Part shown: positions 1 to 64,000 of the stretch, in pieces
Layout of the letters: each line of letters begins with the position of its first letter
Position numbering within the stretch: position 1 is the first letter of the stretch
From: Woeseiaceae bacterium
GTDB lineage: Bacteria > Pseudomonadota > Gammaproteobacteria > Steroidobacterales > Woeseiaceae
Direction of reading: 5' to 3'
Assembly (NCBI GenBank): GCA_021773135.1
Contig: JAJFKP010000005.1
Coordinates: 62,001-126,000 of the forward strand
Length of the DNA stretch: 64,000 nt
Program-made: the position numbers and the translations under genes
Notes under the pieces: model-generated
What the model saw: only the letters and a program-made list of their open reading frames with translations
Database searches by the model: none
Told to the model about the DNA's origin: nothing

Positions 1-36
1 TGTGCTCTTTGCATTGGTCCGCCTAACCGGCAACGT

Positions 37-103
37 TAATGTCCGCTCCTGGCCGAAATCAACCGCTAGGCTGCCAAATTCATCCGAGACTGCTCTTGAC
101 TCA
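37..103 (+). repeat. Dispersed intergenic repeat, left-most copy
   Basis: This stretch has the same core as the repeats at 35.5-47.5 kb: GGCCGAAATCAACCGCTAGG, then CTGCCAAATT, then GAGACTGCTCTTGACTC. It also carries an upstream half (ATGTCCGCTCCTGG) that most other copies lack or have lost. It lies in the same orientation as the other copies, more than 35 kb away from them. The open frame covering 2-250 looks non-coding because it runs through this repeat. Confidence 0.6.
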
Positions 104-291
104 ACTCCATCGTTCGCGTTTTCTGGCGCTGATCCGTTTCTAGATTATGGGTCGAGGCGATTTATGAAGGAACAGTATCAGCAATTCGGTGCGACCTTTT
201 CTTACAGTGCCCGGAATTATTCGACTAGTGATAGAATCGGGATAGAGTGAATTTCACGGACGCGTGATAATTTTTCGGGAGTCGGTTCGAA

Positions 292-525
292 ATGTGGAAG
301 TTCAAAAAGGGGAATGCCAGAGCCAGCATTGTCTTGTTCTCACTGTTCGCAATTTCCGCATGTGCGACGACGCCCGGAGATCAAAGAGCGAGGCGAGCTC
401 CCACAAAACATTGCGGAGACAATCAAATGATGATCTGCACAGGTAAATCATTTTCCCACATCGCGGGTAACAGCAACCTGAATTGTCGCTGCCGAACAAT
501 GGCAGAAGCCGCTCCCTGTTCCTAG
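292..525 (+). CDS. Small cysteine-rich lipoprotein, function unknown
   Basis: A 77-residue protein with a basic N-terminus, a hydrophobic signal segment (about residues 12-23) and a lipobox ISAC that puts the lipidated Cys at residue 24. It would be anchored in the outer or inner membrane facing the periplasm. The mature part is only about 54 residues and has five more cysteines (41, 49, 65, 67, 76), including a CRC pair, which suggests disulfides or metal binding. The ATG is preceded by GGAG at about 10 nt spacing. I recognise no family. Short length leaves room for a chance frame, but the signal peptide and lipobox argue for a real gene. Confidence 0.5.
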   Translation: MWKFKKGNARASIVLFSLFAISACATTPGDQRARRAPTKHCGDNQMMICTGKSFSHIAGNSNLNCRCRTMAEAAPCS

Positions 526-957
526 TCGCCGAATTGAGTTACCTGGTCCCGCGGACCGTCCCAAAAACGCACGTCGAACTCACAATTACGGGTCGAGCCA
601 AGTTAACCGACGGTTTTCGTGATTTTGGGCATGCCTAACGGCGGCACATTCGAAAGGCAATTTATCAATGCCACCCCAATGCAGATACTACTTAATAGGT
701 CTTGCACGGTCGGATTGACGCAGCGTAGTTGACGAGAGATCGGAAGAAAGCCAACGCCTGCGATGTGGTTGGTGATAATCGGCTCAACGAGAAAATTGAA
801 ACTGCGATTGGCCGTGCCACGCACGTCGGCAAGCCTGGCTGGTAGCCAAATCGTTTCGTAAAAAGATCAGCGCGATGTCAGTCGAAAAAAATTTCATCTA
901 GCGGTGATGTCAGTGCTATCGGTGCAGCATAAGCACCACTCTCTCCCGCCGACACAC
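526..957. other. Intergenic, no gene seen
   Basis: About 430 bases between the small lipoprotein gene and the end of the bufferin operon. The only frames are short, lack Shine-Dalgarno sequences and look like nothing known. No strong hairpin with a T-run was seen. Confidence 0.5.
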
Positions 958-1737
958 CTAACTTTCCACGACCATCAGAGCGCCTGCTGAAAGGCATCTC
1001 TGTAGCACCGATTGCAAGTCAAAATCGGATGAATGCGCCAGGCATTTCTCTACCGCTTCCCCAAGAACGTTCCTCGATACGAGGCATTCAAGGAACGTAG
1101 ATTCCGCAGGATTAAGTCGCCACAATTCGACATCCAGCTTGGGACGGACGACCAGAACTGAGTCGGGTCCCATGTCTAAGCTAACATTCTTGTCACCAAC
1201 GAAACTTTCTTGGTTGACTTTCCAGATACGAAATATTGGATACATCGAGTGAATCAATCGGCATGCTGGTCCCATACAAAGGCGGAGTTTCGGCCAGTCT
1301 TCAGCAGCAAACTGCTGAAGTGAGCTCGGTTCGAACCTTGGCGGGTCGGCCGCATGGAAAACAGTGTGATAATCCCACTCTAGTCGACTGACATCCGCCA
1401 GGTATGGAAGACTTGACACAGTTTGCAACCGACTCAGAAAACGTGGCATCGCTCGACCAAATTCGTGAATATCACCGGATCGCGACGGGTGTGCGCGTGT
1501 GTATTGATCCGCCATATATCGAAAAAAGTCTCTCCCGACCAACTGCTCTGTAACCGGATAGATTGCCGCCAATGCATCCGTTAAGGAAGACTGGAAATTA
1601 TTACGGTACACATTGAATCGCCGTGCCGCCGGCAAGTGATCGTCAAGCACCAGGCCCTGCAAATGATGCAGATCATCGCCCCAGAGATCGGCTGCAAATG
1701 CCCGCTGTAGATTATGCAGCGCTTTCATGCAGGTCAC
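958..1737 (-). CDS. bufC: DUF2063 protein, bufferin maturation partner (BufC type)
   Basis: A 259-residue DUF2063-family protein. In known MNIO (DUF692) systems this protein is the partner that recognises the precursor and presents it to the iron-dependent oxidase. The N-terminal half is typical of the family, with a RRFNVYRNN motif near residue 40, an AIYPV motif, and a GRDFF...ADQYTRAHPS block. The C-terminal half is a variable substrate-facing domain. It overlaps the 3' end of bufB, so the two are translationally coupled. The GTG at 1737 gives the longest frame; an in-frame ATG three codons later (1728) is equally possible. It is the last gene of the leftward bufA1-DoxX-bufB-bufC operon and should act in the cytoplasm before export of the modified peptide. 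Confidence 0.85.
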   Translation of the reverse strand: MTCMKALHNLQRAFAADLWGDDLHHLQGLVLDDHLPAARRFNVYRNNFQSSLTDALAAIYPVTEQLVGRDFFRYMADQYTRAHPSRSGDIHEFGRAMPRFLSRLQTVSSLPYLADVSRLEWDYHTVFHAADPPRFEPSSLQQFAAEDWPKLRLCMGPACRLIHSMYPIFRIWKVNQESFVGDKNVSLDMGPDSVLVVRPKLDVELWRLNPAESTFLECLVSRNVLGEAVEKCLAHSSDFDLQSVLQRCLSAGALMVVES

Positions 1738-2635
1738 TGAGAATTCGGCCGGCGACCTCAGCTTCCGCGATCAGTTGATCCAGAGGTGGAAGATTGACAT
1801 CCCATTCGATAAGGGTTGGTTTGGCACCCATGAGATTCAGTGTTTCAGTGTAGAGTGACCAAACGGCGTCGCTTACAGGCGCGGCATGGTCATCGATGCG
1901 AATCTCTCCGTCCGAAAACTCCTTGAGTGTATGCCCCGCCAAATGAATCTCATCAACCAATTCGCCCGGCACATCGCTTAAATACTGGAGTGCGTCGAAG
2001 TGGTGATTGCACGCGCTTACAAAAACGTTATTAACATCGAGCAACAGACCAGCACCGGTTCGTTGACTCACCGCAGTGAGGAATTCCGACTCCGGAATTG
2101 TTGAATGTCGGTAGCGAAGATAACTGGATGGGTTCTCAATAAGAATTTTCCGACCCAAATAGTCTTGAACCTGACGCACGCACAGGCAAAAATGATCCAG
2201 CGCCTCCTCTGTATAAGGGAGTGGCAGCAAATCATTAAAATAGACGCCATTGATGGATCCCCAACTCAGGTGTTCAGATACGAATACCGGGTCAACCATT
2301 CGGATGAGGTGCGCCAGTCGTGCCAGGTGCGCGGAATCTAACGCGTCTCCTGAGCCGATGGAAAGACCGACGCCGTGAAGACTAACCGGATAGTTTTCAC
2401 GAGCCCGCATTAGGTTGTGAATCGGCGCACCGCCGTGGCCAAAAAAATTCTCAGAGTGAACTTCGAGCCAGCCCACGTCTGGGCGAATTTCAAGGAATTC
2501 CTGCATGTGCGGTCCGCGCAGGCCAATCCCGGCCGTTGCCTCACGCATCGTATTCCCGACGCATAGCCTGTTAGGGCTCGTACTCACGATCGTTGCGTTG
2601 CTGCGTTTGAGGTTCTCATAATTTACGCTACTCAA
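1712..2635 (-). CDS. bufB: MNIO-family (DUF692) multinuclear iron oxidase, bufferin-modifying enzyme
   Basis: A DUF692 TIM-barrel enzyme of up to 307 residues. Characterised relatives use two or three iron ions to convert precursor cysteines into oxazolone/thioamide or thiooxazole groups that bind copper. Family signatures are visible: GIGLRGPH near the N-terminus, WLEVHSENFFG, LHGVGLSIG, SEHLSW, the metal-ligand stretch LLDVNNVFVSACNH, and EIHLAGH. The longest frame starts at a TTG (2635) that overlaps the DoxX stop as TTGA. Family members usually begin just before GIGLR, so the ATG at 2548 is a serious alternative. Its neighbours, a DUF2282 precursor and DUF2063 partner, make the assignment firm. 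Confidence 0.9.
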   Translation of the reverse strand: MSSVNYENLKRSNATIVSTSPNRLCVGNTMREATAGIGLRGPHMQEFLEIRPDVGWLEVHSENFFGHGGAPIHNLMRARENYPVSLHGVGLSIGSGDALDSAHLARLAHLIRMVDPVFVSEHLSWGSINGVYFNDLLPLPYTEEALDHFCLCVRQVQDYLGRKILIENPSSYLRYRHSTIPESEFLTAVSQRTGAGLLLDVNNVFVSACNHHFDALQYLSDVPGELVDEIHLAGHTLKEFSDGEIRIDDHAAPVSDAVWSLYTETLNLMGAKPTLIEWDVNLPPLDQLIAEAEVAGRILSDLHESAA

Positions 2636-3084
2636 TTCGCGATGTATCGCCTGCGCAACAGATAGTCGAGCGACAGTGTGCCCGCTCCGTGAAAAATAGG
2701 CACAAGCAGCATAAGTCCCCAGTATTGATGGTCCTTGATCCCAATGTCATTTAGCGTGGGATACGACACAACTGCGATTACGTTGAACACAAAGAGAATC
2801 AATGCGCTAAATCGGGTGCCGAGTCCCAGGACGAGCAACACGGGCATCGTGATTTCAACGCCGGTTCCAAGAAAGGCTGCGAGTTCTGTTGGCAAGAATG
2901 GGACAGCGTATTCGTACTCAAACAAGTAGAGTGTCGAGTCCCAGTTTGCCAGCTTGGTCATTCCGGCCTTCCAGAAAATGTTGGCAATCCACAAGCGAAA
3001 TAGCAGGTCAACAAGCGGACTTAACCTTACAAGTCCATTGATGCACCATTGTATTATTGCTTGCCCGCGATCAAGAAAAGTCAT
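2632..3084 (-). CDS. DoxX-family membrane protein of the bufferin operon
   Basis: A 150-residue protein with about four transmembrane helices and DoxX features (LFRLWIANIFWKAGMTKL near the N-terminus, GTGVEITMPVLLVLGLGTR in the middle). DoxX proteins commonly accompany DUF692/DUF2063/DUF2282 genes, where they are thought to serve membrane redox or metal handling; the precise role is not established. Here the gene lies between the precursor and the oxidase gene, while in described bufferin operons the DoxX gene is usually last. Its stop overlaps the bufB TTG start. A 14-bp inverted repeat lies about 40 nt upstream of its start codon. Confidence 0.85.
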   Translation of the reverse strand: MTFLDRGQAIIQWCINGLVRLSPLVDLLFRLWIANIFWKAGMTKLANWDSTLYLFEYEYAVPFLPTELAAFLGTGVEITMPVLLVLGLGTRFSALILFVFNVIAVVSYPTLNDIGIKDHQYWGLMLLVPIFHGAGTLSLDYLLRRRYIAN

Positions 3085-3123
3085 TATCGAATCTCCAGAC
3101 CAAAACTACTCGGACCAAATTCG

Positions 3124-3167
3124 GGATTTCTCACCAGACACATCCACTGAAACCTGGTGAGAAATCC
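3124..3167 (-). promoter_or_regulatory. Long hairpin between bufA1 and the maturation genes
   Basis: A perfect 14-bp inverted repeat (arms 3124-3137 and 3154-3167, arm GGATTTCTCACCAG) encloses a 16-nt loop. It starts 30 nt after the bufA1 stop and ends about 40 nt before the DoxX start. No T-run follows on the minus strand, so it is not a classic terminator. A partial terminator or mRNA 3'-end stabiliser that makes precursor mRNA more abundant than enzyme mRNA would fit its place; this is an inference. Confidence 0.75.
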
Positions 3168-3196
3168 AGTTGTTGGCCGCTGCTAAATGGGTTGCC

Positions 3197-3463
3197 TTAA
3201 CTGGCTGTCAGGCTTCCGCCGGCAATCTTGCTGCAAGTGCCTTTCGGCAGTGCGATAAAGGCGTCCTTCTGCCGGTCCTGTTTCGACGTGCCGGCACAGG
3301 AACTAGATGCCGTCTGGCAGTCATTCTTGCCTGACTTCGCCACGCCATAACACTTCTCCATCTCTGCCTTTTCGTCGGCTGCCAGCGCCGTGCCGGCTGC
3401 AACAAGACCGCCGGCAGTCAGTGCTAAAACGGCAGATGTAATCATGTTTGTGGAACGTTTCAT
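3197..3463 (-). CDS. bufA1: Bufferin precursor (DUF2282, BufA1 type)
   Basis: An 88-residue secreted precursor. Residues 1-29 form a Sec signal peptide ending at ALA-A, and the mature part carries the four conserved cysteines of DUF2282 at 38, 49, 56 and 77 within EKCYGV, KNDCQ, SSCAG and KGTCSKI. In characterised bufferins these cysteines are modified by the MNIO enzyme and the peptide binds copper in the periplasm, protecting the cell. The ATG at 3463 is chosen over one four codons upstream because GGAG lies 7 nt before it. It is the first gene of the operon, as expected for a precursor. Confidence 0.88.
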   Translation of the reverse strand: MKRSTNMITSAVLALTAGGLVAAGTALAADEKAEMEKCYGVAKSGKNDCQTASSSCAGTSKQDRQKDAFIALPKGTCSKIAGGSLTAS

Positions 3464-3580
3464 GGTTTTCTCCATTTGCTGATGAATGATTTCTAGCTGC
3501 GGCGGAACTTGTGTCTGCCACGCTCGAAAGTCTGGCCTAGCTTCGGAGGCAACGGTATTCGTTCTGACCCCAGTGCGGCC

Positions 3581-3594
3581 TTCGGCTAGCCGAA
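3581..3594. promoter_or_regulatory. 14-bp perfect palindrome upstream of bufA1
   Basis: TTCGGCTAGCCGAA lies about 120 bp upstream of the bufA1 start, in the region shared by the divergent bufA1 and glutamate-synthase-like promoters. It could be an operator or the tip of a hairpin; nothing identifies the factor. Confidence 0.35.
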
Positions 3595-3740
3595 TGGTGC
3601 CTGACGGTATGCCCCGGTTAGATTCTCACCGAGTTCGTCCTAAGCTTTAGATCCTACGAAAACGAATCGCTGGCACGGCAAATTCGCTTGATTGCGACTA
3701 GCAGAATCGCCGCCCAATTCATTATTGAAGTGAGGATGAG

Positions 3741-5264
3741 ATGCAACAAACGACCGAAATTCTGAATTTCCTGGCCGGCCTGTTTGTTTTCGCCGTTGGT
3801 ATCGGTGTATTCGTTGTGGCGGTTCTATTTACGGTCGACATATTGCAAACAAAAAACGCCATTCGCCGAAATTACCCGGTTATTGGTCGATTACGTTATT
3901 GGTTCGAACATTTGGGCGAATTTTTTCGCCAGTACTTTTTTGCATCGGATCGGGAGGAAATGCCCTTTAACCGCGCAGAGAGAAACTGGGTCTATCAAGC
4001 CTCCGAGGGAGTCGACAACACGGTCGCTTTTGGGTCGAGCAGAGATTTACGGCCCGTAGGAACACCTTTGTTCGTAAACTGCCCGTACCCAACGCTGGAT
4101 GCCGATGCCGTTCCAACTCAGGCAGTGACTATTGGCCCCTACGCCGCAAAACCCTATGTCACGAGTTCGTTGTTCAATATTTCCGGCATGAGCTTTGGTG
4201 CTATCTCGAAACCGGCTGTACTTGCACTATCAAACGGTGCCCGAATGGCCGGATGTTGGATGAACACCGGCGAAGGGGGTCTGTCGCCTTATCACCTGGA
4301 GGGCGGCGCAGATATCGTTTTCCAAATTGGTACCGCCAAGTACGGGGTCCGTGATGAGGAAGGCAATCTTTCGGACGTCAAGCTCAAAGAAGTCGCCGAG
4401 CACGATCAGGTAAAAATGTTTGAGATAAAACTGAGCCAGGGAGCGAAGCCCGGCAAAGGTGGGATTCTCCCCGGTGCCAAAGTTACGCCTGAAATTGCAG
4501 AAATCAGAGGCATCCCAATAGGAAGTGACTCAATTTCGCCAAATCGTCATCCTGAAATAGAGAGTGCCTCATCGCTTCTGGATATGATCTCGCATGTGCG
4601 CGAAGTTACTGGCAAACCGGTTGGTATTAAGACGGTTATTGGAGCGTATGGCTGGCTGGACGATGTGTTTGAAGAGATTCATCGAAGGGGCATTGAGTCT
4701 GCGCCCGATTTCGTCACGATTGATAGTGCCGATGGCGGTACGGGCGCGGCACCCATGCCCCTGATTGACAACATGGGATTACCCTTAAAAGAAAGCCTGC
4801 CACTGGTGGTTGACAAGTTAACTGAAAATGGGCTCCGCGAGCGGGTCAAAGTTGCTGCCAGTGGCAAACTCGTTACGCCGAGCGAAGTCGCCTGGGCATT
4901 GTGCATCGGTGCGGACTTCGTTAATTCCGCCAGGGGTTTCATGTTTGCGCTCGGCTGTATTCAGGCACTTAAGTGCAATAAGAATACTTGTCCAACCGGC
5001 ATTACTACCCACAACAAGCGGCTACAGCGCGGCCTGGTTCCGGAGGACAAGGCTGAACGAGTCCGTCACTACGCCGAGACAATGCAGCACGAGGTGGAGA
5101 TCATCGCGCACTCCTGTGGGGTTACAGAGCCTCGGAAGCTTAAGCGATACCACTGTCGCACCGTTACGTCCGACGGCCGATCCATACCGCTGTCTCAGAT
5201 TTATCCAGACATTCCGACAGTGACGAACGAACGCACAACCAACCCTCAAAGGATTCCCGCGTGA
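3741..5264 (+). CDS. FMN-binding glutamate-synthase-family protein, membrane-anchored
   Basis: A 507-residue protein with one N-terminal transmembrane helix (about residues 8-34) followed by a glutamate-synthase alpha-subunit-type FMN barrel. Visible features are SGMSFGAISKPA, NTGEGGLSPYH, the PGKGG loop, DSADGGTGAAP for FMN phosphate, and a C-terminal CIQALKCNKNTCPTGI cysteine cluster typical of the [3Fe-4S] site. It lacks the glutaminase domain, so it is a stand-alone GltB-like oxidoreductase whose substrate is unknown. Its stop overlaps the next gene's GTG start (GTGA). GAGGATGAG precedes the ATG. Confidence 0.85.
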   Translation: MQQTTEILNFLAGLFVFAVGIGVFVVAVLFTVDILQTKNAIRRNYPVIGRLRYWFEHLGEFFRQYFFASDREEMPFNRAERNWVYQASEGVDNTVAFGSSRDLRPVGTPLFVNCPYPTLDADAVPTQAVTIGPYAAKPYVTSSLFNISGMSFGAISKPAVLALSNGARMAGCWMNTGEGGLSPYHLEGGADIVFQIGTAKYGVRDEEGNLSDVKLKEVAEHDQVKMFEIKLSQGAKPGKGGILPGAKVTPEIAEIRGIPIGSDSISPNRHPEIESASSLLDMISHVREVTGKPVGIKTVIGAYGWLDDVFEEIHRRGIESAPDFVTIDSADGGTGAAPMPLIDNMGLPLKESLPLVVDKLTENGLRERVKVAASGKLVTPSEVAWALCIGADFVNSARGFMFALGCIQALKCNKNTCPTGITTHNKRLQRGLVPEDKAERVRHYAETMQHEVEIIAHSCGVTEPRKLKRYHCRTVTSDGRSIPLSQIYPDIPTVTNERTTNPQRIPA

Positions 5265-6913
5265 AAGCGTCTGATCTGTTCGTAAAGTGCCTCGAAGAAG
5301 AAGGTATCGAGTACATATTCGGCGTGCCGGGAGAGGAGAACGCTGACTTCATGATGTCATTGGAAAAGTCGACTCTAATCACGTTCGTTCTAACGCGCCA
5401 CGAACAGGGTGCGGCGTTTATGGCTGAGATTTACGGCCGACTTACCGGTAACCCGGCGGGGTGCCTCGGCACTTTGGGGCCTGGTGCAACTAACCTGATA
5501 ACGGGTGTCGCTGATTCGAATATGGATAGAGCCCCAATGCTAGTGATTACGGGCCAGGGATCGACTGCCAGGCTGCACAAAGAATCCCATCAAATTATGG
5601 ATGTCGTGTCGATGTTTCGGCCAGTGACTAAGTGGGCAACTACGATCCTGAACGCCGACACAATCCCCGAAATCGTCCGAAAGGCGGTCCGCATCGCACG
5701 TACAGAGAAGCCGGGCGCGGTTCATATGGAGCTACCTGAGGATGTTGCCAAAACGGAAACGTCGTCTGAGCCGATGTTACCAAGGCGATTTCGTCGTTCA
5801 GTTCCCGATGACAAAATCGTTGATCAAGCGTTTGAGCTTTTAAAAAAGTCCAAACGTCCAATCATTCTGGCCGGCAACGGCTGCGTGCGAAAACGTGCCA
5901 GCAAACAATTGCGCGCTTTTTGCGATGCAACTGGAATCGGCGTGGTGAACACCTTTATGGCCAAGGGTTCGGTCGACATGGACGCAGATTATTGCCTCTA
6001 CACGATCGGGCTTAGCGCACGAGATCACGTATCGCTCGCTATCGATGATGCCGACCTGATCATTACATTGGGTTTCGATATGGTGGAGTACCACCCTATC
6101 CTTTGGAATCCCGACGGCAACAAAACGATCATTCACGCCGACTTTCTGGCCGCGGAAATTGACGAGCACTATCACCCTGAGATGGAATTGATCGGCGATC
6201 TCGCGCACACGCTCTGGATGCTGAATGAACGTATAGCTCTTGCGCCACCACTTAAGTTTGATCTTGACCGACAACGCGAATCACGATCACGACTAACCGC
6301 CGACTTCGCAGTACACCGCGACGATCACACGAAGGGCACAATTCGCCCGCAAAAAGTTCTCTGGGATGCGCGGCAGGCACTTGGCGACAATGACATTTTG
6401 CTGTCGGACGTTGGCGCGCACAAGATGTGGATATCCCGCTACTACCAGTGCGTCGAACCGAATACCTGTCTGATTCCCAATGGTTTCTGTTCAATGGGTT
6501 TTGCACTGCCGGGCGCAATTGCCGCCAGTCTGGTCTACCCGGATCGAAAAGTGTTGGCTATTGCTGGTGATGCAGGGTTTCTAATGAATTCTCAGGAGAT
6601 GGAGACAGCCGTGCGTCTCAATAGCAATATTGTGGTGATGGTCTGGGAAGACCACGCATATGGCCTAATCGCATGGAAACAGGAAACTGAGTTCGGCAAA
6701 CACACGGACCTTGCGTTTGGTAATCCTGATTGGCTGAAACTGGCCGAAGCATTTGGTTGGCATGGTCATCGAGTCTCCGAAAGCGCCAACCTCGCTGCGG
6801 TTTTGACTACGGCTCTTGATGAGAATGGGCCCAGCCTTGTAGTGGTGCCAATTGACTATCGGGAGAATGCGCTGCTCACGAAACGGCTCGGAGACATTCA
6901 ATGCAGCCTCTAG
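5261..6913 (+). CDS. Acetolactate-synthase-like thiamine-diphosphate enzyme
   Basis: A 550-residue ThDP enzyme related to acetolactate synthase catalytic subunits. It has the N-terminal pyrimidine-binding domain (FGVPGEENAD, catalytic Glu in TRHEQGAAFMAE), a central domain, and a C-terminal ThDP-binding GDAGFLMNSQEMETA motif. The motif normally ends in NN but reads WEDHAYG here. Acetolactate synthase joins two pyruvates, but no regulatory subunit or other ilv gene is nearby. With an aldehyde dehydrogenase next to it, a 2-oxoacid decarboxylase or ligase role is possible. The GTG start overlaps the previous stop, and its 3' end overlaps the next gene by 13 nt. Confidence 0.85.
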   Translation: MKASDLFVKCLEEEGIEYIFGVPGEENADFMMSLEKSTLITFVLTRHEQGAAFMAEIYGRLTGNPAGCLGTLGPGATNLITGVADSNMDRAPMLVITGQGSTARLHKESHQIMDVVSMFRPVTKWATTILNADTIPEIVRKAVRIARTEKPGAVHMELPEDVAKTETSSEPMLPRRFRRSVPDDKIVDQAFELLKKSKRPIILAGNGCVRKRASKQLRAFCDATGIGVVNTFMAKGSVDMDADYCLYTIGLSARDHVSLAIDDADLIITLGFDMVEYHPILWNPDGNKTIIHADFLAAEIDEHYHPEMELIGDLAHTLWMLNERIALAPPLKFDLDRQRESRSRLTADFAVHRDDHTKGTIRPQKVLWDARQALGDNDILLSDVGAHKMWISRYYQCVEPNTCLIPNGFCSMGFALPGAIAASLVYPDRKVLAIAGDAGFLMNSQEMETAVRLNSNIVVMVWEDHAYGLIAWKQETEFGKHTDLAFGNPDWLKLAEAFGWHGHRVSESANLAAVLTTALDENGPSLVVVPIDYRENALLTKRLGDIQCSL

Positions 6914-8376
6914 CCGATTCTGAAGCAGGCAAGCATGCCTATGAGCCGCTCATGCTCGCGGAGCCATCCGATGCCGAAGGGACACTTCACGTAACAGCGC
7001 CATTCGATCAGAAGATCATCGCTGAAGTCGAAACCTGTAATCTCACGCACGTTGACAGTGCCTTGCGGGTTGCGCAGAAGTTGTTTCGAAATCGGGATGG
7101 GTGGATACCCCTGCACGAGCGCATCACTATTCTCGAACGAACCGTCAAATTCATGATCGAAGAAAGATCGCAACTCGCGCTGGCCGCAGCTCAGGAAGGC
7201 GGCAAGCCGTTGCGCGATTCGCAAATAGAGGTTGAACGTGCAATCGAAGGCGTCCGTCTCTGCATTGACACGATTCGATCAGATGTGGGCAACGTAATAC
7301 CTATGGGAGCGACTGAGGCGAGTGCGGGGCGACTGGCGTTTACGACAAAGGAACCGGTCGGCGTCGTTGTTGCGGTCAGTGCATTCAATCACCCGTTGAA
7401 TCTAATTGTTCACCAGGTTGCTGCGGCGGTAGCAGCTGGCTGCCCCGTCATTGTTAAGCCGGCTGACGACACGCCACTGTCCTGTATTCGGTTTGCTAAA
7501 ATACTACAAGAAGCGGGACTACCGGCTGCATGGTGTCAGGTTGTGATACCGAATGACATTCCAACAGCAGAGCAGCTGGTGGTTGACTGCCGTGTTTCAT
7601 TTTTCAGTTTCATTGGCAGCGCACGAGTTGGGTGGATGTTGCGCTCAAAACTGGCGCCAGGAACGCGATGCGCCCTCGAACACGGGGGCGCCGCACCGGT
7701 CATTCTAACCAACGACTTTGACACAGATTTGGCATATGCATCGATCCTCAAAGGCGGGTTCTATCACGCCGGGCAGGTTTGTGTTTCGGTTCAACGAGTT
7801 TACGCACCGCGAAAAATCGCCTTTAAGTTTGCGTCCGAACTTGCGAGACAAGCCGATAAGTCCACTGTCGGAGATCCGCTGAATCCTGGTACAGATATTG
7901 GCCCGCTGATTCGCCCGGCAGAGGTAACACGAGTCCATCAATGGGTTTTGGAGGCAGTGCACGGCGGGGCTGAACTTCTGTGCGGAGGCAGTCCGCTGGG
8001 CGCAACCTGTTATCCCTGTACAGTGTTGTTTGATCCACCGGTTGACGCCAAAGTCAGCACTGCAGAGATCTTCGGCCCGGTTGTTTGCGTCTATCCTTAT
8101 GACGATCTGAATGCCGCCATCGATGTAGCCAATAGCTTGCCAGTGGCATTTCAGGCGGCCATATTCGGTCGGGATATTGATACCGCCATGCGCATATATG
8201 ATCGGCTCGATGCCTCCGCAGTCATGGTCAACGATCACACTGCTTTTCGTGTCGACGGCATGCCTTTTGCAGGATTACGCGAATCCGGGCTCGGTGTTGG
8301 TGGCATACCGCACACAATCGCGGATATGCAGATCGAAAAAATGCTTGTTCTCAATACGGCTGGACCCGGTGCATGA
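6901..8376 (+). CDS. NAD(P)-dependent aldehyde dehydrogenase
   Basis: A 491-residue aldehyde dehydrogenase that would oxidise an aldehyde to its carboxylic acid. Seen are the VSAFNHPLNL segment of the cofactor domain, FIGSARVGW, the catalytic Glu in LEHGGAAP, and the nucleophilic Cys in HAGQVCVSVQRV. The usual LELGGK reads LEHGGA here. The subtype cannot be told from sequence alone. Context suggests it may oxidise the aldehyde made by the adjacent ThDP enzyme, which is an inference. It is translationally coupled at both ends: 13-nt overlap upstream and ATGA overlap downstream. Confidence 0.9.
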   Translation: MQPLADSEAGKHAYEPLMLAEPSDAEGTLHVTAPFDQKIIAEVETCNLTHVDSALRVAQKLFRNRDGWIPLHERITILERTVKFMIEERSQLALAAAQEGGKPLRDSQIEVERAIEGVRLCIDTIRSDVGNVIPMGATEASAGRLAFTTKEPVGVVVAVSAFNHPLNLIVHQVAAAVAAGCPVIVKPADDTPLSCIRFAKILQEAGLPAAWCQVVIPNDIPTAEQLVVDCRVSFFSFIGSARVGWMLRSKLAPGTRCALEHGGAAPVILTNDFDTDLAYASILKGGFYHAGQVCVSVQRVYAPRKIAFKFASELARQADKSTVGDPLNPGTDIGPLIRPAEVTRVHQWVLEAVHGGAELLCGGSPLGATCYPCTVLFDPPVDAKVSTAEIFGPVVCVYPYDDLNAAIDVANSLPVAFQAAIFGRDIDTAMRIYDRLDASAVMVNDHTAFRVDGMPFAGLRESGLGVGGIPHTIADMQIEKMLVLNTAGPGA

Positions 8377-10019
8377 GGAAGGCTCGGGTGGTCATCATTG
8401 GAGGGGGATTTGGCGGCGCGTTCACAGCCAGGTACTTGCGCCGTTATGCTCCTCGCGATTGGGATATTGAGCTGATCAACTCGACCAACTATTTCGTTTT
8501 CCAGCCACTGTTACCGGAGGTCGCGTCTGGCACGATTAGCGCGCCCGACGCGGTGATGCCGCTTCGTCATATGCTTCCGGGCGTCAAAGTGCGCATGGCC
8601 GATGTTGTGGGCGTAGACCGAAGGAATCAGGAAGTCAATTTTCTGCAGGGCAGCAAGCGTTTTCCACTAACGGCCCGTTACGATCACCTTGTTATCGCCG
8701 TTGGCCAGAAAACTAACCTGACTCGCACACCTGGCTTCCGCGAACACAGCTTCTGCATGCGCGACCTCGCTGATGCTCACGTACTGCGTAATCATGTTAT
8801 CCAGTGTCTCGAACATGCGGACGTTACAGATGATCCTGAGTTGAAACGTCGACTTCTGACGTTTGTTGTTGCCGGTGGTGGATTCTCCGGCGTGGAAACT
8901 ATCGGCGAAATGCTGGAGATGATTCATCGAACCCTGAAGTTTTATCCTAATGTGGTAGCAGAAGACATCCGCGCTGTGCTCGTACAGCGAGGTCAACGCA
9001 TTTTGCCAGAGCTTTCACCCCGGCTAAGTACGTATGCGCAGCGCAAGCTGGCTGGACGAAGTGTGAGAATCATGGTTGGCGCCAGCATCCAGTCAGCAAC
9101 AGCAACTGCCGTATACCTTCAGGATGGGTCGCGTATCAATACCCATACGCTGATTACGACTGTCGGCAACGGACCGCGACCGGTTGCAGAATCCCTGGGT
9201 ATTGAGTTGATACGCGGCAAGATACCCGTCGATAAGTATCTGCGCGTAGCGGAGACTGATCGAATCTGGTGTATCGGTGATGCAGCGTTGATTCCAATCG
9301 GCCAAAGTGACGACGGAGAGCGCGATTATGCGCCACCAACTGCACAGTTTGCCGTGCGCGAGGCGCGTTGTGTTGCTAAAAATATTATTGCGGTCCAAAT
9401 GCAGGAATCGCCGATCGCCTTCCGCTATAAACCGAGAGGAACTCTCGCCTCAATTGGTAATTACAAAGCAGTCGCCGACATCTTTGGTGTCAGACTATCC
9501 GGATTGCCTGCATGGCTGCTGTGGCGAAGTTTTTACATCAGTATGCTGCCAGGTTTTTCCACCCGATTGCGAGTGGCGTTGAATTGGCTATTCGATTATT
9601 TCCTGCCGCGCAGCATCGTGCAAATATCGAGTCACCACCAGCCTGCAACATCCTATCGGTGTTATGCACGCGGTGATGTCGTATGTAGGCCTGGCCAAAT
9701 TGTTGACGGATTATACACCGTCGTATCCGGTTACCTGGAATCCCGGATTCCGAATCCGGCAACAGGCGAAGACTTTGTTCGACTGATTGGCGAGGGAGAT
9801 CACTGGGGTGAGCGGAGTCTGACCGGCAGATTCGAAACTCAGGGAACGCTGACGGCCGTGGAAGACACTCGCGTTCTGGTTCTTGGTGAGGAAGAATTTC
9901 GTAATCTGCGCACGACCTTTCCGCCTTTGGATGACTATTTCAGGCACGTTGGCGAAAAAATCTATGCGCCGGCTTTGCGACAAGCGCCTTCGCGCACCTC
10001 CGAGAAACGACCGCCCTGA
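8373..10019 (+). CDS. NDH-2-like FAD/NAD(P) oxidoreductase fused to a cyclic-nucleotide-binding domain
   Basis: A 548-residue fusion. Residues 1-410 or so form a type II NADH dehydrogenase-like flavoprotein with GGGFGGAFTARYL at the N-terminus, a second dinucleotide fold (VVAGGGFSGVETIGEM) and CIGDAA near the FAD end. Residues about 430-530 form a cNMP-binding domain (RPGQIVDGLYTVVSGYLE, GEGDHWGERSL). NDH-2 moves electrons from NADH to quinone at the membrane without pumping protons. The added sensor domain suggests allosteric control by a cyclic nucleotide or similar ligand. It is the last gene of the operon and may reoxidise the NADH made by the aldehyde dehydrogenase. Confidence 0.88.
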   Translation: MRKARVVIIGGGFGGAFTARYLRRYAPRDWDIELINSTNYFVFQPLLPEVASGTISAPDAVMPLRHMLPGVKVRMADVVGVDRRNQEVNFLQGSKRFPLTARYDHLVIAVGQKTNLTRTPGFREHSFCMRDLADAHVLRNHVIQCLEHADVTDDPELKRRLLTFVVAGGGFSGVETIGEMLEMIHRTLKFYPNVVAEDIRAVLVQRGQRILPELSPRLSTYAQRKLAGRSVRIMVGASIQSATATAVYLQDGSRINTHTLITTVGNGPRPVAESLGIELIRGKIPVDKYLRVAETDRIWCIGDAALIPIGQSDDGERDYAPPTAQFAVREARCVAKNIIAVQMQESPIAFRYKPRGTLASIGNYKAVADIFGVRLSGLPAWLLWRSFYISMLPGFSTRLRVALNWLFDYFLPRSIVQISSHHQPATSYRCYARGDVVCRPGQIVDGLYTVVSGYLESRIPNPATGEDFVRLIGEGDHWGERSLTGRFETQGTLTAVEDTRVLVLGEEEFRNLRTTFPPLDDYFRHVGEKIYAPALRQAPSRTSEKRPP

Positions 10020-10133
10020 TCGATCCTCTCAAAAGAGATCCTCTGCGCAGCTGCTCTCAAGATTGATTGCCTGTTCCCGTAACGATGCAAAATCTTAACA
10101 ACAGCAAGCAGGCTTGCAATTCGCTATGCGTTC

Positions 10134-10197
10134 CCCGCTAAAGGCGGGATTCAGGACCGCGCACTTTCATTCATCCTGACAGACATTGACGTCAGGA
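10134..10197. terminator. Two hairpins between convergent genes
   Basis: The gap between the end of the four-gene operon and the convergent membrane protein gene holds two inverted repeats: CCCGC/GCGGG (10134-10148) and TCCTGAC/GTCAGGA (10174-10197, 10-nt loop). Neither has a T-run, so they are weak terminator candidates. Confidence 0.3.
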
Positions 10198-10234
10198 ATC
10201 ACACGGACTCAGCTAAAAGATCGGACAATCCAGG

Positions 10235-10636
10235 TCATTTGCTGTTTATTCTGGACCCTGGTGCAGTGAATATGAATATCGTGGTCGCGACCGTTCCAAA
10301 ACTGTAAACGAGCGTACGGAGAATTCGCAGGTCAATTACGGTCGGATACTCAACGCCCCGAAGTTTGAGTTCATTTTGAAGAAACAGGAATTGGCTTGCG
10401 TCATTCGCATAGCGGAGGCCAATTGCAGCAGAGGCGAGTGCATACATGATCGCAATAAATACCTTCATCCGCCGTGAAAAATGATTTCCAGCTGCGAAGC
10501 TAGCGATCACTACGGCGGATGTAACAGTTACCCACAGTTGAAATTGCATATCGATCGAACCGGATTCGTTCTGCAACAACCCTATTAGATCCGTAACGGT
10601 GGCGTCATTCATGTCTGCATGCGCCCAGGTCGTCAA
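10235..10636 (-). CDS. Small membrane protein, function unknown
   Basis: A protein of up to 133 residues with about three hydrophobic segments (around residues 35-52, 58-76 and 110-128), hence an inner-membrane protein. I recognise no family. The frame opens at a TTG; an in-frame ATG at 10612 (MNDATV) is just as likely and neither has a clear Shine-Dalgarno sequence. It lies downstream of fumC on the same strand with about 125 bp between, so it may belong to the same transcript. Confidence 0.55.
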   Translation of the reverse strand: MTTWAHADMNDATVTDLIGLLQNESGSIDMQFQLWVTVTSAVVIASFAAGNHFSRRMKVFIAIMYALASAAIGLRYANDASQFLFLQNELKLRGVEYPTVIDLRILRTLVYSFGTVATTIFIFTAPGSRINSK

Positions 10637-10761
10637 TGAATTGGCCGATGGATCCCACGTATCGTGCTGTACCCGGGAATCGCAATGCCGTATTGGCTGT
10701 ACGGGCCAATGCCGGGTTCCTGTCCTGACCGTTCTTCATCAGATGATCGCTTTCGCACTAC

Positions 10762-12147
10762 TTACCTGACTTCCTTATTGCCGGTCAGAAGCTCAGGGTC
10801 GAGTAATGCCCGCAGCTCCGAGCGACTAAGATCAGTCATTTCATCGGCTACATCCAGAACAGAAACACCTTCTACGTAGGCACGCTTGGCAATTGCGGCA
10901 CCCTTTTCGTAGCCGATGACGCCGTTAAGAGATGTGACGAGAATCGGGTTTCGGTGCAACGCCGCCGCTAGTTTTTCTGTGTTGACTGTGAAACCGGTAA
11001 CCGCTTTTTCAGCCAACGCGCGTGCACTGCCGGCCAAAATCTCTATGCTGTGGAGGATATTGTGGGCGACCAGCGGCAACATTACATTCAATTGGAAGTT
11101 GCCCGATTGGCCGGCAACGGAGATTGCGACATCATTGCCGATCACCTGTGCGCAGGCCATGGCCACGGCTTCTGGAATAACCGGGTTGACTTTGCCGGGC
11201 ATGATACTGCTGCCTGGCTGCAGTGCTGGCAGGTTGATTTCTCCCAGACCCACCAGTGGACCGGAATTCATCCAGCGCAGATCGTTACTAATCTTCATTA
11301 GACTCACCGCAAGCGTCTTAAGCTGGCCACTCATTTCGACTGCGGCGTCCTGCGTTGCTATGCCTTCAAAAAAGTCAGAATTGGAGCTAAAAGGCACGTC
11401 GGTCACAATTGCCAGCAGCTCTGCCACGCGCGGTCCGAACTCTGCATGCGAATTGACGCCGGTGCCGATAGCCGTGCCACCTAACGCGAGTTGCGACAGG
11501 TGTTGTAGGCCGGCGCTAATTCTCTCGACGCCCTTTCTTACCTGGGTTCGCCATGCGCCGACTTCCTGGTCGAGTCGGATCGGCATGGCATCCATCAAAT
11601 GGGTCCGGCCCGTTTTGACAATGCCGTGCAGGCTTTGTGCGCACGCCTCGAGCGATACCTGCAATTTGTCAAGCGCCGGCAACAGATCGTTCTGAATAGC
11701 CAGGCATGCGCTGACGTGAATTGTTGTCGGAATCACATCATTGGAACTTTGACCACAGTTGACGTGATCATTTGGATGTATTGGCAGCCCCGAACGACTG
11801 GATGTCAGTCGAGCAATAACTTCATTGGCGTTCATATTGGTACTGGTACCGGACCCAGTTTGAAACACATCGACTGGAAAATGCTCAAAATGATCGCCAG
11901 CGGCGATTTCATTTGCGACGCTGCAAATAGCAGCCGCTTTTTCTTTTGTTATCAACCCCAGATCAGCGTTGACTTTCGCGGCAGCCGACTTGACCAAGCC
12001 AAGCGCGCGAATGAAATTGGCTGGCATAGTCTGCCCGCTAATATTGAAATTTTCGACAGCACGTTGGGTTTGCGCACCGTACAGCGCGTTGATGGGCACT
12101 TTAAGCTGGCCCATGCTGTCTTTTTCAATGCGAAATGAATCTGCCAT
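10762..12147 (-). CDS. fumC: Class II fumarate hydratase
   Basis: A 461-residue class II fumarase that interconverts fumarate and malate in the TCA cycle. Hallmarks are the substrate-site segments QTGSGTSTNMNANEV, GQSSNDVIPT and GRTHLMDAMPI, plus the fumarase/aspartase signature GSSIMPGKVNP. The ATG at 12147 is chosen over the longer frame because AAGGAG lies just upstream and family members begin with a short polar stretch before LKVP. It directly follows sdhB (10-nt gap), so fumarate made by the dehydrogenase meets its hydratase in one operon. Confidence 0.96.
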   Translation of the reverse strand: MADSFRIEKDSMGQLKVPINALYGAQTQRAVENFNISGQTMPANFIRALGLVKSAAAKVNADLGLITKEKAAAICSVANEIAAGDHFEHFPVDVFQTGSGTSTNMNANEVIARLTSSRSGLPIHPNDHVNCGQSSNDVIPTTIHVSACLAIQNDLLPALDKLQVSLEACAQSLHGIVKTGRTHLMDAMPIRLDQEVGAWRTQVRKGVERISAGLQHLSQLALGGTAIGTGVNSHAEFGPRVAELLAIVTDVPFSSNSDFFEGIATQDAAVEMSGQLKTLAVSLMKISNDLRWMNSGPLVGLGEINLPALQPGSSIMPGKVNPVIPEAVAMACAQVIGNDVAISVAGQSGNFQLNVMLPLVAHNILHSIEILAGSARALAEKAVTGFTVNTEKLAAALHRNPILVTSLNGVIGYEKGAAIAKRAYVEGVSVLDVADEMTDLSRSELRALLDPELLTGNKEVR

Positions 12148-12157
12148 ATTGCACTCC

Positions 12158-12904
12158 TTACGTACGCCGGATAAACGAACGACCAAGATCGCGATTCATT
12201 CTCGCAATGCGGCCAATATCGATCTCTTTCGGGCACGCGGATTGGCATTCGGCATGATTGCTGCAGTGGCCGAATCCCTCTTTGTCCATTTGTGCGAGCA
12301 TCATGCGTACACGCGAATTGCGTTCCGTCTGACCTTGCGGCAAAAGTCCCAGATGTGAGATTTTGGCGGCGACGAACAAGCTCGCTGACGCGCTGGGACA
12401 CGCGGCTGCGCACGCCCCGCAGCCGATACAGGTTGCAGATGTGAATGCCCGGTCTGCGACATCTTTCGGCACCGGAATCGTATTTCCATCCGGCGCAGCT
12501 CCGGTGCGGACCGAGACAAAGCCACCGGCCTGAAGAATTCGATCATATGCACTGCGATCGACGACCAGATCGCGAACAACCGGGAATGCGCCGACCCTCC
12601 ATGGTTCGATCCACACTTCTTCGCCGTCACTAAACTCCCGCATGTATAACTGGCAGGTTGTCGTTGCTTTTTGCGGGCCGTGTGGTGATCCATTGATGAC
12701 GAGGCTGCAGGCGCCGCATATGCCCTCACGACAGTCGTAGTCGAATGCTACCGGCTCTTCATCATGAACGATCAGACCCTCGTTGAGGACGTCGAGCATT
12801 TCCAAAAAAGACATATCCGGAGAAACGTCACTAACATTGAATACGTCAAAATTTCCGGGGCTTTCGGGGTCTGACTGACGCCAGATGTTCAAAGTCAGGT
12901 TCAC
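12158..12904 (-). CDS. sdhB: Succinate dehydrogenase/fumarate reductase iron-sulfur subunit
   Basis: A 248-residue subunit carrying electrons from flavin to quinone. The [2Fe-2S] ligands are in [13 protein letters not shown] and the following Cys, the [4Fe-4S] ligands in [12 protein letters not shown], and the [3Fe-4S] site in the later Cys residues near [17 protein letters not shown]. The chosen start is GTG at 12904, which overlaps the sdhA stop as GTGA and has AAGGAG upstream. Longer frames would run inside sdhA. The subunit order C-A-B and sequence type match the B. subtilis/epsilonproteobacterial enzymes rather than the usual proteobacterial SdhCDAB. Confidence 0.94.
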
Positions 12905-14838
12905 TTGTAGCTCCTTACTGACGGATGCACAAACTCGAAACGCAGCTGTTCTTTGTGCAATATTGGCGCGGAGCAATCGCCGCTGAATTCCCAGGCAGCT
13001 ACATAACTATAATTTTCGTCGTCACGCTTCGCCTCACCCTCCGCTGTCACGTGATCTGTACGTGCGTGACTACCACAAGATTCTTCGCGGTCAAGCGCGT
13101 CGAGGCACATGAGTTCGCCAAGCTCGAGAAAATCGGCAATTCGACCGGCCCGTTCCAGGGTTTGGTTAAAGGCCTCACCGCTGCCGGTCACTTTTACTTC
13201 CCGCCAAAACTGATCGCGGAGTGGGGGGAATTGCTTCAGCGCAGTGCGAAGATCTGCCGGATCGCGTGTCATGCTGCAGTGATCCCAGAGAATCTGGCCG
13301 ACCTTGCGGTGAAAGTATTCCGGCGGATGCTTAGCATCTGGCGCATTCAACAATCGCTTAATGCGATCACGTACATTTCTAACTGCGTCGGCCACTGCAG
13401 CATGATCGTTTGCTATATCACCCGCCTGGTGTCGTGCGAGAAAATTGCCAACGCTATACGGGACGATGAAATAGCCATCGGCGAGACCCTGCATCAGGGC
13501 GCTTGCACCAAGCCGGTTAGCGCCATGATCAGAGAAATTACATTCTCCCGTGGCAAACAGCCCGTCGATACTCGTCATCAAATTGTAATCAACCCACAAC
13601 CCGCCCATAGCATAGTGAATGGCCGGATATATGCGCATTGGCGTCCTGTAAGGGCTCTCGCCGGTTATTCGCTCATACATTTCAAACAGATTGCCGTAGC
13701 GCTCGCGAATAGCTGACTCACCCAAGCGATCAATAGCCTCAGAAAAATCCAGGTAAACGCCAAGGCGTTTGCCGTTGACTTCCGGCCCAACACCACGGTT
13801 TTCATCGCAAACTTCTTTCGCGGCACGCGATGCAATATCACGCGGGACAAGGTTGCCGAACGCGGGGTAACGTCTTTCAAGGAAGTAATCACGTTGGTCT
13901 TCACTGATGTCTGCCGCATTGTCGGCTTGGGCGGCAGAAGCGATGGGTGCCCATACCCGACCATCGTTGCGCAGCGATTCGCTCATCAGCGTTAGCTTGG
14001 ACTGATAGGCGCCACTTTGCGGGATGCAAGTCGGATGAATCTGCGTGAAACATGGATTGGCAAAATACGCACCATGCCGATGTGCACGCCAGGCCGCTGA
14101 TGTATTGCAACCTTTTGCATTAGTGGACAGGTAATAGGCGTTTCCGTAACCCCCGGTACACAATACGACGCAATCAGCCGTGTGCGACTCAATTTTCCCG
14201 TCAACCAGATTACGGGTGACTATGCCGCGCGCGCGACCGTCAATGACGATCAGTTCAAGCATCTCGGTGCGGGGAAACAATGTGACGCTGCCTGCAGCGA
14301 TCTGCCGGTTCAGCGCCTGATATGCGCCAAGCAAAAGTTGCTGACCGGTCTGCCCGCGTGCATAGAACGTTCGTGACACCTGTGCGCCACCAAACGAGCG
14401 ATTCGCAAGCAAGCCGCTATATTCACGCGCAAACGGCACGCCTTGTGCAACGGCCTGATCAATAATGTTGACGCTGATTTCGGCCAATCGATAGGTGTTC
14501 GACTCGCGAGAGCGAAAGTCTCCACCCTTAATCGTGTCGTAGAACAATCGCCACACACTGTCACCGTCGTTTTGGTAATTCTTCGCGGCATTGATGCCAC
14601 CCTGAGCAGCAATGCTGTGTGCACGCCTTGGACTATCCTGAAAGCAGAAGGACTTGACCTGGTAACCCATTTCGCCAAGTGTTGCCGCGGCCGAGCCGCC
14701 GGCAAGTCCGGTGCCAACCACGATAACCTGATATTTTTTTCGGTTCGCAGGATTCACAAGTGCCATATCAAAGCGATGCTTTGTCCAGCGATTCTCGAGC
14801 GGTCCTGTCGGATCATTAGCGACTAACTCAGCATTCAC
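12901..14838 (-). CDS. sdhA: Succinate dehydrogenase/fumarate reductase flavoprotein subunit
   Basis: A 645-residue flavoprotein that oxidises succinate to fumarate, or the reverse. Features include the dinucleotide fold [17 protein letters not shown], the [13 protein letters not shown] segment with the His that links FAD covalently, and GGLWVDYNL...[17 protein letters not shown] near the C-terminal half. The GTG start lies at the inner edge of a 50-bp tandem repeat (14811-15040), and each repeat copy carries the same Shine-Dalgarno, GTG and first codons. This duplicated start region is unusual. Its stop overlaps the sdhB start. Confidence 0.95.
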
Positions 14839-15040
14839 GTCACTGCCCTCCCTTGAGGGGGATCATTAGCGACTAACTCAGCATTCACGTCACTGCCCTC
14901 CCTTGAGGGGGATCATTGGCGACTAACTCAACATTCACGTCACTGCCCTCCCTTGAGGGGGATCATTGGCGACTAACTCAGCATTCACCTCACGCCCTCC
15001 CTTGAGGGGATCATTGGCGACTAGCGCAGCATTCACGTGA
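14811..15040 (-). repeat. 50-bp tandem repeat reiterating the sdhA ribosome-binding site and start
   Basis: About 4.6 copies of a unit (50, 50, 50, 48 bp and a partial) fill the sdhC-sdhA gap. On the minus strand each unit holds AAGGGAGGG followed by a GTG start and the codons for NAELVAND. GTGs lie at 15036, 14988, 14938, 14888 and 14838; only the last opens sdhA. From the 50-bp copies translation would give a 17-codon peptide whose TGA overlaps the next GTG (GTGA). The 48-bp first unit is in frame with the second. The result is a chain of coupled mini-ORFs leading into sdhA. Confidence 0.9.
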
Positions 15041-15070
15041 CAGCCCTGTCTTTGGATAGCAGAACCATGT

Positions 15071-15757
15071 TCATCTCAGGACGGCTCGCACAGCGTCGAT
15101 GTTAAGTAGCACGAGCGCGATATTGAGGAATGCGATGCCGAGCCCGACCACGACGGCGAACGGGCGCCGCCACTGGTTGTAGCGCGGATGATGAGCGCCG
15201 AGCGTTTGGAACAGGCTCCATACTCCGTGGTACAGGTGAAACGCTAAAGCGACCTGGCCGAGGACATAAAGTGTCGTAACGGGCCAGCGAGTGAAGCCGG
15301 TCTGCAAATTCCGAAAAACGCTGTCGCTTGCTCCGAACACAAGCCAGCCACGTACCTGGGCTACGTGCACGCAAATGAACAGCAAAAGGGTCAAACCGCT
15401 GACCATCATCGTTCGCGCGGCCCAGGTGGTCGCCCTGTATTTTCTTTTGTAATAGCGCTCTGGCCTGGCGCGACGATTCTTGAGCCAATGGCTGGGCCCA
15501 ACCGCAAGATGTACGAGAAGTGCCATCGCAATTACAATCCAGACACCGTAGTGCAGGATTGGATGGCGCTGCAGCCAGACCAAATATTCATTGAAAGCCA
15601 GCTCACCATCCAGCAAAACGGTATTACCGGCCCAGTGACCAAACAGAAAGGCGACGAGTACCATGCCGCTGATTGCCATGAATACCTTGCGCATGACTGA
15701 ATATCGCCAGGCACTTGGCAGTGCAGTGTCACGTGTGATGACGGTCGACTTTGACAT
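15071..15757 (-). CDS. sdhC: Succinate dehydrogenase cytochrome b subunit, b558 type
   Basis: A 228-residue membrane anchor with five hydrophobic helices, of the B. subtilis-type single-anchor family that binds two haems b and quinone. Candidate haem-ligand histidines are in FLFGHWAGN, LLVHLAVGPSHW, FICVHVAQV and LAFHLYHGVWS. It is the first subunit gene in the C-A-B order. About 230 bp of tandem repeat separates it from sdhA. The ATG follows the upstream gene's stop by 3 nt, with GGAAAG as ribosome-binding site. Confidence 0.93.
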   Translation of the reverse strand: MSKSTVITRDTALPSAWRYSVMRKVFMAISGMVLVAFLFGHWAGNTVLLDGELAFNEYLVWLQRHPILHYGVWIVIAMALLVHLAVGPSHWLKNRRARPERYYKRKYRATTWAARTMMVSGLTLLLFICVHVAQVRGWLVFGASDSVFRNLQTGFTRWPVTTLYVLGQVALAFHLYHGVWSLFQTLGAHHPRYNQWRRPFAVVVGLGIAFLNIALVLLNIDAVRAVLR

Positions 15758-15760
15758 GAG

Positions 15761-16294
15761 TTAGCTTTCCATGTCGGGATGCGCTTCATCGCGATCGGCG
15801 CGTGGCGCAAGTCGTTCGCGCTGCAGCGTTCGCAGGCAGGAATTCCAGCGCAGAATTGCGTCATCGTTGTGTTCTGGCCGAAAAGGCTGTGCTTTTTCGT
15901 ACCATTGCATTGCTTCGCGGAAATATTCCCAAGTAAAGGATCGGGACATGCTCTCATTGAGCATAGCTCGCCCACGTCGTTCGCAAATCAAGCCACGAAA
16001 GTAAAGTCGTTCATATTCCTCCGGTAGCTGATCGACAATTCGCAGGGCTCGCTTTGGATCGAGCAATTGGCCGCTGCGCCCGAACTGGTCGGTCAGCGCG
16101 AGAATCAACATGCGTTTTGCACCAAGGTGTGCGGCATCCGCATCAAGGATATCGAGACATATACTCTCAGCCTGCTCTGGTTCCTGAAGCCCGCGGTACT
16201 GGCGTGCCTTCTCCAATGCGGCTGGGACCGCGGCTACGCTGATTCGATTGAGTTTCAGGTCGCGCATATTCATCGCTTCAATAGTTCGGGTCAT
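15761..16294 (-). CDS. TPR-like protein in the sdh operon, function unknown
   Basis: A soluble, mostly helical protein of up to 177 residues with helix pairs resembling tetratricopeptide repeats (AALEKARQYRGLQEPEQAESICLDIL-type segments, and YFREAMQWYEKAQ near residue 130, each quoted only in part). It lies between malic enzyme and sdhC, overlapping the first and 3 nt from the second, so it is co-transcribed. A chaperone or assembly role for the dehydrogenase is possible but unsupported. The longest frame starts inside malic enzyme at 16294; the ATG at 16273 (MNMRD) is a plausible alternative. Confidence 0.7.
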   Translation of the reverse strand: MTRTIEAMNMRDLKLNRISVAAVPAALEKARQYRGLQEPEQAESICLDILDADAAHLGAKRMLILALTDQFGRSGQLLDPKRALRIVDQLPEEYERLYFRGLICERRGRAMLNESMSRSFTWEYFREAMQWYEKAQPFRPEHNDDAILRWNSCLRTLQRERLAPRADRDEAHPDMES

Positions 16295-17912
16295 ACATTT
16301 GCTTAGCGATCATCTGCGCAATGTCTGCAGGACGTTCGATCTGCGCGAGCCCCTGTTGCCATGCCATATCCGCCACCGCTATAGCAATATTCAGTGAGAC
16401 CTTGCGTATGTCTGCAAGGGGTGGATATACGGCCCCCGCAGCCAGTTCCTGTTCGCTGACCTGTTCAGAAAGTACGCGCGCCGCTTCGAGGAACATCTCA
16501 TCACTGATAGTCAGCGCGCGGCAGGCGATAGCGCCTAGACCGATCCCCGGGAAGACATAGGCATTGTTTCCCTGACCGGGCCGAAACTTCTGACCCGCAT
16601 AGGTAACAGCGCCAAACGGACTTCCGCTCGCGAATATGGCTCGGCCGTCGCTCCACTGGTATGCCTGTTCTGCTGTGCATTCTGCTCTGGATGTCGGATT
16701 CGAAAGTGCGAAGATGAGCGGGCGTTCATTAATTGCCGCCATCATTCGAACTATTTCTTCGGTAAACGTACCGGGAGCACCCGTTGCGCCGATCAGTACA
16801 CTGGGTTCAACTTTCCGCATCGCTTCGTCGAACGGCATATTCGGAACATCGTGTGCGTATGCCAGATTGTGCGGCGCGAGCCCATCGCGGCCTTTTACAA
16901 CCAATCCGGATCTGTCGACGAACCATAGTCGTTTCCTCGCATCGTGCTGATCGAGGCCTGCCTCGCACAAGGCCGCATGAATCAGGTCGGCAATGCCGGT
17001 TGCGGCCGAACCGGCGCCAAGGAACATGATCTGCAGGTCTTCAAGTTTCTTGCCGGTAAGGCGAGTTGAGGCTTGCACACCGGCGAGCGCCACGGCGGCA
17101 GTGCCCTGAATATCGTCATTAAAGCACAGCACCTTGTCGCGGTAGCGCTGCAACAATGCGTAAGCGTTCGGTGTCAGGAAATCTTCGAATTGGATAAGCG
17201 CATCTGGAAACCTTTTCTGAACGGCGTTGACAAACTCATCGACTAACGAATCGTACTCATCTCCGCCGAGGCGTCGTCTATTCACGCCAAGGTATAGTGG
17301 ATCGTTACGCAATTGTTCGTTGTTCGTACCGACATCCAACATGACCGGCATACATTGGTTTGGGTGAATACCGGCGCATGCAGTATAAAGTGCAAGCTTG
17401 CCAATCGGAATTCCCATGCCGTTAGCGCCCAGGTCGCCGAGTCCGAGAATTCGCTCCCCGTCAGTGACCACAATCATGCGTACGTCCTGGTCTGGCCAGT
17501 GCTGCATGATTTCATACATATAGCCGCGGTCATTGGGCGTAATGTAGAATCCACGTGGTTGGCGAAAAATATGCGCAAACTCCTGGCAGGCCTGACCGAC
17601 AGTTGGGGTATAAATTAGCGGCATGATTTCGTCGATGTTGTTGAGTACGAGACGGTGAAACAGGCGTTCGTTGCGACCCTGTAGCGCCAGCAGAAAAACA
17701 TACCGCTCAATGTCGAAGGCCTTGCGACGCAGATTGGCCAGCGCGCGCGCTTCTTGCACATCGGGATCAGATATGCCCGCAGGCAGCAAGCCGCGCAGCC
17801 CAAGTTGATCTCTTTCTTCCTCCGTGAATGCTGTCCCCTTGTTCAGTTCAGGGTTTTTCAGTATTTCAAAGCCATGCGGTGGCACAGACGACTGTTTCAT
17901 TGCGGTAACCAT
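16278..17912 (-). CDS. maeA: NAD-dependent malic enzyme
   Basis: A 544-residue malic enzyme of the large SfcA/MaeA class, decarboxylating malate to pyruvate with NAD. Seen are LIYTPTVGQACQ with the catalytic Tyr, VVTDGERILGLGDLGANGM, the metal ligands in LIQFEDFLTPNA and CFNDDIQGTAAVAL, and the nucleotide fold FLGAGSAATGIADLI. Its start overlaps the stop of the PoxB-like gene by one base (TGATG). Together with FumC and the Sdh complex it gives a route from succinate to pyruvate. Confidence 0.95.
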   Translation of the reverse strand: MVTAMKQSSVPPHGFEILKNPELNKGTAFTEEERDQLGLRGLLPAGISDPDVQEARALANLRRKAFDIERYVFLLALQGRNERLFHRLVLNNIDEIMPLIYTPTVGQACQEFAHIFRQPRGFYITPNDRGYMYEIMQHWPDQDVRMIVVTDGERILGLGDLGANGMGIPIGKLALYTACAGIHPNQCMPVMLDVGTNNEQLRNDPLYLGVNRRRLGGDEYDSLVDEFVNAVQKRFPDALIQFEDFLTPNAYALLQRYRDKVLCFNDDIQGTAAVALAGVQASTRLTGKKLEDLQIMFLGAGSAATGIADLIHAALCEAGLDQHDARKRLWFVDRSGLVVKGRDGLAPHNLAYAHDVPNMPFDEAMRKVEPSVLIGATGAPGTFTEEIVRMMAAINERPLIFALSNPTSRAECTAEQAYQWSDGRAIFASGSPFGAVTYAGQKFRPGQGNNAYVFPGIGLGAIACRALTISDEMFLEAARVLSEQVSEQELAAGAVYPPLADIRKVSLNIAIAVADMAWQQGLAQIERPADIAQMIAKQMYDPNY

Positions 17913-19606
17913 CAGTGTGTTTCCTCTTCGATAAACACTTCCTTCAGCTTTGCCAGGCTGTAACCCCAGGCGTGACCCGGATCGATTTTCGGCGGAAAGA
18001 GGAGTTCGTCCGGATTGACCTGAACATCCAGGACATAGGGTTTTCCAGCCGCATACGCGGATCGCAGGGCGCTTTCAAGTTTGTCGGGCTGATCCACAAC
18101 AATGCCGCTGCCACCACAGGCTTCTGCAATAGACGCGAAATTCGGGTTGCGCAGGCTCGTTCCGTATTTCGGAAACCCCGCAGCTTGCATTTCTACTTCG
18201 ACGAAACCCAACTTACGATTGTTGAGTACGATGAAAACCGTTGGCAGGTCATAGCGTACGGCCGTTACTAGATCCTGCATCATCATGTTGAAGCCACCGT
18301 CGCCGGCCAATGCAACAACTTGCCGGGAGCGGTCTAGCAGCTGGACGCCCATCGCCGCGGGGACAGCGACACCCAATGAGCCATGATTGAACGACCCGAG
18401 CAGTCTTTGGGTGCCGCGTATGCGTAAATGCCGAGCAGCCCAGCCTGTGACCAGTCCAACATCGACTGTGAACACGGCATCGTCGTCGGCCAGATCACAG
18501 GCCAATCGGGTCACCGCCTGTGGCGGGATTCTGCCGGGTTTACCACGCAATGGATCGGCCTTCTGATCCATGCGCGCATCCCACTTGGTGCGCTGATCCT
18601 GCAATCGATTAAGAAATTTGGTGTTCGGATTGCCGACGACCAATTTCTGGAGTGCCTGCAACGTCGGTTGCACGTGTCCAACGATACCGACTTCCACTGA
18701 GCATCGTTTGCCAAGTCGCTCCGGCTTAATATCAACCTGGATGATGTTCTTGTTTTCAGGTAAAAATACGCTATAGGGGAAGTCAGATCCGAGCATTAGC
18801 AGCGTGTCACAATCATTGAGCGCCGCAAGCCCCTGAGGTGTGCCGAGCATTCCGATCCCGCCAATCCAATGCGGGTTGTCGTACTCCATTACGTCCGTCG
18901 CTCGCAGAGTTCTTACAATCGGTGCATTCAGCATTTCAGCTAGTCGCAGCAAATCTTCCCGAGAACCTCGACAGCCGTCTCCGGCCAGCAGCGTAATGTT
19001 GCCTCCTTTGTTCAACAGGTCGGCAGCACGTTGCAGTTCTCTTGGGCACGGCATGACCAGTGCCTTTGGCAGCAAAAACTCCCGTCCGATAGTATTTCCA
19101 GGAACGTCTTGTGCGATGACGTCAGTTGGAATCGACAAATGAGATACGCCGTTAAGCGTAAGCGCACTTTGTACTGCCATTTCTGCAACGCGTGGCAACT
19201 GTGCCGGACTGTTGATGAATTCGTTGAATACCGTAACGTCTTGAAACAGATTACGAATATCGACTTCCTGGAAATAGTCGGTCCCTTGTTCGGTAAGCGG
19301 TACGTGTCCGGTTATCGCAAGTACGGGGGCGCGATCTCGCTTGGCATCATAAAGTCCATTGATCAAGTGAATCGCGCCCGGTCCTACGGTCCCGCAACAT
19401 ACGGCTAACTTTCCCGTCAGTTTCGCCTGGGCCGCGGCCGCAAACGCGCCTGTCTCTTCATGACGAATTCCAATCCACTCAAATCTGCCATCACGCCGGA
19501 TGGCATCGAGAAAGGGATTGAGCGCATCTCCAGTCATCCCAAAAATTTGCTTAACACCAGCCTGTGCCAGGATATTCAGCAAAGTTTCACATACACTCTT
19601 CGACAT
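17912..19606 (-). CDS. PoxB-like thiamine-diphosphate enzyme (pyruvate:quinone oxidoreductase type)
   Basis: A 564-residue ThDP flavoenzyme resembling pyruvate dehydrogenase (quinone), which turns pyruvate into acetate and CO2 and passes electrons to ubiquinone. Seen are FGMTGDALNPF, the catalytic Glu in RHEETGAFAAA, GTVGPGAIHLINGLYDA, and the ThDP motif GDGGFNMMMQDLVTA ending in VLNNRKLG. Some pyruvate oxidases and acetolactate synthases look alike, so substrate is inferred partly from malic enzyme immediately downstream. The ATG at 19606 has CGGAG upstream; the longer frame lacks support. Confidence 0.82.
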   Translation of the reverse strand: MSKSVCETLLNILAQAGVKQIFGMTGDALNPFLDAIRRDGRFEWIGIRHEETGAFAAAAQAKLTGKLAVCCGTVGPGAIHLINGLYDAKRDRAPVLAITGHVPLTEQGTDYFQEVDIRNLFQDVTVFNEFINSPAQLPRVAEMAVQSALTLNGVSHLSIPTDVIAQDVPGNTIGREFLLPKALVMPCPRELQRAADLLNKGGNITLLAGDGCRGSREDLLRLAEMLNAPIVRTLRATDVMEYDNPHWIGGIGMLGTPQGLAALNDCDTLLMLGSDFPYSVFLPENKNIIQVDIKPERLGKRCSVEVGIVGHVQPTLQALQKLVVGNPNTKFLNRLQDQRTKWDARMDQKADPLRGKPGRIPPQAVTRLACDLADDDAVFTVDVGLVTGWAARHLRIRGTQRLLGSFNHGSLGVAVPAAMGVQLLDRSRQVVALAGDGGFNMMMQDLVTAVRYDLPTVFIVLNNRKLGFVEVEMQAAGFPKYGTSLRNPNFASIAEACGGSGIVVDQPDKLESALRSAYAAGKPYVLDVQVNPDELLFPPKIDPGHAWGYSLAKLKEVFIEEETH

Positions 19607-19792
19607 GCTGCAGGCTCCGAACTTCAATCTCACTGCGAGCTAAAACTGTAATAGCCCCGGCAGCGGCAGGGTACGCGTGGGTCTACGTAAACAGTTTTCG
19701 GTTATTCAGTAGATCGTCTGCGCTGCCCGGCACTTGGCGTGCTCCTCAACTGAAAAGAATGACGGAATCCGGTCGGAGAATCTAAGAGTTAC

Positions 19793-20410
19793 CTAGCTCG
19801 CGAATTCTTCAATACTCGCCGACATCTGAACCAGGGCAGAGAGCGAACTCGCGACCATTTTCTCCATGAGATTGGCACGATGAATTTCAACAGTACGTGT
19901 ACTGACGTTCGATTCCGCCGCGATAGTCTTGTTTAATTTGCCGGCTATAACACCGCGCATAACCTCTCGTTCGCGCGGTGTGAGAGTGGCGAATCGCGCT
20001 TGTATGCCGTGCTCAAATCCGTATTTCTTGCGGTTGTCATGATCCAGCTGTATTGCCTCGTGAATTCGATCTAAAAGCACCTGGTCGTTTACAGGTTTTT
20101 GAAGGAAATCCAATGCGCCATATTGCACGGCCTGCACGGCATTCGGGATCTCGCCGTGGCCGGAAATCATGATGATTGGCGGGTGCAGACCCATGCTGGC
20201 GAGCTTGTCCTGCAGGTGGAGTCCGCTCATTCCCGGCATACGCAGGTCAAGAACAATACAACCATGGCGTGCAGCGTCGTAATTTTCCAGAAAGTCCTGC
20301 GGTGTCTCATATATTTCAGGAGTTAATCCAACAGACTTAATCAGCATGCCGAGAGCCGCTCGAACATCGGCTTCGTCGTCCACAACGAAAACAGTCGGTT
20401 GAGATTTCAT
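19793..20410 (-). CDS. FixJ/NarL-type two-component response regulator
   Basis: A 205-residue regulator. The receiver domain (residues 1-120) has the acidic pair at 11-12, phospho-acceptor Asp55 in IVLDLRMPGMSG, the conserved Ser/Thr in IMISGHGE and Lys in FLQKPV. A LuxR-type helix-turn-helix follows (LTPREREVMRGVIAGKLNK...STRTVEIHRANLM). The receiver sequence is of the FixJ/TodT class. It overlaps the kinase gene upstream by 4 nt. It lies 186 bp upstream of the PoxB-sdh-fumC cluster and is the obvious candidate to control it. Confidence 0.92.
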   Translation of the reverse strand: MKSQPTVFVVDDEADVRAALGMLIKSVGLTPEIYETPQDFLENYDAARHGCIVLDLRMPGMSGLHLQDKLASMGLHPPIIMISGHGEIPNAVQAVQYGALDFLQKPVNDQVLLDRIHEAIQLDHDNRKKYGFEHGIQARFATLTPREREVMRGVIAGKLNKTIAAESNVSTRTVEIHRANLMEKMVASSLSALVQMSASIEEFAS

Positions 20411-21588
20411 GCTTCATCTCCTTCAGGTATCGACGGCAAAATAAAGTTAAAAACAGCTCCGCCCTCGGAAGATTGATGCGCGCTCAGTCTGCCGCCATGA
20501 GATTCAACAAGTGACTTACAAATTGAAAGGCCGACACCCATTCCCTCCGGTTTTGTAGTAACAAAAGCTTCGAAAAGTTGCTCGGCGATTGTTGGATCGA
20601 GACCTGGGCCTGAATCGATGACGGTGACTTCAATGTTTCCCGGTTTGCAAATTCGCGTAGCGATCAACAGGCGTCGCTGATCGACAGGCTGAGACTGCAT
20701 GGCTTCCATGCTATTACGCACAAGATTTAGAATGACCTGTTGAATTTGTACTGGATCCACCTGAACATTAGGAATTGCCTCAGTAAGGTTGAGGTCCACA
20801 TCGATTTCGTGATGTTGCAGTTCTGAAGCGACTAGTTCCATAGCCTCGGCGACGAGTGCATTTATGTTGGACTGCTCGGCGCGAGGTTCGTCCTTGCGAA
20901 TAAAACTACGCATTTGGCCAATAATTTCGCCTGCAAGCTTTGCGTTCACAGCAATTCTTTCCAACGCAAAAGCTAATTCATCACGATCCAGATCCTGTTC
21001 ACTAAGAACTCGTTGGCTGGCCTGCGAAAAACTAAGAATGGCGGTTAGCGGCTGATTTAGCTCGTGCGCTAATGTGGTCGCCATTTCACCCATGGACTGG
21101 ATTCGTCCTGCATGTGCAAGTGTGTTCAAGTCAACTCGGGCTCGTTCCTCATTGTTGTGTCGATCTGTGACATCACGACCGGCACCTACAATTTCGACAA
21201 CATTCTGATCATCGTCCCGCAGCGCCTTCAGCGCCCAACCCAGCCAGCGATTGCCCTCTTCTGTCTGTGCACGATGCTCAAACTGGGATGTCCAGGGATC
21301 TGTGAACAGGTTTTGCCACGCCACATTGACTTGATCCAGATCACGGTTGTGTACTTGTTGATTAAACATGGTGCCTCGCAATTCAGATTCGTTGCAGGAA
21401 AACTTTTCGCAATAGGAAGGGCTTACAAATTGAAAACGACCATCCCTGTCGAGACTGACGACAAGGTCGGTTTGGTTATCGACCAGAACCCGATACTTGG
21501 CTTCGCTGGCAAGCAAGGCATGATTTCCGGCCGGCAGCGGTTGCCGGTCGTCGCTAGCAGGCCCATTTTTCTGATTGCTGTGTTCCAA
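20407..21588 (-). CDS. PAS-domain sensor histidine kinase, FixL/DctB-like, soluble
   Basis: A 393-residue kinase with no transmembrane segment. A PAS domain spans about residues 28-150 (RVLVDNQTDLVVSLDRDGR...). The phospho-accepting His is in TLAHELNQPLTAIL, near residue 180, a motif typical of the FixL/DctB class. The ATPase domain shows NLVRNSMEAM, DSGPGLDP and GMGVGLSICKSLVESHGG. The ligand is unknown; nothing marks the PAS domain clearly as haem binding. The start is a TTG at 21588, the furthest possible because an in-frame stop precedes it. Confidence 0.9.
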   Translation of the reverse strand: MEHSNQKNGPASDDRQPLPAGNHALLASEAKYRVLVDNQTDLVVSLDRDGRFQFVSPSYCEKFSCNESELRGTMFNQQVHNRDLDQVNVAWQNLFTDPWTSQFEHRAQTEEGNRWLGWALKALRDDDQNVVEIVGAGRDVTDRHNNEERARVDLNTLAHAGRIQSMGEMATTLAHELNQPLTAILSFSQASQRVLSEQDLDRDELAFALERIAVNAKLAGEIIGQMRSFIRKDEPRAEQSNINALVAEAMELVASELQHHEIDVDLNLTEAIPNVQVDPVQIQQVILNLVRNSMEAMQSQPVDQRRLLIATRICKPGNIEVTVIDSGPGLDPTIAEQLFEAFVTTKPEGMGVGLSICKSLVESHGGRLSAHQSSEGGAVFNFILPSIPEGDEA

Positions 21589-22011
21589 TCACTTGCTCGG
21601 AAATTTGACTGAATGGGTTCGAGACTCGCGATATTGCGATTGCCAGTCGCCCAAAATGGCGTGTTCCCAGACCCAAGCTGGTCCTCTTGCGCTGACCACC
21701 CGACTTCCCGGTGCTCCCGAAGACCTGGATCGACACGCCATATTGGGTGGACGAATAGTCCTCAGTTAGCGCGCCAAATGTCAGTGTGTAACAGTATGTA
21801 ACTTGCGAAAAACCGCATAGGTGAGCCGATTACCTCTGATTCAGACTATGGCGAGGTCTAATCGTTGATCGCGATTCCCGGCGCCTGCAAATTACTCAGG
21901 CGACTGAAAATGGGACATCAGCGGGTATTTGATGGGTATTATTTTGGGCAACCGCTAAAATTTATTGAAAGCAGCACACATTTCTGCGGTTTGGCTCATG
22001 GAGGTACACTA
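21589..22011. other. Divergent promoter region between kinase and TPR protein
   Basis: About 420 bases between two divergent genes. It should hold promoters for both. An open frame continues upstream of the TPR gene through part of it, but the strong GGAGG before the ATG at 22012 marks the likely start. I see no clear operator. Confidence 0.45.
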
Positions 22012-24243
22012 ATGCTCGGCAAGCCACCGGAACCAGGCCCGACATCCATGACCGCTTTTCATACGGAGTCCGGACTATCGGTTGCTGAGATCCAGGATCA
22101 ACGCGACCGAATTCTCGCGAGCAAGATATTCTCACGCTCCAAGCGACAGAGCGCCTTTCTTGATCACGTAGTTAACGCAGAACTGGCCGGGCGGGCCGAC
22201 AAACTAAAAGAAATCGCGTTGGGCATTGACGTATTCGAAAAAGATACGTCGTTTAACCCTGGCACAGATCCGATAGTACGGGTTGAGGCTGCTCGGGTAC
22301 GTGCGAAATTACGTGAATACTATGATGAAGACGGTTCGGCTGACCCTATACGCATAGAAATTCCCAAGGGACACTACGTTCCGTTGTTCAGCGCGACCAA
22401 TGCACACAACGAAGTACAGGCGGCGGCGACATTGCGGCGACTCACGAATCGAAAAAGTGTCGTCTTACTGCTGGCTGTGTCAGGAATTGCACTCCTATTA
22501 CTAGCTTTGGTTCGTTACGTGCCAGAAAATAATCTGGTCGGCTCGCGCATCGAACTGCCAGCAGCGGCGCTGGAACAGATTCCAAGAACAGAACGTTCCA
22601 TCGCAGTCCTGCCGTTTCGCAACCGTAGTGCCCTTGCAGACGACGTCTACTTTGTCGATGGCATCCATGATGATATTTTGACTCAGCTGAGTAAGTTGTC
22701 GTCTCTAAATAAAGTCATTTCCAGAACGTCGATGGAGCAGTATCGAGACTCAACGAAGAGTATTCGGGAGATCGGTGCCGAACTTGGCGTGGTGACCGTA
22801 CTCGAAGGCAGTGTGCAGCGCGCCGGAGACCGTGTGCGAATTACTGTGCAATTGATCAATGCAGTCCACGATAAACATCTATGGTCTGAGACCTACGATA
22901 GAGAATTAACGACCCTGAACATTTTTGCGATTCAGAGCGACATTGCATTATCTGTCTCGAAGGCTTTGTATACGACGCTATCGCAGGAAGATCAGAAAGC
23001 ACTTAACTCAATTCCGACGCGAAACCTGCAGGCATACGAATTGTATCAACAAGCCAGGCAAATTCGACGCACACAGGGACTAGGATCGCAGGAGGACATT
23101 CCACGCTTATTGCAGGAGGCCACAACGCTCGATCCGAGCTTCGTCCTTGCTTACGTAGATTTGGCGCGCGCCTATTCGGACCGCTTCTTCACTCTTGAGC
23201 GGGACCCGGCACACCTCGAACTGGCCCGAAATGCCGTCGATAAAGCGTTTGCGTTAAGTCCGAGCATGCCAGAAGTTCGGATAGCGCTTGCCGACTATTA
23301 CTATAAAGGGTCGCTTGATTACGCGCGCGCACTTGAACAGCTGAATTTTGCCATTCCGCAGGCGCGTAGCAATTCTGAGGCCTACGCAATACGGGCCTTC
23401 ATCTTGAGGCGTCGCGGCGATATCGAAGCTGCTATTCCCGACCTTGTTCGTGCTATCGAACTGGATCCAGGCAATTTCTCACCACGCTACGTGCTCGCTG
23501 ACACCTATGCGATCTTGGGTCGTTATGAACAAGCAATCGATCTGTACAACCAATCAATGGAATTGGCCCCTGAAAATTTTGGCTTAAGAATTCTAAAGGC
23601 CTATGCACAGTTGAGTCTGGACGTCAGTTCGTCGGAGTTTACGAACTTTTCTCGTGAATCGTCTTTCGCCGCATATTCCGGACCTGCCACCATTCGATTT
23701 CGGTGGGAAATTGCGATGTTCGAACGGGACTACGAACTTGCAATGGTTACGATCGATTCAAGTGAGTCGGAAATTGTGAACATGCAGTTTGCGTTCTTTC
23801 CATTGGATTTGATGCGTGGCCTTACTGAATTTTACCTGGGTGAAAAAAGCACGGCGACGGAGTTATTTAAGTCGGCAAGTTCGACGTTACAAAGGAGCAT
23901 GCGGGAAATTCCAGATGATCCGCGAATATTTAGCGCACGGTCATTCGCATTGGCGGGCCTCGGCAACCGGGAGGAAGCTATTGAAGCCGCTAGTAAGGCA
24001 GTCGATCTCTATCCTGTAAGCAGCGATGCAGTTGACGGGCCGCTTTATGTGCTCAATTTTGCGAGAACTTATGCAATGCTTGGCGAGCGTGCTGCGGCGA
24101 TAGAGAAACTGAGTGATCTGCTAGCTCGCCCCAGCAATTGGTATGTAAGTCCAAACGTGATCCTGCGCGATCCCGCCTTTGAGGAATTAAAAGAAGAACC
24201 GGATTTCGTTCAATTAATTGAGTTATACATCGATGAGTATTGA
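22012..24243 (+). CDS. Membrane-anchored TolB-like/TPR signalling protein
   Basis: A 743-residue protein. The N-terminal cytoplasmic domain (about residues 18-130) has a pattern often found in proteins annotated as TPR or adenylate-cyclase-like: QRDRILASKIF, KEIALGIDVFEKD, VRVEAARVRAKLREYY, and IPKGHYVPLF. A transmembrane helix follows (about 145-165), then a FlgO/TolB-N-like domain (SIAVLPFRNRSALADDVYFV, VVTVLEGSVQRAGDRVRI) and many TPRs to the C-terminus. The N-terminal domain may bind DNA or a regulator; its function is not established. The ATG at 22012 has GGAGG at 7-8 nt. It is paralogous to the convergent gene at 24393-26375. Confidence 0.85.
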   Translation: MLGKPPEPGPTSMTAFHTESGLSVAEIQDQRDRILASKIFSRSKRQSAFLDHVVNAELAGRADKLKEIALGIDVFEKDTSFNPGTDPIVRVEAARVRAKLREYYDEDGSADPIRIEIPKGHYVPLFSATNAHNEVQAAATLRRLTNRKSVVLLLAVSGIALLLLALVRYVPENNLVGSRIELPAAALEQIPRTERSIAVLPFRNRSALADDVYFVDGIHDDILTQLSKLSSLNKVISRTSMEQYRDSTKSIREIGAELGVVTVLEGSVQRAGDRVRITVQLINAVHDKHLWSETYDRELTTLNIFAIQSDIALSVSKALYTTLSQEDQKALNSIPTRNLQAYELYQQARQIRRTQGLGSQEDIPRLLQEATTLDPSFVLAYVDLARAYSDRFFTLERDPAHLELARNAVDKAFALSPSMPEVRIALADYYYKGSLDYARALEQLNFAIPQARSNSEAYAIRAFILRRRGDIEAAIPDLVRAIELDPGNFSPRYVLADTYAILGRYEQAIDLYNQSMELAPENFGLRILKAYAQLSLDVSSSEFTNFSRESSFAAYSGPATIRFRWEIAMFERDYELAMVTIDSSESEIVNMQFAFFPLDLMRGLTEFYLGEKSTATELFKSASSTLQRSMREIPDDPRIFSARSFALAGLGNREEAIEAASKAVDLYPVSSDAVDGPLYVLNFARTYAMLGERAAAIEKLSDLLARPSNWYVSPNVILRDPAFEELKEEPDFVQLIELYIDEY

Positions 24244-24392
24244 ACAAGAATCAAGAACGAATTTTACAACTCTGGAAGTCCAGCCCTATCTACGATAGTC
24301 AGTGGCATTGATTGCGAGCTGATTGGATTTAAGCTAGTTCTGGTGTTGCAGGCAGACCAGCTTAGTGCACTGCCAATCGGCCGCCCGCCTGA

Positions 24393-26375
24393 TTACCAAT
24401 ACTTACCTGGGTAATCGATGCGTTTCGGAGGTGGCCAGGGAAACCCTGCTTCGTTAATACGGGCCTTGAAATTGGGCGTAGCCTCCAAATCAAATGGCGC
24501 ACCGCAAAAACAACTAAATACGGCATGACTGATCACGACCGAACTTCCTGGGTGCGCATCAATGCGGGCGGCCGCTTCGTTGGCCCTCTCGCGGTCCCCG
24601 ATGACAGCGGCAATCACAATTGAAGAAAGATCATCCGGGTTGGATCCGGACCAGTAGTCGTTGGCCATCTGCCGGGCAACCGCTGGATCACCTGCCAATG
24701 CCTCCCGCAGTATTTGCCGGTCGTATGTCAGTCTACTTGTCTCGCTCCCTGGTCCCCCCACATCCTGATTGTCAATACCGTCAGACGCGAGATACGCCCA
24801 GTAGCGTCCGTCATTCAATGACGAGTGGCTAAGACCTTTGTCATCCGATTCTGCAATAGCTCGCAATGCACCTTTGGAATCACCCGACCAAATGTATGAC
24901 CATGCCAGGTGGAAACTAGCGGAAGTGTCCATAGGATTACACCTGATCGCTTCCCGCCATTTCATGATCAACTGGTCGGCCCAACCGAAAGTGGCAACTA
25001 AAGAGGTCCAGTTCATTTGCGGGCAGCTGCCGGGTTGCAGGGCCCTGTGTATTCGAAATGGCAGACCGGTCCAGTCTTCACTGAACAACGTTCCCTCAAG
25101 ATTGAGGAGGTCGCGTTGGTTGCCGGTTGAGGATAATTTTACGGCCAGGCCATATTCTTCGCGCAATGCCGCAAGAGTCTCGTTTAATTCACCCGGATAA
25201 TTCTCGGCACGAAAACCCGCTACGATTTCAAAGACAACGTGGCCGCGAAGGTCTGCCTTCATCAATCGCGCCATAGTGAGCCCCGGTGCCGCCTCAAGCG
25301 CAATCTCGAAGTGCGAATTGGCAATTTCCAAAGCGTCCGACATAGTAACCCCCTGGTGCGCCGTCACCCACGCCTCTCGTCCCTTCTGATAGGCGATAAA
25401 TGCTTCTACGTCACGTATCTCAGCGCTGCGCATGATTTCTCGCGCTGCGTCGTCGAGCACGACGCCGAGGACCTCAGCGATATTCTCCGCGATGTCTTGC
25501 TGAACGGCGAAAATATCATCGCGCTTCCGATCATAGATTTTTGACCATAGGTGGACGTCGTCCGAAGCGCGGATCAGTTGCGCGGCAATGCGGAGACGGT
25601 CCCCGTCGCGACGGACCGAGCCCTCGACTACATGCGCAACTCCGAGCCGGGAGGCGATTTCAGGAACAAGGAGGTTTTGCCCTTTGAAAAAGAATGCAGA
25701 TGTCCGAGCAGTGACTTGCAATTCAGACAATTGAGCGAGGGAATTCAGGATTTCTTCGGTCAGTCCGTCAGCAAAATAGCCGTCGTCCTCTCCAGACGAT
25801 AGAGGAAGGAATGGGAGCACCGCAATGGATTTGTCGTTAGCGTGCAAGGTGCCTATTTGTTCGGATTCCTCAAGCAAGGTGCTATTTGCCAGTAAATAAA
25901 TGATAGCTGCCGCCATCAATCCCATGGCCGTGACGCTGAATTTACGGCGAGAGTTATGGATGAAAGACCTGGAGCGACTAACGACCTGTTCTTGTTCTAT
26001 ACAATCGGCCCCGTTATCTTGATTAATGAAGCAATAAACGGGGACATAGTGGCCTTTTGGGATTTCGATTCGTACAGGATCGTTTTGGCCTTCCGCGTCA
26101 TAATACTCTCTCAATTTAGAGCGCAATCGACTCGCTTCAACACGCACAATTGAGTCGATGCTCGGATCGAACGAGTCGTCCTTCTCAAATACATCGATAG
26201 CCAGTGTAAACTCTTTGAGGTTGTCCGCCTGGTTTTCTAACTCTGCATTGATGATGTAGCTAAGAAATGCCTTCTGTCGATTAGACAGGGCAAATACGCT
26301 GCTTGTGAGAATTCGATCACGCTGCGCACGAACCTGTGCAGCGGTTGGATTGGAGGCCGGATGATCTTGTGCCAT
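24393..26375 (-). CDS. Membrane-anchored TolB-like/TPR signalling protein, paralogue
   Basis: A 660-residue paralogue of the gene at 22012, with the same order. The N-terminal domain (RAQRDRILTSSVFALSNRQ, VRVEASRLRSKLREYY, IPKGHYVPVY) is followed by a transmembrane helix near residues 148-165. Then come a FlgO/TolB-N-like domain (SIAVLPFLPLSSGEDDGYFA, VAHVVEGSVRRDGDRLRI) and a long, poorly conserved helical C-terminus with few clear TPRs. The two genes face each other with a 150-bp gap. Divergence is concentrated in the periplasmic half, which suggests different ligands with a shared output. Function is unknown. Confidence 0.82.
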   Translation of the reverse strand: MAQDHPASNPTAAQVRAQRDRILTSSVFALSNRQKAFLSYIINAELENQADNLKEFTLAIDVFEKDDSFDPSIDSIVRVEASRLRSKLREYYDAEGQNDPVRIEIPKGHYVPVYCFINQDNGADCIEQEQVVSRSRSFIHNSRRKFSVTAMGLMAAAIIYLLANSTLLEESEQIGTLHANDKSIAVLPFLPLSSGEDDGYFADGLTEEILNSLAQLSELQVTARTSAFFFKGQNLLVPEIASRLGVAHVVEGSVRRDGDRLRIAAQLIRASDDVHLWSKIYDRKRDDIFAVQQDIAENIAEVLGVVLDDAAREIMRSAEIRDVEAFIAYQKGREAWVTAHQGVTMSDALEIANSHFEIALEAAPGLTMARLMKADLRGHVVFEIVAGFRAENYPGELNETLAALREEYGLAVKLSSTGNQRDLLNLEGTLFSEDWTGLPFRIHRALQPGSCPQMNWTSLVATFGWADQLIMKWREAIRCNPMDTSASFHLAWSYIWSGDSKGALRAIAESDDKGLSHSSLNDGRYWAYLASDGIDNQDVGGPGSETSRLTYDRQILREALAGDPAVARQMANDYWSGSNPDDLSSIVIAAVIGDRERANEAAARIDAHPGSSVVISHAVFSCFCGAPFDLEATPNFKARINEAGFPWPPPKRIDYPGKYW

Positions 26376-27173
26376 TAGCTGTATCCTTGGGCCGGTCCAT
26401 TTGAATTGCTTATACCAATTGCGTTCTACGTCCTGGTAGATTATTGGCAGAAAACGCCACCCGGGTCGCCGCGCGAAGGTGCGTTGTTGGTATTCAGCTT
26501 AGTGTGTATTCAGGGGAAATCTAATCGAGGCATACCGTGGATGGCCATTCGGCAAGCCGAAGGTGGCGCTGTGGTAGTTCCGAATACCAACCATTGCCTG
26601 CCCAATTCAGAATCAGCAATATCGCATAGGTACAACCGACGACGAAATCCTGAATGGCCGTCTGTTTGCCCGAATTAGTATTGCTCCAGTTCGACCAGCT
26701 AAAGTCGTTATTCTCGGATTCCAAAAGAATACTCAACCCGTGAATCTCTGATTCTACGGCGGTCAACGCTTGGCCAGTAACATAAAGCCGTGATCCGCAG
26801 ATGCCTTAAGGCAGCGAAATACTAACGTTAAAAATGCCGGTATAAATGGCTCGCAGATTGCGAGAGTTCGACAGCGAGAAGATCAACCAGCCGCACAGGG
26901 CCGTCAAATCAGGTATCGCCTCGCAGTGTTATCAACGCTGGCAATAACTGCAATATGGATAGGAATAAACTGTCCAGAAAAACCGTTGCAGGGCCGAACC
27001 GGCCAGTACCCATCTATTGACCGCACGAGCATTCATCTATTCGAGCCAAATCACTTTCGACGATCGCAATAAATACTGTGGCCGATGTCATTTGCTGATC
27101 CAAAACTGCCGCATTGTTTTGCGGCCGTCAGTTCACTGCTGCTTGATAAAAGAGCGGGCCCGACCGCACTCGT
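26376..27173. other. Long intergenic region, no gene recognised
   Basis: About 800 bases. Short frames exist on both strands (for example a hydrophobic stretch on the minus strand around 26590-26650) but none has a good start or a recognisable product. It may contain the promoter of the TPR gene and decayed sequence. Confidence 0.4.
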
Positions 27174-27881
27174 CTATTGCGCCTCTCGGCTATATGCGCG
27201 TATGGCTTCTGCGTCCATCGCACCAAGCTGATTTAGAGCGATAACATAATCGGCCAATACTTGAATTTCGGATTCTGGCAAGGTTTCGAATACAGGCATA
27301 CTGATTTCCTGGCGCTCAATAAAAAACCTGGCGATTGCGCCATCGATCGGGCTTGCCAACAATGCAGGGTCCATACCCTGGCGAATCCAGGTACGTACAG
27401 AGGCAATGCTTCCGTTCCCGGTGAGAAGTCGGAAATCTTTGCCGAAATAGCCGGGAATGTACCCCTTGAACGCACCTTCATTTCGGAAGCCGCCTTGTCC
27501 CAGTTCGCCATGGCATTGGAAGCAATTGTAACGTCGGGCAAGGCGCTCCCCCTGAAGTAAGCTGTTCTGATTCGGCGATGTCGCACGCATTTGAAAAGTC
27601 CGTTTCAGACGTGCTACCTCAAAGTAGGCAAGCACATCGCTGCAACGAGCGCTGTAGTGAGGGTGAGATTCGTCGCTGCTCTTGTTGGTACAAGACAGTT
27701 TGGCGTCATCAGGGAAACCGGCGTCGGGTTTTCCATGGCAATCAATACACCCCCGCGCATTGACGGCAGCGGCACCGCGTTCGGCGGGTGAGCTCTCCGG
27801 AATAAGCCGCGGTCCTTGCGATGCCAGGATCGCGGCAATCACGATTGAACAAACGAGCCCCCCCTTTCGAACCGATAACAT
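27174..27881 (-). CDS. Exported diheme cytochrome c
   Basis: A 235-residue periplasmic cytochrome with an N-terminal signal/anchor segment (about residues 9-25) and two haem c motifs, CIDCH (about residue 45) and CFQCH (about residue 120). Likely axial Met residues are in the later segments (IRQGMD, ISMPVFETLPESEIQVL), and the C-terminal part resembles class I cytochromes with an ADYVIAL helix. It would accept electrons from the cytochrome P460 encoded just upstream and hand them to the respiratory chain. GGAGC precedes the ATG, which lies 12 nt after the P460 stop. Confidence 0.85.
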   Translation of the reverse strand: MLSVRKGGLVCSIVIAAILASQGPRLIPESSPAERGAAAVNARGCIDCHGKPDAGFPDDAKLSCTNKSSDESHPHYSARCSDVLAYFEVARLKRTFQMRATSPNQNSLLQGERLARRYNCFQCHGELGQGGFRNEGAFKGYIPGYFGKDFRLLTGNGSIASVRTWIRQGMDPALLASPIDGAIARFFIERQEISMPVFETLPESEIQVLADYVIALNQLGAMDAEAIRAYSREAQ

Positions 27882-27893
27882 GGATGCTCCGTG

Positions 27894-28477
27894 CTATTTC
27901 GTCGTTTCCAGCACCCGGTAGCCATTCAAGTAAATCCAATCGTATTTACGAGCAGGAATATGACAACCAATGCACTCCGTCTTGTAATTCGTTGTAACAG
28001 AGGAATCAGGTTGGTCGGCAATGAACAATGACCAGCCCCAACCGTCACCCCAAAGTTGATTGGACTGAAATCGACCCTGCGTATCCTTGACCATGACAAA
28101 CCAACCTTCCACCTCTGTCCCTCGGCTCGCAGTTCCGGTCGTCATGGCGCCGGTAACCGCTGTTAATAATTCCTTAACGATCACCGCGCCGTCAGGAAAC
28201 GTTCCGGTCTCGCGAAAGTGTTCAATCGTCGCCCGTTGGGTATACACATTGTGTAGCCCGGCGGCGCCGTGACCACTGGCCGCGCCGCCGGTTTCGACAT
28301 CTTCCTGAGCAATCGACCACGTGCCGAGAAATGCCCAGTCACGTGAAAATTTTCTGGCAGAGATATGTTGCCGAACGGGTCGACGATTGTTTTGTACGTT
28401 CCTTGCAATGTGTCATCACTGTTGGCGGTGGCGCATATCAGGAGTGCTGCGAGGGTGATCGGTTTCTTCATATACAT
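27894..28477 (-). pseudogene. Cytochrome P460 gene with a single frameshift
   Basis: Two overlapping frames together give one complete cytochrome P460. The first runs from the ATG at 28477 (signal peptide MKKPITLAALLICATANS) to SLPENFH. The second continues WAFLGTWSIAQEDVETGG through to CIGCH (haem c motif) and a C-terminal LNGYRVLETTK. The break is at about 28340-28345: CACGTGACTGG would read HRDW, the usual family wording, if one more C were present. So one base was lost, either in the genome or in sequencing. P460 enzymes oxidise hydroxylamine or bind NO in the periplasm. Confidence 0.8.
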
Positions 28478-28490
28478 GTCGTTTCCACCA

Positions 28491-28586
28491 TCAGGCCGCC
28501 CAAATGAGAATTCCTATCAGCGCCGCGATGCATACGGCGCCTAAAACGAGGACAGGAGCTTCAATTTCTTGTGGTGGCCGATCCAT
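28491..28586 (-). CDS. 31-residue single-span membrane peptide
   Basis: A very short frame from ATG 28586, 2 nt after the stop of the upstream P460 gene and with AAGGAA about 7 nt before it. The product starts MDRPPQEIEAP, continues as one hydrophobic helix (VLVLGAVCIAALIGILIW) and ends with AA. It sits between two P460 genes in the same direction, 13 nt before the next start. Such tiny membrane proteins often accompany respiratory enzymes, but no function is known for this one. The short length means chance cannot be excluded. Confidence 0.5.
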   Translation of the reverse strand: MDRPPQEIEAPVLVLGAVCIAALIGILIWAA

Positions 28587-28588
28587 CT

Positions 28589-29227
28589 CTATTCCTTGCC
28601 ACCAATGCCGGCAGCGTCATCGCCGGCAGCCTTGGCATCTCTTAAGATTGTGTAGTACTGCGTAAACACCATGTCCTCAGCTGCCGCGGCTGTATGACAT
28701 GCGGCGCATGCAGCTATGGGCATTGCCGCAGTGGTGTCATTGTATGGCTCGGGTTTGTGGCCAAACGTGTAGTAAGCCCAGCCATCGCTGTCCGCTGAGT
28801 AACGTTCGGTGTCCTTGTGTGCGATCTCAAATCCCTGCTGCTCGCCGTTGAAATAGCCAATACCACTGGTCGCCGCCGTATCGCCAACTAGAGTCAGTTC
28901 TTTGGCAAACATCGTGCCGTTACGAAACTCGCCGGTATCCTTGTAGTGTTCCCAGCTCTCGGGGTCGATGTAGACAGTGTGAAACTCTGGGAATGGCGCT
29001 TCGCCACCGTTCTGAGCATTCGGTGTCAATGGACTCCCAACAAAAATCCACTCACGCCATCCCGATGGTCTGACGAGCTCACCAGTTGCAGTGAACTCGG
29101 CGTCGTACTGTTGCGTATCGTCAGCGTCAACGACAGCTGTCCCCAGCAGCAGATAAATTACTGAAACAACCAGAGTCTGCGAAACGCCCTGTGGGCGTTG
29201 AATACGACTGTTGAATATCGATCTCAT
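28589..29227 (-). CDS. Cytochrome P460 family protein
   Basis: A 212-residue exported cytochrome P460. An N-terminal signal segment (about residues 17-36) is followed by the beta-rich P460 fold (WREWIFVGSPLTP, PEFHTVYIDPESWEHYKDTGEF, FAKELTLVGD) and the haem c motif CAACH near residue 175. P460 haem has an extra Lys cross-link in characterised members; a candidate Lys is in FAKEL. The activity is oxidation of hydroxylamine with NO, or NO handling. GGGAG precedes the ATG. The promoter carries the 21-bp palindrome centred 69 bp upstream. Confidence 0.88.
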   Translation of the reverse strand: MRSIFNSRIQRPQGVSQTLVVSVIYLLLGTAVVDADDTQQYDAEFTATGELVRPSGWREWIFVGSPLTPNAQNGGEAPFPEFHTVYIDPESWEHYKDTGEFRNGTMFAKELTLVGDTAATSGIGYFNGEQQGFEIAHKDTERYSADSDGWAYYTFGHKPEPYNDTTAAMPIAACAACHTAAAAEDMVFTQYYTILRDAKAAGDDAAGIGGKE

Positions 29228-29285
29228 GTCTATCTCCCAATGTGATGTGAGAGTCAGACAGTAGCGAGATAATCGCGTAAATCTC

Positions 29286-29306
29286 AGTATCTAACGGTTA
29301 GTAACT
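29286..29306. promoter_or_regulatory. 21-bp palindromic operator candidate, site A
   Basis: Left arm AGTATCTAAC, one-base spacer, right arm GTTAGTAACT. It lies 59-79 bp upstream of the P460 start codon and matches sites B (31019) and C (33429). Confidence 0.75.
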
Positions 29307-29499
29307 CCAAGAGTTGCAACGGATCCGTATGCTGCAACCTGGATTCAGCCTCCATAACTAAATATCTTGCCAAATGCTCCCGATATCTCCGTCAATAGCG
29401 ATTCGTTTGTCAACACTTAGAAACTTAAGTGCGCTTGGACACGCCTTTAAGATCCTCCAGAAGGATCAGTTAGCTACACTCCGATGGTGGGCAAGCCAC

Positions 29500-30001
29500 A
29501 TGATCAAGACCAACACACCAGGCAGTTACATCATCGCCGCACTGACCGGGATCTTCTGCCCTTGCGTTTCTGCACATACGCAGCACGGAAAAAACCCTCA
29601 ATTACCCACAGGGCTACCGTTCCTGGCAGCACGTCAAGACAATGATCATACAGCCAGGTCACGCGCTGGACGTTCCGTTCGGCGAGATTCATCACATATA
29701 CGCAAATGCAAAAGCGATGAGTGGCCTGAACGGCAGTCAATATGCGGACGGCGCGGTTTTCGTATTCGACCTTCTGGACTATGACATTATCAGCAGCGTC
29801 ATCGTCGAGACGGAGCGCAAACGCATAGATGTAATGCAATTCGATATAGAACGGTTTGCGGACACCGGTGGCTGGGGCTTCGCGTCCATTGTAGGTGACA
29901 GCAGGACGGACCGGGTTGAGCAAGACGTCGTCACAGCCTGTTATAACGGCCACGAAACTGCAAAAGAAACGGGCTACATATATAGTCAGTATCGACCGTG
30001 A
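29500..30001 (+). pseudogene. Decayed cytochrome P460 gene
   Basis: An ATG at 29500 opens a signal peptide (MIKTNTPGSYIIAALTG...) that stays in frame only to about 29600. The P460 domain then continues in another frame: NYPQGYRSWQHVKTMII, HHIYANAKAM, ADGAVFVFDLL, and ends YIYSQYRP. The shift is near an A6 run at about 29588-29594. The haem motif reads CYNGH, so the second cysteine of CxxCH is lost. A frameshift plus a missing haem ligand indicate real decay. It is the only P460 copy on the plus strand. Confidence 0.75.
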
Positions 30002-30449
30002 CAAAGGCAATTCAATCGGTCCGCCAATAGCTCACCACTGTACAGATAGGTCGTCGACAATTTGAGGGAATGAAAGCGTCGATCACGTACGCATCAGCAA
30101 TACAGTTGTGCCGATCTGGCCCAAGCCGGGCAGAATGAAACCCGCGAACATGAGCACCAGGCATCCCCAGAATATACAGCTGTCAATCACGTCCGCGTCG
30201 CCGTGTACAACGAAACTGTGCCGTTGGGCGCCCAAGGACGAGTGACGCGGTCGACGAGCGGGCCCGATCATTGCGGTTGGAAAATAATCCATCTGGGCGC
30301 ATACAAAGTACGCGCTGTCGGTTGCATGACTGCTCCCTGCCAGGCTGCGATGAGCACAAACCGAGGCACGGGTTTCCTGGTGATCGTGAGCCAAAGTTAA
30401 TGCCAGGAAACCCGAGGACCCCGCCCGCTGGTTTAAATGAAGTTGGTTT
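30002..30449. other. Intergenic, no gene recognised
   Basis: About 450 bases. A minus-strand frame ending at 30083 closes with one hydrophobic stretch (CIFWGCLVLMFAGFILPG) but the rest looks random and it has no good start. It may be a remnant of a small membrane protein. Confidence 0.35.
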
Positions 30450-30926
30450 TTAGTCTTCAATTTCAACGATGTCTGGTCGCAAACTGCCAATGATTGCCAT
30501 GAGTTCGTTGAACTCCCTTTCCGGTACGTTGAATTTGTTCAACGTGTCGACAAGATGCTGGGCGACGATGTCGAATTCGCTCGCCTTTATGCCGAGACCG
30601 CCGTGTGTGGTCGCCGCCGAACGGCTGATAATCTTGCAAGGACCGCCGGTGGCAGCACAGACAAGATTCTTGTTCTTCTGCCGAAATCCCTCGCGGGAGT
30701 CATCGCTCATACCAAAGAATCTCGCGCCGACTATCGGATCGTCGAAAAGTTTGGGGGCAAAGTCATCTATTACCGCTGAGACGGCTTCGTATCCACCGAG
30801 GCGCTCATATAGCGATTTCTCAACGTTCGAGTCGGCAACTGCTGATTGCACCAAAGACACACCGATCATCAGTGCCACGAAAATCGCTGCCAGATCGAGA
30901 ATTGTCGATAAATGTCGGTTTCGCAT
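30450..30926 (-). CDS. Exported truncated haemoglobin (group I type)
   Basis: A 158-residue protein with a signal peptide (about residues 1-30, ending SAVADS) followed by a truncated-globin fold. Seen are SLYERLGGYEAVSAVIDDF, FDDPIVGARFFG, a loop with CAATGGPC, and THGGLGIKASEFDIVAQHL, in which the proximal His is expected. Truncated haemoglobins bind O2 or NO; group I members are known for NO dioxygenation. A periplasmic location with P460 neighbours suggests NO or hydroxylamine defence. The ATG at 30926 has AGGAG upstream. The 21-bp palindrome is centred 103 bp upstream. Confidence 0.88.
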   Translation of the reverse strand: MRNRHLSTILDLAAIFVALMIGVSLVQSAVADSNVEKSLYERLGGYEAVSAVIDDFAPKLFDDPIVGARFFGMSDDSREGFRQKNKNLVCAATGGPCKIISRSAATTHGGLGIKASEFDIVAQHLVDTLNKFNVPEREFNELMAIIGSLRPDIVEIED

Positions 30927-31018
30927 GTTCTTCTCCTTTCTGTCGACCAACCGGGCCAACTGTGATTGCAAGATGAGTGTTCGCGAACAAGTTTGGTTGG
31001 TTGGGGGGGGCTAACATC

Positions 31019-31039
31019 AGTTTCTAACTGTTAGTAACT
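31019..31039. promoter_or_regulatory. 21-bp palindromic operator candidate, site B
   Basis: Left arm AGTTTCTAAC, spacer T, right arm GTTAGTAACT. It lies 93-113 bp upstream of the truncated-haemoglobin start and its right arm is identical to that of site A. Confidence 0.75.
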
Positions 31040-32020
31040 CTCCGATTCGCATTAATTCTTTAGTAGAGAAGGCTTCCCTGGAGGCTTGCGGGTCCCGGAC
31101 CAATTGACCGAGCCCGATCTGGTTAAGGCATCTCCTTATTTGGGGATCAATCGAATGATCCTCGAGCCCGTACCTAACTGGTATAAATGGGCGCGAGGTG
31201 CTCAGCGGGTGACTAGTATCCAGCGGTCGATGCGCATACCGGCCCGCAAGAGCCAAATGTCCTGGTTCAGTGATAATTTGCTGCCTCGTCGGTACAACCT
31301 AAGCGGAGCCGGTACAGTTGGAATAAAACGAATGCCTGCCGCAGAGCAAGGCACCGCTATTTCAATGCAAGACCATCGGCCAATATAGGAGTGAAATCGG
31401 TATTTTCTACCCGGTAGGGCGACTCGTTACCCAGGTGACATTTACCGGCAACGTGGCTGTTGAAGTCATGCTTATGGCGCAGATCTGAAGGATGAATTCC
31501 GCGAGTTTCATACACCTGTCTTCATGCGGAAAGTGAATGCGACCAGGGCCGACGCGACTGTCGAATCGGCTGGATATCAATTGATGCGCACACAGGCGCG
31601 TACATCGCCCTCGCAGTCTCAGCGGCCAGTTTTTCAAGTTCAGTTGTTCGAATCGACGGGCAGCAGTCGCCACCAGATTCGCCATGCGGCCGTTACTAAA
31701 TCTCGCCTAAATTCAGGAGCAGCCGTCAGGCATTTAGTTCTCCTCTAACATTGACAATTGATTGCAACGCCCATGCAGTCGACGCGCTGCGAGGCTTATG
31801 GGCGGAGGTCGCCAAGAAAATATCGGACGAATTACAGCAGAATCCGGCATGCGGGGTTGTATCACGCCTCGAAGCCGTCGGTGAACGATGACTGTTGTGA
31901 CGTCGGTTCCAGAACCCGGGAATTGCTTTATTCTCTAAGAAATTGAATCGAAGTCGAAACTGTGGCCGAGTTTGCGCAACTGCTGTTGCGTTGATTTTAT
32001 GGGTAGGCGTCGAGATCTGG
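31040..32020. other. Long intergenic region, probably decayed
   Basis: About 980 bases with only short, unrecognised frames on both strands and no convincing start sites. It lies inside the haem-protein region and may be the remains of lost genes. Confidence 0.4.
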
Positions 32021-32827
32021 TCAGTCAATTGAGTCTTGGCCAATCGAATTCGTTTGCGAGCTTTTCGGTTTCGACAATTCTGTCATGAACCACATCTGGT
32101 ACAGACTCGCGAGAATCATAATTGCTGATGCTACTGAATATCCAATTCCTCCCAAAAGAGTAAGGATCGCAAAGTCCGGGTACCACTTGGTGAGCCACCA
32201 CGACAACACGTCCACAAGCAGGAACACAAAAGGTGTGATGATTAGCACACCCTGTACCCAGGGCTGGAAGCCAACCGTCTGAGCAAAAATGTAGCCGACG
32301 AAAAAGAATATAAATGCGATTCCGAACAGATGGATATGTGACACTCGTGCCAATGCATCGACTGTCGTACCGGTATCAATTGCCGCAGACGGGAGGACTC
32401 CCTCATAGGTCGTGAAAGACGGTAGCGCCGGAATTACGCTGTGGCAACTAACGCAGTACTGATCGAAATGCTCACCCATGCCACCGTCCCATTCGTCGCG
32501 CGATGCGCCCAGCTGCACCCAACGGATAATCGCGCGCCGAGTTTCGATCGGTGCCTTGTCCTGCATCGATCCATTCAACTTGGATTCGAGTTTGCTGTTA
32601 CTGCGATTTCCGTAGTAGCTGTAGACGATGTCGTCGAGCGATATACCAAACCTGCCATCGGCCATGCCGTGCGTCAGAAGAATCTGAGCACCTGCCATGA
32701 GGAGGCCGACACCAATGACGAGCAGGTAGCCTGTGTACAGCAATCGAGTGGGAAGATTGCGTTCCGGGAGTCGCTGCAAATGGTCGACGTGCCTGGATAA
32801 TCCTGATCCAGTTCGGATTGCGTTCAT
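32021..32827 (-). CDS. Membrane-bound c-type cytochrome, function unknown
   Basis: A 268-residue protein. An N-terminal helix (about residues 30-50) precedes a periplasmic part with one haem c motif CVSCH (near residue 125). Four to five helices follow, with a HIHLFGIAFIFFFVGYIF segment that could supply histidine ligands for haem b or interact with quinone. I do not recognise a named family. It overlaps the PagL-like gene by 4 nt (ATGA), so both share the promoter with the palindrome and the FNR-type box. A role in passing electrons from or to a haem partner is an inference. Confidence 0.78.
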   Translation of the reverse strand: MNAIRTGSGLSRHVDHLQRLPERNLPTRLLYTGYLLVIGVGLLMAGAQILLTHGMADGRFGISLDDIVYSYYGNRSNSKLESKLNGSMQDKAPIETRRAIIRWVQLGASRDEWDGGMGEHFDQYCVSCHSVIPALPSFTTYEGVLPSAAIDTGTTVDALARVSHIHLFGIAFIFFFVGYIFAQTVGFQPWVQGVLIITPFVFLLVDVLSWWLTKWYPDFAILTLLGGIGYSVASAIMILASLYQMWFMTELSKPKSSQTNSIGQDSID

Positions 32828-33357
32828 TCACGCGCACCCACCGACCAGCTTAACCCAATCATATCCAACCCCGGGTTAGGGCTATTCAAGCCGCCATTTG
32901 ATGTGTGTTGAATTCGTAAAGAAACCGTTGTCCTCCCGCGATGCCCTAAATTGAGGCCTAATGCCAGCGAGGATGTGAAATGAAAATTACCGCCAAGTCT
33001 CCGGCCATCAAATGATGAACCGCTTAATAGCGTGGGACTGATACCGAAATCGATATACGAACGTCGATTCCAGAGCGGCCATCGCCACGTTGGCCCAAAT
33101 GAAACGAAAGCTTCGCGATTGGCTCGGCTCGCAATTGAGCCGATGGCGAGCTCCAGATCTGCAATTGCAACTACGGATGGAGCACGGAGGCTAAATGATG
33201 CACCGACCTGAAACGTATCGCTAAATTGGCCGCCGCCAAAGCTCAACCGATAGACTGGCGACGAGATGCTGGCACCGTTCGCATTGAAAGCAATCATTGG
33301 GATTGTAATAATCAGAATGCCGTGAAGGATCCGGTTTTTTGAATTTGGTTGTCGCAT
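32824..33357 (-). CDS. PagL-like outer-membrane lipid A deacylase candidate
   Basis: A 177-residue exported protein with a signal peptide (cleavage likely after NANGA, near residue 29) and alternating beta-strand pattern of a small outer-membrane barrel. The C-terminal block RIQHTSNGG...NPGLDMIGL resembles the active site of acyloxyacyl hydrolases of the PagL family, which use a His-Ser-Glu triad. The His and Ser are present, but the position expected for Glu appears to be Asp. PagL trims a 3-O-acyl chain from lipid A. GAGG precedes the ATG. Its pairing with a cytochrome gene is unexpected. Confidence 0.6.
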   Translation of the reverse strand: MRQPNSKNRILHGILIITIPMIAFNANGASISSPVYRLSFGGGQFSDTFQVGASFSLRAPSVVAIADLELAIGSIASRANREAFVSFGPTWRWPLWNRRSYIDFGISPTLLSGSSFDGRRLGGNFHFTSSLALGLNLGHRGRTTVSLRIQHTSNGGLNSPNPGLDMIGLSWSVGARE

Positions 33358-33403
33358 CGACCTGTCCTCATGTCCGTTTGTAGCTTCCCGGATTTAGAAA
33401 ATA

Positions 33404-33417
33404 TTGATCGATATCAA
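33404..33417. promoter_or_regulatory. FNR/Dnr-type binding box
   Basis: TTGATCGATATCAA is a perfect TTGAT-N4-ATCAA match, the consensus for FNR, ANR and Dnr regulators. It is centred about 53 bp upstream of the PagL-like start codon and next to palindrome site C. This suggests control by oxygen or NO. Confidence 0.65.
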
Positions 33418-33428
33418 GAAGGGTCTGA

Positions 33429-33449
33429 AGTTAGTAACGGTTAGTTACT
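33429..33449. promoter_or_regulatory. 21-bp palindromic operator candidate, site C
   Basis: Left arm AGTTAGTAAC, spacer G, right arm GTTAGTTACT. It lies 72-92 bp upstream of the PagL-like gene, with the FNR-type box between it and the gene. Confidence 0.72.
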
Positions 33450-34474
33450 GGCTATTTCAGTCATACTTTCGCATTAACGTCTGAGAGATATAATCGGCAA
33501 GTTAGCAGTCTGCGGGTTCCGCAACGATTTGGCTCAAGCGCCATGTAGGGGCGGATATTCAAGTTGCTTGCGTCAATTCTCCGTATCGAACGCGTTGCTT
33601 ACATCCGCAGACGTAGTCGTGGTCAGTCACGAATTAGCAATTCACGACTTTTAATTTGTGGGCTGATGTCCACATTGCCGACTAATACCGCCATTAGGTT
33701 CGAACTAAGGAAAACGATCGCTAATTGCCCGAAACGAACGCTCGCCTCATACAATAAAGGAATGTTATGCGACACATCTGTCCACTGAATCCTAGATAGA
33801 TGTCAGGGACAAACTTACTGGCTTGGTCAGTCCGATGTTATTTGCGAACATTGGCAAAAAACCATCCCTCCGTTGTATGTATATAGCTTACTGGCTCTCG
33901 GGCGAATGGTAGGCAAGACATTGTTACCGATTGGGAATGCATCACATTTAGGGTCGCTCAGTGATACATAGAGTTAGAACATAGTGAGAAACTTCGTAGG
34001 TTCATCGTCGACTTTCTTGTAGTGCTAAATGATTGCGTCAAATTCTCTAGTCGATTGGAAAATCAGTACCACACAGTCTGAGCGACCTGAGCTAGCACGA
34101 TACAGACGGTTAGACGGCGGGTTATGTTCGAATAGGATGGGTTCCTGATGAAGCGGATATCGAGGCAAGAAGAGATCTGGGATATTTGCAGACTCTTTAT
34201 CAGGTGGCGGTACGAATTTGGCTTTGAGGCCTGACAAATTATTACTGAGGGCGCACGTCGGATCGTCATTTTTAGGACCGCAATTAGCCAAAGCCAGCTG
34301 CCGCGCTGCTAAACTATCATGTGGCCGATATTGAACATGAGCGACGTTCGGCAGGGTTGCAGCACAAGAGAGCATATGGACGGAAGAAGCGTTCACGAAA
34401 CTGCCGTGAACAGAAATTCTGAAGCACCGAGTCCGATCGATGCTTAGATTACCCTTTGAGATTAATTTAATCAC
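33450..34474. other. Long intergenic region, no gene recognised
   Basis: About 1 kb. The longest frame (34025-34516, minus) has 163 codons, no recognisable domain, and overlaps the start of the next gene, so I do not call it. Nothing else stands out. Confidence 0.4.
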
Positions 34475-35500
34475 GTGAAGACCAGGCCAGTACTGACCTA
34501 CCGACCCCTGACCCATCAGGTCTTTCAGTGGTTCGCGAGCAGACTATCAGTGCCGCCTGTGATTCTTGGCATTGTATGTTCGCTGGTACTCGGCGGTGTC
34601 GCATTGTGGATTACCGTGGCAATTGGCACTGTTGCCAATGTGACTGCCGGTGCATTGCCCAGCATCGCGGTGCGCGCCCCGGTGACGCTCTACATAATGG
34701 TCGGCTTTTTACCTACAGCCATTTACTATTTATTTTTCTGGACAAGGGATCATCACGCAACGATCGTCCGTCGCTTTGCGCTGGACATTGCACCTATAGC
34801 GTTTCCTCGATCAGCCGCGAATTGGGCCGGCGCGTTCGGCACAATCACGATGTATTTCTCCTTCCTGCATGTGGCTGAGGATCCTTTTCTTCTCTTTGCG
34901 CCATTACGATGGCCAGTCGAATTTGCTTTCCCGCTCGTGGGTCTCGTGATCATGGGCTGGTTTAACTTCCGCTTTACTTTTCTGCTCATTTGGCTGGCTT
35001 TGGCAATATCACGAACTTCGCGACAAATCGAGGCCTTTAGCCTGTTGGATCCATCGCTTGTAAAACCGTATGCGCAGCAAGGAGTTCGGTCGAGTCTCTT
35101 GGCCGTTATGAGTCTCTCCATTTCGGCTAACCTCTGGCTCGATCCAGAGTCGCCGGCCGCAGGAACTATCGTTTCGATAGTAACGCTTTCACTCGCCGCG
35201 GCTGTGGCGCTGTTTCTGCCTACCTGGGGAATTCACCGACGCATTAAGATGTTGAAGGGGGAAGAACTCACGCTGATTCGAGGCGCGATCGAATCAAGAC
35301 GCGCCCCGGCATCCCGATCAGCTGATGATGCTCATCAATTACGGGCTGATCTAGCCTTGGAGCGTCGCCTCGATGACGTCAGCGAGTGGCCATTTGATGC
35401 CGGCAGTTACGGTCGAGTGGTACTCTACATCATGTTGGGCCTTGGATCGTGGGTGGGCGCCGCGTTGGTTGAACGTCTCTTGGAATCGCTCGGTCCATAG
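34475..35500 (+). CDS. Multi-pass membrane protein, function unknown
   Basis: A 341-residue protein with about eight transmembrane segments spread over the length, an LEESGP-like soluble end, and a polar cytoplasmic stretch at about residues 265-305 (MLKGEELTLIRGAIESRR). I recognise no family. The start is a GTG with no strong Shine-Dalgarno sequence. It is the first of the run of plus-strand accessory genes, and a dispersed repeat begins 45 nt after its stop. Confidence 0.65.
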   Translation: MKTRPVLTYRPLTHQVFQWFASRLSVPPVILGIVCSLVLGGVALWITVAIGTVANVTAGALPSIAVRAPVTLYIMVGFLPTAIYYLFFWTRDHHATIVRRFALDIAPIAFPRSAANWAGAFGTITMYFSFLHVAEDPFLLFAPLRWPVEFAFPLVGLVIMGWFNFRFTFLLIWLALAISRTSRQIEAFSLLDPSLVKPYAQQGVRSSLLAVMSLSISANLWLDPESPAAGTIVSIVTLSLAAAVALFLPTWGIHRRIKMLKGEELTLIRGAIESRRAPASRSADDAHQLRADLALERRLDDVSEWPFDAGSYGRVVLYIMLGLGSWVGAALVERLLESLGP

Positions 35501-35545
35501 ATTTGGTGAGCGTGGACTTTCCCGACAAGGAGTGCGTTTGTTTTT

Positions 35546-35598
35546 AGTCGAATGCAACCGCTGGGCTGCTAATTTATTGAGGGGCGGCTATTGATCCG
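35546..35598 (+). repeat. Dispersed intergenic repeat copy
   Basis: Core AACCGCTGGGCTGCTAAT followed by TATTGAGGGGCGGCTATTGA. It lies between the membrane protein and GFA genes. Confidence 0.8.
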
Positions 35599-35634
35599 TT
35601 ACGGTCTTTCGTTTTCACAAAAAGAAAAGTACCA

Positions 35635-36063
35635 ATGGCTAAATTTAGAACAACTATTTGCGGAGAATGCCATTGCGATAATATATCTTTCAAACTCAAA
35701 ACCAATGCTTCTCCCGGCGAATTATTAGTGAGGAATTGCCAGTGCCGGTTTTGCAAGGCACACGGCGCTGCGACAGCACGTGACCCGGACGGATTGGCAT
35801 CTATTAGAGTGCGGGACATGGCGATGGCCGCACTCTATCGATTCGCAACAAAAACCACAGACTTCCTTCTATGCTCGCAATGTGGCGTATATATCGGCGC
35901 AGTTGTCACCGATGAGGGGCGCGCATACGCGACACTCAATATGAACGTCAGCAATTTGCGTCCATTTAAAGTTTCGCCAATCGTTCACGGCGAGGAGTCA
36001 AATCGACAGAGAGTTGAGCGGCGAGTCAAAACGTTTACACCGCTGGTTAACTACCCTTTTTGA
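35635..36063 (+). CDS. GFA/CENP-V family zinc protein
   Basis: A 142-residue protein of the GFA (glutathione-dependent formaldehyde-activating) fold. Zinc-binding cysteines are in CGECHCDNISF, RNCQCRFCKAHG and LLCSQCGVY. Founding members were reported to condense formaldehyde with glutathione, but most members have no proven activity, so I give only the family. AAGAAAAG lies before the ATG. It is a typical accessory or cassette-type gene, bounded by repeats on both sides. Confidence 0.88.
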   Translation: MAKFRTTICGECHCDNISFKLKTNASPGELLVRNCQCRFCKAHGAATARDPDGLASIRVRDMAMAALYRFATKTTDFLLCSQCGVYIGAVVTDEGRAYATLNMNVSNLRPFKVSPIVHGEESNRQRVERRVKTFTPLVNYPF

Positions 36064-36150
36064 GTGGGACCATCAATACAGGATCGGCGGCTTCTCTAAC
36101 CCAATCTGGAGCGTCCAATCAAGCCGCGAGGAGTATCAATCGGGCCGTTT

Positions 36151-36204
36151 TTGGCCGAACTCAACCATTGGACTGCTAAAATGATGGGAGGCCGCCATTG
36201 ATCT
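36151..36204 (+). repeat. Dispersed intergenic repeat copy
   Basis: TTGGCCGAACTCAACCATTG, then GACTGCTAAAATGATGGGAG, then GCCGCCATTGATCTG. It lies 87 nt after the GFA stop and 20 nt before the next start. Confidence 0.8.
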
Positions 36205-36223
36205 GAAGGAGGCGCGAAAAAGT

Positions 36224-36664
36224 ATGAAAAATAAAGTGACCATTAGTCTGTTTGCAACCATAGTATTCGCGGTTGGATACGCGAGTGTTGGTAATGCAGA
36301 TGGTGAAGAACGAGTTTCCACGACACCATTTGACGAGATCGACTGGACTGTATTACCTGATGGACGAGCTATCGCGACCGTGCGTGGCGATAGACAGGCG
36401 GGAGAGCACACAACTTTCGTTCAATTTCCCGCTGGGCTAAAGACCGCTGTTCATACGCACTCGAACGATTACGATGGCACTATTATTCGCGGCACCGCAC
36501 GCCACTTCGAACCGCAGTTTGAAGCATCTGCAAAGTGGTTAACTACAGGCTCTATTTATCACGTACCTGGCAATGCTCCGCATATCAGCGAGTGTTCAGA
36601 AGAATCAGATTGCATCTTTTCGATTCATCAACACGGGCCATTCGACCGCACCGTCGTCGAGTGA
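36224..36664 (+). CDS. Exported cupin-domain protein
   Basis: A 146-residue protein with a signal peptide (about residues 1-25, ending VGNA) and a single cupin domain. The metal-ligand motif is VHTHSNDYDG (about residues 84-93), and the second histidine region is HVPGNAPHIS. It resembles DUF4437-type cupins of unknown substrate. GGAGG lies 10 nt before the ATG. The next repeat starts 6 nt after its stop. Confidence 0.82.
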   Translation: MKNKVTISLFATIVFAVGYASVGNADGEERVSTTPFDEIDWTVLPDGRAIATVRGDRQAGEHTTFVQFPAGLKTAVHTHSNDYDGTIIRGTARHFEPQFEASAKWLTTGSIYHVPGNAPHISECSEESDCIFSIHQHGPFDRTVVE

Positions 36665-36670
36665 TTGCTT

Positions 36671-36725
36671 GTGCCCGAAAGCAGCCTCTGGGCTGCTAAA
36701 CTCATGAACGGATGCCATTAACCCA
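36671..36725 (+). repeat. Dispersed intergenic repeat copy with perfect hairpin core
   Basis: Contains AGCAGCC-TCTG-GGCTGCT, a perfect 7-bp stem with a 4-nt loop, followed by AAACTCATGAACGGATGCCA. It begins 6 nt after the cupin stop. Confidence 0.85.
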
Positions 36726-36780
36726 CAGCTGCCGTCAGTCGAACTGAATCAAGAGACAGATTTAGCCACAAGAAACCTGG

Positions 36781-37266
36781 AAAAACTTAAAACAGTGGAT
36801 AACGCTTGCAGCCAACGTAGGCGTGCTCCTTGGCGTATTTGTACTGATTTACGAGATTCAGCAAAACACTCAGGCGATCCAGTCTGAAGTTCGAACTGCG
36901 TTTTTTGTTGGGGCGCCGGAAGAACATTGGAAAAATATGGAGTATCCGGACGTCACGCCTAATTTTTCCCAACCGATCATGCGCTATCCGATGGCGAGAA
37001 AATTCGATTTGACGCCTGGATGACCGCAGCCATGCGGGCCCGTGAATTTTGCCTGGCTGGAATACACGAGCGGGAATATTGACGACGAATACTGGCAGGC
37101 GGAAGAAGTGGTCATTGCGTTGATTCTGGGTGGAACACGCAGTCGACATTGGTGGGCCAACATTGGAAGCAAGGCATTCCACGTTGAATTCGCTGATAGC
37201 GTGAATACGATTCTTCTGGAGCAGCCGAGAATTGACTACGCGGCGGACGTTCTGGCAATTCCGTAA
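36781..37266 (+). pseudogene. Broken gene for a small membrane-tethered protein
   Basis: Three frames together spell one protein. The first reads NLKQWITLAANVGVLLGVFV...IYEIQQNTQAIQSEVR and runs to PMARKFD. The second reads FDAWMTAAMRAREF, and the third FAWLEYTSGNIDDEYW up to the stop at 37266. The frame changes fall at about 37005-37015 and 37043-37046. No ATG opens the N-terminal part. The N-terminal helix followed by a QQNTQAIQSE stretch resembles the protein at 47614, so both may belong to one loose family. Decay or several read errors are possible. Confidence 0.65.
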
Positions 37267-37306
37267 TCCGTTAGTATCCACAGGTTACGCAGAGTTAGGT
37301 ATCGTC

Positions 37307-37337
37307 GAAGAGGCTGTTCCTGATTCAACGCGACGGG
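37307..37337 (+). repeat. Possible partial copy of the dispersed repeat
   Basis: Only the 3' part is recognisable (GAGGCTGTTCCTGATTCAAC), similar to the tail of the copy at 45603. Weak. Confidence 0.3.
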
Positions 37338-37416
37338 TCAAATGATCGCGTGATAGTCGGGATGTTATTATTTGGAAAGCAGTCAATTCACTAGTCTGGC
37401 GACATCAAGGGTTGAT

Positions 37417-37824
37417 ATGGTCGGATATTCTGGAACACCGCTTGCGAAAAAGCTCGGCATCAAAGAGGGGTATCGTGTGCGAACGACCGCAGCGCCTGCT
37501 GACTACTTAAAGCTCGTCAATCCACTGCCGCCGAACGTAACAATCTCAAACAGCATTTCCAAGAAGATAGACGTGTGGCACATCTTTACGAAGTCCTTCT
37601 CTGAGCTTAAGTCAAAACTACCCGTGCTGATCGAGGCTATTCAGCCAGATGGCGCAATCTGGGTATCGTGGCCGAAAAAGGCTTCTGGTGTTTCGTCGAC
37701 AGTAACTGAGGATTCGATTCGCGAAATCGCGTTGCCTTTGGGTTTGGTCGACGTTAAGGTTTGCGCGATCGACGAAATCTGGTCGGGTCTTAAGCTGGTA
37801 GTGCGAAGAGAGCTTCGCAACTGA
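37417..37824 (+). CDS. DUF3052 family protein
   Basis: A 135-residue protein beginning MVGYSGTPLAKKLGIKEGY, the usual start of DUF3052. The middle reads KIDVWHIFTKSFSELKSKL and the C-terminal half IQPDGAIWVSWPKKASG...VDVKVCAIDEIWSGLKLV. The family is of unknown function and common in soil and marine bacteria as a stand-alone gene. The ATG at 37417 is preferred over the longer frame because it matches the family start and has AAGGG upstream. Confidence 0.85.
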   Translation: MVGYSGTPLAKKLGIKEGYRVRTTAAPADYLKLVNPLPPNVTISNSISKKIDVWHIFTKSFSELKSKLPVLIEAIQPDGAIWVSWPKKASGVSSTVTEDSIREIALPLGLVDVKVCAIDEIWSGLKLVVRRELRN

Positions 37825-37880
37825 CGCCTGCTATGTTGAATGTATCAACGCGCACTCGTCACGAATGGGAGTAAGAGCGC

Positions 37881-37910
37881 CGTCAACCGATGGACCTGCT
37901 CATTTATTGC
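37881..37910 (+). repeat. Possible partial copy of the dispersed repeat
   Basis: GTCAACCGATGGACCTGCTC followed by ATTTATTG resembles the core of the copy at 35546. It lies 56 nt after the DUF3052 stop. Confidence 0.4.
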
Positions 37911-37989
37911 TCGCTGTTGCGGCCAAATGACCTGAGTTATGCAGGTAGTATTCGCTGCTTAGAAGACTGCCTGCGCCGACAGAACGCTT

Positions 37990-38045
37990 TTGGTCAACAT
38001 CAGCCACTGGACTGTTTGCCTGTTTAGAGACCACCATCGATCCAG
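37990..38045 (+). repeat. Dispersed intergenic repeat copy
   Basis: TGGTCAACATCAGCCACTGG, then ACTGTTTGCCTGTTTAGAGA, then CCACCATCGATCC. More diverged than most copies. Together with the partial copy at 37881 it fills the 315-base gap before the next gene. Confidence 0.6.
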
Positions 38046-38139
38046 TGCAGATCTGCTCAAATATCAAACTTGTGCGGATTTTTTTTGCCGCTTCCGCACA
38101 TGGCCCATGATAATAGGGCGTCAACAAAGGGAATCAGCT

Positions 38140-38391
38140 TTGAATGACAAAGAAGAAATACGAAATTTGCTTATCGAGATTAGAGATAATCAGCGTGCAG
38201 CCCTTGGGCAGCAAAAAGAACACTTAGAGATTGCCAAAGAGCAGATGGACCGCTCGCGTGGACAGGTTCAGGAATCGATCGAACTTCAACGACAAGCGAT
38301 GGATAAGGTAAGGAAGGTTTCACGCCTTGCCATCCCGGGCATCGTGATTTGCATCGTCTTGATAACTTATTTGGTGATCAGGTATTTTTAG
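38140..38391 (+). CDS. Small coiled-coil protein with a C-terminal membrane anchor
   Basis: An 83-residue protein. Residues 2-58 are a charged, heptad-like helix rich in Gln and Glu (EEIRNLLIEIRDNQRAALGQ and following). Residues about 62-81 form one transmembrane helix (LAIPGIVICIVLITYLVIRY). This is a tail-anchored layout with the coiled coil in the cytoplasm. The start is TTG with AAGGGA about 8 nt upstream; longer frames run through repeat sequence. No function is known. Similar small proteins are common in accessory regions. Confidence 0.7.
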   Translation: MNDKEEIRNLLIEIRDNQRAALGQQKEHLEIAKEQMDRSRGQVQESIELQRQAMDKVRKVSRLAIPGIVICIVLITYLVIRYF

Positions 38392-38430
38392 TTTTCCATA
38401 CCAGCTAAAGACGGATGGACCTGGTCGGTT

Positions 38431-38486
38431 CTGGCCGTTACCGGCCACCGGGTTGCTAACCAGTTGAGAGGATACTGTTGTCCCGA
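38431..38486 (+). repeat. Dispersed intergenic repeat copy
   Basis: CTGGCCGTTACCGGCCACCG, then GGTTGCTAACCAGTTGAGAG, then GATACTGTTGTCCC. It lies 39 nt after the coiled-coil gene and 29 nt before the LuxR-type gene. Confidence 0.8.
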
Positions 38487-38515
38487 AGCAGACCCAGAAA
38501 GTGCAGTCACTTGAT

Positions 38516-38929
38516 ATGAGCAAGACAACGACAATCTATGGACTGGCTTTGGCAGTTGGCGCGTTTGCGCTCCACTGGCTTGAGAAACAGTACGCCGTTC
38601 GCCTTTTTTCCACCGAAATATACATCGTCATTCTTGCAACCCTCTTCACCGGTGTCGGAATCTGGATTGGCACCCGCCTGGGAAGTCGCTCTCCAGCGCC
38701 GATATTTGAGAAGAATGAACGGGTAATAGAGACGTTGGGGCTGACCAAGAAAGAGCTTGAGGTGCTTGAATTGCTGGCTGAGGGTGGCAGCAACCCGGAG
38801 ATCGCGAAACAATTATTCGTCTCGACGAGCACGATCAAGACCCACCTGGTACATCTCTACCAAAAATTAGATGTATCGCGCCGGATCCAGGCTATCCAGA
38901 AGGCAAGATCACTGCGTATCATTCCGTAA
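38516..38929 (+). CDS. Membrane-anchored LuxR-type regulator
   Basis: A 137-residue protein. Two transmembrane helices (about residues 5-22 and 36-55) are followed by a linker and a LuxR/GerE helix-turn-helix: GLTKKELEVLELLAEGGSNP, then STSTIKTHLVHLYQKLDVSR. There is no receiver or ligand domain, so the signal would be sensed in or near the membrane, perhaps by a partner. The DUF4199 membrane protein next door is a frequent neighbour of this kind of regulator and may be that partner. The ATG at 38516 is used; the longer frame adds five residues. Confidence 0.85.
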   Translation: MSKTTTIYGLALAVGAFALHWLEKQYAVRLFSTEIYIVILATLFTGVGIWIGTRLGSRSPAPIFEKNERVIETLGLTKKELEVLELLAEGGSNPEIAKQLFVSTSTIKTHLVHLYQKLDVSRRIQAIQKARSLRIIP

Positions 38930-39030
38930 AGGTCCGTCGAAAGGACAAATTTGCCCAAATCAACCGAACGGTTGATGGATTCCGCACCGGTTGCGCTAGT
39001 ATTTTCTCTTGCTCTTATGGAACCAGCCTA

Positions 39031-39492
39031 ATGCAGCGGTCGATGCTCATTTACGGGACCATTGCCGGTCTCGTCATTATTGTCGTCAATACGATCAGCC
39101 TTGAGATCGGGCACGGTCAAGCCTGGCTGGGTCTCCTGGTAATGTTCATCGCCTTCAGCACCATCTTTGTGGCTATCAAACAGTATCGAGATGAAACGCT
39201 GGGTGGAGTAATCAGCTTCGGGGCCGCGCTGCTTATGGGGCTAGGAATCGCCACCATCGCAAGCGTCGTCTATGTCGCAATCTGGGAATTGTACTTGGCC
39301 GCAACGGACTACAAGTTCATCGGCGACTATGCCGGGTTGGCTAAGGATGCGGCTGAGGCAGAACGTATTGTTATTCAATACTCTAATCCACTGTTTAGGC
39401 TGCCAATGACCTTTCTGGAAGTATTTCCTGCCGGTGTGCTGGTGTCTCTTGGGAGTGCGGCGACCCTCCGCAATCATCGCTCAGCCGGCTGA
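39031..39492 (+). CDS. DUF4199 membrane protein
   Basis: A 153-residue protein with four transmembrane helices in two pairs (about residues 5-25, 31-48, 58-85 and 125-148) and an aspartate/glutamate-rich loop (KFIGDYAGLAKDAAEAE). This is the DUF4199 layout, of unknown function. It lies 100 bp after the LuxR-type gene with no clear repeat between them, so these two may form one functional unit. Confidence 0.82.
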   Translation: MQRSMLIYGTIAGLVIIVVNTISLEIGHGQAWLGLLVMFIAFSTIFVAIKQYRDETLGGVISFGAALLMGLGIATIASVVYVAIWELYLAATDYKFIGDYAGLAKDAAEAERIVIQYSNPLFRLPMTFLEVFPAGVLVSLGSAATLRNHRSAG

Positions 39493-39518
39493 ATAACGAA
39501 TCCGACAGAGGAGAGGAA

Positions 39519-40016
39519 ATGAAACAAATCACCAAGGCGCGTTGCGTCGCTTTAATTATCGCGGGCGGTTGCACCATGCTGCAGCAGGCCGTGTTGGCAG
39601 AGGAAGGAGATAAGATGGCTAAAGTAACCGGAATTGGCGGCGTGTTTTTCTTGGCGCGAGGCGACCGACAGGCCCTGGCGTCCTGGTATGAGAAACACTT
39701 GGGAATAAATATAGAGGAATTTGGTGGCGCCATTTTGAAGTGGGAAGACGATACTGCCGAGGACAAGGGTCTGACGGTGTGGCATGTTGCTGACCGGGAT
39801 AGCGATTGGTTTAGTCCCAGCGAGTCGAGCTTCATGATTAACTATCGTGTCGACGACATGGGGGCGATGGTCGAGCAGCTGATTGCTGCCGGCATCGATA
39901 TTCAGAAGGGTCCGGAGTACCACGAAAACGGGGTTTTCGCGTGGATCATGGATCCAGATGGCAATAAAATCGAACTTTGGGAGCCAAAAAACTGGGACGA
40001 CAAGAACAAGAGGTAA
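39519..40016 (+). CDS. Exported VOC-family (glyoxalase-like) protein
   Basis: A 165-residue protein with a signal peptide (about residues 1-27) and a vicinal-oxygen-chelate fold. It contains FFLARGDRQALASWYEKHLG, a central FMINYRVDDMGAMVEQLIAA, and the C-terminal WIMDPDGNKIELWEP that holds a metal-ligand Glu. VOC proteins include glyoxalases, dioxygenases and resistance proteins; substrate cannot be told. GGAGAGGAA precedes the ATG. It lies 26 nt after DUF4199 and probably shares its transcript. An internal ATG (MAKVTGIGG) could give a cytoplasmic form. Confidence 0.85.
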   Translation: MKQITKARCVALIIAGGCTMLQQAVLAEEGDKMAKVTGIGGVFFLARGDRQALASWYEKHLGINIEEFGGAILKWEDDTAEDKGLTVWHVADRDSDWFSPSESSFMINYRVDDMGAMVEQLIAAGIDIQKGPEYHENGVFAWIMDPDGNKIELWEPKNWDDKNKR

Positions 40017-40394
40017 CTCAAGACCGCTGATTGCACAGAATTGCACGGCCTTTCGTACTTCTCGGCGTCGCCGGTTCGGACGACGATGCGCTGAAGAGCG
40101 CTTGTTCGTCGACTTTTTGTGTGGGCCGACCAATAGGGTCGATCGAGCGCACCTGTTGGAACCGCAATCGGCCCAGGCATCTGCAATGACCCAATGGAGC
40201 AGCGTATCTTGGTAGGAGTTCTCTACGTTGACCTTTCTCTCTCTGACAGAGCAATCTCGTCGTACAGTTGACAGGCCTCGATTTGATGTTCCCGGCATCT
40301 TTCCGAGATCACGCCGCCCATGCCAATGGGGCTCAATGAGATGGGCGAAGAAAGTCTTCACGCCCAGTGAAATAGGCCCCCGCAACGGCTGTAA
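40017..40394. other. Intergenic, no gene recognised
   Basis: About 380 bases after the VOC gene before the next repeat. No frame with a plausible start or product. Confidence 0.4.
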
Positions 40395-40448
40395 CTGGAA
40401 GAAACCAGCCGCTGGCCTGCTAAACTACTGAGACGCTGCTCTTGACGA
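40395..40448 (+). repeat. Dispersed intergenic repeat copy
   Basis: TGGAAGAAACCAGCCGCTGG, then CCTGCTAAACTACTGAGACG, then CTGCTCTTGACG. A good match to consensus. Confidence 0.82.
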
Positions 40449-40521
40449 AAAACTGAAATTTCCTCATCTGATCAATTTGCGTAAATCTGGACAAAGCACC
40501 TGCTCGATATACGGAAAAACC

Positions 40522-40947
40522 ATGAAGACCTCCAAGAAGACCACCGTGAAACCACTAGTTGTCAGTCCTGGTGAAGGGCGTCACTATTCGATGGGCCGAA
40601 TGTCGGCATTCTTCGTTGCGGATGGAGACGAAACGGACTTACGCATGTCAGTTTCCGAATGGTGGCTAGAACCGAATACCGTGTCGCCGGACACGCCACA
40701 CCCGCATTCACATTCGGAAGATCACGTGTTCTATGTGATTGAAGGGGAGTTGAGCGTTTTGCTCAACGCAGAATGGTATACAGCGCAGCCGAGGACCTAT
40801 ATTTATGTTCCGGGTGGGACAGAACACACATTCGAAAACCGCGCATCGTCACGCGCAGGTTTCATAAGCATCAATAGTCCGGGCGGCTTTGAAAGCGATA
40901 TGCCGGCAATAGTCGACTGGTTCAAACAGGGCGCGACCGCTTCCTGA
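40522..40947 (+). CDS. Cupin-domain protein
   Basis: A 141-residue single-domain cupin. The metal-binding motif is PHPHSHSEDHVFYVIEGELS (about residues 57-76), and the second motif PGGTEHTFENRAS includes another His. There is no signal peptide when started at ATG 40522 (MKTSKKTT), so it is cytoplasmic. Substrate is unknown. The frame continues upstream, but no ribosome-binding site supports the longer start. The next repeat begins 6 nt after its stop. Confidence 0.83.
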   Translation: MKTSKKTTVKPLVVSPGEGRHYSMGRMSAFFVADGDETDLRMSVSEWWLEPNTVSPDTPHPHSHSEDHVFYVIEGELSVLLNAEWYTAQPRTYIYVPGGTEHTFENRASSRAGFISINSPGGFESDMPAIVDWFKQGATAS

Positions 40948-40953
40948 CTGCTG

Positions 40954-41008
40954 GTGGCTGATAACAGCCCTTAAGCTGCTAAACTATTGAGAGACTGTTT
41001 TCGACCCA
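40954..41008 (+). repeat. Dispersed intergenic repeat copy
   Basis: TGGCTGATAACAGCCCTTAA, then GCTGCTAAACTATTGAGAGA, then CTGTTTTCGACCC. It begins 6 nt after the cupin stop. Confidence 0.85.
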
Positions 41009-41069
41009 ATGCGGGCCCGCGAACTTATCCGGCAATATCCCGAACCTGGAGTTTCCGCAGGAATTAACG

Positions 41070-41663
41070 ATGGACGAGATTGCGATTTTTATTTTCTTTT
41101 TCGCCGTAATCGATCCTATCGGTACTATCCCTGTCTTTATCCCGGTCACACGCGCTTACGATGAACGAACGAAGACGCAGATTGCGGTCAAAGCAACGTT
41201 ATTTTCGGCGTTGATTCTGGTCTTTTCATCATTGCAGGTGAGGTGCTCCTCGATGCAATTGGTGTTCCGCTCGAGGCATTTCAGATATTCGGTGGAGCCG
41301 TCTTATTTCTGTTCGCGCTAACGATGATCTTTGGTGGGAGTAAACCGGATCAAGAGGTGAAGATGGTAGCCAGCGGCACCGAGACGGCAATTTTCCCGCT
41401 CGCAGTGCCTTCCATCGCCGGGCCTTGCAGCAGTTTTGCTGACCAAGAACAATGAATACAGTGTTATAGAGCAAGTCATTACGAGCAGCATTCTGCTTGC
41501 GGTTCTGTTTGTGGTCTTGGTGTTCATGCTTTCGGCAAAATGGATCCAACGCGTCATTGGCGATAGCGGTGCCAACGTCATCAGTAGAATCATGGGTCTG
41601 ATTTTTGGCTCAGTGGGCGTGTCCAATATGCTTTCAGGGATTACCGACTATTTCGGACTTTGA
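41070..41663 (+). pseudogene. MarC-family membrane protein gene with two frameshifts
   Basis: Three frames join into one MarC-type protein. Part one is MDEIAIFIFFFAVIDPIGTI...KATLFSALILVF. Part two is GEVLLDAIGVPLEAFQIFGG...FPLAVPSIAGP, and part three is AAVLLTKNNEYSVIEQVITS to GITDYFGL. The first break (about 41222-41228) would be repaired by one more T in a TTTT run. The second (about 41424-41432) lies in GGGCCTTGC and seems to have lost several bases. MarC proteins have six helices; despite the name, a drug-export role is not supported. GGAATTAACG precedes the ATG. Confidence 0.78.
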
Positions 41664-41682
41664 TCGTCCGGGAGTTGGTTGG

Positions 41683-41720
41683 TGGCCGAAAGCAGCCATG
41701 GGAAAAGCTCAATTGACCGG
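41683..41720 (+). repeat. Partial copy of the dispersed repeat
   Basis: GTGGCCGAAAGCAGCCATGG is a clear 5' half. The 3' half has diverged. It begins 19 nt after the MarC stop. Confidence 0.7.
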
Positions 41721-41945
41721 ATTAAAGCCGTCCGCATTACGCCAAAGCGGCCGTAAAGCCTGCATTTTGCAATTCTTGATAATCGAGTGGCCGACCATCT
41801 CCCGGTAGCCAGGAAATCTGGTTCGCCCTCGAGTACACGGCATTAACTTTCCTTGTTCAGTTGATTTTCGGATTTAAACTATCGGCAAGATGGGGGCATC
41901 TAACAAACCAGGTCCTCTTTTCTCATCTCTCGTCGGGGTAATGGC

Positions 41946-43256
41946 ATGAAATCATCAAGATTCATGATCTATTTTTCGTTCGCTGCGGTATTGATTGGCA
42001 TGCCGGTCGAGAACTTTGCCGCAGAGCCGCTCGTCATTGACAACGTAGCCGTATACGATGTGTCGTCGTCTGCTCTTCGATCTAATCAGTCAATAGTTAT
42101 TGTCGGTCACTTGATAACCCAAGTGGGCCCGACAGCATCGATTACGATACCAGGTAATGCCACCGTCATTTCGGGTATTGGTTTGACCGTGATGCCTGGT
42201 TTGACCGACGCTCATGTACACATGAATGAAATCGATTCAGGTACTTTCCTTGCCAACGGCGTCACCTCTGTGAGGGAGCTAAACGGATCTGTACAGCATC
42301 TGATTTTGCGAGATGACATTGCAAGCGGGAACGTTCTCGGTCCACGGCTGCTGGTGTCCTCTCCACTCATCAGCGGCCGATCCATACAATTCCGCCATTC
42401 GGTTGTGGAAACGCCAGCTCAGGCGGAGCAATTAGTCGACGAGCTGTTTAGCGCTGGCTACGATTATCTGAAAATTTACGACGATCTTTCAGAAGACGCT
42501 TACTTGCAACTTGTCACAAGCGCAAAGAACCTGAACATGGAGTTCGTTGGCCATATCCCCAAATCCGTTGGTCTGAAAGGCGTTCTGAGTGCGGGCCAAT
42601 CTATAGAACACAATGAAAAGATTGTCGCTGACGTCCTTCATCCAGATTATTCAGATTTTGAACCACTGCGCAGCGCTGCCGAATTGATTTTCAATGCAGG
42701 CGTTGCGGTCACACCAACGCTCGCTGTGCACGAATTTCTTAACGATCGTCAAAGCGGCGAAGTGCGGGTTCGCCTCTTGTCAGACGAATTGGCGTACGTC
42801 GATGAAGAGACTCTTGGGTGGTGGAATGCGATCTTCCCGGATCATGGTGGAGTCGGAGGTCACAGTTCGGGCGGGCAGGATTTTCTTAACGCACAACGCT
42901 TCCTGCTAGGCGAGATGGCGATTCGAGGCGTACCGATAATGGCTGGCACAGATACGCCAAATCCTTTGATGATCGCGGGCTTTAGCCTGCACGATGAGTT
43001 GGACGCCCTTGTTCGGGCAGGGTTGTCAAATGAGGATGCCATCCGTGCAGCGACAATAGTCCCGGGCGCTCAAATGCCATGGTCCGTCGGTATAGGAGAA
43101 GTGAAAGTTGGCTACGCCGCGGATCTGCTCTTGATTCGCGGCGACCCTTCAGACGACATTTCTGCATTAAGACATCCAGTCGGCGTGATATCGAATGGAA
43201 AATGGCTGGACAGAGAGCAACTGGATCGCCTCTTAACGGCAGCCAGGCGTCGATAG
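41946..43256 (+). CDS. Exported amidohydrolase
   Basis: A 436-residue metal-dependent hydrolase with a signal peptide (about residues 1-26). The first metal site is in MPGLTDAHVHM, a likely bridging Lys in YDYLKIYDD, then FVGHIPKSVG and SIEHNEK for the later histidines, and the final Asp in IMAGTDTPNP. The C-terminal part (GEVKVGYAADLLLIRGDPSD) closes the composite beta-sandwich. It is similar to imidazolonepropionase- or prolidase-like enzymes of periplasm; the substrate is unknown. It is the largest gene of the accessory island. Confidence 0.88.
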   Translation: MKSSRFMIYFSFAAVLIGMPVENFAAEPLVIDNVAVYDVSSSALRSNQSIVIVGHLITQVGPTASITIPGNATVISGIGLTVMPGLTDAHVHMNEIDSGTFLANGVTSVRELNGSVQHLILRDDIASGNVLGPRLLVSSPLISGRSIQFRHSVVETPAQAEQLVDELFSAGYDYLKIYDDLSEDAYLQLVTSAKNLNMEFVGHIPKSVGLKGVLSAGQSIEHNEKIVADVLHPDYSDFEPLRSAAELIFNAGVAVTPTLAVHEFLNDRQSGEVRVRLLSDELAYVDEETLGWWNAIFPDHGGVGGHSSGGQDFLNAQRFLLGEMAIRGVPIMAGTDTPNPLMIAGFSLHDELDALVRAGLSNEDAIRAATIVPGAQMPWSVGIGEVKVGYAADLLLIRGDPSDDISALRHPVGVISNGKWLDREQLDRLLTAARRR

Positions 43257-43620
43257 CACTTTCTTTGTTTACCCTGAATAGGGTACGGGGCATTCGTGAA
43301 CGGAATCTCTCAACCAGGGACGGTCTCTGATAGAAACAGAACCGCCGCATCTACGGACGATAGGTTTACAGGCCGGAACAGGGCCATTCAGGGAGCTGCC
43401 GTCGCGCGTAATTGGGAAGATCGCCCGGGTCGAACAAAGCGATGGGTGCCAACCGACAGGTTGGGCGATTCCGAATGGTTATGAAATTTCGCTTTACCCG
43501 GCAAAGCCGCCGCCGGGGTGGTGATACCCGCAGAGGCTACTATTGATCCTTGGCAGCCGCTCGCACTACTATAGTGTCGACAACAACGTTTATCGAACAT
43601 AGATAGCATTGGACAGCTAG
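43257..43620. other. Intergenic, no gene and no clear repeat
   Basis: About 360 bases between the amidohydrolase and the DoxX-like gene. Unlike most junctions in the island, I could not recognise a repeat copy here. Confidence 0.4.
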
Positions 43621-43971
43621 ATGAAAATTGCACATACGGTGATTTTGGTCATGTTGACTATCCTGGCGGTTTCCTCTGGCATCACAAAAGTGTTGTTAAT
43701 GCAGCGGGATGTTGATTTTTTCGGTCAGTATGGCTTTTCCAATATGCTCCTATTCATATTCGGAACGGTGCAATTGATTGGCGGATTCTTACTGCCATTC
43801 AGCAAAACAAGGTTCATTGGCGCTGCAATCGTTGCGGTCACGTTCATTATTTCTCTCGTAGTTCTGTTAATGGACGGCAACATACCCGTAAGCACGGTCA
43901 CTCTTGTCATGACTCTGCTCCTTGGCGTGGTCATGAAGCAGAGCTGGAAGACTGACCCGCCCAAATCGTAG
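43621..43971 (+). CDS. Small four-helix membrane protein, DoxX-like
   Basis: A 116-residue protein with four transmembrane helices (about residues 5-22, 40-58, 68-88 and 92-107). The SSGITKVLLM and GTVQLIGGFLLPF segments resemble DoxX-like proteins. Function unknown. The ATG follows an AGCTAG stretch with a weak upstream GGAC. A repeat begins 8 nt after its stop. Confidence 0.72.
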   Translation: MKIAHTVILVMLTILAVSSGITKVLLMQRDVDFFGQYGFSNMLLFIFGTVQLIGGFLLPFSKTRFIGAAIVAVTFIISLVVLLMDGNIPVSTVTLVMTLLLGVVMKQSWKTDPPKS

Positions 43972-43979
43972 GGACGATT

Positions 43980-44010
43980 CTGGCTGATCGCAGCCCCTTA
44001 GCTGTTTTGG
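43980..44010 (+). repeat. Short copy of the dispersed repeat
   Basis: TGGCTGATCGCAGCCCCTTA then GCTGTTTTGG, matching the first half of the copy at 40954. It ends 10 nt before the methyltransferase ATG. Confidence 0.65.
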
Positions 44011-44020
44011 AGATTTAGGT

Positions 44021-45052
44021 ATGAACAAGCAACCCGACCCGAGTCACATCATGCAGACAGCGACAGCTTTCTGGGCCTCAAAGGTCTTGCTCACTGCCGT
44101 GGAGTTCGATCTGTTCTCAGTTCTTGCAAAGGAATCCATGACTGCAATGCAACTGGGTGAACGATTGAACATTCATCCCCGCGGTCGCTTTGACTTTCTC
44201 GACGCGCTAGTTGCCCTGAAATTTCTCGACAGAGACGGCGACGGGCCTGACGGACTGTACCGAAATACGCCTGAAACAGACGCCTTCCTGAATAAAGCCA
44301 GTCCTGCATACATAGGCGGACTGCCTGAAATGCTAAATGCCCGTCTCTTCGGTTTCTGGAATGAACTAGGCACTGCTCTCAGAACGGGAGAGGCTCAATC
44401 TGAAGCAAAGATTCATGGTAAGCCGATATTTGAAGAATTGTATGCGAGTGAGTCGAGCCTGGGAACCTTCCTTGAAGCGATGACCGGTTTTCAATTCGCC
44501 AACTTCCTGCAACTTGCCGAAAAATTCGATTTTTCGCGGTTCAATTCCGTATGCGACGTTGGCGGAGCATTGGCATTGCTCTCTCGAACGGTAGCCTCTA
44601 AACACGATCATTTGGTGTTTAATACTTTCGATCTTCCACCTGTAGCACCTCTCGCGCAAAAACAAATCGACGCAGCAGGAATGACAGATCGAATCTCGGT
44701 TGTCTCCGGCGACTTCTTCCGCGACGAACTACCGAAGGCTGACGTGATAACTATGGGCAATATCCTCCATGACTGGAACCTGGAGAAAAAGAAAGTTCTG
44801 ATACAGAAAGCGTATGACGCACTGCCGGCAGGTGGCGCATTCATAGCCGTTGAGAATCTAATTGACGATGCACGACGAGAGAATGCGTTTGGATTGTTAA
44901 TGTCGCTTAACATGCTGATCGAGTTTGGAGATGCATTCGATTACACGGCTGCCGATTTTCGTGCATGGTGCTCCGAAGTCGGTTTTTCGGATTTCGACGT
45001 GATTCCACTCGCCGGACCAACGAGTGCAGCTGTTGCCTACAAAGGCGTTTGA
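44021..45052 (+). CDS. SAM-dependent O-methyltransferase-like protein
   Basis: A 343-residue protein of the class I O-methyltransferase family that includes acetylserotonin and hydroxyneurosporene methyltransferases. The N-terminal dimerisation/winged-helix part (residues 1-100) precedes the SAM fold. Motif I reads CDVGGALALL, where the family normally has DVGGGxG, so cofactor binding may be altered. Later motifs VVSGDFFRDELPKADVITM and LHDWNLEKKKVLIQK are intact; His in LHDW is the usual catalytic base. Substrate unknown. GGAG precedes the ATG at suitable distance. Confidence 0.85.
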   Translation: MNKQPDPSHIMQTATAFWASKVLLTAVEFDLFSVLAKESMTAMQLGERLNIHPRGRFDFLDALVALKFLDRDGDGPDGLYRNTPETDAFLNKASPAYIGGLPEMLNARLFGFWNELGTALRTGEAQSEAKIHGKPIFEELYASESSLGTFLEAMTGFQFANFLQLAEKFDFSRFNSVCDVGGALALLSRTVASKHDHLVFNTFDLPPVAPLAQKQIDAAGMTDRISVVSGDFFRDELPKADVITMGNILHDWNLEKKKVLIQKAYDALPAGGAFIAVENLIDDARRENAFGLLMSLNMLIEFGDAFDYTAADFRAWCSEVGFSDFDVIPLAGPTSAAVAYKGV

Positions 45053-45061
45053 CGATCGCTA

Positions 45062-45112
45062 ATGGTCGCAGCAACTCGGGACGGCTAGTCCTATAAGATG
45101 CTGCTTGCGACC
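45062..45112 (+). repeat. Diverged copy of the dispersed repeat
   Basis: ATGGTCGCAGCAACTCGGGA, then CGGCTAGTCCTATAAGATGC, then TGCTTGCGACC. It begins 9 nt after the methyltransferase stop and has the same order of segments, but similarity is modest. Confidence 0.5.
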
Positions 45113-45140
45113 TTTCTCGGAAGATGCGCGGTTAACTAAC

Positions 45141-45380
45141 ATGAATGCCAAAAATTGCTCGAACAGTTTTCGCTTTCGATTAGCCATTTCTGCCGAAGAA
45201 TACCTGGCTTATTATAAAGGCAGCGCACAAGTTGTAGTGGCACGCTCTGAAGACGATAAAACCATTCGTTTTCCCGCCAGCGCAATACGGAAGTTTGTTA
45301 CGCACGATGGTATTTTCGGCCGCTTTGAGATTACTTTTGATAAGAACAATAAACTGATTGGAATCCAGTCGATAAATTAG
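45141..45380 (+). CDS. DUF2835 family protein
   Basis: A 79-residue protein with the DUF2835 pattern: RFRLAISAEEYLAYYKGSAQ, then IRFPASAIRKFVTHDGIFG and RFEITFDKNNKLIGIQSI. The family is small, cytoplasmic and of unknown function, found mainly in gammaproteobacteria. The ATG at 45141 is chosen; the longer frame uses a TTG inside the repeat. Confidence 0.85.
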   Translation: MNAKNCSNSFRFRLAISAEEYLAYYKGSAQVVVARSEDDKTIRFPASAIRKFVTHDGIFGRFEITFDKNNKLIGIQSIN

Positions 45381-45602
45381 AATTATTACGGCGGCCACCT
45401 CAATTCAATACTACCCAACTTGATAAGCCAGTAATAACCGTGCGTTTTTCCACAGGCAGCGATACATTAGATGGCAGCTGTTGGCGAACTGGGCATAGTC
45501 GAAGACATTTTGGGCTGTAACCGAAGGCCGCTTACGGGTGACGCGTAGGTTTGGTGGACACATTCATTCACGTGGGGTTTGGTTATTTCTTTAACGGCCG
45601 CC
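45381..45602. other. Intergenic, no gene seen
   Basis: About 220 bases before the next repeat, and 170 more after it before the LysE gene. No coding frame is supported. Confidence 0.4.
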
Positions 45603-45656
45603 GGTGGCCGAAATCAGCCGCTGGGTTGCTAAACTGAGGGACTGCGATTGATTCAA
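45603..45656 (+). repeat. Dispersed intergenic repeat copy
   Basis: GGTGGCCGAAATCAGCCGCT, then GGGTTGCTAAACTGAGGGAC, then TGCGATTGATTC. Among the copies closest to consensus. Confidence 0.85.
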
Positions 45657-45822
45657 GGCGGGCGTTTCACTGGATCTGAGTTACTGTCAGTGAGACCGTG
45701 AAAAATCTACCCTTTTGAGGAGTTGCCTGACAATGGGCTAGGTTAAAGTCGTGCGAACGGCCAGTAAACAACTGTCGACTAACTACTCTGATTATAGGAT
45801 CGTGTGGCTCGAGGAGGTTGGA

Positions 45823-46455
45823 ATGCCGAATGCAACGTTGATGTCAGGATTTATTGCCACAGCTTTGGTGGTATTGCTGATTCCTGGACCGGGTGTCATG
45901 TACGTAGTGGCGCGTAGCGTGGGGCAGGGACATCGCGCAGGTTTGGCGTCGGCGCTCGGACTGTCTTTTGGCGCGCTTGTGCATGTGGCTGCGGCGACCG
46001 CTGGACTATCCGCTATCGTACTTGCGTCGGCCACAGCCTTTGGAATGGTTAAGGCATTAGGTGCCGGCTACTTGATCTATCTAGGCGTAACTACGTTGAT
46101 TGCAGGTCGCCCGTCGACCAACAGGGAGATCTCCGGCCCTGAACCACTGTCTCGTCTCTTTACGGATGGAGTGATAGTTAGCGTCTTCAACCCAAAAATT
46201 GCGGTGTTCTTTCTAGCGTTCTTACCGCAATTTGTAGACTCGAACGGCGGACCAGTGTCGCAACAAATCCTGCTTCTCGGCGTTATTTACGCTGGGTTAG
46301 CGCTCGTTACTGATAGCGCCTACGTCCTTTTGGCCGGAACGTTGCGGCGCTGGCTTGGTGGTCGAGTGATGCAGGGACCGTTGCCGCGTTATGTGAGCGG
46401 AAGCCTTTACTTGGGATTAGGCATAACGGCGGCATTTACCGGCAGGCGGGATTAG
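45823..46455 (+). CDS. LysE/RhtB-family amino-acid exporter
   Basis: A 210-residue inner-membrane protein with six hydrophobic helices. The N-terminal signature LLIPGPGVMYVVARSVGQGH is typical of LysE/RhtB translocators, as are GAGYLIYLGVTTL and FNPKIAVFFLAFLPQFV. Such proteins export amino acids or homoserine-like compounds. The ATG at 45823 has GAGGAGG 6-7 nt upstream, so the longer frame is not used. Confidence 0.9.
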   Translation: MPNATLMSGFIATALVVLLIPGPGVMYVVARSVGQGHRAGLASALGLSFGALVHVAAATAGLSAIVLASATAFGMVKALGAGYLIYLGVTTLIAGRPSTNREISGPEPLSRLFTDGVIVSVFNPKIAVFFLAFLPQFVDSNGGPVSQQILLLGVIYAGLALVTDSAYVLLAGTLRRWLGGRVMQGPLPRYVSGSLYLGLGITAAFTGRRD

Positions 46456-46528
46456 CCTGACGGGTTACAGCAAAGAGACCGGCGTATCGAAGAACACGTC
46501 AGTGTGGAGGTAATGGGCCGACCTGCAT

Positions 46529-46600
46529 TTGGCCGAAGTCAGTTATTCGCTGAAACCAACCACTGGGCTGCGCACCTACCTGGAAGTTGCTATCGGCCCG
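46529..46600 (+). repeat. Dispersed repeat, extended or doubled copy
   Basis: TTGGCCGAAGTCAGTTATTC is followed by a second core, GAAACCAACCACTGGGCTGC, so two half copies seem joined. It lies 73 nt after the LysE stop; the remaining 310 bases to the next gene show nothing. Confidence 0.65.
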
Positions 46601-46910
46601 CAGTGGCGATAGTTGACGCTCGAAATACTCTCCCGAAATCCTTCACGTCACGAGCCTCAGCTCGATTACGGACTATTTGAACTCTCGCAGTAACTCGATG
46701 AGAAAATAGCAAGTACTGATTCCGATTCAAAGCGACCTACCCTCGGGGAAATGAGGGCAAAGTCGTCGCGGCTATTCATGGCAATACAGCAACCTGTAAC
46801 ATAGGTCACATATTGAGCTGCCAGACTGGCGAGTGTTTGCTCTCGATCCGAAGCAGCCGTGGGCCGATTGTGAGCTGGTATATTCCGTACGTATTGTGAA
46901 CTTCACATCA

Positions 46911-47438
46911 ATGACACTCTCGCTGGCCGCATCCGCGTTTCTCGTAGTTGCTATTGTCGTGGTCGCTCGTAATAAACCTGGTTACAAACACGTTAAGCAT
47001 ACGATCAGCGAACTGGGAGAATCCGGGTCCGCGCAAATGCGACGGGTTTCTCTCGGTGTGTTTCTCCCGGTGGGCGCAATCCTGGCGATTGTCGCTTGGC
47101 TACAGCACACGTCCAACACTCCCATCGCGGCACTTTCAGCATCACTAGCAGCTGGATACGTGACCAGTGGTTTGTTCCCTTGTGACCCAGGGTCGCCGAT
47201 ATCCGGCTCAGTTCGACAGATGATGCACAATTTGGGCGGCGGGATTCAATATGTCGGTGGCGCCCTATCATTGCTATGGATTGCTGAGACTGCGGGACCA
47301 GTTTTCAAGATTACAGGATTGCTCGTTGCTGTTTCCGCAGTCCTTTTGTCATTGGAGAGTCAAATCCGAGGACTTATCCAGCGGATAGCAGAGGCGTGCC
47401 TGTTTGCAGGTTTGATCGCAGCGTTGCGGATGGCATGA
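46911..47438 (+). CDS. DUF998 membrane protein
   Basis: A 175-residue protein with about five to six helices. The DUF998 motif NKPGYKHVKHTISELGESGS follows the first helix, and FPCDPGSP with SVRQMMHNLGGGIQYV follows the third. The family is uncharacterised. The start is uncertain: ATG 46911 gives a first helix directly, while GTG 46896 and GTG 46833 are longer options without clear ribosome-binding sites. A repeat begins 11 nt after the stop. Confidence 0.8.
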   Translation: MTLSLAASAFLVVAIVVVARNKPGYKHVKHTISELGESGSAQMRRVSLGVFLPVGAILAIVAWLQHTSNTPIAALSASLAAGYVTSGLFPCDPGSPISGSVRQMMHNLGGGIQYVGGALSLLWIAETAGPVFKITGLLVAVSAVLLSLESQIRGLIQRIAEACLFAGLIAALRMA

Positions 47439-47449
47439 TTGGACGCTAT

Positions 47450-47494
47450 TGGTCGAAACCGGATGCTAAACTATCGAGAGATCGCTTCTGACCC
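47450..47494 (+). repeat. Short copy of the dispersed repeat
   Basis: TTGGTCGAAACCGGATGCTA followed by AACTATCGAGAGATCGCTTC. The middle hairpin is missing. It is the right-most copy, 11 nt after the DUF998 stop. Confidence 0.7.
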
Positions 47495-47613
47495 CAAACG
47501 AAGACAGGTAGGTTTGGTGGTCTGTGCTGCGGCAGATGCCTGATGCGGGAGAAGTGGACCTTCAGACCTTACGTTTCCCGGGCGATAGCAGAGTATCGTG
47601 CGGCGATGGAAAT

Positions 47614-48147
47614 ATGGAATCACAGAAACTAAATGATTGGCTACAAGTAGTTGGAGCGGGCGGGATTATTGCGTCGTTGGTCTTCGTCGGGGTCCAACTT
47701 AAGCAAACACAAGAAATTGCAATAGCAGCGCAGTATCAGGCACGCCATGAGTCGATTGTCGAAACCTTGCGGTCTTTCATCCAAAGCGATACCGCTCTGA
47801 GGCTATACGGGAATCAATTGGCGCAGTTCCTTCAACAAAGACCCGACGTTTCAGCAGAGATCAGAGCCTTGGTTAGTCAGCAACCAGTCGAGGAGCTCGC
47901 GCTGCTTTCATTGGGCGCGCAGATTGACTTGAAGTCAGCGGACAACCTGTATTACCAGTTTCAATCCGGCTTCCTCACCGAAGAGTCTTGGTTGGGGTTT
48001 AGGGAAGAGTTAAAATTTGCACTTGCGCAGCAACCTCCGGCATCTGCAATGCGCGCAGTCTATACCGATACTCGGATGATGCAGCGAGAGTCATTCAGGG
48101 AATTTGTCGATGACTTGATTGCGGAGATCGATTCTGCCGCCAGGTAA
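47614..48147 (+). CDS. Small membrane-tethered protein, function unknown
   Basis: A 177-residue protein. One N-terminal helix (about residues 10-28, VVGAGGIIASLVFVGVQL) is followed by QTQEIAIAAQYQARHESIVE and a helical soluble domain. It resembles the broken gene at 36781 in layout (hydrophobic helix, then a Q-T-E stretch). This type is common as a hypothetical protein in marine accessory regions. The ATG at 47614 (MESQKLNDWLQ) is preferred to a longer frame. Confidence 0.72.
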   Translation: MESQKLNDWLQVVGAGGIIASLVFVGVQLKQTQEIAIAAQYQARHESIVETLRSFIQSDTALRLYGNQLAQFLQQRPDVSAEIRALVSQQPVEELALLSLGAQIDLKSADNLYYQFQSGFLTEESWLGFREELKFALAQQPPASAMRAVYTDTRMMQRESFREFVDDLIAEIDSAAR

Positions 48148-48854
48148 GTTGGGATAGTCTAACGGACGAGTATTTAGCTGGCATTGAATCGGCCAGGAAA
48201 GTTCTATTGATGTCCGAATTTGGCACAACGGCCCCGCTCACAAAATCCGGCCACCTAAGACCATCACGAACGACCGTTTCTGGCCCAGTCTGGCTGAAAA
48301 GACAAACCCATCTCCAGCAACAGAGCAATATACGCTTTGCTTTCTTGTCAGCCCGGTCCACCAACGCGCAATTCGCCTCGCAGATTGTTGAACACAGCGC
48401 GAAATTCGTCTTCTGCACTGCATTGTTTGCAAGTCTTACGTTCTATATCACCTATAGTCTTCTCTAGAGACGATACTCAGCTAGACGGTTCTTTTTCATC
48501 TCTGCTTCTCAAACCAGGGGGAGCAAAAACTCTCCTTCAAATCAGCGTTACCTCTGTTCGATAGGTGCTGACGGAAAATTGTACAAGAAGTCAGTACATG
48601 TCCGGAAATTCCTGAATCGTAAAGACAATGATTTACGGGCGTAACTTAGACAAGATTCGTCATTAAACCGACAACGCTTTGTATCGCCCTAATTCCCAAG
48701 CGACGAACTGTTCTTCAAGGTGATTAATCTATCGTCAGGAGCTATATTAGCGCACTAACTTCTGCACAACAGTCGCTTGACAGAATCGTCGCATCGACCG
48801 AATCGGATGTCTAAATCAGCAGATTTAAATGAATCAATGAAAGGCAGAAAAATA
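48148..48854. other. Intergenic, right border of the accessory island
   Basis: About 700 bases. No gene with support, and no further repeat copies beyond 47.5 kb. Confidence 0.4.
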
Positions 48855-50186
48855 ATGATAAACAATTTCGCTACTACTATTAGAAAAGTGTCTATATTTT
48901 TTTCGGCGTTACTGTTCGTCTTCAGCTACGCCGATGCAACATTTGCCAACGGCTTCAATGGGCATTCTGCAAAAATGCGCCTGACGCTTGAAACGCCAGG
49001 CGCCTCATATACCAGGATTCGTCGCCGCAATGGAATCACCACGTTTGACTACAGAAACCGCAGCGGATTGCTGACGACTACTCAGTGGCCGCTGATCCTG
49101 CGACTTGAATCTGGCAGCGCGCTGACCTTCGTTAAGGAGTTTTTTAACAAGCAGAATCGCGAGGCACTCGTTCTGCGTGATCCTGACGATTGCCTGGTCC
49201 TTACATCATTGATTGACGACATCGCGGGCCTGAACAAGATGGCGTTCGACGAGAATTGTGCGGGACTTGCAGAAGACGAAACCTACCTCGAGGTTCAGAC
49301 AGAAAAGTTCGATACCTTTGAGTTGTTGGACAATCAAAACACCGGAAACGACTCGATTCAAAAGCGATTGATCGATAATGAATGCGGTGGTCAGCCAGAG
49401 ACAAGCAATGTTGCCTGTCTGCGCATGGAGGACGGCAAGTTGCAGCCGGTCGGGCCGAAGACGGGCGGGCAGGAGTCTGATGGATACGGCTATGGTGCGG
49501 ATGACGATGCGAGCGGAATGGTGGTCATGCTCGATATCGGTGGTGCACGGGTGTTCGATCCAATTACCTTTGATCAGAATCCCTATGTTTTGCGTAATAT
49601 GGCGGGTTTGATCAATACCGTTTCGGAAGAGTTGTTAACCGGCTGGCGGAAAACGGCCATTACGATGACGACCCATACCCTGGCGGGCTATGCAGAACCA
49701 ATCGCGATATTCGATTTTTCCGTTACGGATTCAAAATATGCCGGCTATAACGCGCTTGTTCGAATCGACAGTGGGCCGATAGTTCCTTTTAACTACGAGT
49801 CGGATTTTCCTCTAAATGACGACAACTCGAAGTCAACATTCAATCCGTTCTACGATGAAATTCTGGCGCAGATTTATCCCGTCAAAGTGACGCTGCGCGC
49901 TGTTGCCGTTTCCGGCGAGGCGCCGGATTTCATCGACGACATGGATTACGACGGCAATTTTACCGCTGCCGATGTTCAGCTTGCTGGGTACACATTGATT
50001 TCGAACGAGATCAAAACGACACTTAGACTGACGGATGACAATCTGTTGGCTGACACGCCGAATCCGAAATGCCCGCCACGCACGGTGCTCTACCTGGATC
50101 TGGATGGAGACATGGCATCTGGCGCACCGCAGAAGCAATGCAAGGGCACGTCAAGCTCGACACGTACGAGACGTGTACCGCGTTAA
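48855..50186 (+). CDS. Exported protein with calcium-site-like motifs, function unknown
   Basis: A 443-residue protein with a signal peptide (about residues 1-32, ending ATFANG). Near the C-terminus DDMDYDGNFTAADVQLAGY resembles an EF-hand or dockerin-type calcium loop, and DLDGDMASGA is a second Asp-rich loop. The acidic stretch YGYGADDDASG in the middle may also bind metal. I recognise no catalytic domain. ATG 48855 has AAAGG about 10 nt upstream; ATG 48837 is an alternative. It converges with the large TPR gene; the two overlap by 4 nt at their stops. Confidence 0.7.
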   Translation: MINNFATTIRKVSIFFSALLFVFSYADATFANGFNGHSAKMRLTLETPGASYTRIRRRNGITTFDYRNRSGLLTTTQWPLILRLESGSALTFVKEFFNKQNREALVLRDPDDCLVLTSLIDDIAGLNKMAFDENCAGLAEDETYLEVQTEKFDTFELLDNQNTGNDSIQKRLIDNECGGQPETSNVACLRMEDGKLQPVGPKTGGQESDGYGYGADDDASGMVVMLDIGGARVFDPITFDQNPYVLRNMAGLINTVSEELLTGWRKTAITMTTHTLAGYAEPIAIFDFSVTDSKYAGYNALVRIDSGPIVPFNYESDFPLNDDNSKSTFNPFYDEILAQIYPVKVTLRAVAVSGEAPDFIDDMDYDGNFTAADVQLAGYTLISNEIKTTLRLTDDNLLADTPNPKCPPRTVLYLDLDGDMASGAPQKQCKGTSSSTRTRRVPR

Positions 50187-53023
50187 TTCTGGCCAAGCAG
50201 AGACTGAATTCGACGCATGGCCGGATGTTGTGATGAAACATCTGGCCATGCAGCTACGAACGCCGAAGCCATGGCGACGGCCTCCGTGGTGCGCCCTTCT
50301 GCCGCAAGGATCTCAGCCTCCAGCAACATTTTCAGCCTGCGATCGTATTCCAGGTCAAAACGGGGTTGATTGGCATCGAGATTGCCGATTCCGTTGAGCA
50401 CGCTCAGTGCGGCCGTCGCATCTCCCGCGGCCGCGTGGGCTTCAGCCAGGCCAAGCTCGTAAATCCGGTAGGCGTAGTGATCGGGTGTCGCTATTGCGCG
50501 TTCAATGGTACTCACCGCCAATATGGCATTCTCCGCAATCATGTTAATGCCGGCAAGGTAGTGTGCCGCAGCATTGCGATCGTGATCGTTTACTGTGTCA
50601 GGTTCAATCTTCAATGCCCACAGCGTTTCAAGAATATTTGCAAAAGCATTACTGTCATTGTTTAACAGTGCAATTTGAGCCAGGAAGAAATTGGCTCGGG
50701 TCGGGTACTGGGCAGCTGGCGTATTGTCTGCGGCAATAGTAAGCAACTCCACTGCGCCGTCCAGATCGCCAAGATCGATGAGCACCTCCGCCATTACTGT
50801 AATTGCCAACGCCTCGCGAAAACCCTCGTTCCGGATATCAGGTTCCAGGCGCTTGAGCGTGTCAAAAGCTTCCTGTGGTTTGCCTCTGGCGCGCGAGGCG
50901 TATGCGTAGTCGAAGCCCGCGTCGATTCTGTAGTCAGCGGCAATTTCAGTGTTGCCAATCATGTTCTTCCACAGCGACATGGCATCGTCAATGCTGCCTT
51001 CAAAATAGGCCATTCGAGCCAGCCCGAGCTGCGGCATACCCATGTTAGGTCGAATAACAAGCGCCTGTTGATACTGTGCTTCTGCTTCAGTGAATCTGCG
51101 TTCGCGGCTTGCCAGTTCGCCCAGTAAGGCGTGCGGGTAGGGGTCATTGGGCCGCATTGATACATATTTCGCCAAAGATGTCCGGGCACCTTCTGTGTCG
51201 CCGACATCAATCTGCCGCTCGCCCAGTGCCATCCAGGAAACTGCTTCCTGTGGATGCAGTTCAATAAGCTGCTCAAGCTGTTTTACCGATGCCTCGTTCT
51301 GGTAATCAAGCCAATATGCTTCTGCGAGATTCTGATGGGCCTCAGAATCAAAAGGAAATTTCGATACGGCTTCCGAAAATACGCCGATAGCCGCCCCTGC
51401 ATCGCGGTTCCCGGTGAACTTGTGTTTCGCTCCCCGCACGTACAGGCTTTCGCGTTCACTCAGCGAACTCAGGTCGATTGTATCGAGCAACTGAACAGCT
51501 TCCCGGTTCCTTCCGGTTGCCTCGAGAATTTGCGCCAGACGATACCTGGCCATGCCGAAATTCGGTGCCGCATCAACGGCGGCCTGCAAGAGTTTGGTTG
51601 CGTTTTCATAATCGTATGCGATTAGATAGTCGAGACCGCTGACATACAGTTCATATGCCTGCAGATTTTCCGCGGCAAAATCGGCGGCCAGGTGACCAAC
51701 CTGACTCACATAAGGAAGATTCAGGGTCTGTTTAAGTCGCCGAACGAGCTGTGCGGTGCCGGCGATCGCCTCTTCGACAGACGATGCTTCGATTCGATCG
51801 CCTGGAATGATAGTGCCGTTGTCCAGATCCTGGATATGGACACTGATTACGATGCCCGACGCTGTGCTCATATAGTCGCCGGCAATAAGGTAATCAACGC
51901 CGGCGTCTTTCGCCGCCTTGGCCAGGTTTTGGTTTGACTCAGTCTCAGAATTGAGAGACTGCAATGCTGCCAGTGAATAAACCACGGTCAATGGCGAGTC
52001 AGCCATCGAATCGCGGAGCAGGTTAGCAATTCCCTGGCCCAGCCAGTCCAGCGACGCATCACCAACTCGTTTGGTGAGTTCTGCTACGGCGATAACCGGC
52101 TGCGACTTTATCGCCGAACGGCTGACAACTCGATTTTCGGCTGGCGGTTCAAAGATTGTCGTTCGGACGCTCCAAAGTACCGTCGCAGAAATTATCGTGG
52201 CGACGCTGACCACTGCAAACTTCAGCCAGCGCCCGGTTTTTCTCGAATAGCCGGAGTCTGCCGTTTTGACAAGTCCGTCCGGACTCAAATTGACAGACCA
52301 CGTCAACAACATCGCGAGAGGGAAGCCGACAATGAGTAAGATAATTATTGAGCGCAATACCCAGCTCGGTGTGTTGAACACCGGCAGAATAGTGTCGCTG
52401 GCCTGAACCAGCAGCCAGGCAGCGACAAAATAGGCACCAGCAGAGCGAAAAATACGACGACGAAACAGCTCCGATAATACGTCTCGAAAAGGTTTCCTTT
52501 CCGAGCTATCGACCACACGATAGACGTTGATCGGATGCAGTACGTTCTCTATTGCGTGTTTGCCACTGTAAACAAAGCCGGAGTCAACTTTGCCTTCCAG
52601 CTGCTCGTGCACAGCCGAGGAGATGATTATCTCCCCCGGTTGCGCAAGATTTCTCAGGCTGATGGCAATATCAAGACCGTCACCCGATACGCTTTCGTCA
52701 TCCAATAGAATTTCGCCAAGATGAATGCCGGATTGAAGGCGTACTGGCGGGCCGGCTGTGGAGTCGGTGTCCGACGTGTTGGAAAGATTTTGCAGTACTG
52801 CCGCGGCACGAATGGCATTTACGGCGTTAGGAAATTCAGCGTTGAGATCGGGGCCCGCCCTGGTGATCAGGTTGCCTTCGAATTCGGCTACGAGCGCAAC
52901 AAAATTATCTCGCAGATTGCTCAACAGCAATTGCACGTTTTCGTCGGGCGACACCGTAAGGTGGCTATAGCCAGAGATCCTGGTCGCTAGAACCGTCGAA
53001 GTTTTCCTTTGTTTTGGCAGCAT
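50183..53023 (-). CDS. Degenerate-cyclase, membrane, TPR signalling protein
   Basis: A 946-residue protein. Residues 1-170 match class III nucleotide cyclase domains (VLATRISGYSHLTVSPDENV, GIHLGEILLDDESVSGDGLD, AQPGEIIISSAVHEQLEGKV). The metal-binding Asp residues appear lost: the usual TDIVGYS reads TRISGYS and the usual GDG reads GPD, so it is probably a non-catalytic sensor domain. Two or three helices follow (about 190-290), then a FlgO/TolB-like domain (PVIAVAELTKRVGDASLDWL) and about ten TPRs to the C-terminus. It is a signalling or scaffold protein of unknown partner. Confidence 0.85.
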   Translation of the reverse strand: MLPKQRKTSTVLATRISGYSHLTVSPDENVQLLLSNLRDNFVALVAEFEGNLITRAGPDLNAEFPNAVNAIRAAAVLQNLSNTSDTDSTAGPPVRLQSGIHLGEILLDDESVSGDGLDIAISLRNLAQPGEIIISSAVHEQLEGKVDSGFVYSGKHAIENVLHPINVYRVVDSSERKPFRDVLSELFRRRIFRSAGAYFVAAWLLVQASDTILPVFNTPSWVLRSIIILLIVGFPLAMLLTWSVNLSPDGLVKTADSGYSRKTGRWLKFAVVSVATIISATVLWSVRTTIFEPPAENRVVSRSAIKSQPVIAVAELTKRVGDASLDWLGQGIANLLRDSMADSPLTVVYSLAALQSLNSETESNQNLAKAAKDAGVDYLIAGDYMSTASGIVISVHIQDLDNGTIIPGDRIEASSVEEAIAGTAQLVRRLKQTLNLPYVSQVGHLAADFAAENLQAYELYVSGLDYLIAYDYENATKLLQAAVDAAPNFGMARYRLAQILEATGRNREAVQLLDTIDLSSLSERESLYVRGAKHKFTGNRDAGAAIGVFSEAVSKFPFDSEAHQNLAEAYWLDYQNEASVKQLEQLIELHPQEAVSWMALGERQIDVGDTEGARTSLAKYVSMRPNDPYPHALLGELASRERRFTEAEAQYQQALVIRPNMGMPQLGLARMAYFEGSIDDAMSLWKNMIGNTEIAADYRIDAGFDYAYASRARGKPQEAFDTLKRLEPDIRNEGFREALAITVMAEVLIDLGDLDGAVELLTIAADNTPAAQYPTRANFFLAQIALLNNDSNAFANILETLWALKIEPDTVNDHDRNAAAHYLAGINMIAENAILAVSTIERAIATPDHYAYRIYELGLAEAHAAAGDATAALSVLNGIGNLDANQPRFDLEYDRRLKMLLEAEILAAEGRTTEAVAMASAFVAAWPDVSSQHPAMRRIQSLLGQN

Positions 53024-53377
53024 TCTACGGATCGCCCGGCGCCATGCCCCAGTGCATACGCTTGCTATTCCTCAGTACTATAGCTGGTGTGCTACCTGAT
53101 ACCCAAGAGCGCCATAGAATCCACCGCAAACAGCCGCAATTCCTGAGTTTACAACCAATGTACGGCGATCCTGCGAAAGCGAAATACCGGGTTCAGGCGC
53201 GATCCGCAGACTTGAGCTAGAGCGCATTATTCCTTCGAATCAGGACGGATCAAAGGTGGCGGATTTATTTGCAGGCCGTCAAGCGCATCCAAATGAACAA
53301 ACCGGACCCCATAGTAGACACCTCAGCTCATGAAGCCCGGCTGAAAGAATCGCCACTTCAGTAAACTAGCGTTCGCT
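53024..53377. other. Intergenic, no gene seen
   Basis: About 350 bases upstream of the TPR gene and downstream of ridA. It must hold the promoter of the large TPR gene; no specific site was recognised. Confidence 0.4.
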
Positions 53378-53944
53378 TCATCCATCCTCGTCGCCCTCAG
53401 TTGGTGCGTACACGACCATCTCGATTTCCACGATACCCAATGGGTTGAACAACCCTGTCGTGCCTACAGCTGTCCACGCCGGATGCGGCTCCACCGCGTA
53501 CTTTGCCTTGGTTTCGGCAATCGCCAGGGCCTGCTCGTCGATAGACAACGTTGTGTTCTTACCGTCGAGCACATGGAAGCTGTTGATTTTCACGATGCCC
53601 TCGAGGCTGGCGTCGGCTGTGGCGAGAAAGCGTGCAATGGTTTTGAAGCTGTTTTCCGTGTGTTCACGAAAGCGATCCATCGAGATTGGCAGTTCGTCGT
53701 CACGGTCGGCGCCGATGATGATGCCGGAGATATGCACGTAGTCTCCGGACCGGATGGCATGTGCATAGTGCCACGGGCTGTCGTAGCCGGTTTCTTCCTT
53801 CGCCACGTCTTCTGTGAACGTCACAGTGCGACCACCGCTCTCAATGACTATGCTTCCGCTCAGCGCATCTTCTTGCCCGAAGCCGACAGTAGCAAACATC
53901 AAAGTGACCACGATCGCGATTGATTTATACACAGCGTTCTCCAA
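53378..53944 (-). CDS. Exported RidA/YjgF-family protein
   Basis: A 188-residue protein with a signal peptide (about residues 1-23, ending VGFGQ) and a RidA fold. Family features include YAHAIRSGDYVHISGIIIGA, ENSFKTIARFLATADASLEG, VVKINSFHVL-like text and HPAWTAVGTTGLFNPLGIVEIE. RidA enzymes destroy reactive enamines/imines; the usual catalytic Arg region reads PHPAWTAV here, so activity is uncertain. An exported member is less common than the cytoplasmic type. Confidence 0.85.
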   Translation of the reverse strand: MENAVYKSIAIVVTLMFATVGFGQEDALSGSIVIESGGRTVTFTEDVAKEETGYDSPWHYAHAIRSGDYVHISGIIIGADRDDELPISMDRFREHTENSFKTIARFLATADASLEGIVKINSFHVLDGKNTTLSIDEQALAIAETKAKYAVEPHPAWTAVGTTGLFNPLGIVEIEMVVYAPTEGDEDG

Positions 53945-54056
53945 ATCATTTTTTGAATTTCAGCAGGTCAACTGTATCACCACTCCCGTCATTCAAGACA
54001 AATAGTCGCACCAGCAATTGTAATAGCGCTGACTTGATGACAATCTTTGAGACCTG

Positions 54057-56189
54057 ATGACGGATAGACGAGAATTTCTTAGACGTTTTACTGCGATGGC
54101 CGGCTGTTTTGCGGCGACTGCAACGGTCGGATTGTCGACAGGATGCACGACAAGCCGGCGTCCGATGGCTGCAAAAGTGCGTGACGGTGTCAGCAGGCGC
54201 TATCAATTCAAACAGGGTATTGCGTCGGCCGATCCACATCCGGACGCCATTGTACTGTGGACACGCGTGACCGATACCGCGGGCAGCCAGGCAGTTACAC
54301 TCGTTGCTCAAGTCTCGTCCACGGCAGCGTTTTCAGATATTGCGCTAGAGACTACCGTCACCAGTGAGCCACTGCTGGACCAAACCTTGCGCCTGTTTGC
54401 ACAGGGATTGGAGCCATCCACCTGGTACTGGTACCGGTTCGTCACCCCAGACGGCTATTCCAGTCCTGTCGGCAGAACCTGCACAGCGCCAGCCGCGAAC
54501 GAGGAAGCGCCACTGGAGCTTGCCATGTTCTCCTGCCAGGAGTACGGAGCCGGCTTCTTCAACAGCTACCAGCGTTTGATTGCAGACGATCGTAATCGCC
54601 CATTGGATGAGCAAACCAAGCTATGTGTTCATGTTGGCGATTGGTATTACGAGACCGTCGGCCGAACATTTGAGCCGATGGGAGACATCGAACCACATCC
54701 CTTCAACAAAGATGGCAGCTTGCGCAGCAATAAGGATCTGCCTTCCGGCGGAGCGCGCTCAAGGAGAGGGCGATATGCTCACACGCTGGCGGATTTCCGC
54801 TACCTGCAGCAACAAAATCTTCGTGACGACGCTCTGTTACGAGCACGGGCGTTGTATCCATTCGTCTACATTTGGGATGACCATGAGGTTCGCAACGATT
54901 ATTGGCAGAGTTATGGAAACGCCGGTCCGATGCAAAAAAACAAACTGGCCTCCAACCAGGCCTGGTTTGAATACTGCCCGGCCGCACTCAGCCGCGCGGC
55001 GGCCGGACCAGCTGACGAAAATCCGGCACGCGATTTCGTACCAACAGACGTCGAGAACAAGAATTACCAAGAATTTGACGATAATTTTCTCTCGTTAGAG
55101 GAAAACAATCTAAAAAGTATTGGTTCAATGACCATTTATCGATCGCTATCCTGGGGCAAGACGGCTGACTTGTTGCTGATCGATGGCCGCAGTTACCGTG
55201 GCAAACGTGGTGTCGACGATGCCATCCTGGGAAGCGAATCGGTTGCGTATCCAAGCGCTCCTATTGACCCGGCAACCGTTGCAACGATGAGTGCCGGGCG
55301 AACCGCAAACGGTGGTGATCCGCCGGACAAAATTGTCTACCAGGGAGCGCAGATTGATAACCCGCGCAAATCTGCGCCAGCGACGACTATGCTCGGTGCG
55401 GCGCAAAAATCTTGGCTGAAAGAAGCGCTTTCGGGCAGTGCGGCAAAATGGAAAGTGTTGTGCAATAACGTGCCGATGATGGCCTTTGGGTTCGACAGCA
55501 CGTTTACAGAACATGGAGTACCAGATGGCATTTATTTCTCCGACAGCTGGGACGGCTATCCGACCGAGCGTAATGAACTGATGCAGTTCATTGTCGAGCA
55601 AAACATCGCCAACGTTATTTCGCTGACCGGCGATCGGCACGCACACTTCGCCGGACTGGTGTACGACGACTACGCTCTCGATTCTCCATTTCCGGTAATG
55701 GCGGAACTTGCTGGCGCTTCCGTCAGTGCCCCTTGCAGGCAGCAGTTACAACAGCGGCTATCGGGCAATGACCCGGTTTTCGCACAAATCGCTGTTGCGG
55801 ACGCGACATCGACTGACTACGTCTACAAATCACTGCCTGCATTGAATGCCTGGTTGTTGTATGGCGCAAAAGCGGCCGAACACTTCAATACGACGATGGA
55901 TGCCTCGGCGGCCCGCGAAAAACGAAATCCGGCGGTCAATCCTCATCTCACCTACGCGGACAATGACGCCTACGGTTTCTTCAGGGTCGTCATTGACGCC
56001 GAACGCTGTGCGGTCGAGTTCGTGACGGAGCCACAACCTGTGGTCGACCATACCAATAGCGACGAACCGCCGGTACGACGTCGGGTCAAGCTGGAAGTTC
56101 CGGCAGTTAAACCAGGCCAACCGGCGCGCCTCGAGCAGTTCAAGGTCATTGGTGAAGCGCCGTTAATGGGAGTCCGGGAGGAAGACTGA
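54057..56189 (+). CDS. phoD: PhoD-family alkaline phosphatase, Tat-exported
   Basis: A 710-residue enzyme. The N-terminus has a twin-arginine motif (DRREFLRRFTAMAG) and a Cys in STGCTT that may be lipidated. A PhoD N-terminal domain (FKQGIASADPHPDAIVLWTR) is followed by the catalytic domain with MFSCQEYGAGFFNSY, HVGDWYYETVG, YIWDDHEVRNDYWQ and LTGDRHAHFAG. PhoD phosphodiesterases/monoesterases use Fe and Ca to release phosphate outside the cytoplasm. It is longer than the classic 580-residue enzymes because of inserts near residues 330-460. A terminator-like hairpin lies downstream at 56304. Confidence 0.9.
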   Translation: MTDRREFLRRFTAMAGCFAATATVGLSTGCTTSRRPMAAKVRDGVSRRYQFKQGIASADPHPDAIVLWTRVTDTAGSQAVTLVAQVSSTAAFSDIALETTVTSEPLLDQTLRLFAQGLEPSTWYWYRFVTPDGYSSPVGRTCTAPAANEEAPLELAMFSCQEYGAGFFNSYQRLIADDRNRPLDEQTKLCVHVGDWYYETVGRTFEPMGDIEPHPFNKDGSLRSNKDLPSGGARSRRGRYAHTLADFRYLQQQNLRDDALLRARALYPFVYIWDDHEVRNDYWQSYGNAGPMQKNKLASNQAWFEYCPAALSRAAAGPADENPARDFVPTDVENKNYQEFDDNFLSLEENNLKSIGSMTIYRSLSWGKTADLLLIDGRSYRGKRGVDDAILGSESVAYPSAPIDPATVATMSAGRTANGGDPPDKIVYQGAQIDNPRKSAPATTMLGAAQKSWLKEALSGSAAKWKVLCNNVPMMAFGFDSTFTEHGVPDGIYFSDSWDGYPTERNELMQFIVEQNIANVISLTGDRHAHFAGLVYDDYALDSPFPVMAELAGASVSAPCRQQLQQRLSGNDPVFAQIAVADATSTDYVYKSLPALNAWLLYGAKAAEHFNTTMDASAAREKRNPAVNPHLTYADNDAYGFFRVVIDAERCAVEFVTEPQPVVDHTNSDEPPVRRRVKLEVPAVKPGQPARLEQFKVIGEAPLMGVREED

Positions 56190-56303
56190 GCCCATTGACG
56201 TACCTGTGATTAGCCTGCGCGGGAGGTGTTCATGGTTGAATTTTTTATCTCAAAGTATTCTGTTCCGAGGCAGCTGTGCAGGAGTCTGTTGGTAATGTTT
56301 TTC

Positions 56304-56345
56304 GCTGCCGGTTTCTCAGCTCGACGTCCGTCTGGCAGCTTTTTT
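56304..56345 (+). terminator. Rho-independent terminator candidate after phoD
   Basis: GCTGCC (56304-56309) pairs with GGCAGC (56334-56339), followed directly by TTTTTT (56340-56345). The loop is long (24 nt), so the structure is only moderately convincing. It lies about 115 nt after the phoD stop. Confidence 0.5.
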
Positions 56346-56436
56346 ATCAGGTCATGCGAAATGCAGTATTATTCTTCCGTTGCGGTTTCCGGCAAGAATT
56401 AGCGATCAACGAGTTTCGACCGGTATTACGATTGCA

Positions 56437-56859
56437 GTGAAGCACATTGAGCTCAAACTCGACTTAAGCCCAACCCAGGCCAGTTTGGATGAACTGGCTG
56501 CAGGTCTAAACGAGCATTCACTCCCGATTGTTGAGAAACCCGGGTTTCAACCTGTTGCGCTTTTTGCGCGAGAGAAATGCAATCGCCTGCAGGGAGGAGT
56601 CTACGGCCGAATCAACTGGAATTGGCTCAGCATATCTCGTCTGTGGGTTAGCCCCGATAGTCGAGGCAGGGGCCTGGGGTCAACATTGTTGCGTCGATTG
56701 GAAGCAGAGGCGGTTTTACGAGGATGTACAAATTCACATGTGGATACGTTCAGCTTCCAGGCACGAGAATTTTATCTCGCGAACGGATACAAGCCGTTCG
56801 CTGAACTGCAGGACTATCCGGATGGACACAGTCGTATCTATCTGAAGAAATCGTTATAA
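56437..56859 (+). CDS. GNAT-family N-acetyltransferase
   Basis: A 140-residue acetyltransferase. Motif A for acetyl-CoA reads LWVSPDSRGRGLGSTLLRRL, with the Q/RxxGxG/A core RGRGLG, and motif B follows as TFSFQAREFYLANGYKPF. Substrate unknown. The GTG at 56437 (KHIELKLDLSP) is the likely start; the longer frame begins in non-conserved sequence. A REP-like element begins right at its stop. Confidence 0.85.
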   Translation: MKHIELKLDLSPTQASLDELAAGLNEHSLPIVEKPGFQPVALFAREKCNRLQGGVYGRINWNWLSISRLWVSPDSRGRGLGSTLLRRLEAEAVLRGCTNSHVDTFSFQAREFYLANGYKPFAELQDYPDGHSRIYLKKSL

Positions 56860-56984
56860 ATAAGGGGTCGAAGTAAGGGGTCGAACCGATTTAATCGTTA
56901 ATAAGGGGTCGAACCGACTTTTCTGCATAGACCCTTGAACTACCACGAATATCCGAGTGTCGATTAAATCGGTTCGACCCCTTT
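56859..56984. repeat. REP/MITE-like palindromic element, copy 1
   Basis: Outer arms AAGGGGTCGAACCGAT and its complement ATCGGTTCGACCCCTT enclose about 60 nt, with one extra direct copy of the arm at the left (56860-56895). The inner sequence CTACCACGAATATCCGAGTG resembles copy 2. It joins the stop of one GNAT gene to the stop of the convergent one and supplies part of the latter's stop codon. Such elements are usually mobilised by REP-associated transposases elsewhere in the genome. Confidence 0.82.
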
Positions 56985-57543
56985 ATGCGGTCCACTCATC
57001 GCGCGTAATTTTATAGATCGGGCTGTTCTCGCCCCAGCAGCGGGCGCGGCCGGCATAGTGAAAGCCGGCCTTTTCCAGGACATTCTTCGATGCGACATTT
57101 TCGGCATTCACCGATGCCACCACCTCTTTCAAAGAAGTCTCCTGAAACGTGAATCGCAGCATGCGGGCGCAAATCTCAGTGGCATAGCCTCGTCCCCATG
57201 CCGATCGTTTTAGAAAGTAACCGACCTCGATGTCAGCATCCGGCATCTGTCCCATTACGATCAGTTTGTAGTCAATGTCGTCCTCTTCGATTGGCATAGG
57301 CAGAAGGTATGTGCTACCGAGTTTCTCGCCAGTTATACGATCGGCAACACACCAGATTCCAATTTCTCCGTCGCTGCCTCGTCTAACAGCGTCCGCCATT
57401 TCCTCCGCAACCTCCCGCTCAGTCATGGCCTCGCATATGTACCTGACAACCTCTGGATCCGTCCATAACGCTATCGAAAGATCGAGATCGGTCAACTCAA
57501 GTGGCGTCAGACGCAGGCGGTCGGAAAGTAATTCCAGGTTCAT
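56983..57543 (-). CDS. GNAT-family acetyltransferase, RimJ/RimL type
   Basis: A 186-residue acetyltransferase of the RimJ/RimL group, which acetylates protein N-termini or small amines. It begins MNLELLSDRLRLTPLEL, and the acetyl-CoA motif is YFLKRSAWGRGYATEICARM with GRGYAT. Later VVASVNAENVASKNVLEKAG and FHYAGRARCWG complete the fold. The ATG at 57543 matches family starts. The gene is flanked on both sides by related REP-like palindromes, which suggests it may have moved with them or that they inserted at its edges. Confidence 0.87.
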   Translation of the reverse strand: MNLELLSDRLRLTPLELTDLDLSIALWTDPEVVRYICEAMTEREVAEEMADAVRRGSDGEIGIWCVADRITGEKLGSTYLLPMPIEEDDIDYKLIVMGQMPDADIEVGYFLKRSAWGRGYATEICARMLRFTFQETSLKEVVASVNAENVASKNVLEKAGFHYAGRARCWGENSPIYKITRDEWTA

Positions 57544-57601
57544 GCGCAAATCATTGTCGGAAGCAGGTTCACAATGCAAGTGTCGCCGAAAAATATAGAA
57601 A

Positions 57602-57687
57602 TAAAGGGGTCGAACCGATTATTTTGTATAACGCCTCGGTCTGCCACGATTGCAGGAGTGTCGATTAAATCGGTTCGACCCCTTAAC
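57602..57687. repeat. REP/MITE-like palindromic element, copy 2
   Basis: Arms AAGGGGTCGAACCGATT (57604-57620) and AATCGGTTCGACCCCTT (57667-57683) enclose about 46 nt including CTGCCACGATTGCAGGAGTG, similar to copy 1. It is about 85 bp long and lies between the GNAT gene start and the end of the FAD oxidoreductase gene. Confidence 0.85.
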
Positions 57688-57694
57688 GTGTTGT

Positions 57695-59581
57695 TTAACC
57701 GGCTGGTGCTTTCTCCAAACTCATTACGGCACGGTGCGCCTCTTCGATCGCGGATTCAGTCATCGCGTTCGAGGCCGAGTCAGTTCCGGCGAATGCGATA
57801 TTGCCGACACGTTGCCGGCCATCGACCCACGGGCGACGCGCGTGCTGCCACAGTTCCGGCCACCAGGCGACATCGCCTGAATCGTCGTCAACCGAATAGG
57901 CGTAACCGTGCGGCCATCGATTGACGGTAATGCCAGCAATATCGCGTGCCGAGTCAAACCCGCCCGGGCCCAGCATGCGCCCAAGCTGAACCCGAACGTT
58001 ACGCTCGAAAGTCTCAAACGATGTCGCCAAAAGCGCCTGGCGCCCCGCCCGAAACTGATCCGGCGCCGGCAAGCCTGGCGAAAGTGGAATGTGACTCATA
58101 TGCAGAATAACGGGTTCGTCCGGTGATACGGAAAAACGGTAATCGCCTATGCTCACCGGATGCGTAAACATGACGCCCTGAAAGAAACTGCCTGGGCAGT
58201 ACGCCCGCTGGATGCCAAGTTCAGCAAGACTTCGCCAATTGCGGATAAGCACGTTCGTGTATACGAGCGGTGCGCGAACAGAACTGCCGAGTGCCGCGGC
58301 CTGTTTCTGCGGCACGTCGGGACAGATATGCGGCAGCATCGCGTGGTAGCCGGCCCAGACAACCTTGTTCGCCCTGACGGTCCGGCTGTTACTCCCGTTC
58401 ACATAAGTGACGTCCACAGCGGCATCCAGATCGCCGTCCTGGTGACGCAAACCAACCACTGTGCTGTTCAATCGAATCCGGGTGACATTCTCGGGCCGAT
58501 CAAGCGCGGAGTAGTCAAACCGCGCGGTTACGACATCCTCCATTGTATTACCCGGCGCAACGCCCGGAATCAATTCGCGGACCAGCAGGCGAGCAACTGA
58601 TGCGTTGCCGTCAGGAAAGTAGAATCTTCCGTTGTCTTCTTCGCCTTCACTTTCATCGTTCAGGCCGAGATCCATTCCAGCGAATCCCGGGTAGCCAACG
58701 TTCCATGCCATCCACGCTGGTAGTGCATCGGCACCGATAGCCCAGACGCCTTCTGGCCACTTCTGCACGAACCTGAGCACCTCCTCGCCCATGTCGGCAT
58801 ACTCCTTGAGATACTCACTCCAGCTATAGGTTTCCAGTACCTCGCGGCGCTCGGCAAGAGTCATTCCGGGCAGGTAATCGACCTCATCGGCGAACAGTCG
58901 CGCGAGTTCAGTTCTGGCCGAGTCTGACAATGGCAGGTCGTCAATAGAATCACTGAGTCCATGCTCACCGCCGGCGAGAAAGTCGCGCCCGAAAGTTTCT
59001 TTGTCGAAGAAACTGACGCGGCCGGCACCGTGCGATGCAAACAGGTCTTCATGGTGATATTCATTGAGGCGGTGGTGATCAATGCCCAGTTCCCGCATTA
59101 CCTGCTTCGCGATGTCCGGATAGGAATCCGCGGCCTCGATAAGCATCGTGCCGCCGTAGCCAATGAATGTACGGCCGTCGAGTGTAAATTCATTGCGTTT
59201 CGCATGCCCGCCAAAATCATCGTGATTGTCCAGGATCAGGACGCGCGCATTCGGATTCACATCACGGTGGTAGATATACGCTGCGGTCAGACCACTAATG
59301 CCCGCACCAACAACGACAAGATCAAAATGCTCACCGGTATCCTCTGCCGACCAGCTTTGTCCCTGCACCGTCGCGTGAGCTGTTTCAAAAGAGCCAGGGT
59401 GGGATCCACGCATGCCGGTCTCGGCTGGCGGATAGTAACCAGACGTGTCGCCAAGCATCTGTCGACCGGTTCCGGCACATCCGGGTAGCAGCGATGCACC
59501 GACTGTAACGCCGACTCCATTCAGGAAGTCACGTCTGGAAATCTCACGATCCATGCCAAGGCGTCGGTCACGCGAATTCAC
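57695..59581 (-). CDS. Tat-exported FAD/NAD(P)-binding oxidoreductase
   Basis: A 628-residue flavoprotein. The N-terminus has a twin-arginine motif (SRRDFLNGVGV) and a following LLPGCAG lipobox-like site. The FAD fold is VVVGAGISGLTAAYIYHRD, followed by ILDNHDDFGGHAKRNEF; the C-terminal FAD contact is near NIAFAGTDSASNAMTESAIE. It is related to flavin-containing amine oxidoreductases; the substrate is unknown. GTG 59581 has GGAG 6 nt upstream; ATG 59554 is an alternative. It follows a secreted cupin gene by 21 nt, a pairing that suggests a shared pathway outside the cytoplasm. Confidence 0.82.
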   Translation of the reverse strand: MNSRDRRLGMDREISRRDFLNGVGVTVGASLLPGCAGTGRQMLGDTSGYYPPAETGMRGSHPGSFETAHATVQGQSWSAEDTGEHFDLVVVGAGISGLTAAYIYHRDVNPNARVLILDNHDDFGGHAKRNEFTLDGRTFIGYGGTMLIEAADSYPDIAKQVMRELGIDHHRLNEYHHEDLFASHGAGRVSFFDKETFGRDFLAGGEHGLSDSIDDLPLSDSARTELARLFADEVDYLPGMTLAERREVLETYSWSEYLKEYADMGEEVLRFVQKWPEGVWAIGADALPAWMAWNVGYPGFAGMDLGLNDESEGEEDNGRFYFPDGNASVARLLVRELIPGVAPGNTMEDVVTARFDYSALDRPENVTRIRLNSTVVGLRHQDGDLDAAVDVTYVNGSNSRTVRANKVVWAGYHAMLPHICPDVPQKQAAALGSSVRAPLVYTNVLIRNWRSLAELGIQRAYCPGSFFQGVMFTHPVSIGDYRFSVSPDEPVILHMSHIPLSPGLPAPDQFRAGRQALLATSFETFERNVRVQLGRMLGPGGFDSARDIAGITVNRWPHGYAYSVDDDSGDVAWWPELWQHARRPWVDGRQRVGNIAFAGTDSASNAMTESAIEEAHRAVMSLEKAPAG

Positions 59582-59602
59582 TTGGAGCTCCAGCCAATAA
59601 TT

Positions 59603-60082
59603 TCACTCGCTGCCATATGCCTGCTCGCAGGCTTCGCGATCGATCACGATCGGCTCGCGATAGTTTCCGGGCACTTGCCAGGGACCGCTAAATCCCTTCG
59701 GGACAACCAGCGATTCGCCAGCAACGTATTCCGTCGATACACCGTCAGCGTCAGGCAGGATCAGCCTGCCATCGAGTACCTGGACAAACTCATCAACGGG
59801 AAACGGTCCATCCATTCTGAAGGTAGCCGCATCATCCTCGTAGATCTCTACAACGAGCTCTTCGCCGTAGTGGAGAGTCTCCCCGCGAGGCCGGTGGTTT
59901 CCTTCGAGCACATCCTCGGGAGCGACAAAGGGTTCTCCAGCCGGCCATCCAACTCCTGCGAGCTTGTCCGCATCCATCTTGGCGGCCCTGACAGCATCGG
60001 CCGCACTGGCAACGGCGCTCAGACTCAAAAACATGATGGCGCCCGCCGCGAGTCCAGCGCGTTTATCAGCGGTTAAAAACAT
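59603..60082 (-). CDS. Exported cupin-like protein paired with the FAD oxidoreductase
   Basis: A 159-residue protein with a signal peptide (about residues 1-27, ending AVASA). A cupin-type beta barrel follows with GETLHYGEELVVEIYEDDAA, FPVDEFVQVLDGRLIL and SLVVPKGFSGPWQVPG. The family resembles cupins of the DUF861 kind, which usually lack part of the metal-binding histidines, as here. ATG 60082 is chosen over a TTG five codons upstream. It is translated just before the FAD oxidoreductase. Confidence 0.75.
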   Translation of the reverse strand: MFLTADKRAGLAAGAIMFLSLSAVASAADAVRAAKMDADKLAGVGWPAGEPFVAPEDVLEGNHRPRGETLHYGEELVVEIYEDDAATFRMDGPFPVDEFVQVLDGRLILPDADGVSTEYVAGESLVVPKGFSGPWQVPGNYREPIVIDREACEQAYGSE

Positions 60083-60312
60083 GATTTTATCCAACACGGC
60101 CCCCCCGATAAATGTTGCTGGTCATAGACTAACAGTGAATTCGCTTGATCCTCAAACGCGATCATTGTGTGCCACTTGCTCCAGCAACGGTGCTTTAAGC
60201 CTCCTCCAAGACGGGAACATAAAGACCGCAATGCTGCAAATCCGGATCGGGGGATGTACTTAGCGGTAAATGCCACTTAGACAAGATGATCCTCTTGACG
60301 CTGACGTGACGT

Positions 60313-61017
60313 TCAGAAAGACTGATGAAAGCTGAATTGAATTTGCCCCTTCCCGATACTGTCTGTGTATTGGTGCATGTACCCGCCCTGGATGCGCAGC
60401 GAGTCTGAGAGGCTATAACCGACCGCACCGTATAACCTGTTCCGATCGAACTTTTCTACAGTGCGGCCAGCACCGATATCCCGCTCGCCATTGATGAAGA
60501 TTTCGTTGTACATCGCCAGGTAAATCGCACCGGCTTTCAGATCGTCACCGTTCAAAGGTACATCCATGAAAATCGCGTAACGAAACCGGGTCCGAAAGTC
60601 CTGCTTGTCTACCCAGCGCTGCTCGAAACGAAAGCGATGGCGTAGATACACGCGTGATCCGATCTTGTGTGGCAACAACGCCTCCTGGTAGATACGGTCC
60701 TCACCAGAGGTGTCGTTACCCGACCCAAACTCGCCCGACGTGATGTTGCCGTAACCCAGGGTAAACAACGCGCCGCCGGACGCAGGTGTATAAGTCAGCC
60801 CGCCGCGAATAAGCAACTGTTCGAGGTCACCACCCAGGTCCCAGTTTCTATATTGTATGTCTCCCTGCAATCCCCAACGGCTGTCATCAAACCTGTTTCC
60901 AAAAAAATACATATACCAGGCGCCAATCTGATCTTCGTCAACCTGCGCAACAGCAGGATTGAACAGGGTCGTGACGAACAGCAGCGTCAACGTCTGCAAA
61001 ACTTTCTTTAGTTGCAT
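60313..61017 (-). CDS. DUF2490 outer-membrane protein
   Basis: A 234-residue exported protein: signal peptide about residues 1-25 (ending NPAVAQ), then alternating hydrophobic strands of a beta barrel ending in an aromatic residue (FSFHQSF), as usual for outer-membrane proteins. DUF2490 features are IGAWYMYFFGNRF, LLIRGGLTYTP, ALLPHKIGSRVYLRHRFRFEQRW and RFRYAIFMDVPL. Function unknown. The ATG at 61017 opens the signal peptide; a longer frame adds four residues. Confidence 0.85.
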   Translation of the reverse strand: MQLKKVLQTLTLLFVTTLFNPAVAQVDEDQIGAWYMYFFGNRFDDSRWGLQGDIQYRNWDLGGDLEQLLIRGGLTYTPASGGALFTLGYGNITSGEFGSGNDTSGEDRIYQEALLPHKIGSRVYLRHRFRFEQRWVDKQDFRTRFRYAIFMDVPLNGDDLKAGAIYLAMYNEIFINGERDIGAGRTVEKFDRNRLYGAVGYSLSDSLRIQGGYMHQYTDSIGKGQIQFSFHQSF

Positions 61018-61178
61018 TGCGTTCCTCACGCGATGAATACGGAATGCGAATATTACCGGTCTGTGGGCCCGAGTCCATGAGGAATGATCGATGCATACAT
61101 CGGAAAAACTGAATAAACTGGCACGTTATATCGAATTATCTACTTACCCGGTCAACCGTAAGATAGTGGCGGTAAGGT

Positions 61179-61203
61179 TAAAAGAAGGGCCAGGCCACCT
61201 TCT
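61179..61203 (-). terminator. Rho-independent terminator candidate
   Basis: On the minus strand AGAAGG pairs with CCTTCT across a 9-nt loop, followed by TTTT. It lies about 45 nt downstream of the membrane protein gene at 61246 and upstream of the DUF2490 gene. Confidence 0.6.
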
Positions 61204-61245
61204 GGCACACCATCCTGTGGCTGTGTTCTATTGATACAACAATAT

Positions 61246-62103
61246 TCAGTTTACAATTGCTAGACGGCGCCGCGCCAGGAGCGAGACCGGCACGGCGATG
61301 ACACACGCCCAGATTGGTGTGTCGGACCATGCGGTGCGACCGTCGGTCAGCAGCGCTTGAACGGCCAAAAGGAAACCAAGCAACAATCCACCCCGGACCC
61401 GAACAGGATCCAGTCGCTTTGAATACACATCAGAGACAGAAATGGGGGCGCGGTATTGCTTACCTGCCCAGACGTAAGCAGCTGCCAGCGTGATGACAAT
61501 CAACCAGTCCAGTGAGGGCAACTGAAAACTGATAAACGACGGCGCTTCTATCAACAGCCACGCGAAGACTGTCAGGCACGCTCCTGCAGCCAGGAAATGA
61601 TGGCGCTGCGGATCAGTTAGTGTTGCGTTGAGTGAAAATGCAACCGCGGCCAACAGCAGAATCAGGCCCTGCTCGAGGCTGATCGCTGCCCAGATGCAGA
61701 TGCCGAGGATTGAGATGGTATCGAAAGGCCTCGCTGGGAGCCCGGTGGAGCGGTTGACAATGCGCACGAGCAACAGCGCGACGAAAGGTAACAAAACCGA
61801 GGTTGCGTCTAAGAACAGCAAAGCCGACCATGCTAACGCCACGGCGACGAACGCGGCCACGTCGTCGTCAGGAGAGAGCTCGCGAGTCAACGCCCACGCC
61901 ACGAAGCACGTCAACATAGTGCCCAGCCCTTTCGACAAAGCGCCTCCGTCCAGTTCCAGGACAATGGTCAGACCTGCACTCGCCAATGCCAGGAGCGGCA
62001 GCAGAACCAGCAGTGCACGGTTCGTCGGATAGCGGGGATCTACGGGTCGGGCAATCGACGAAAAGCGATATATCCCACTTGGTTTTGGCAACGAATCAGG
62101 CAC
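61246..62103 (-). CDS. Multi-pass membrane protein, function unknown
   Basis: A 285-residue protein with about nine to ten hydrophobic helices and very short loops; the C-terminus ends RRRLAIVN. The first about 27 residues are cytoplasmic and polar. I recognise no family motif. It is divergent from the next gene and followed by a terminator-like hairpin, so it seems to be a single-gene unit. Confidence 0.7.
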   Translation of the reverse strand: MPDSLPKPSGIYRFSSIARPVDPRYPTNRALLVLLPLLALASAGLTIVLELDGGALSKGLGTMLTCFVAWALTRELSPDDDVAAFVAVALAWSALLFLDATSVLLPFVALLLVRIVNRSTGLPARPFDTISILGICIWAAISLEQGLILLLAAVAFSLNATLTDPQRHHFLAAGACLTVFAWLLIEAPSFISFQLPSLDWLIVITLAAAYVWAGKQYRAPISVSDVYSKRLDPVRVRGGLLLGFLLAVQALLTDGRTAWSDTPIWACVIAVPVSLLARRRLAIVN

Positions 62104-62441
62104 TGGATGCCCCTAACAAGCCAGGCTCCAACAATGCCCAGCGGCGCAAGAGTGATTCGCGACAGTATCTTTCGCCTGCACCGATGCGGCTGAACCGGGA
62201 GAAAGGAGCTGGCATACAAAACCTCTTGTTGAGTGTCGTTGGTTACTGCGCGCTAAAGAACAGGTGTGTGTTGGGGATGCCTTCAAGAGCATGAGCTGTA
62301 CTCCATCTAAAGTATCTCACTTATATGTTGACCTTGTATGTGACCGTTACGATTCGAAACATTTCGTCCGCGGCAATGTTATACGATGGTGTACTTACGA
62401 ACCCGATTGAACACCAACAATATCGCGAGATTCTTCAACTA
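62104..62441. other. Divergent intergenic region
   Basis: About 340 bases between two divergent membrane-protein genes. A frame continues upstream of the plus-strand gene to 62325 but lacks a ribosome-binding site. No operator was recognised. Confidence 0.4.
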
Positions 62442-62996
62442 ATGACACAGCACGAATACATCTTCATCGCGATTTCAATCGTACTTGGCCTGGCGATGAC
62501 TCGACTGCTGCATTCCGCCGCCGGACTGGTTCGCGCCCACAAACGCGTGACCTTTCATTGGGCAACGGCACTCTGGGGCGTCATCGTTTTGATCTATATC
62601 CTGCAGCTCTGGTGGGTTGGCTGGGAACTGCGAAATTTTTCGGATTGGGGCATCACTGATTTTTTCGTGCTCGTGATCGGTTCCATTTTTGTCTATGGCG
62701 CAGCCGATCTCGCGCTGCCGACTGAGGACTACGACGTGTCTGCCGACGATGAACTGGATTTCCTGGCACATAGTCAATCGCTTGGACGTGTCTCGGCGCT
62801 TTCGATGCTTGGCTATTTCGGTGTAGGTCCATACGTCAACATAACCATGTTTGACAATCCTGCATTGCCGTCATTAGGGATACCGAGCATTGGCGGAGTC
62901 ATGATGCTATTGATCATGTTAAGGCCGGCATGGTTCAAATCGATTGCAGTTGTATTTGCCGCTTACACCATCGTGATCCTCTTCCTGACCGCCTGA
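62442..62996 (+). CDS. Membrane protein, function unknown
   Basis: A 184-residue protein with about six helices (around residues 7-25, 41-60, 70-88, 116-132, 140-155 and 162-180) and an acidic loop LPTEDYDVSADDELDF. ATG 62442 (MTQHEYIFIAISIVLGLAMT) is preferred to a longer frame because it opens directly into the first helix. Similar short membrane proteins are often annotated as hypothetical. No family recognised. Confidence 0.7.
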   Translation: MTQHEYIFIAISIVLGLAMTRLLHSAAGLVRAHKRVTFHWATALWGVIVLIYILQLWWVGWELRNFSDWGITDFFVLVIGSIFVYGAADLALPTEDYDVSADDELDFLAHSQSLGRVSALSMLGYFGVGPYVNITMFDNPALPSLGIPSIGGVMMLLIMLRPAWFKSIAVVFAAYTIVILFLTA

Positions 62997-63221
62997 TCAC
63001 CCCGTCTAAAAGCTGAAGCCTGCTCATGTGAAATGCTGGCTACCGTCAGAGCCGCCGCCCGATACAGTCGACGCTGCTCGCCACTTCTTATATAAAGGAC
63101 ACGCTGGAGTGAACCGCTGTTCACGCCGGGGGTTTTTCGCCTACAGGAAAGCCCATCGACACTCGCCTGTTGCGGCCTGGGCTAATCGACGACTGGCTGC
63201 CTTTTTTTGGAGTAATTTACC

Positions 63222-64000
63222 TTGAGAATATTTTTTAGCCTGGTTGCATTGTTCGGGCTCGCGACCTCGGTTGCCGCTCAGCAGCGATTCGAGTTTTCAT
63301 CTTTCGAGATCCCGGGAAACGGAAGGATCGTCGTACCCGTCGCGGAAGGCGAGACACTAAGCGGTATTGCTGTGACAGTCGATCAACAAACCAATGGCGC
63401 GCTGACAGTCGCGGCGACGGAAGCAGCATTCACTGGCGCGCTTGGCGAGTCACTGACGCTGTATGGTGTGAGTCCGTTTTCCCGTGTCGACCTGGTTGGC
63501 GTTGGCGCGGAACCGATCGGACGTGTCGTGGCAGAAAATTTCGGCGGCACCGCGGCGTCACTGCTGGGCGATACGACAGGCGGGGCGGTACAGATCCTGT
63601 GGCCCGATGAAAACACGGAAGCAGAAGCGACCGCTGCGCGGGTCGCTTTTGGCTATCAACTTCGCAGCTATCGATTCGATCGACACCAGGCCGAGCAGGT
63701 AAACAGGGATGAACTGCCAATCGTGCGGCTGTTAAGCGATGACCGCTCCGAAAGCGAGTTCGATGACGATCTTGCCCACCTTGCCGAAGGCGTCTATCTC
63801 GCGCGTGACATGAGCTCGGAGCCTGCCAACATTATCTATCCGCAATCATTCGTTGAGCGCGTCGAGGAACAGTTTGACGGGCTTGATAACGTCAGCATCA
63901 AAGTGCTGGATGAAGAAGACCTGCAGCGACTGGGCATGGGCGCACATTGGGGTGTTGGCAAAGGCTCATCGCGACCGCCTCGCCTTTTGATTATCGAATA
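63222..64000 (+). CDS. Leucyl aminopeptidase (M17), exported, 3' end beyond the window
   Basis: The first 259 codons of an M17-type leucyl aminopeptidase. A signal peptide (about residues 1-19, RIFFSLVALFGLATSVAAQ) suggests export, unlike the usual cytoplasmic PepA. The N-terminal macro-like domain runs to about residue 170. The start of the catalytic domain shows LARDMSSEPANIIYPQSFVE and LQRLGMGAHWGVGKGSSRPP, with the latter near the first metal-ligand region of the family. Start is TTG with GGAG 10 nt upstream. The metal site itself lies beyond the window. Confidence 0.85.
   Translation, partial: MRIFFSLVALFGLATSVAAQQRFEFSSFEIPGNGRIVVPVAEGETLSGIAVTVDQQTNGALTVAATEAAFTGALGESLTLYGVSPFSRVDLVGVGAEPIGRVVAENFGGTAASLLGDTTGGAVQILWPDENTEAEATAARVAFGYQLRSYRFDRHQAEQVNRDELPIVRLLSDDRSESEFDDDLAHLAEGVYLARDMSSEPANIIYPQSFVERVEEQFDGLDNVSIKVLDEEDLQRLGMGAHWGVGKGSSRPPRLLIIE

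Follow-up and report, generated by a model that had tools for sequence, protein, structure and literature searches.

Genes and candidate operators at the locus

The window, the whole 64,000-nucleotide stretch of Woeseiaceae DNA that was analysed, contains haem-protein genes, two genes of one regulator family and four short candidate operators:

21784..21802, + strand: fourth, diverged candidate operator; 0 mismatches to GTNNSTWACNGTNNSTWAC
22048..24243, + strand: second regulator, same family as the main one; start inferred from alignment
24393..26375, - strand: main regulator, 660 aa, most likely the cognate one; predicted winged helix, TM helix and CadC-like periplasmic domain
27174..27881, - strand: cytochrome c gene that ends the P460 operon
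27894..28477, - strand: P460B, second P460-family gene, split over two frames
28589..29227, - strand: P460A, cytochrome P460 (PF16694, 8e-27; CXXCH present)
29258..29263, - strand: -10-like TACTGT of the P460A promoter, 22 nt after the site
29286..29306: candidate operator before P460A and the divergent, decayed P460C; same position before both in locus L022
29500..30001, + strand: P460C, divergent third P460-family gene, frameshifted
30450..30926, - strand: truncated haemoglobin, group-1-like (tHb)
31019..31039: candidate operator before tHb, centre at -103
32021..32827, - strand: membrane protein carrying a single CVSCH haem motif, without a Pfam match
32824..33357, - strand: PagL-like lipid A deacylase (PF09411, 4e-23)
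33429..33449: candidate operator before the PagL-like/membrane cytochrome pair, centre at -82

P460A matched the Nitrosomonas europaea P460 chains with an E value of 2e-48, and both the CXXCH motif and the lysine of the KEL segment, which we take to be the haem cross-linking lysine, were conserved. P460C is decaying and carries CYNGH in place of the CXXCH of its relatives. In L082, a relative with 74% identity to the membrane protein at 32021..32827 is encoded near tHb. By eye, the N terminus of tHb contains a signal-like stretch.

The sites, their rarity, synteny, promoter spacing and association with the regulator family were all computed here, as were the predicted folds. The sites at 29286, 31019 and 33429 fitted the 21-bp pattern of the original prediction with 0 mismatches on the + strand, and the distances from their centres to the start codons (69 bp to the ATG at 29227, 103 bp to that at 30926, 82 bp to that at 33357) agree with those stated. 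At up to 3 mismatches, the window gave seven matches (four places), whereas 0.02 were expected in shuffles. Searched against the 4.55-Mb genome with at most 3 mismatches, AGTWASTAACNGTTASTWACT matched only the same three places; its reversed control gave 2 rows per strand. The looser GTNNSTWACNGTNNSTWAC at 0 mismatches found four places, namely the three 21-bp sites and 21784..21802, which lies 264 bp upstream of where the second regulator gene is inferred to begin. When 1 mismatch was allowed, GTNNSTWACNGTNNSTWAC gave 6/5 rows versus 14/15 for its reversed control in this genome, and the 1-mismatch matches were considered background because the reversed control was commoner than the pattern. 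The diverged copy at 21784..21802 had not been listed in the original prediction, and a weak half site noted near 26.8 kb was not recovered at up to 3 mismatches across the window.

The four sites and both detected regulator-family members of the genome lie inside 12 kb. The genome-wide search proposed with the prediction did place sites and regulator genes near the haem genes, but the site set is very small, all four forming one cluster. The approximately 450 bp upstream of the main regulator start contained no site at up to 6 mismatches.

Form of the motif and promoter geometry

The motif consists of two quasi-palindromic GTN5AC units separated by one base (GTN5AC-N-GTN5AC). For 47 hand-collected sites, direct-repeat similarity was 6.68 versus 6.03 in shuffles and inverted similarity was 6.47 versus 6.30 (P = 0.15), both statistics being confounded alike by kinship of the sites. 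The strongest covariation in this set was between the inverted partners 7-13 and 4-16. Direct similarity thus exceeded that of the shuffles, yet the top covariation was inverted, so that the units may be arranged either in tandem or as an inverted pair. "Palindrome", the term first used for the sites, is a partial description of two such units.

A TANNNT box was found exactly 22 nt 3' of 10 of 52 oriented sites, against 0.75 expected in shuffles preserving base composition alone. Because of this box at +22, the candidate operator is placed at the expected -35 position. Among the 18 haem-target orientations, the box was present at +22 in 9 and absent there in 9. In the window, the tHb promoter had no TANNNT at +22, and the PagL promoter had one at +25. 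The -35 sequence behind the site appears poor by eye.

Sites and haem module in other genomes

The regulator, tHb and P460 genes recurred together with sites in other Gammaproteobacteria, and three Alphaproteobacteria had the regulator and haemoglobin with weaker sites. The same kind of site precedes tHb and P460 in other genera, which supports the predicted shared operator before haem-protein operons. Relatives of the 24393..26375 regulator adjoin the haem module in several genomes. In a co-occurrence test of 107 family genomes, sites with at most 1 mismatch were present in 3 of 3 genomes with a haem-type regulator and in 0 of 104 others (Fisher 5e-6). The haem_module label used in the analysis was assigned by the analyst from locus comparison. 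Orthologues of tHb (E < 1e-60) occurred in 3 of 396 genomes, the same three with the haem-type regulator; three further genomes of the 396 gave tHb-like matches just 35 to 40% identical.

A site preceded tHb in all eight other loci tested; L088 has a second, 34% identical globin gene besides the one covered. In five other gammaproteobacterial loci its centre lay at -100 to -102; the tHb start codons of L088, L110 and L142 are approximate. The linked P460A gene was preceded by a site in 4 of 7 other loci; none of three alphaproteobacterial P460A genes had one. No site was found upstream of P460C of L024, of P460B of L087, or at the P460 loci L067, L068, L069, L072 and L073; P460 locus L074 had a weak match (9.8) that was still above all of its 100 shuffles. 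The second regulator of L024 had no site before its own gene, and the regulators of L082, L084 and L087 had weak upstream matches (shuffle p 0.05 to 0.07). PagL had also been predicted as a target. It has a site in the window, but other genomes gave it weak support: the strong site of G011 was more than 500 bp from PagL, the nearer match was weak, and the second PagL gene had no site.

A pattern search of six gammaproteobacterial genomes placed 14 of 14 occurrences before module genes and none elsewhere. The newly seen place was before a P460A operon, with TAACGT 22 nt downstream. The rhizobial form of the pattern occurred at seven places in three genomes (reversed control, 0), the newly seen one being before another regulator-family gene. 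The 3-mismatch matches in family genomes were mostly background because reversed controls were equally frequent; those of G047 and G049 directly precede family regulators. A 2-mismatch match in G005 was discarded as a site, as it falls inside a coding frame.

The two regulators and their family

The regulator had been predicted to lie outside the window, but two CadC-type regulators are encoded at 22048..24243 and 24393..26375, and it is relatives of the latter that adjoin the haem module. No further family members were detected in the genome. The main regulator is predicted to comprise a winged helix (aa 12 to 116), a TM helix (146 to 164, by hydropathy alone) and a periplasmic part with TPR-like helices. 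It matched 0 Pfam families up to E 10.

The model of the N-terminal domain (pLDDT 89.7) appears to resemble the OmpR/PhoB winged helix. The top 15 rows of the VIA search were all response-regulator DNA-binding domains (Z 6.0 to 7.5), with overall Z values of 5.6 to 7.5, below 8, and 5.6 for the CadC domain 5ju7. The best Foldseek E value was just 0.41, and a sequence profile of the domain revealed no solved relative and no link to OmpR/PhoB. For the periplasmic model, the four best Foldseek matches were CadC (3ly7-3lya, E 7e-7 to 3.5e-6), and VIA gave CadC at Z 13.7 over 292 residues and TolB at Z 14.0 over 131. The CadC family NF007540 of NCBIfam matched the main regulator with E 0.005 and the paralogue with 1.8e-9, at 15.7 and 37 bits, far short of the equivalog cut-off of 400 bits for CadC as activator of lysine decarboxylase.

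By hydropathy, 49 of 80 relatives had a TM helix starting at 100 to 320; four of the 31 without one were read in the wrong frame (up to 10 residues). The haem-type regulator of L082 had no TM helix at the hydropathy cut-off used. The annotation "adenylate cyclase" stood on 17 of 25 listed plasmid rows of rhizobial relatives. The cyclase-domain scan covered the window proteins only, and no such domain was found in the main regulator, nor among 25 of 27 Pfam families shown for the paralogue (up to E 10).

The exact GTN5AC-N-GTN5AC was present upstream of 22 of 80 regulators, some of them near-duplicates (e.g., L154/L158), and absent upstream of 58, compared with 0.5% in shuffles preserving base composition alone and 1.5% in other windows. 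When gaps of 0 to 15 between the units were scanned for these 80, no other gap exceeded two regulators. With a matrix of the three window sites, 21 of 74 regulators reached the 99th percentile of shuffles within 300 bp upstream (0.7 expected); the 74 were the non-Woeseiaceae regulators, six from Woeseiaceae being omitted on purpose. Set A2 drew on 61 loci out of the 80 together with two rows from the window, of which one begins 46 residues too early, and set A3 on 19 loci together with two window rows. Two peptide patterns alone retrieved 229 relatives from the genome collection. Among plasmid records, 188 had a match covering 80% or more of a rhizobial member and 547 gave any match. Among the literature matches listed, from a search that left out motif letters, no paper on the family was found.

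Proposed control of the haem genes

From the sequences and predicted models, it is probable that a membrane one-component activator of CadC/ToxR type, with class II geometry, uses the sites as its operators and serves a local haem regulon. The cognate regulator is most likely the 24393..26375 protein; the paralogue at 22048..24243 possibly also reads the sites. We infer that the regulator binds, activates and responds to a signal at these sites as follows. The cytoplasmic winged helix would bind both GTN5AC units, which are spaced by one helical turn, and the operator would replace the -35, with the TANNNT -10 box 22 nt downstream. As the operator takes the -35 place with this spacing, the bound regulator is probably a class II activator. 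The periplasmic CadC/TolB-like and TPR part would sense a cue, plausibly NO, hydroxylamine or an envelope signal, and sensing would switch on the periplasmic haem proteins. Only the targets' families make the link to NO or hydroxylamine plausible.

The regulator might instead be a repressor or anti-silencer at these operators. The candidate operator lies directly against the core promoter, so that a protein bound there could also block polymerase, and sites precede regulator genes at varying distances (36 to 257 bp). The poor -35 (by eye) and the equal -10 spacing in 9 of 18 haem-target orientations are instead as in activator-dependent promoters, and CadC itself activates, according to PMC5430869, which makes repression unlikely.

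That the sites serve some unrelated palindrome-binding regulator (of TetR, MarR, Rrf2 or other type) whose gene lies elsewhere, the CadC-like gene being a mere neighbour, appears quite improbable. Near-perfect 21-bp palindromes are typical of soluble dimeric repressors, and the main regulator lacks a site before its own gene. A similar motif, however, precedes CadC-like family members in distant classes with other neighbours, no other common regulator was seen by eye in the G011 and G048 gene lists, and the -10 spacing suits an activator near -45. A non-regulatory origin, by chance clustering or as a small dispersed repeat, fits the confinement of the copies to one 12-kb region but has a negligible probability, given the 0.02 matches expected in the window and the sites before the same genes across several genera; a dispersed repeat was rejected, with only four copies in the genome.

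Beyond this locus, we lean towards the view that a membrane activator of this type represents a large, mostly unnamed CadC-type family (Pseudomonadota and Acidobacteriota; "adenylate cyclase" in rhizobia) with a common divergent winged helix, a family-wide GTN5AC-N-GTN5AC operator and lineage-specific local regulons. In one lineage, periplasmic haemoglobin and P460 would be under a dedicated membrane switch, a new NO/hydroxylamine-response circuit. A specific operator could then be assigned, in several classes and phyla, to a DNA-binding domain that has no name, sequence alone could reveal the local regulons of many regulators that are still uncharacterised, and periplasmic truncated haemoglobin and P460 would gain a testable control circuit. 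To our knowledge, little is known about the regulation of these two proteins outside NsrR/FNR-type systems.

Comparison with known systems

NO genes are controlled by NsrR, NnrR/FNR and NorR, whose consensus sequences are not known to resemble the window motif, and NsrR/FNR-type control was set aside for this reason. In the sister P460 operons G048 C24 and G047 C69, a two-component system lies divergent from the same P460A-P460B-cytC genes; both its kinase and its response regulator were identified by eye. These operons have no site, and thus the same genes are accompanied by a different regulator.

The pho box replaces the -35 with a pair of units spaced by about one turn, and the PhoB operator has a period of 11 bp. 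The window DNA-binding model may share the fold of PhoB (Z 6.3) and PrrA (Z 7.5), and its candidate operator is PhoB-like in its paired units, spaced in the same way at the -35 place. Unlike PhoB, the operator period is 10 bp and no receiver domain was seen in the regulator.

E. coli CadC shares the predicted order of winged helix, TM helix and periplasmic alpha/beta plus helical domain. It differs in that the window DNA-binding domain has no Pfam match and a Z of 5.6 to 5ju7, and the targets here are haem proteins. According to PMC5430869, CadC is an activator and its operators are AT-rich with the consensus T-T-A-x4-T, as opposed to the GTN5AC-N-GTN5AC found here.

Putative operator sites and their distribution

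The original prediction had placed three near-identical 21-bp palindromes ahead of haem-protein genes, and a pattern search of the window bore out their positions and start-codon distances. Four places in the window matched the 21-mer pattern at ≤3 mismatches, versus 0.02 expected from shuffled sequence, and no additional copy was found at this threshold in the 4.55-Mb genome. The relaxed pattern GTNNSTWACNGTNNSTWAC had exactly four perfect matches in the genome, the three known sites and 21784. Its 1-mismatch rows, on which the comparison with the reversed control rests, were treated as background because the control gave more rows than the pattern. No site lies ahead of the main regulator's own gene.

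21784-21802, fourth, diverged operator copy
22048-24243 (+), second regulator, a paralogue of the main one
24393-26375 (-), main regulator, 660 aa
28346-28352 (-), in P460B (cytochrome P460 family), which is broken over two frames near an AAAATTTT run
29286-29306, operator of P460A (same family)
29500-30001 (+), P460C (same family), decaying, with a frameshift near an A-run
31019-31039, operator of tHb (truncated haemoglobin)
33429-33449, operator of the PagL-like (lipid A deacylase) and membrane cytochrome genes

P460C reads CYNGH where its relatives have CFACH or CYGCH. The frame split of P460B may be either a sequencing error or a sign of a pseudogene.

Among 107 genomes of the family, sites at ≤1 mismatch were found only in this genome, G011 and G048, that is, in 3/3 genomes with a haem-type regulator (a relative beside the haem module) and 0/104 others. 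Regulator family members of any kind occur in nine of the 107; this genome has two, both inside the window. G011 carries adjoining genes for the regulator, P460C, P460A, P460B and cytochrome c; its tHb and PagL lie with a second site about 395 kb away. G048 has two sites, and two regulators between its P460 genes and tHb. Among 396 genomes of the order, tHb orthologues at E < 1e-60 were confined to the same three genomes; three further genomes gave 35 to 40% identical matches, and their loci lack an exact GTN5AC-N-GTN5AC (two GTN5AC units one base apart).

Scanning the genome collection identified relatives of the regulator at 80 named loci. A matrix built solely from the three window sites scored 21 of 74 upstream regions of non-Woeseiaceae relatives at or above the 99th percentile of shuffled sequence, where 0.7 would be expected. 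Exact GTN5AC-N-GTN5AC lies upstream of 22/80 relatives, including those of Methylotenera, Solibacter, Hyphomicrobium, Porticoccaceae and Rhizobiales, versus 0.5% of shuffles and 1.5% of other windows of the same loci; it was not found upstream of the other 58. For gaps of 0 to 15, the next best spacing was 2, with two matches (0.4 expected).

Target genes

The tHb gene was preceded by a site in all eight other module loci examined; the sites of the three alphaproteobacterial loci among these are weaker. Linked P460A was preceded by a site in 4/7 loci, the three without being alphaproteobacterial. Five of six other P460A loci had none, and the sixth (L074) had a weak match above its shuffles. 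The PagL site is less constant than that of tHb: within 300 bp of the two PagL genes of G011, one weak match and none were found, respectively. Sister P460 operons of G048 (L067, contig C24) and G047 (L068, contig C69) have no operator site; by eye, a divergent two-component system (sensor kinase and response regulator) replaces the CadC-like gene there.

A stricter pattern at ≤1 mismatch matched 14 places in six gammaproteobacterial genomes (about 29 Mb), all ahead of module genes (reversed control, 2 rows). It was written when 13 of the 14 were already known, and the sole new place precedes a P460A-P460B-cytC operon (cytC, cytochrome c). It gave no match in three alphaproteobacterial genomes. 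A rhizobial form matched seven places in three genomes (control, 0), of which one, not previously seen, precedes another regulator-family member.

In rhizobia and other lineages, the regulator's neighbours are not haem genes (by eye), indicating that the haem set belongs to two clades, one gammaproteobacterial (support 100/99; 9/10 rows labelled as module, counting both window paralogues) and one alphaproteobacterial (99/91; 3/3 rows).

Further sites were seen in several loci. In Pseudohongiella (L082 and L087), tandem operators 35 bp apart precede tHb and P460A. A second G047-type site (L072:9680-9698, contig C33) lies ahead of a 209-aa membrane protein with no confident Pfam family, about 8 kb from a family regulator. 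In Rhizobiales (L113, L154, L158), sites precede a lipoprotein-like gene directly after the regulator, and in L148 similar sites precede a formylglycine-enzyme-like gene (functions by eye). In plasmid records, 17 of 25 rhizobial relatives among the matches listed are annotated 'adenylate cyclase', and one plasmid among those listed has nine matching places.

P460A is a close relative of N. europaea P460, and tHb is close to the group-1 haemoglobin HbN. Given these families, NO or hydroxylamine is a plausible theme of the regulon. With PagL and the membrane cytochrome among the targets, the regulon may also have an envelope side.

Promoter geometry

A TANNNT box starts exactly 22 nt past the site in 10 of 52 oriented sites (0.75 expected; next best offset, 3 of 52). 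Of these ten, nine belong to the 18 haem-target orientations, a set that includes mutually homologous members, and one belongs to the 34 others. The newly found P460A promoter of OFTM154 (L193) has TAACGT at this offset. This spacing would centre the operator near -45, covering the -35 position, as expected of an activator. The window's tHb promoter has no TANNNT box at 22 nt, and its PagL promoter has one at 25 nt. The tHb site is centred 100 to 103 bp upstream of the start codon in six gammaproteobacterial loci, the window included. Between the tHb operator and start codon, the window has an eight-G run (31003-31010; C on the tHb strand), just ahead of the -10 box position in other tHb promoters.

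Regulator protein

A Pfam search up to E 10 found no family for the main regulator. The regulator's N-terminal domain was modelled (pLDDT 89.7) as four helices plus a C-terminal hairpin. In VIA structure comparison, its first 15 rows were response-regulator DNA-binding domains, with middling Z scores of 6.0 to 7.5; Foldseek by itself gave weak matches for this domain. A transmembrane helix is predicted after this domain, at residues 146-164, and one is also predicted in 49/80 relatives. The four best Foldseek matches of the periplasmic model (pLDDT 82) were CadC, followed by TolB; in VIA, TolB (Z 14.0 over 131 residues) ties with CadC (Z 13.7 over 292 residues). From the predicted domain folds and the transmembrane helix, the protein probably works like a CadC-type regulator. 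Its assignment as a CadC equivalog was rejected. Compared with E. coli CadC, the periplasmic part is alike by structure search, whereas the N-terminal domain reaches only a middling VIA Z of 5.6.
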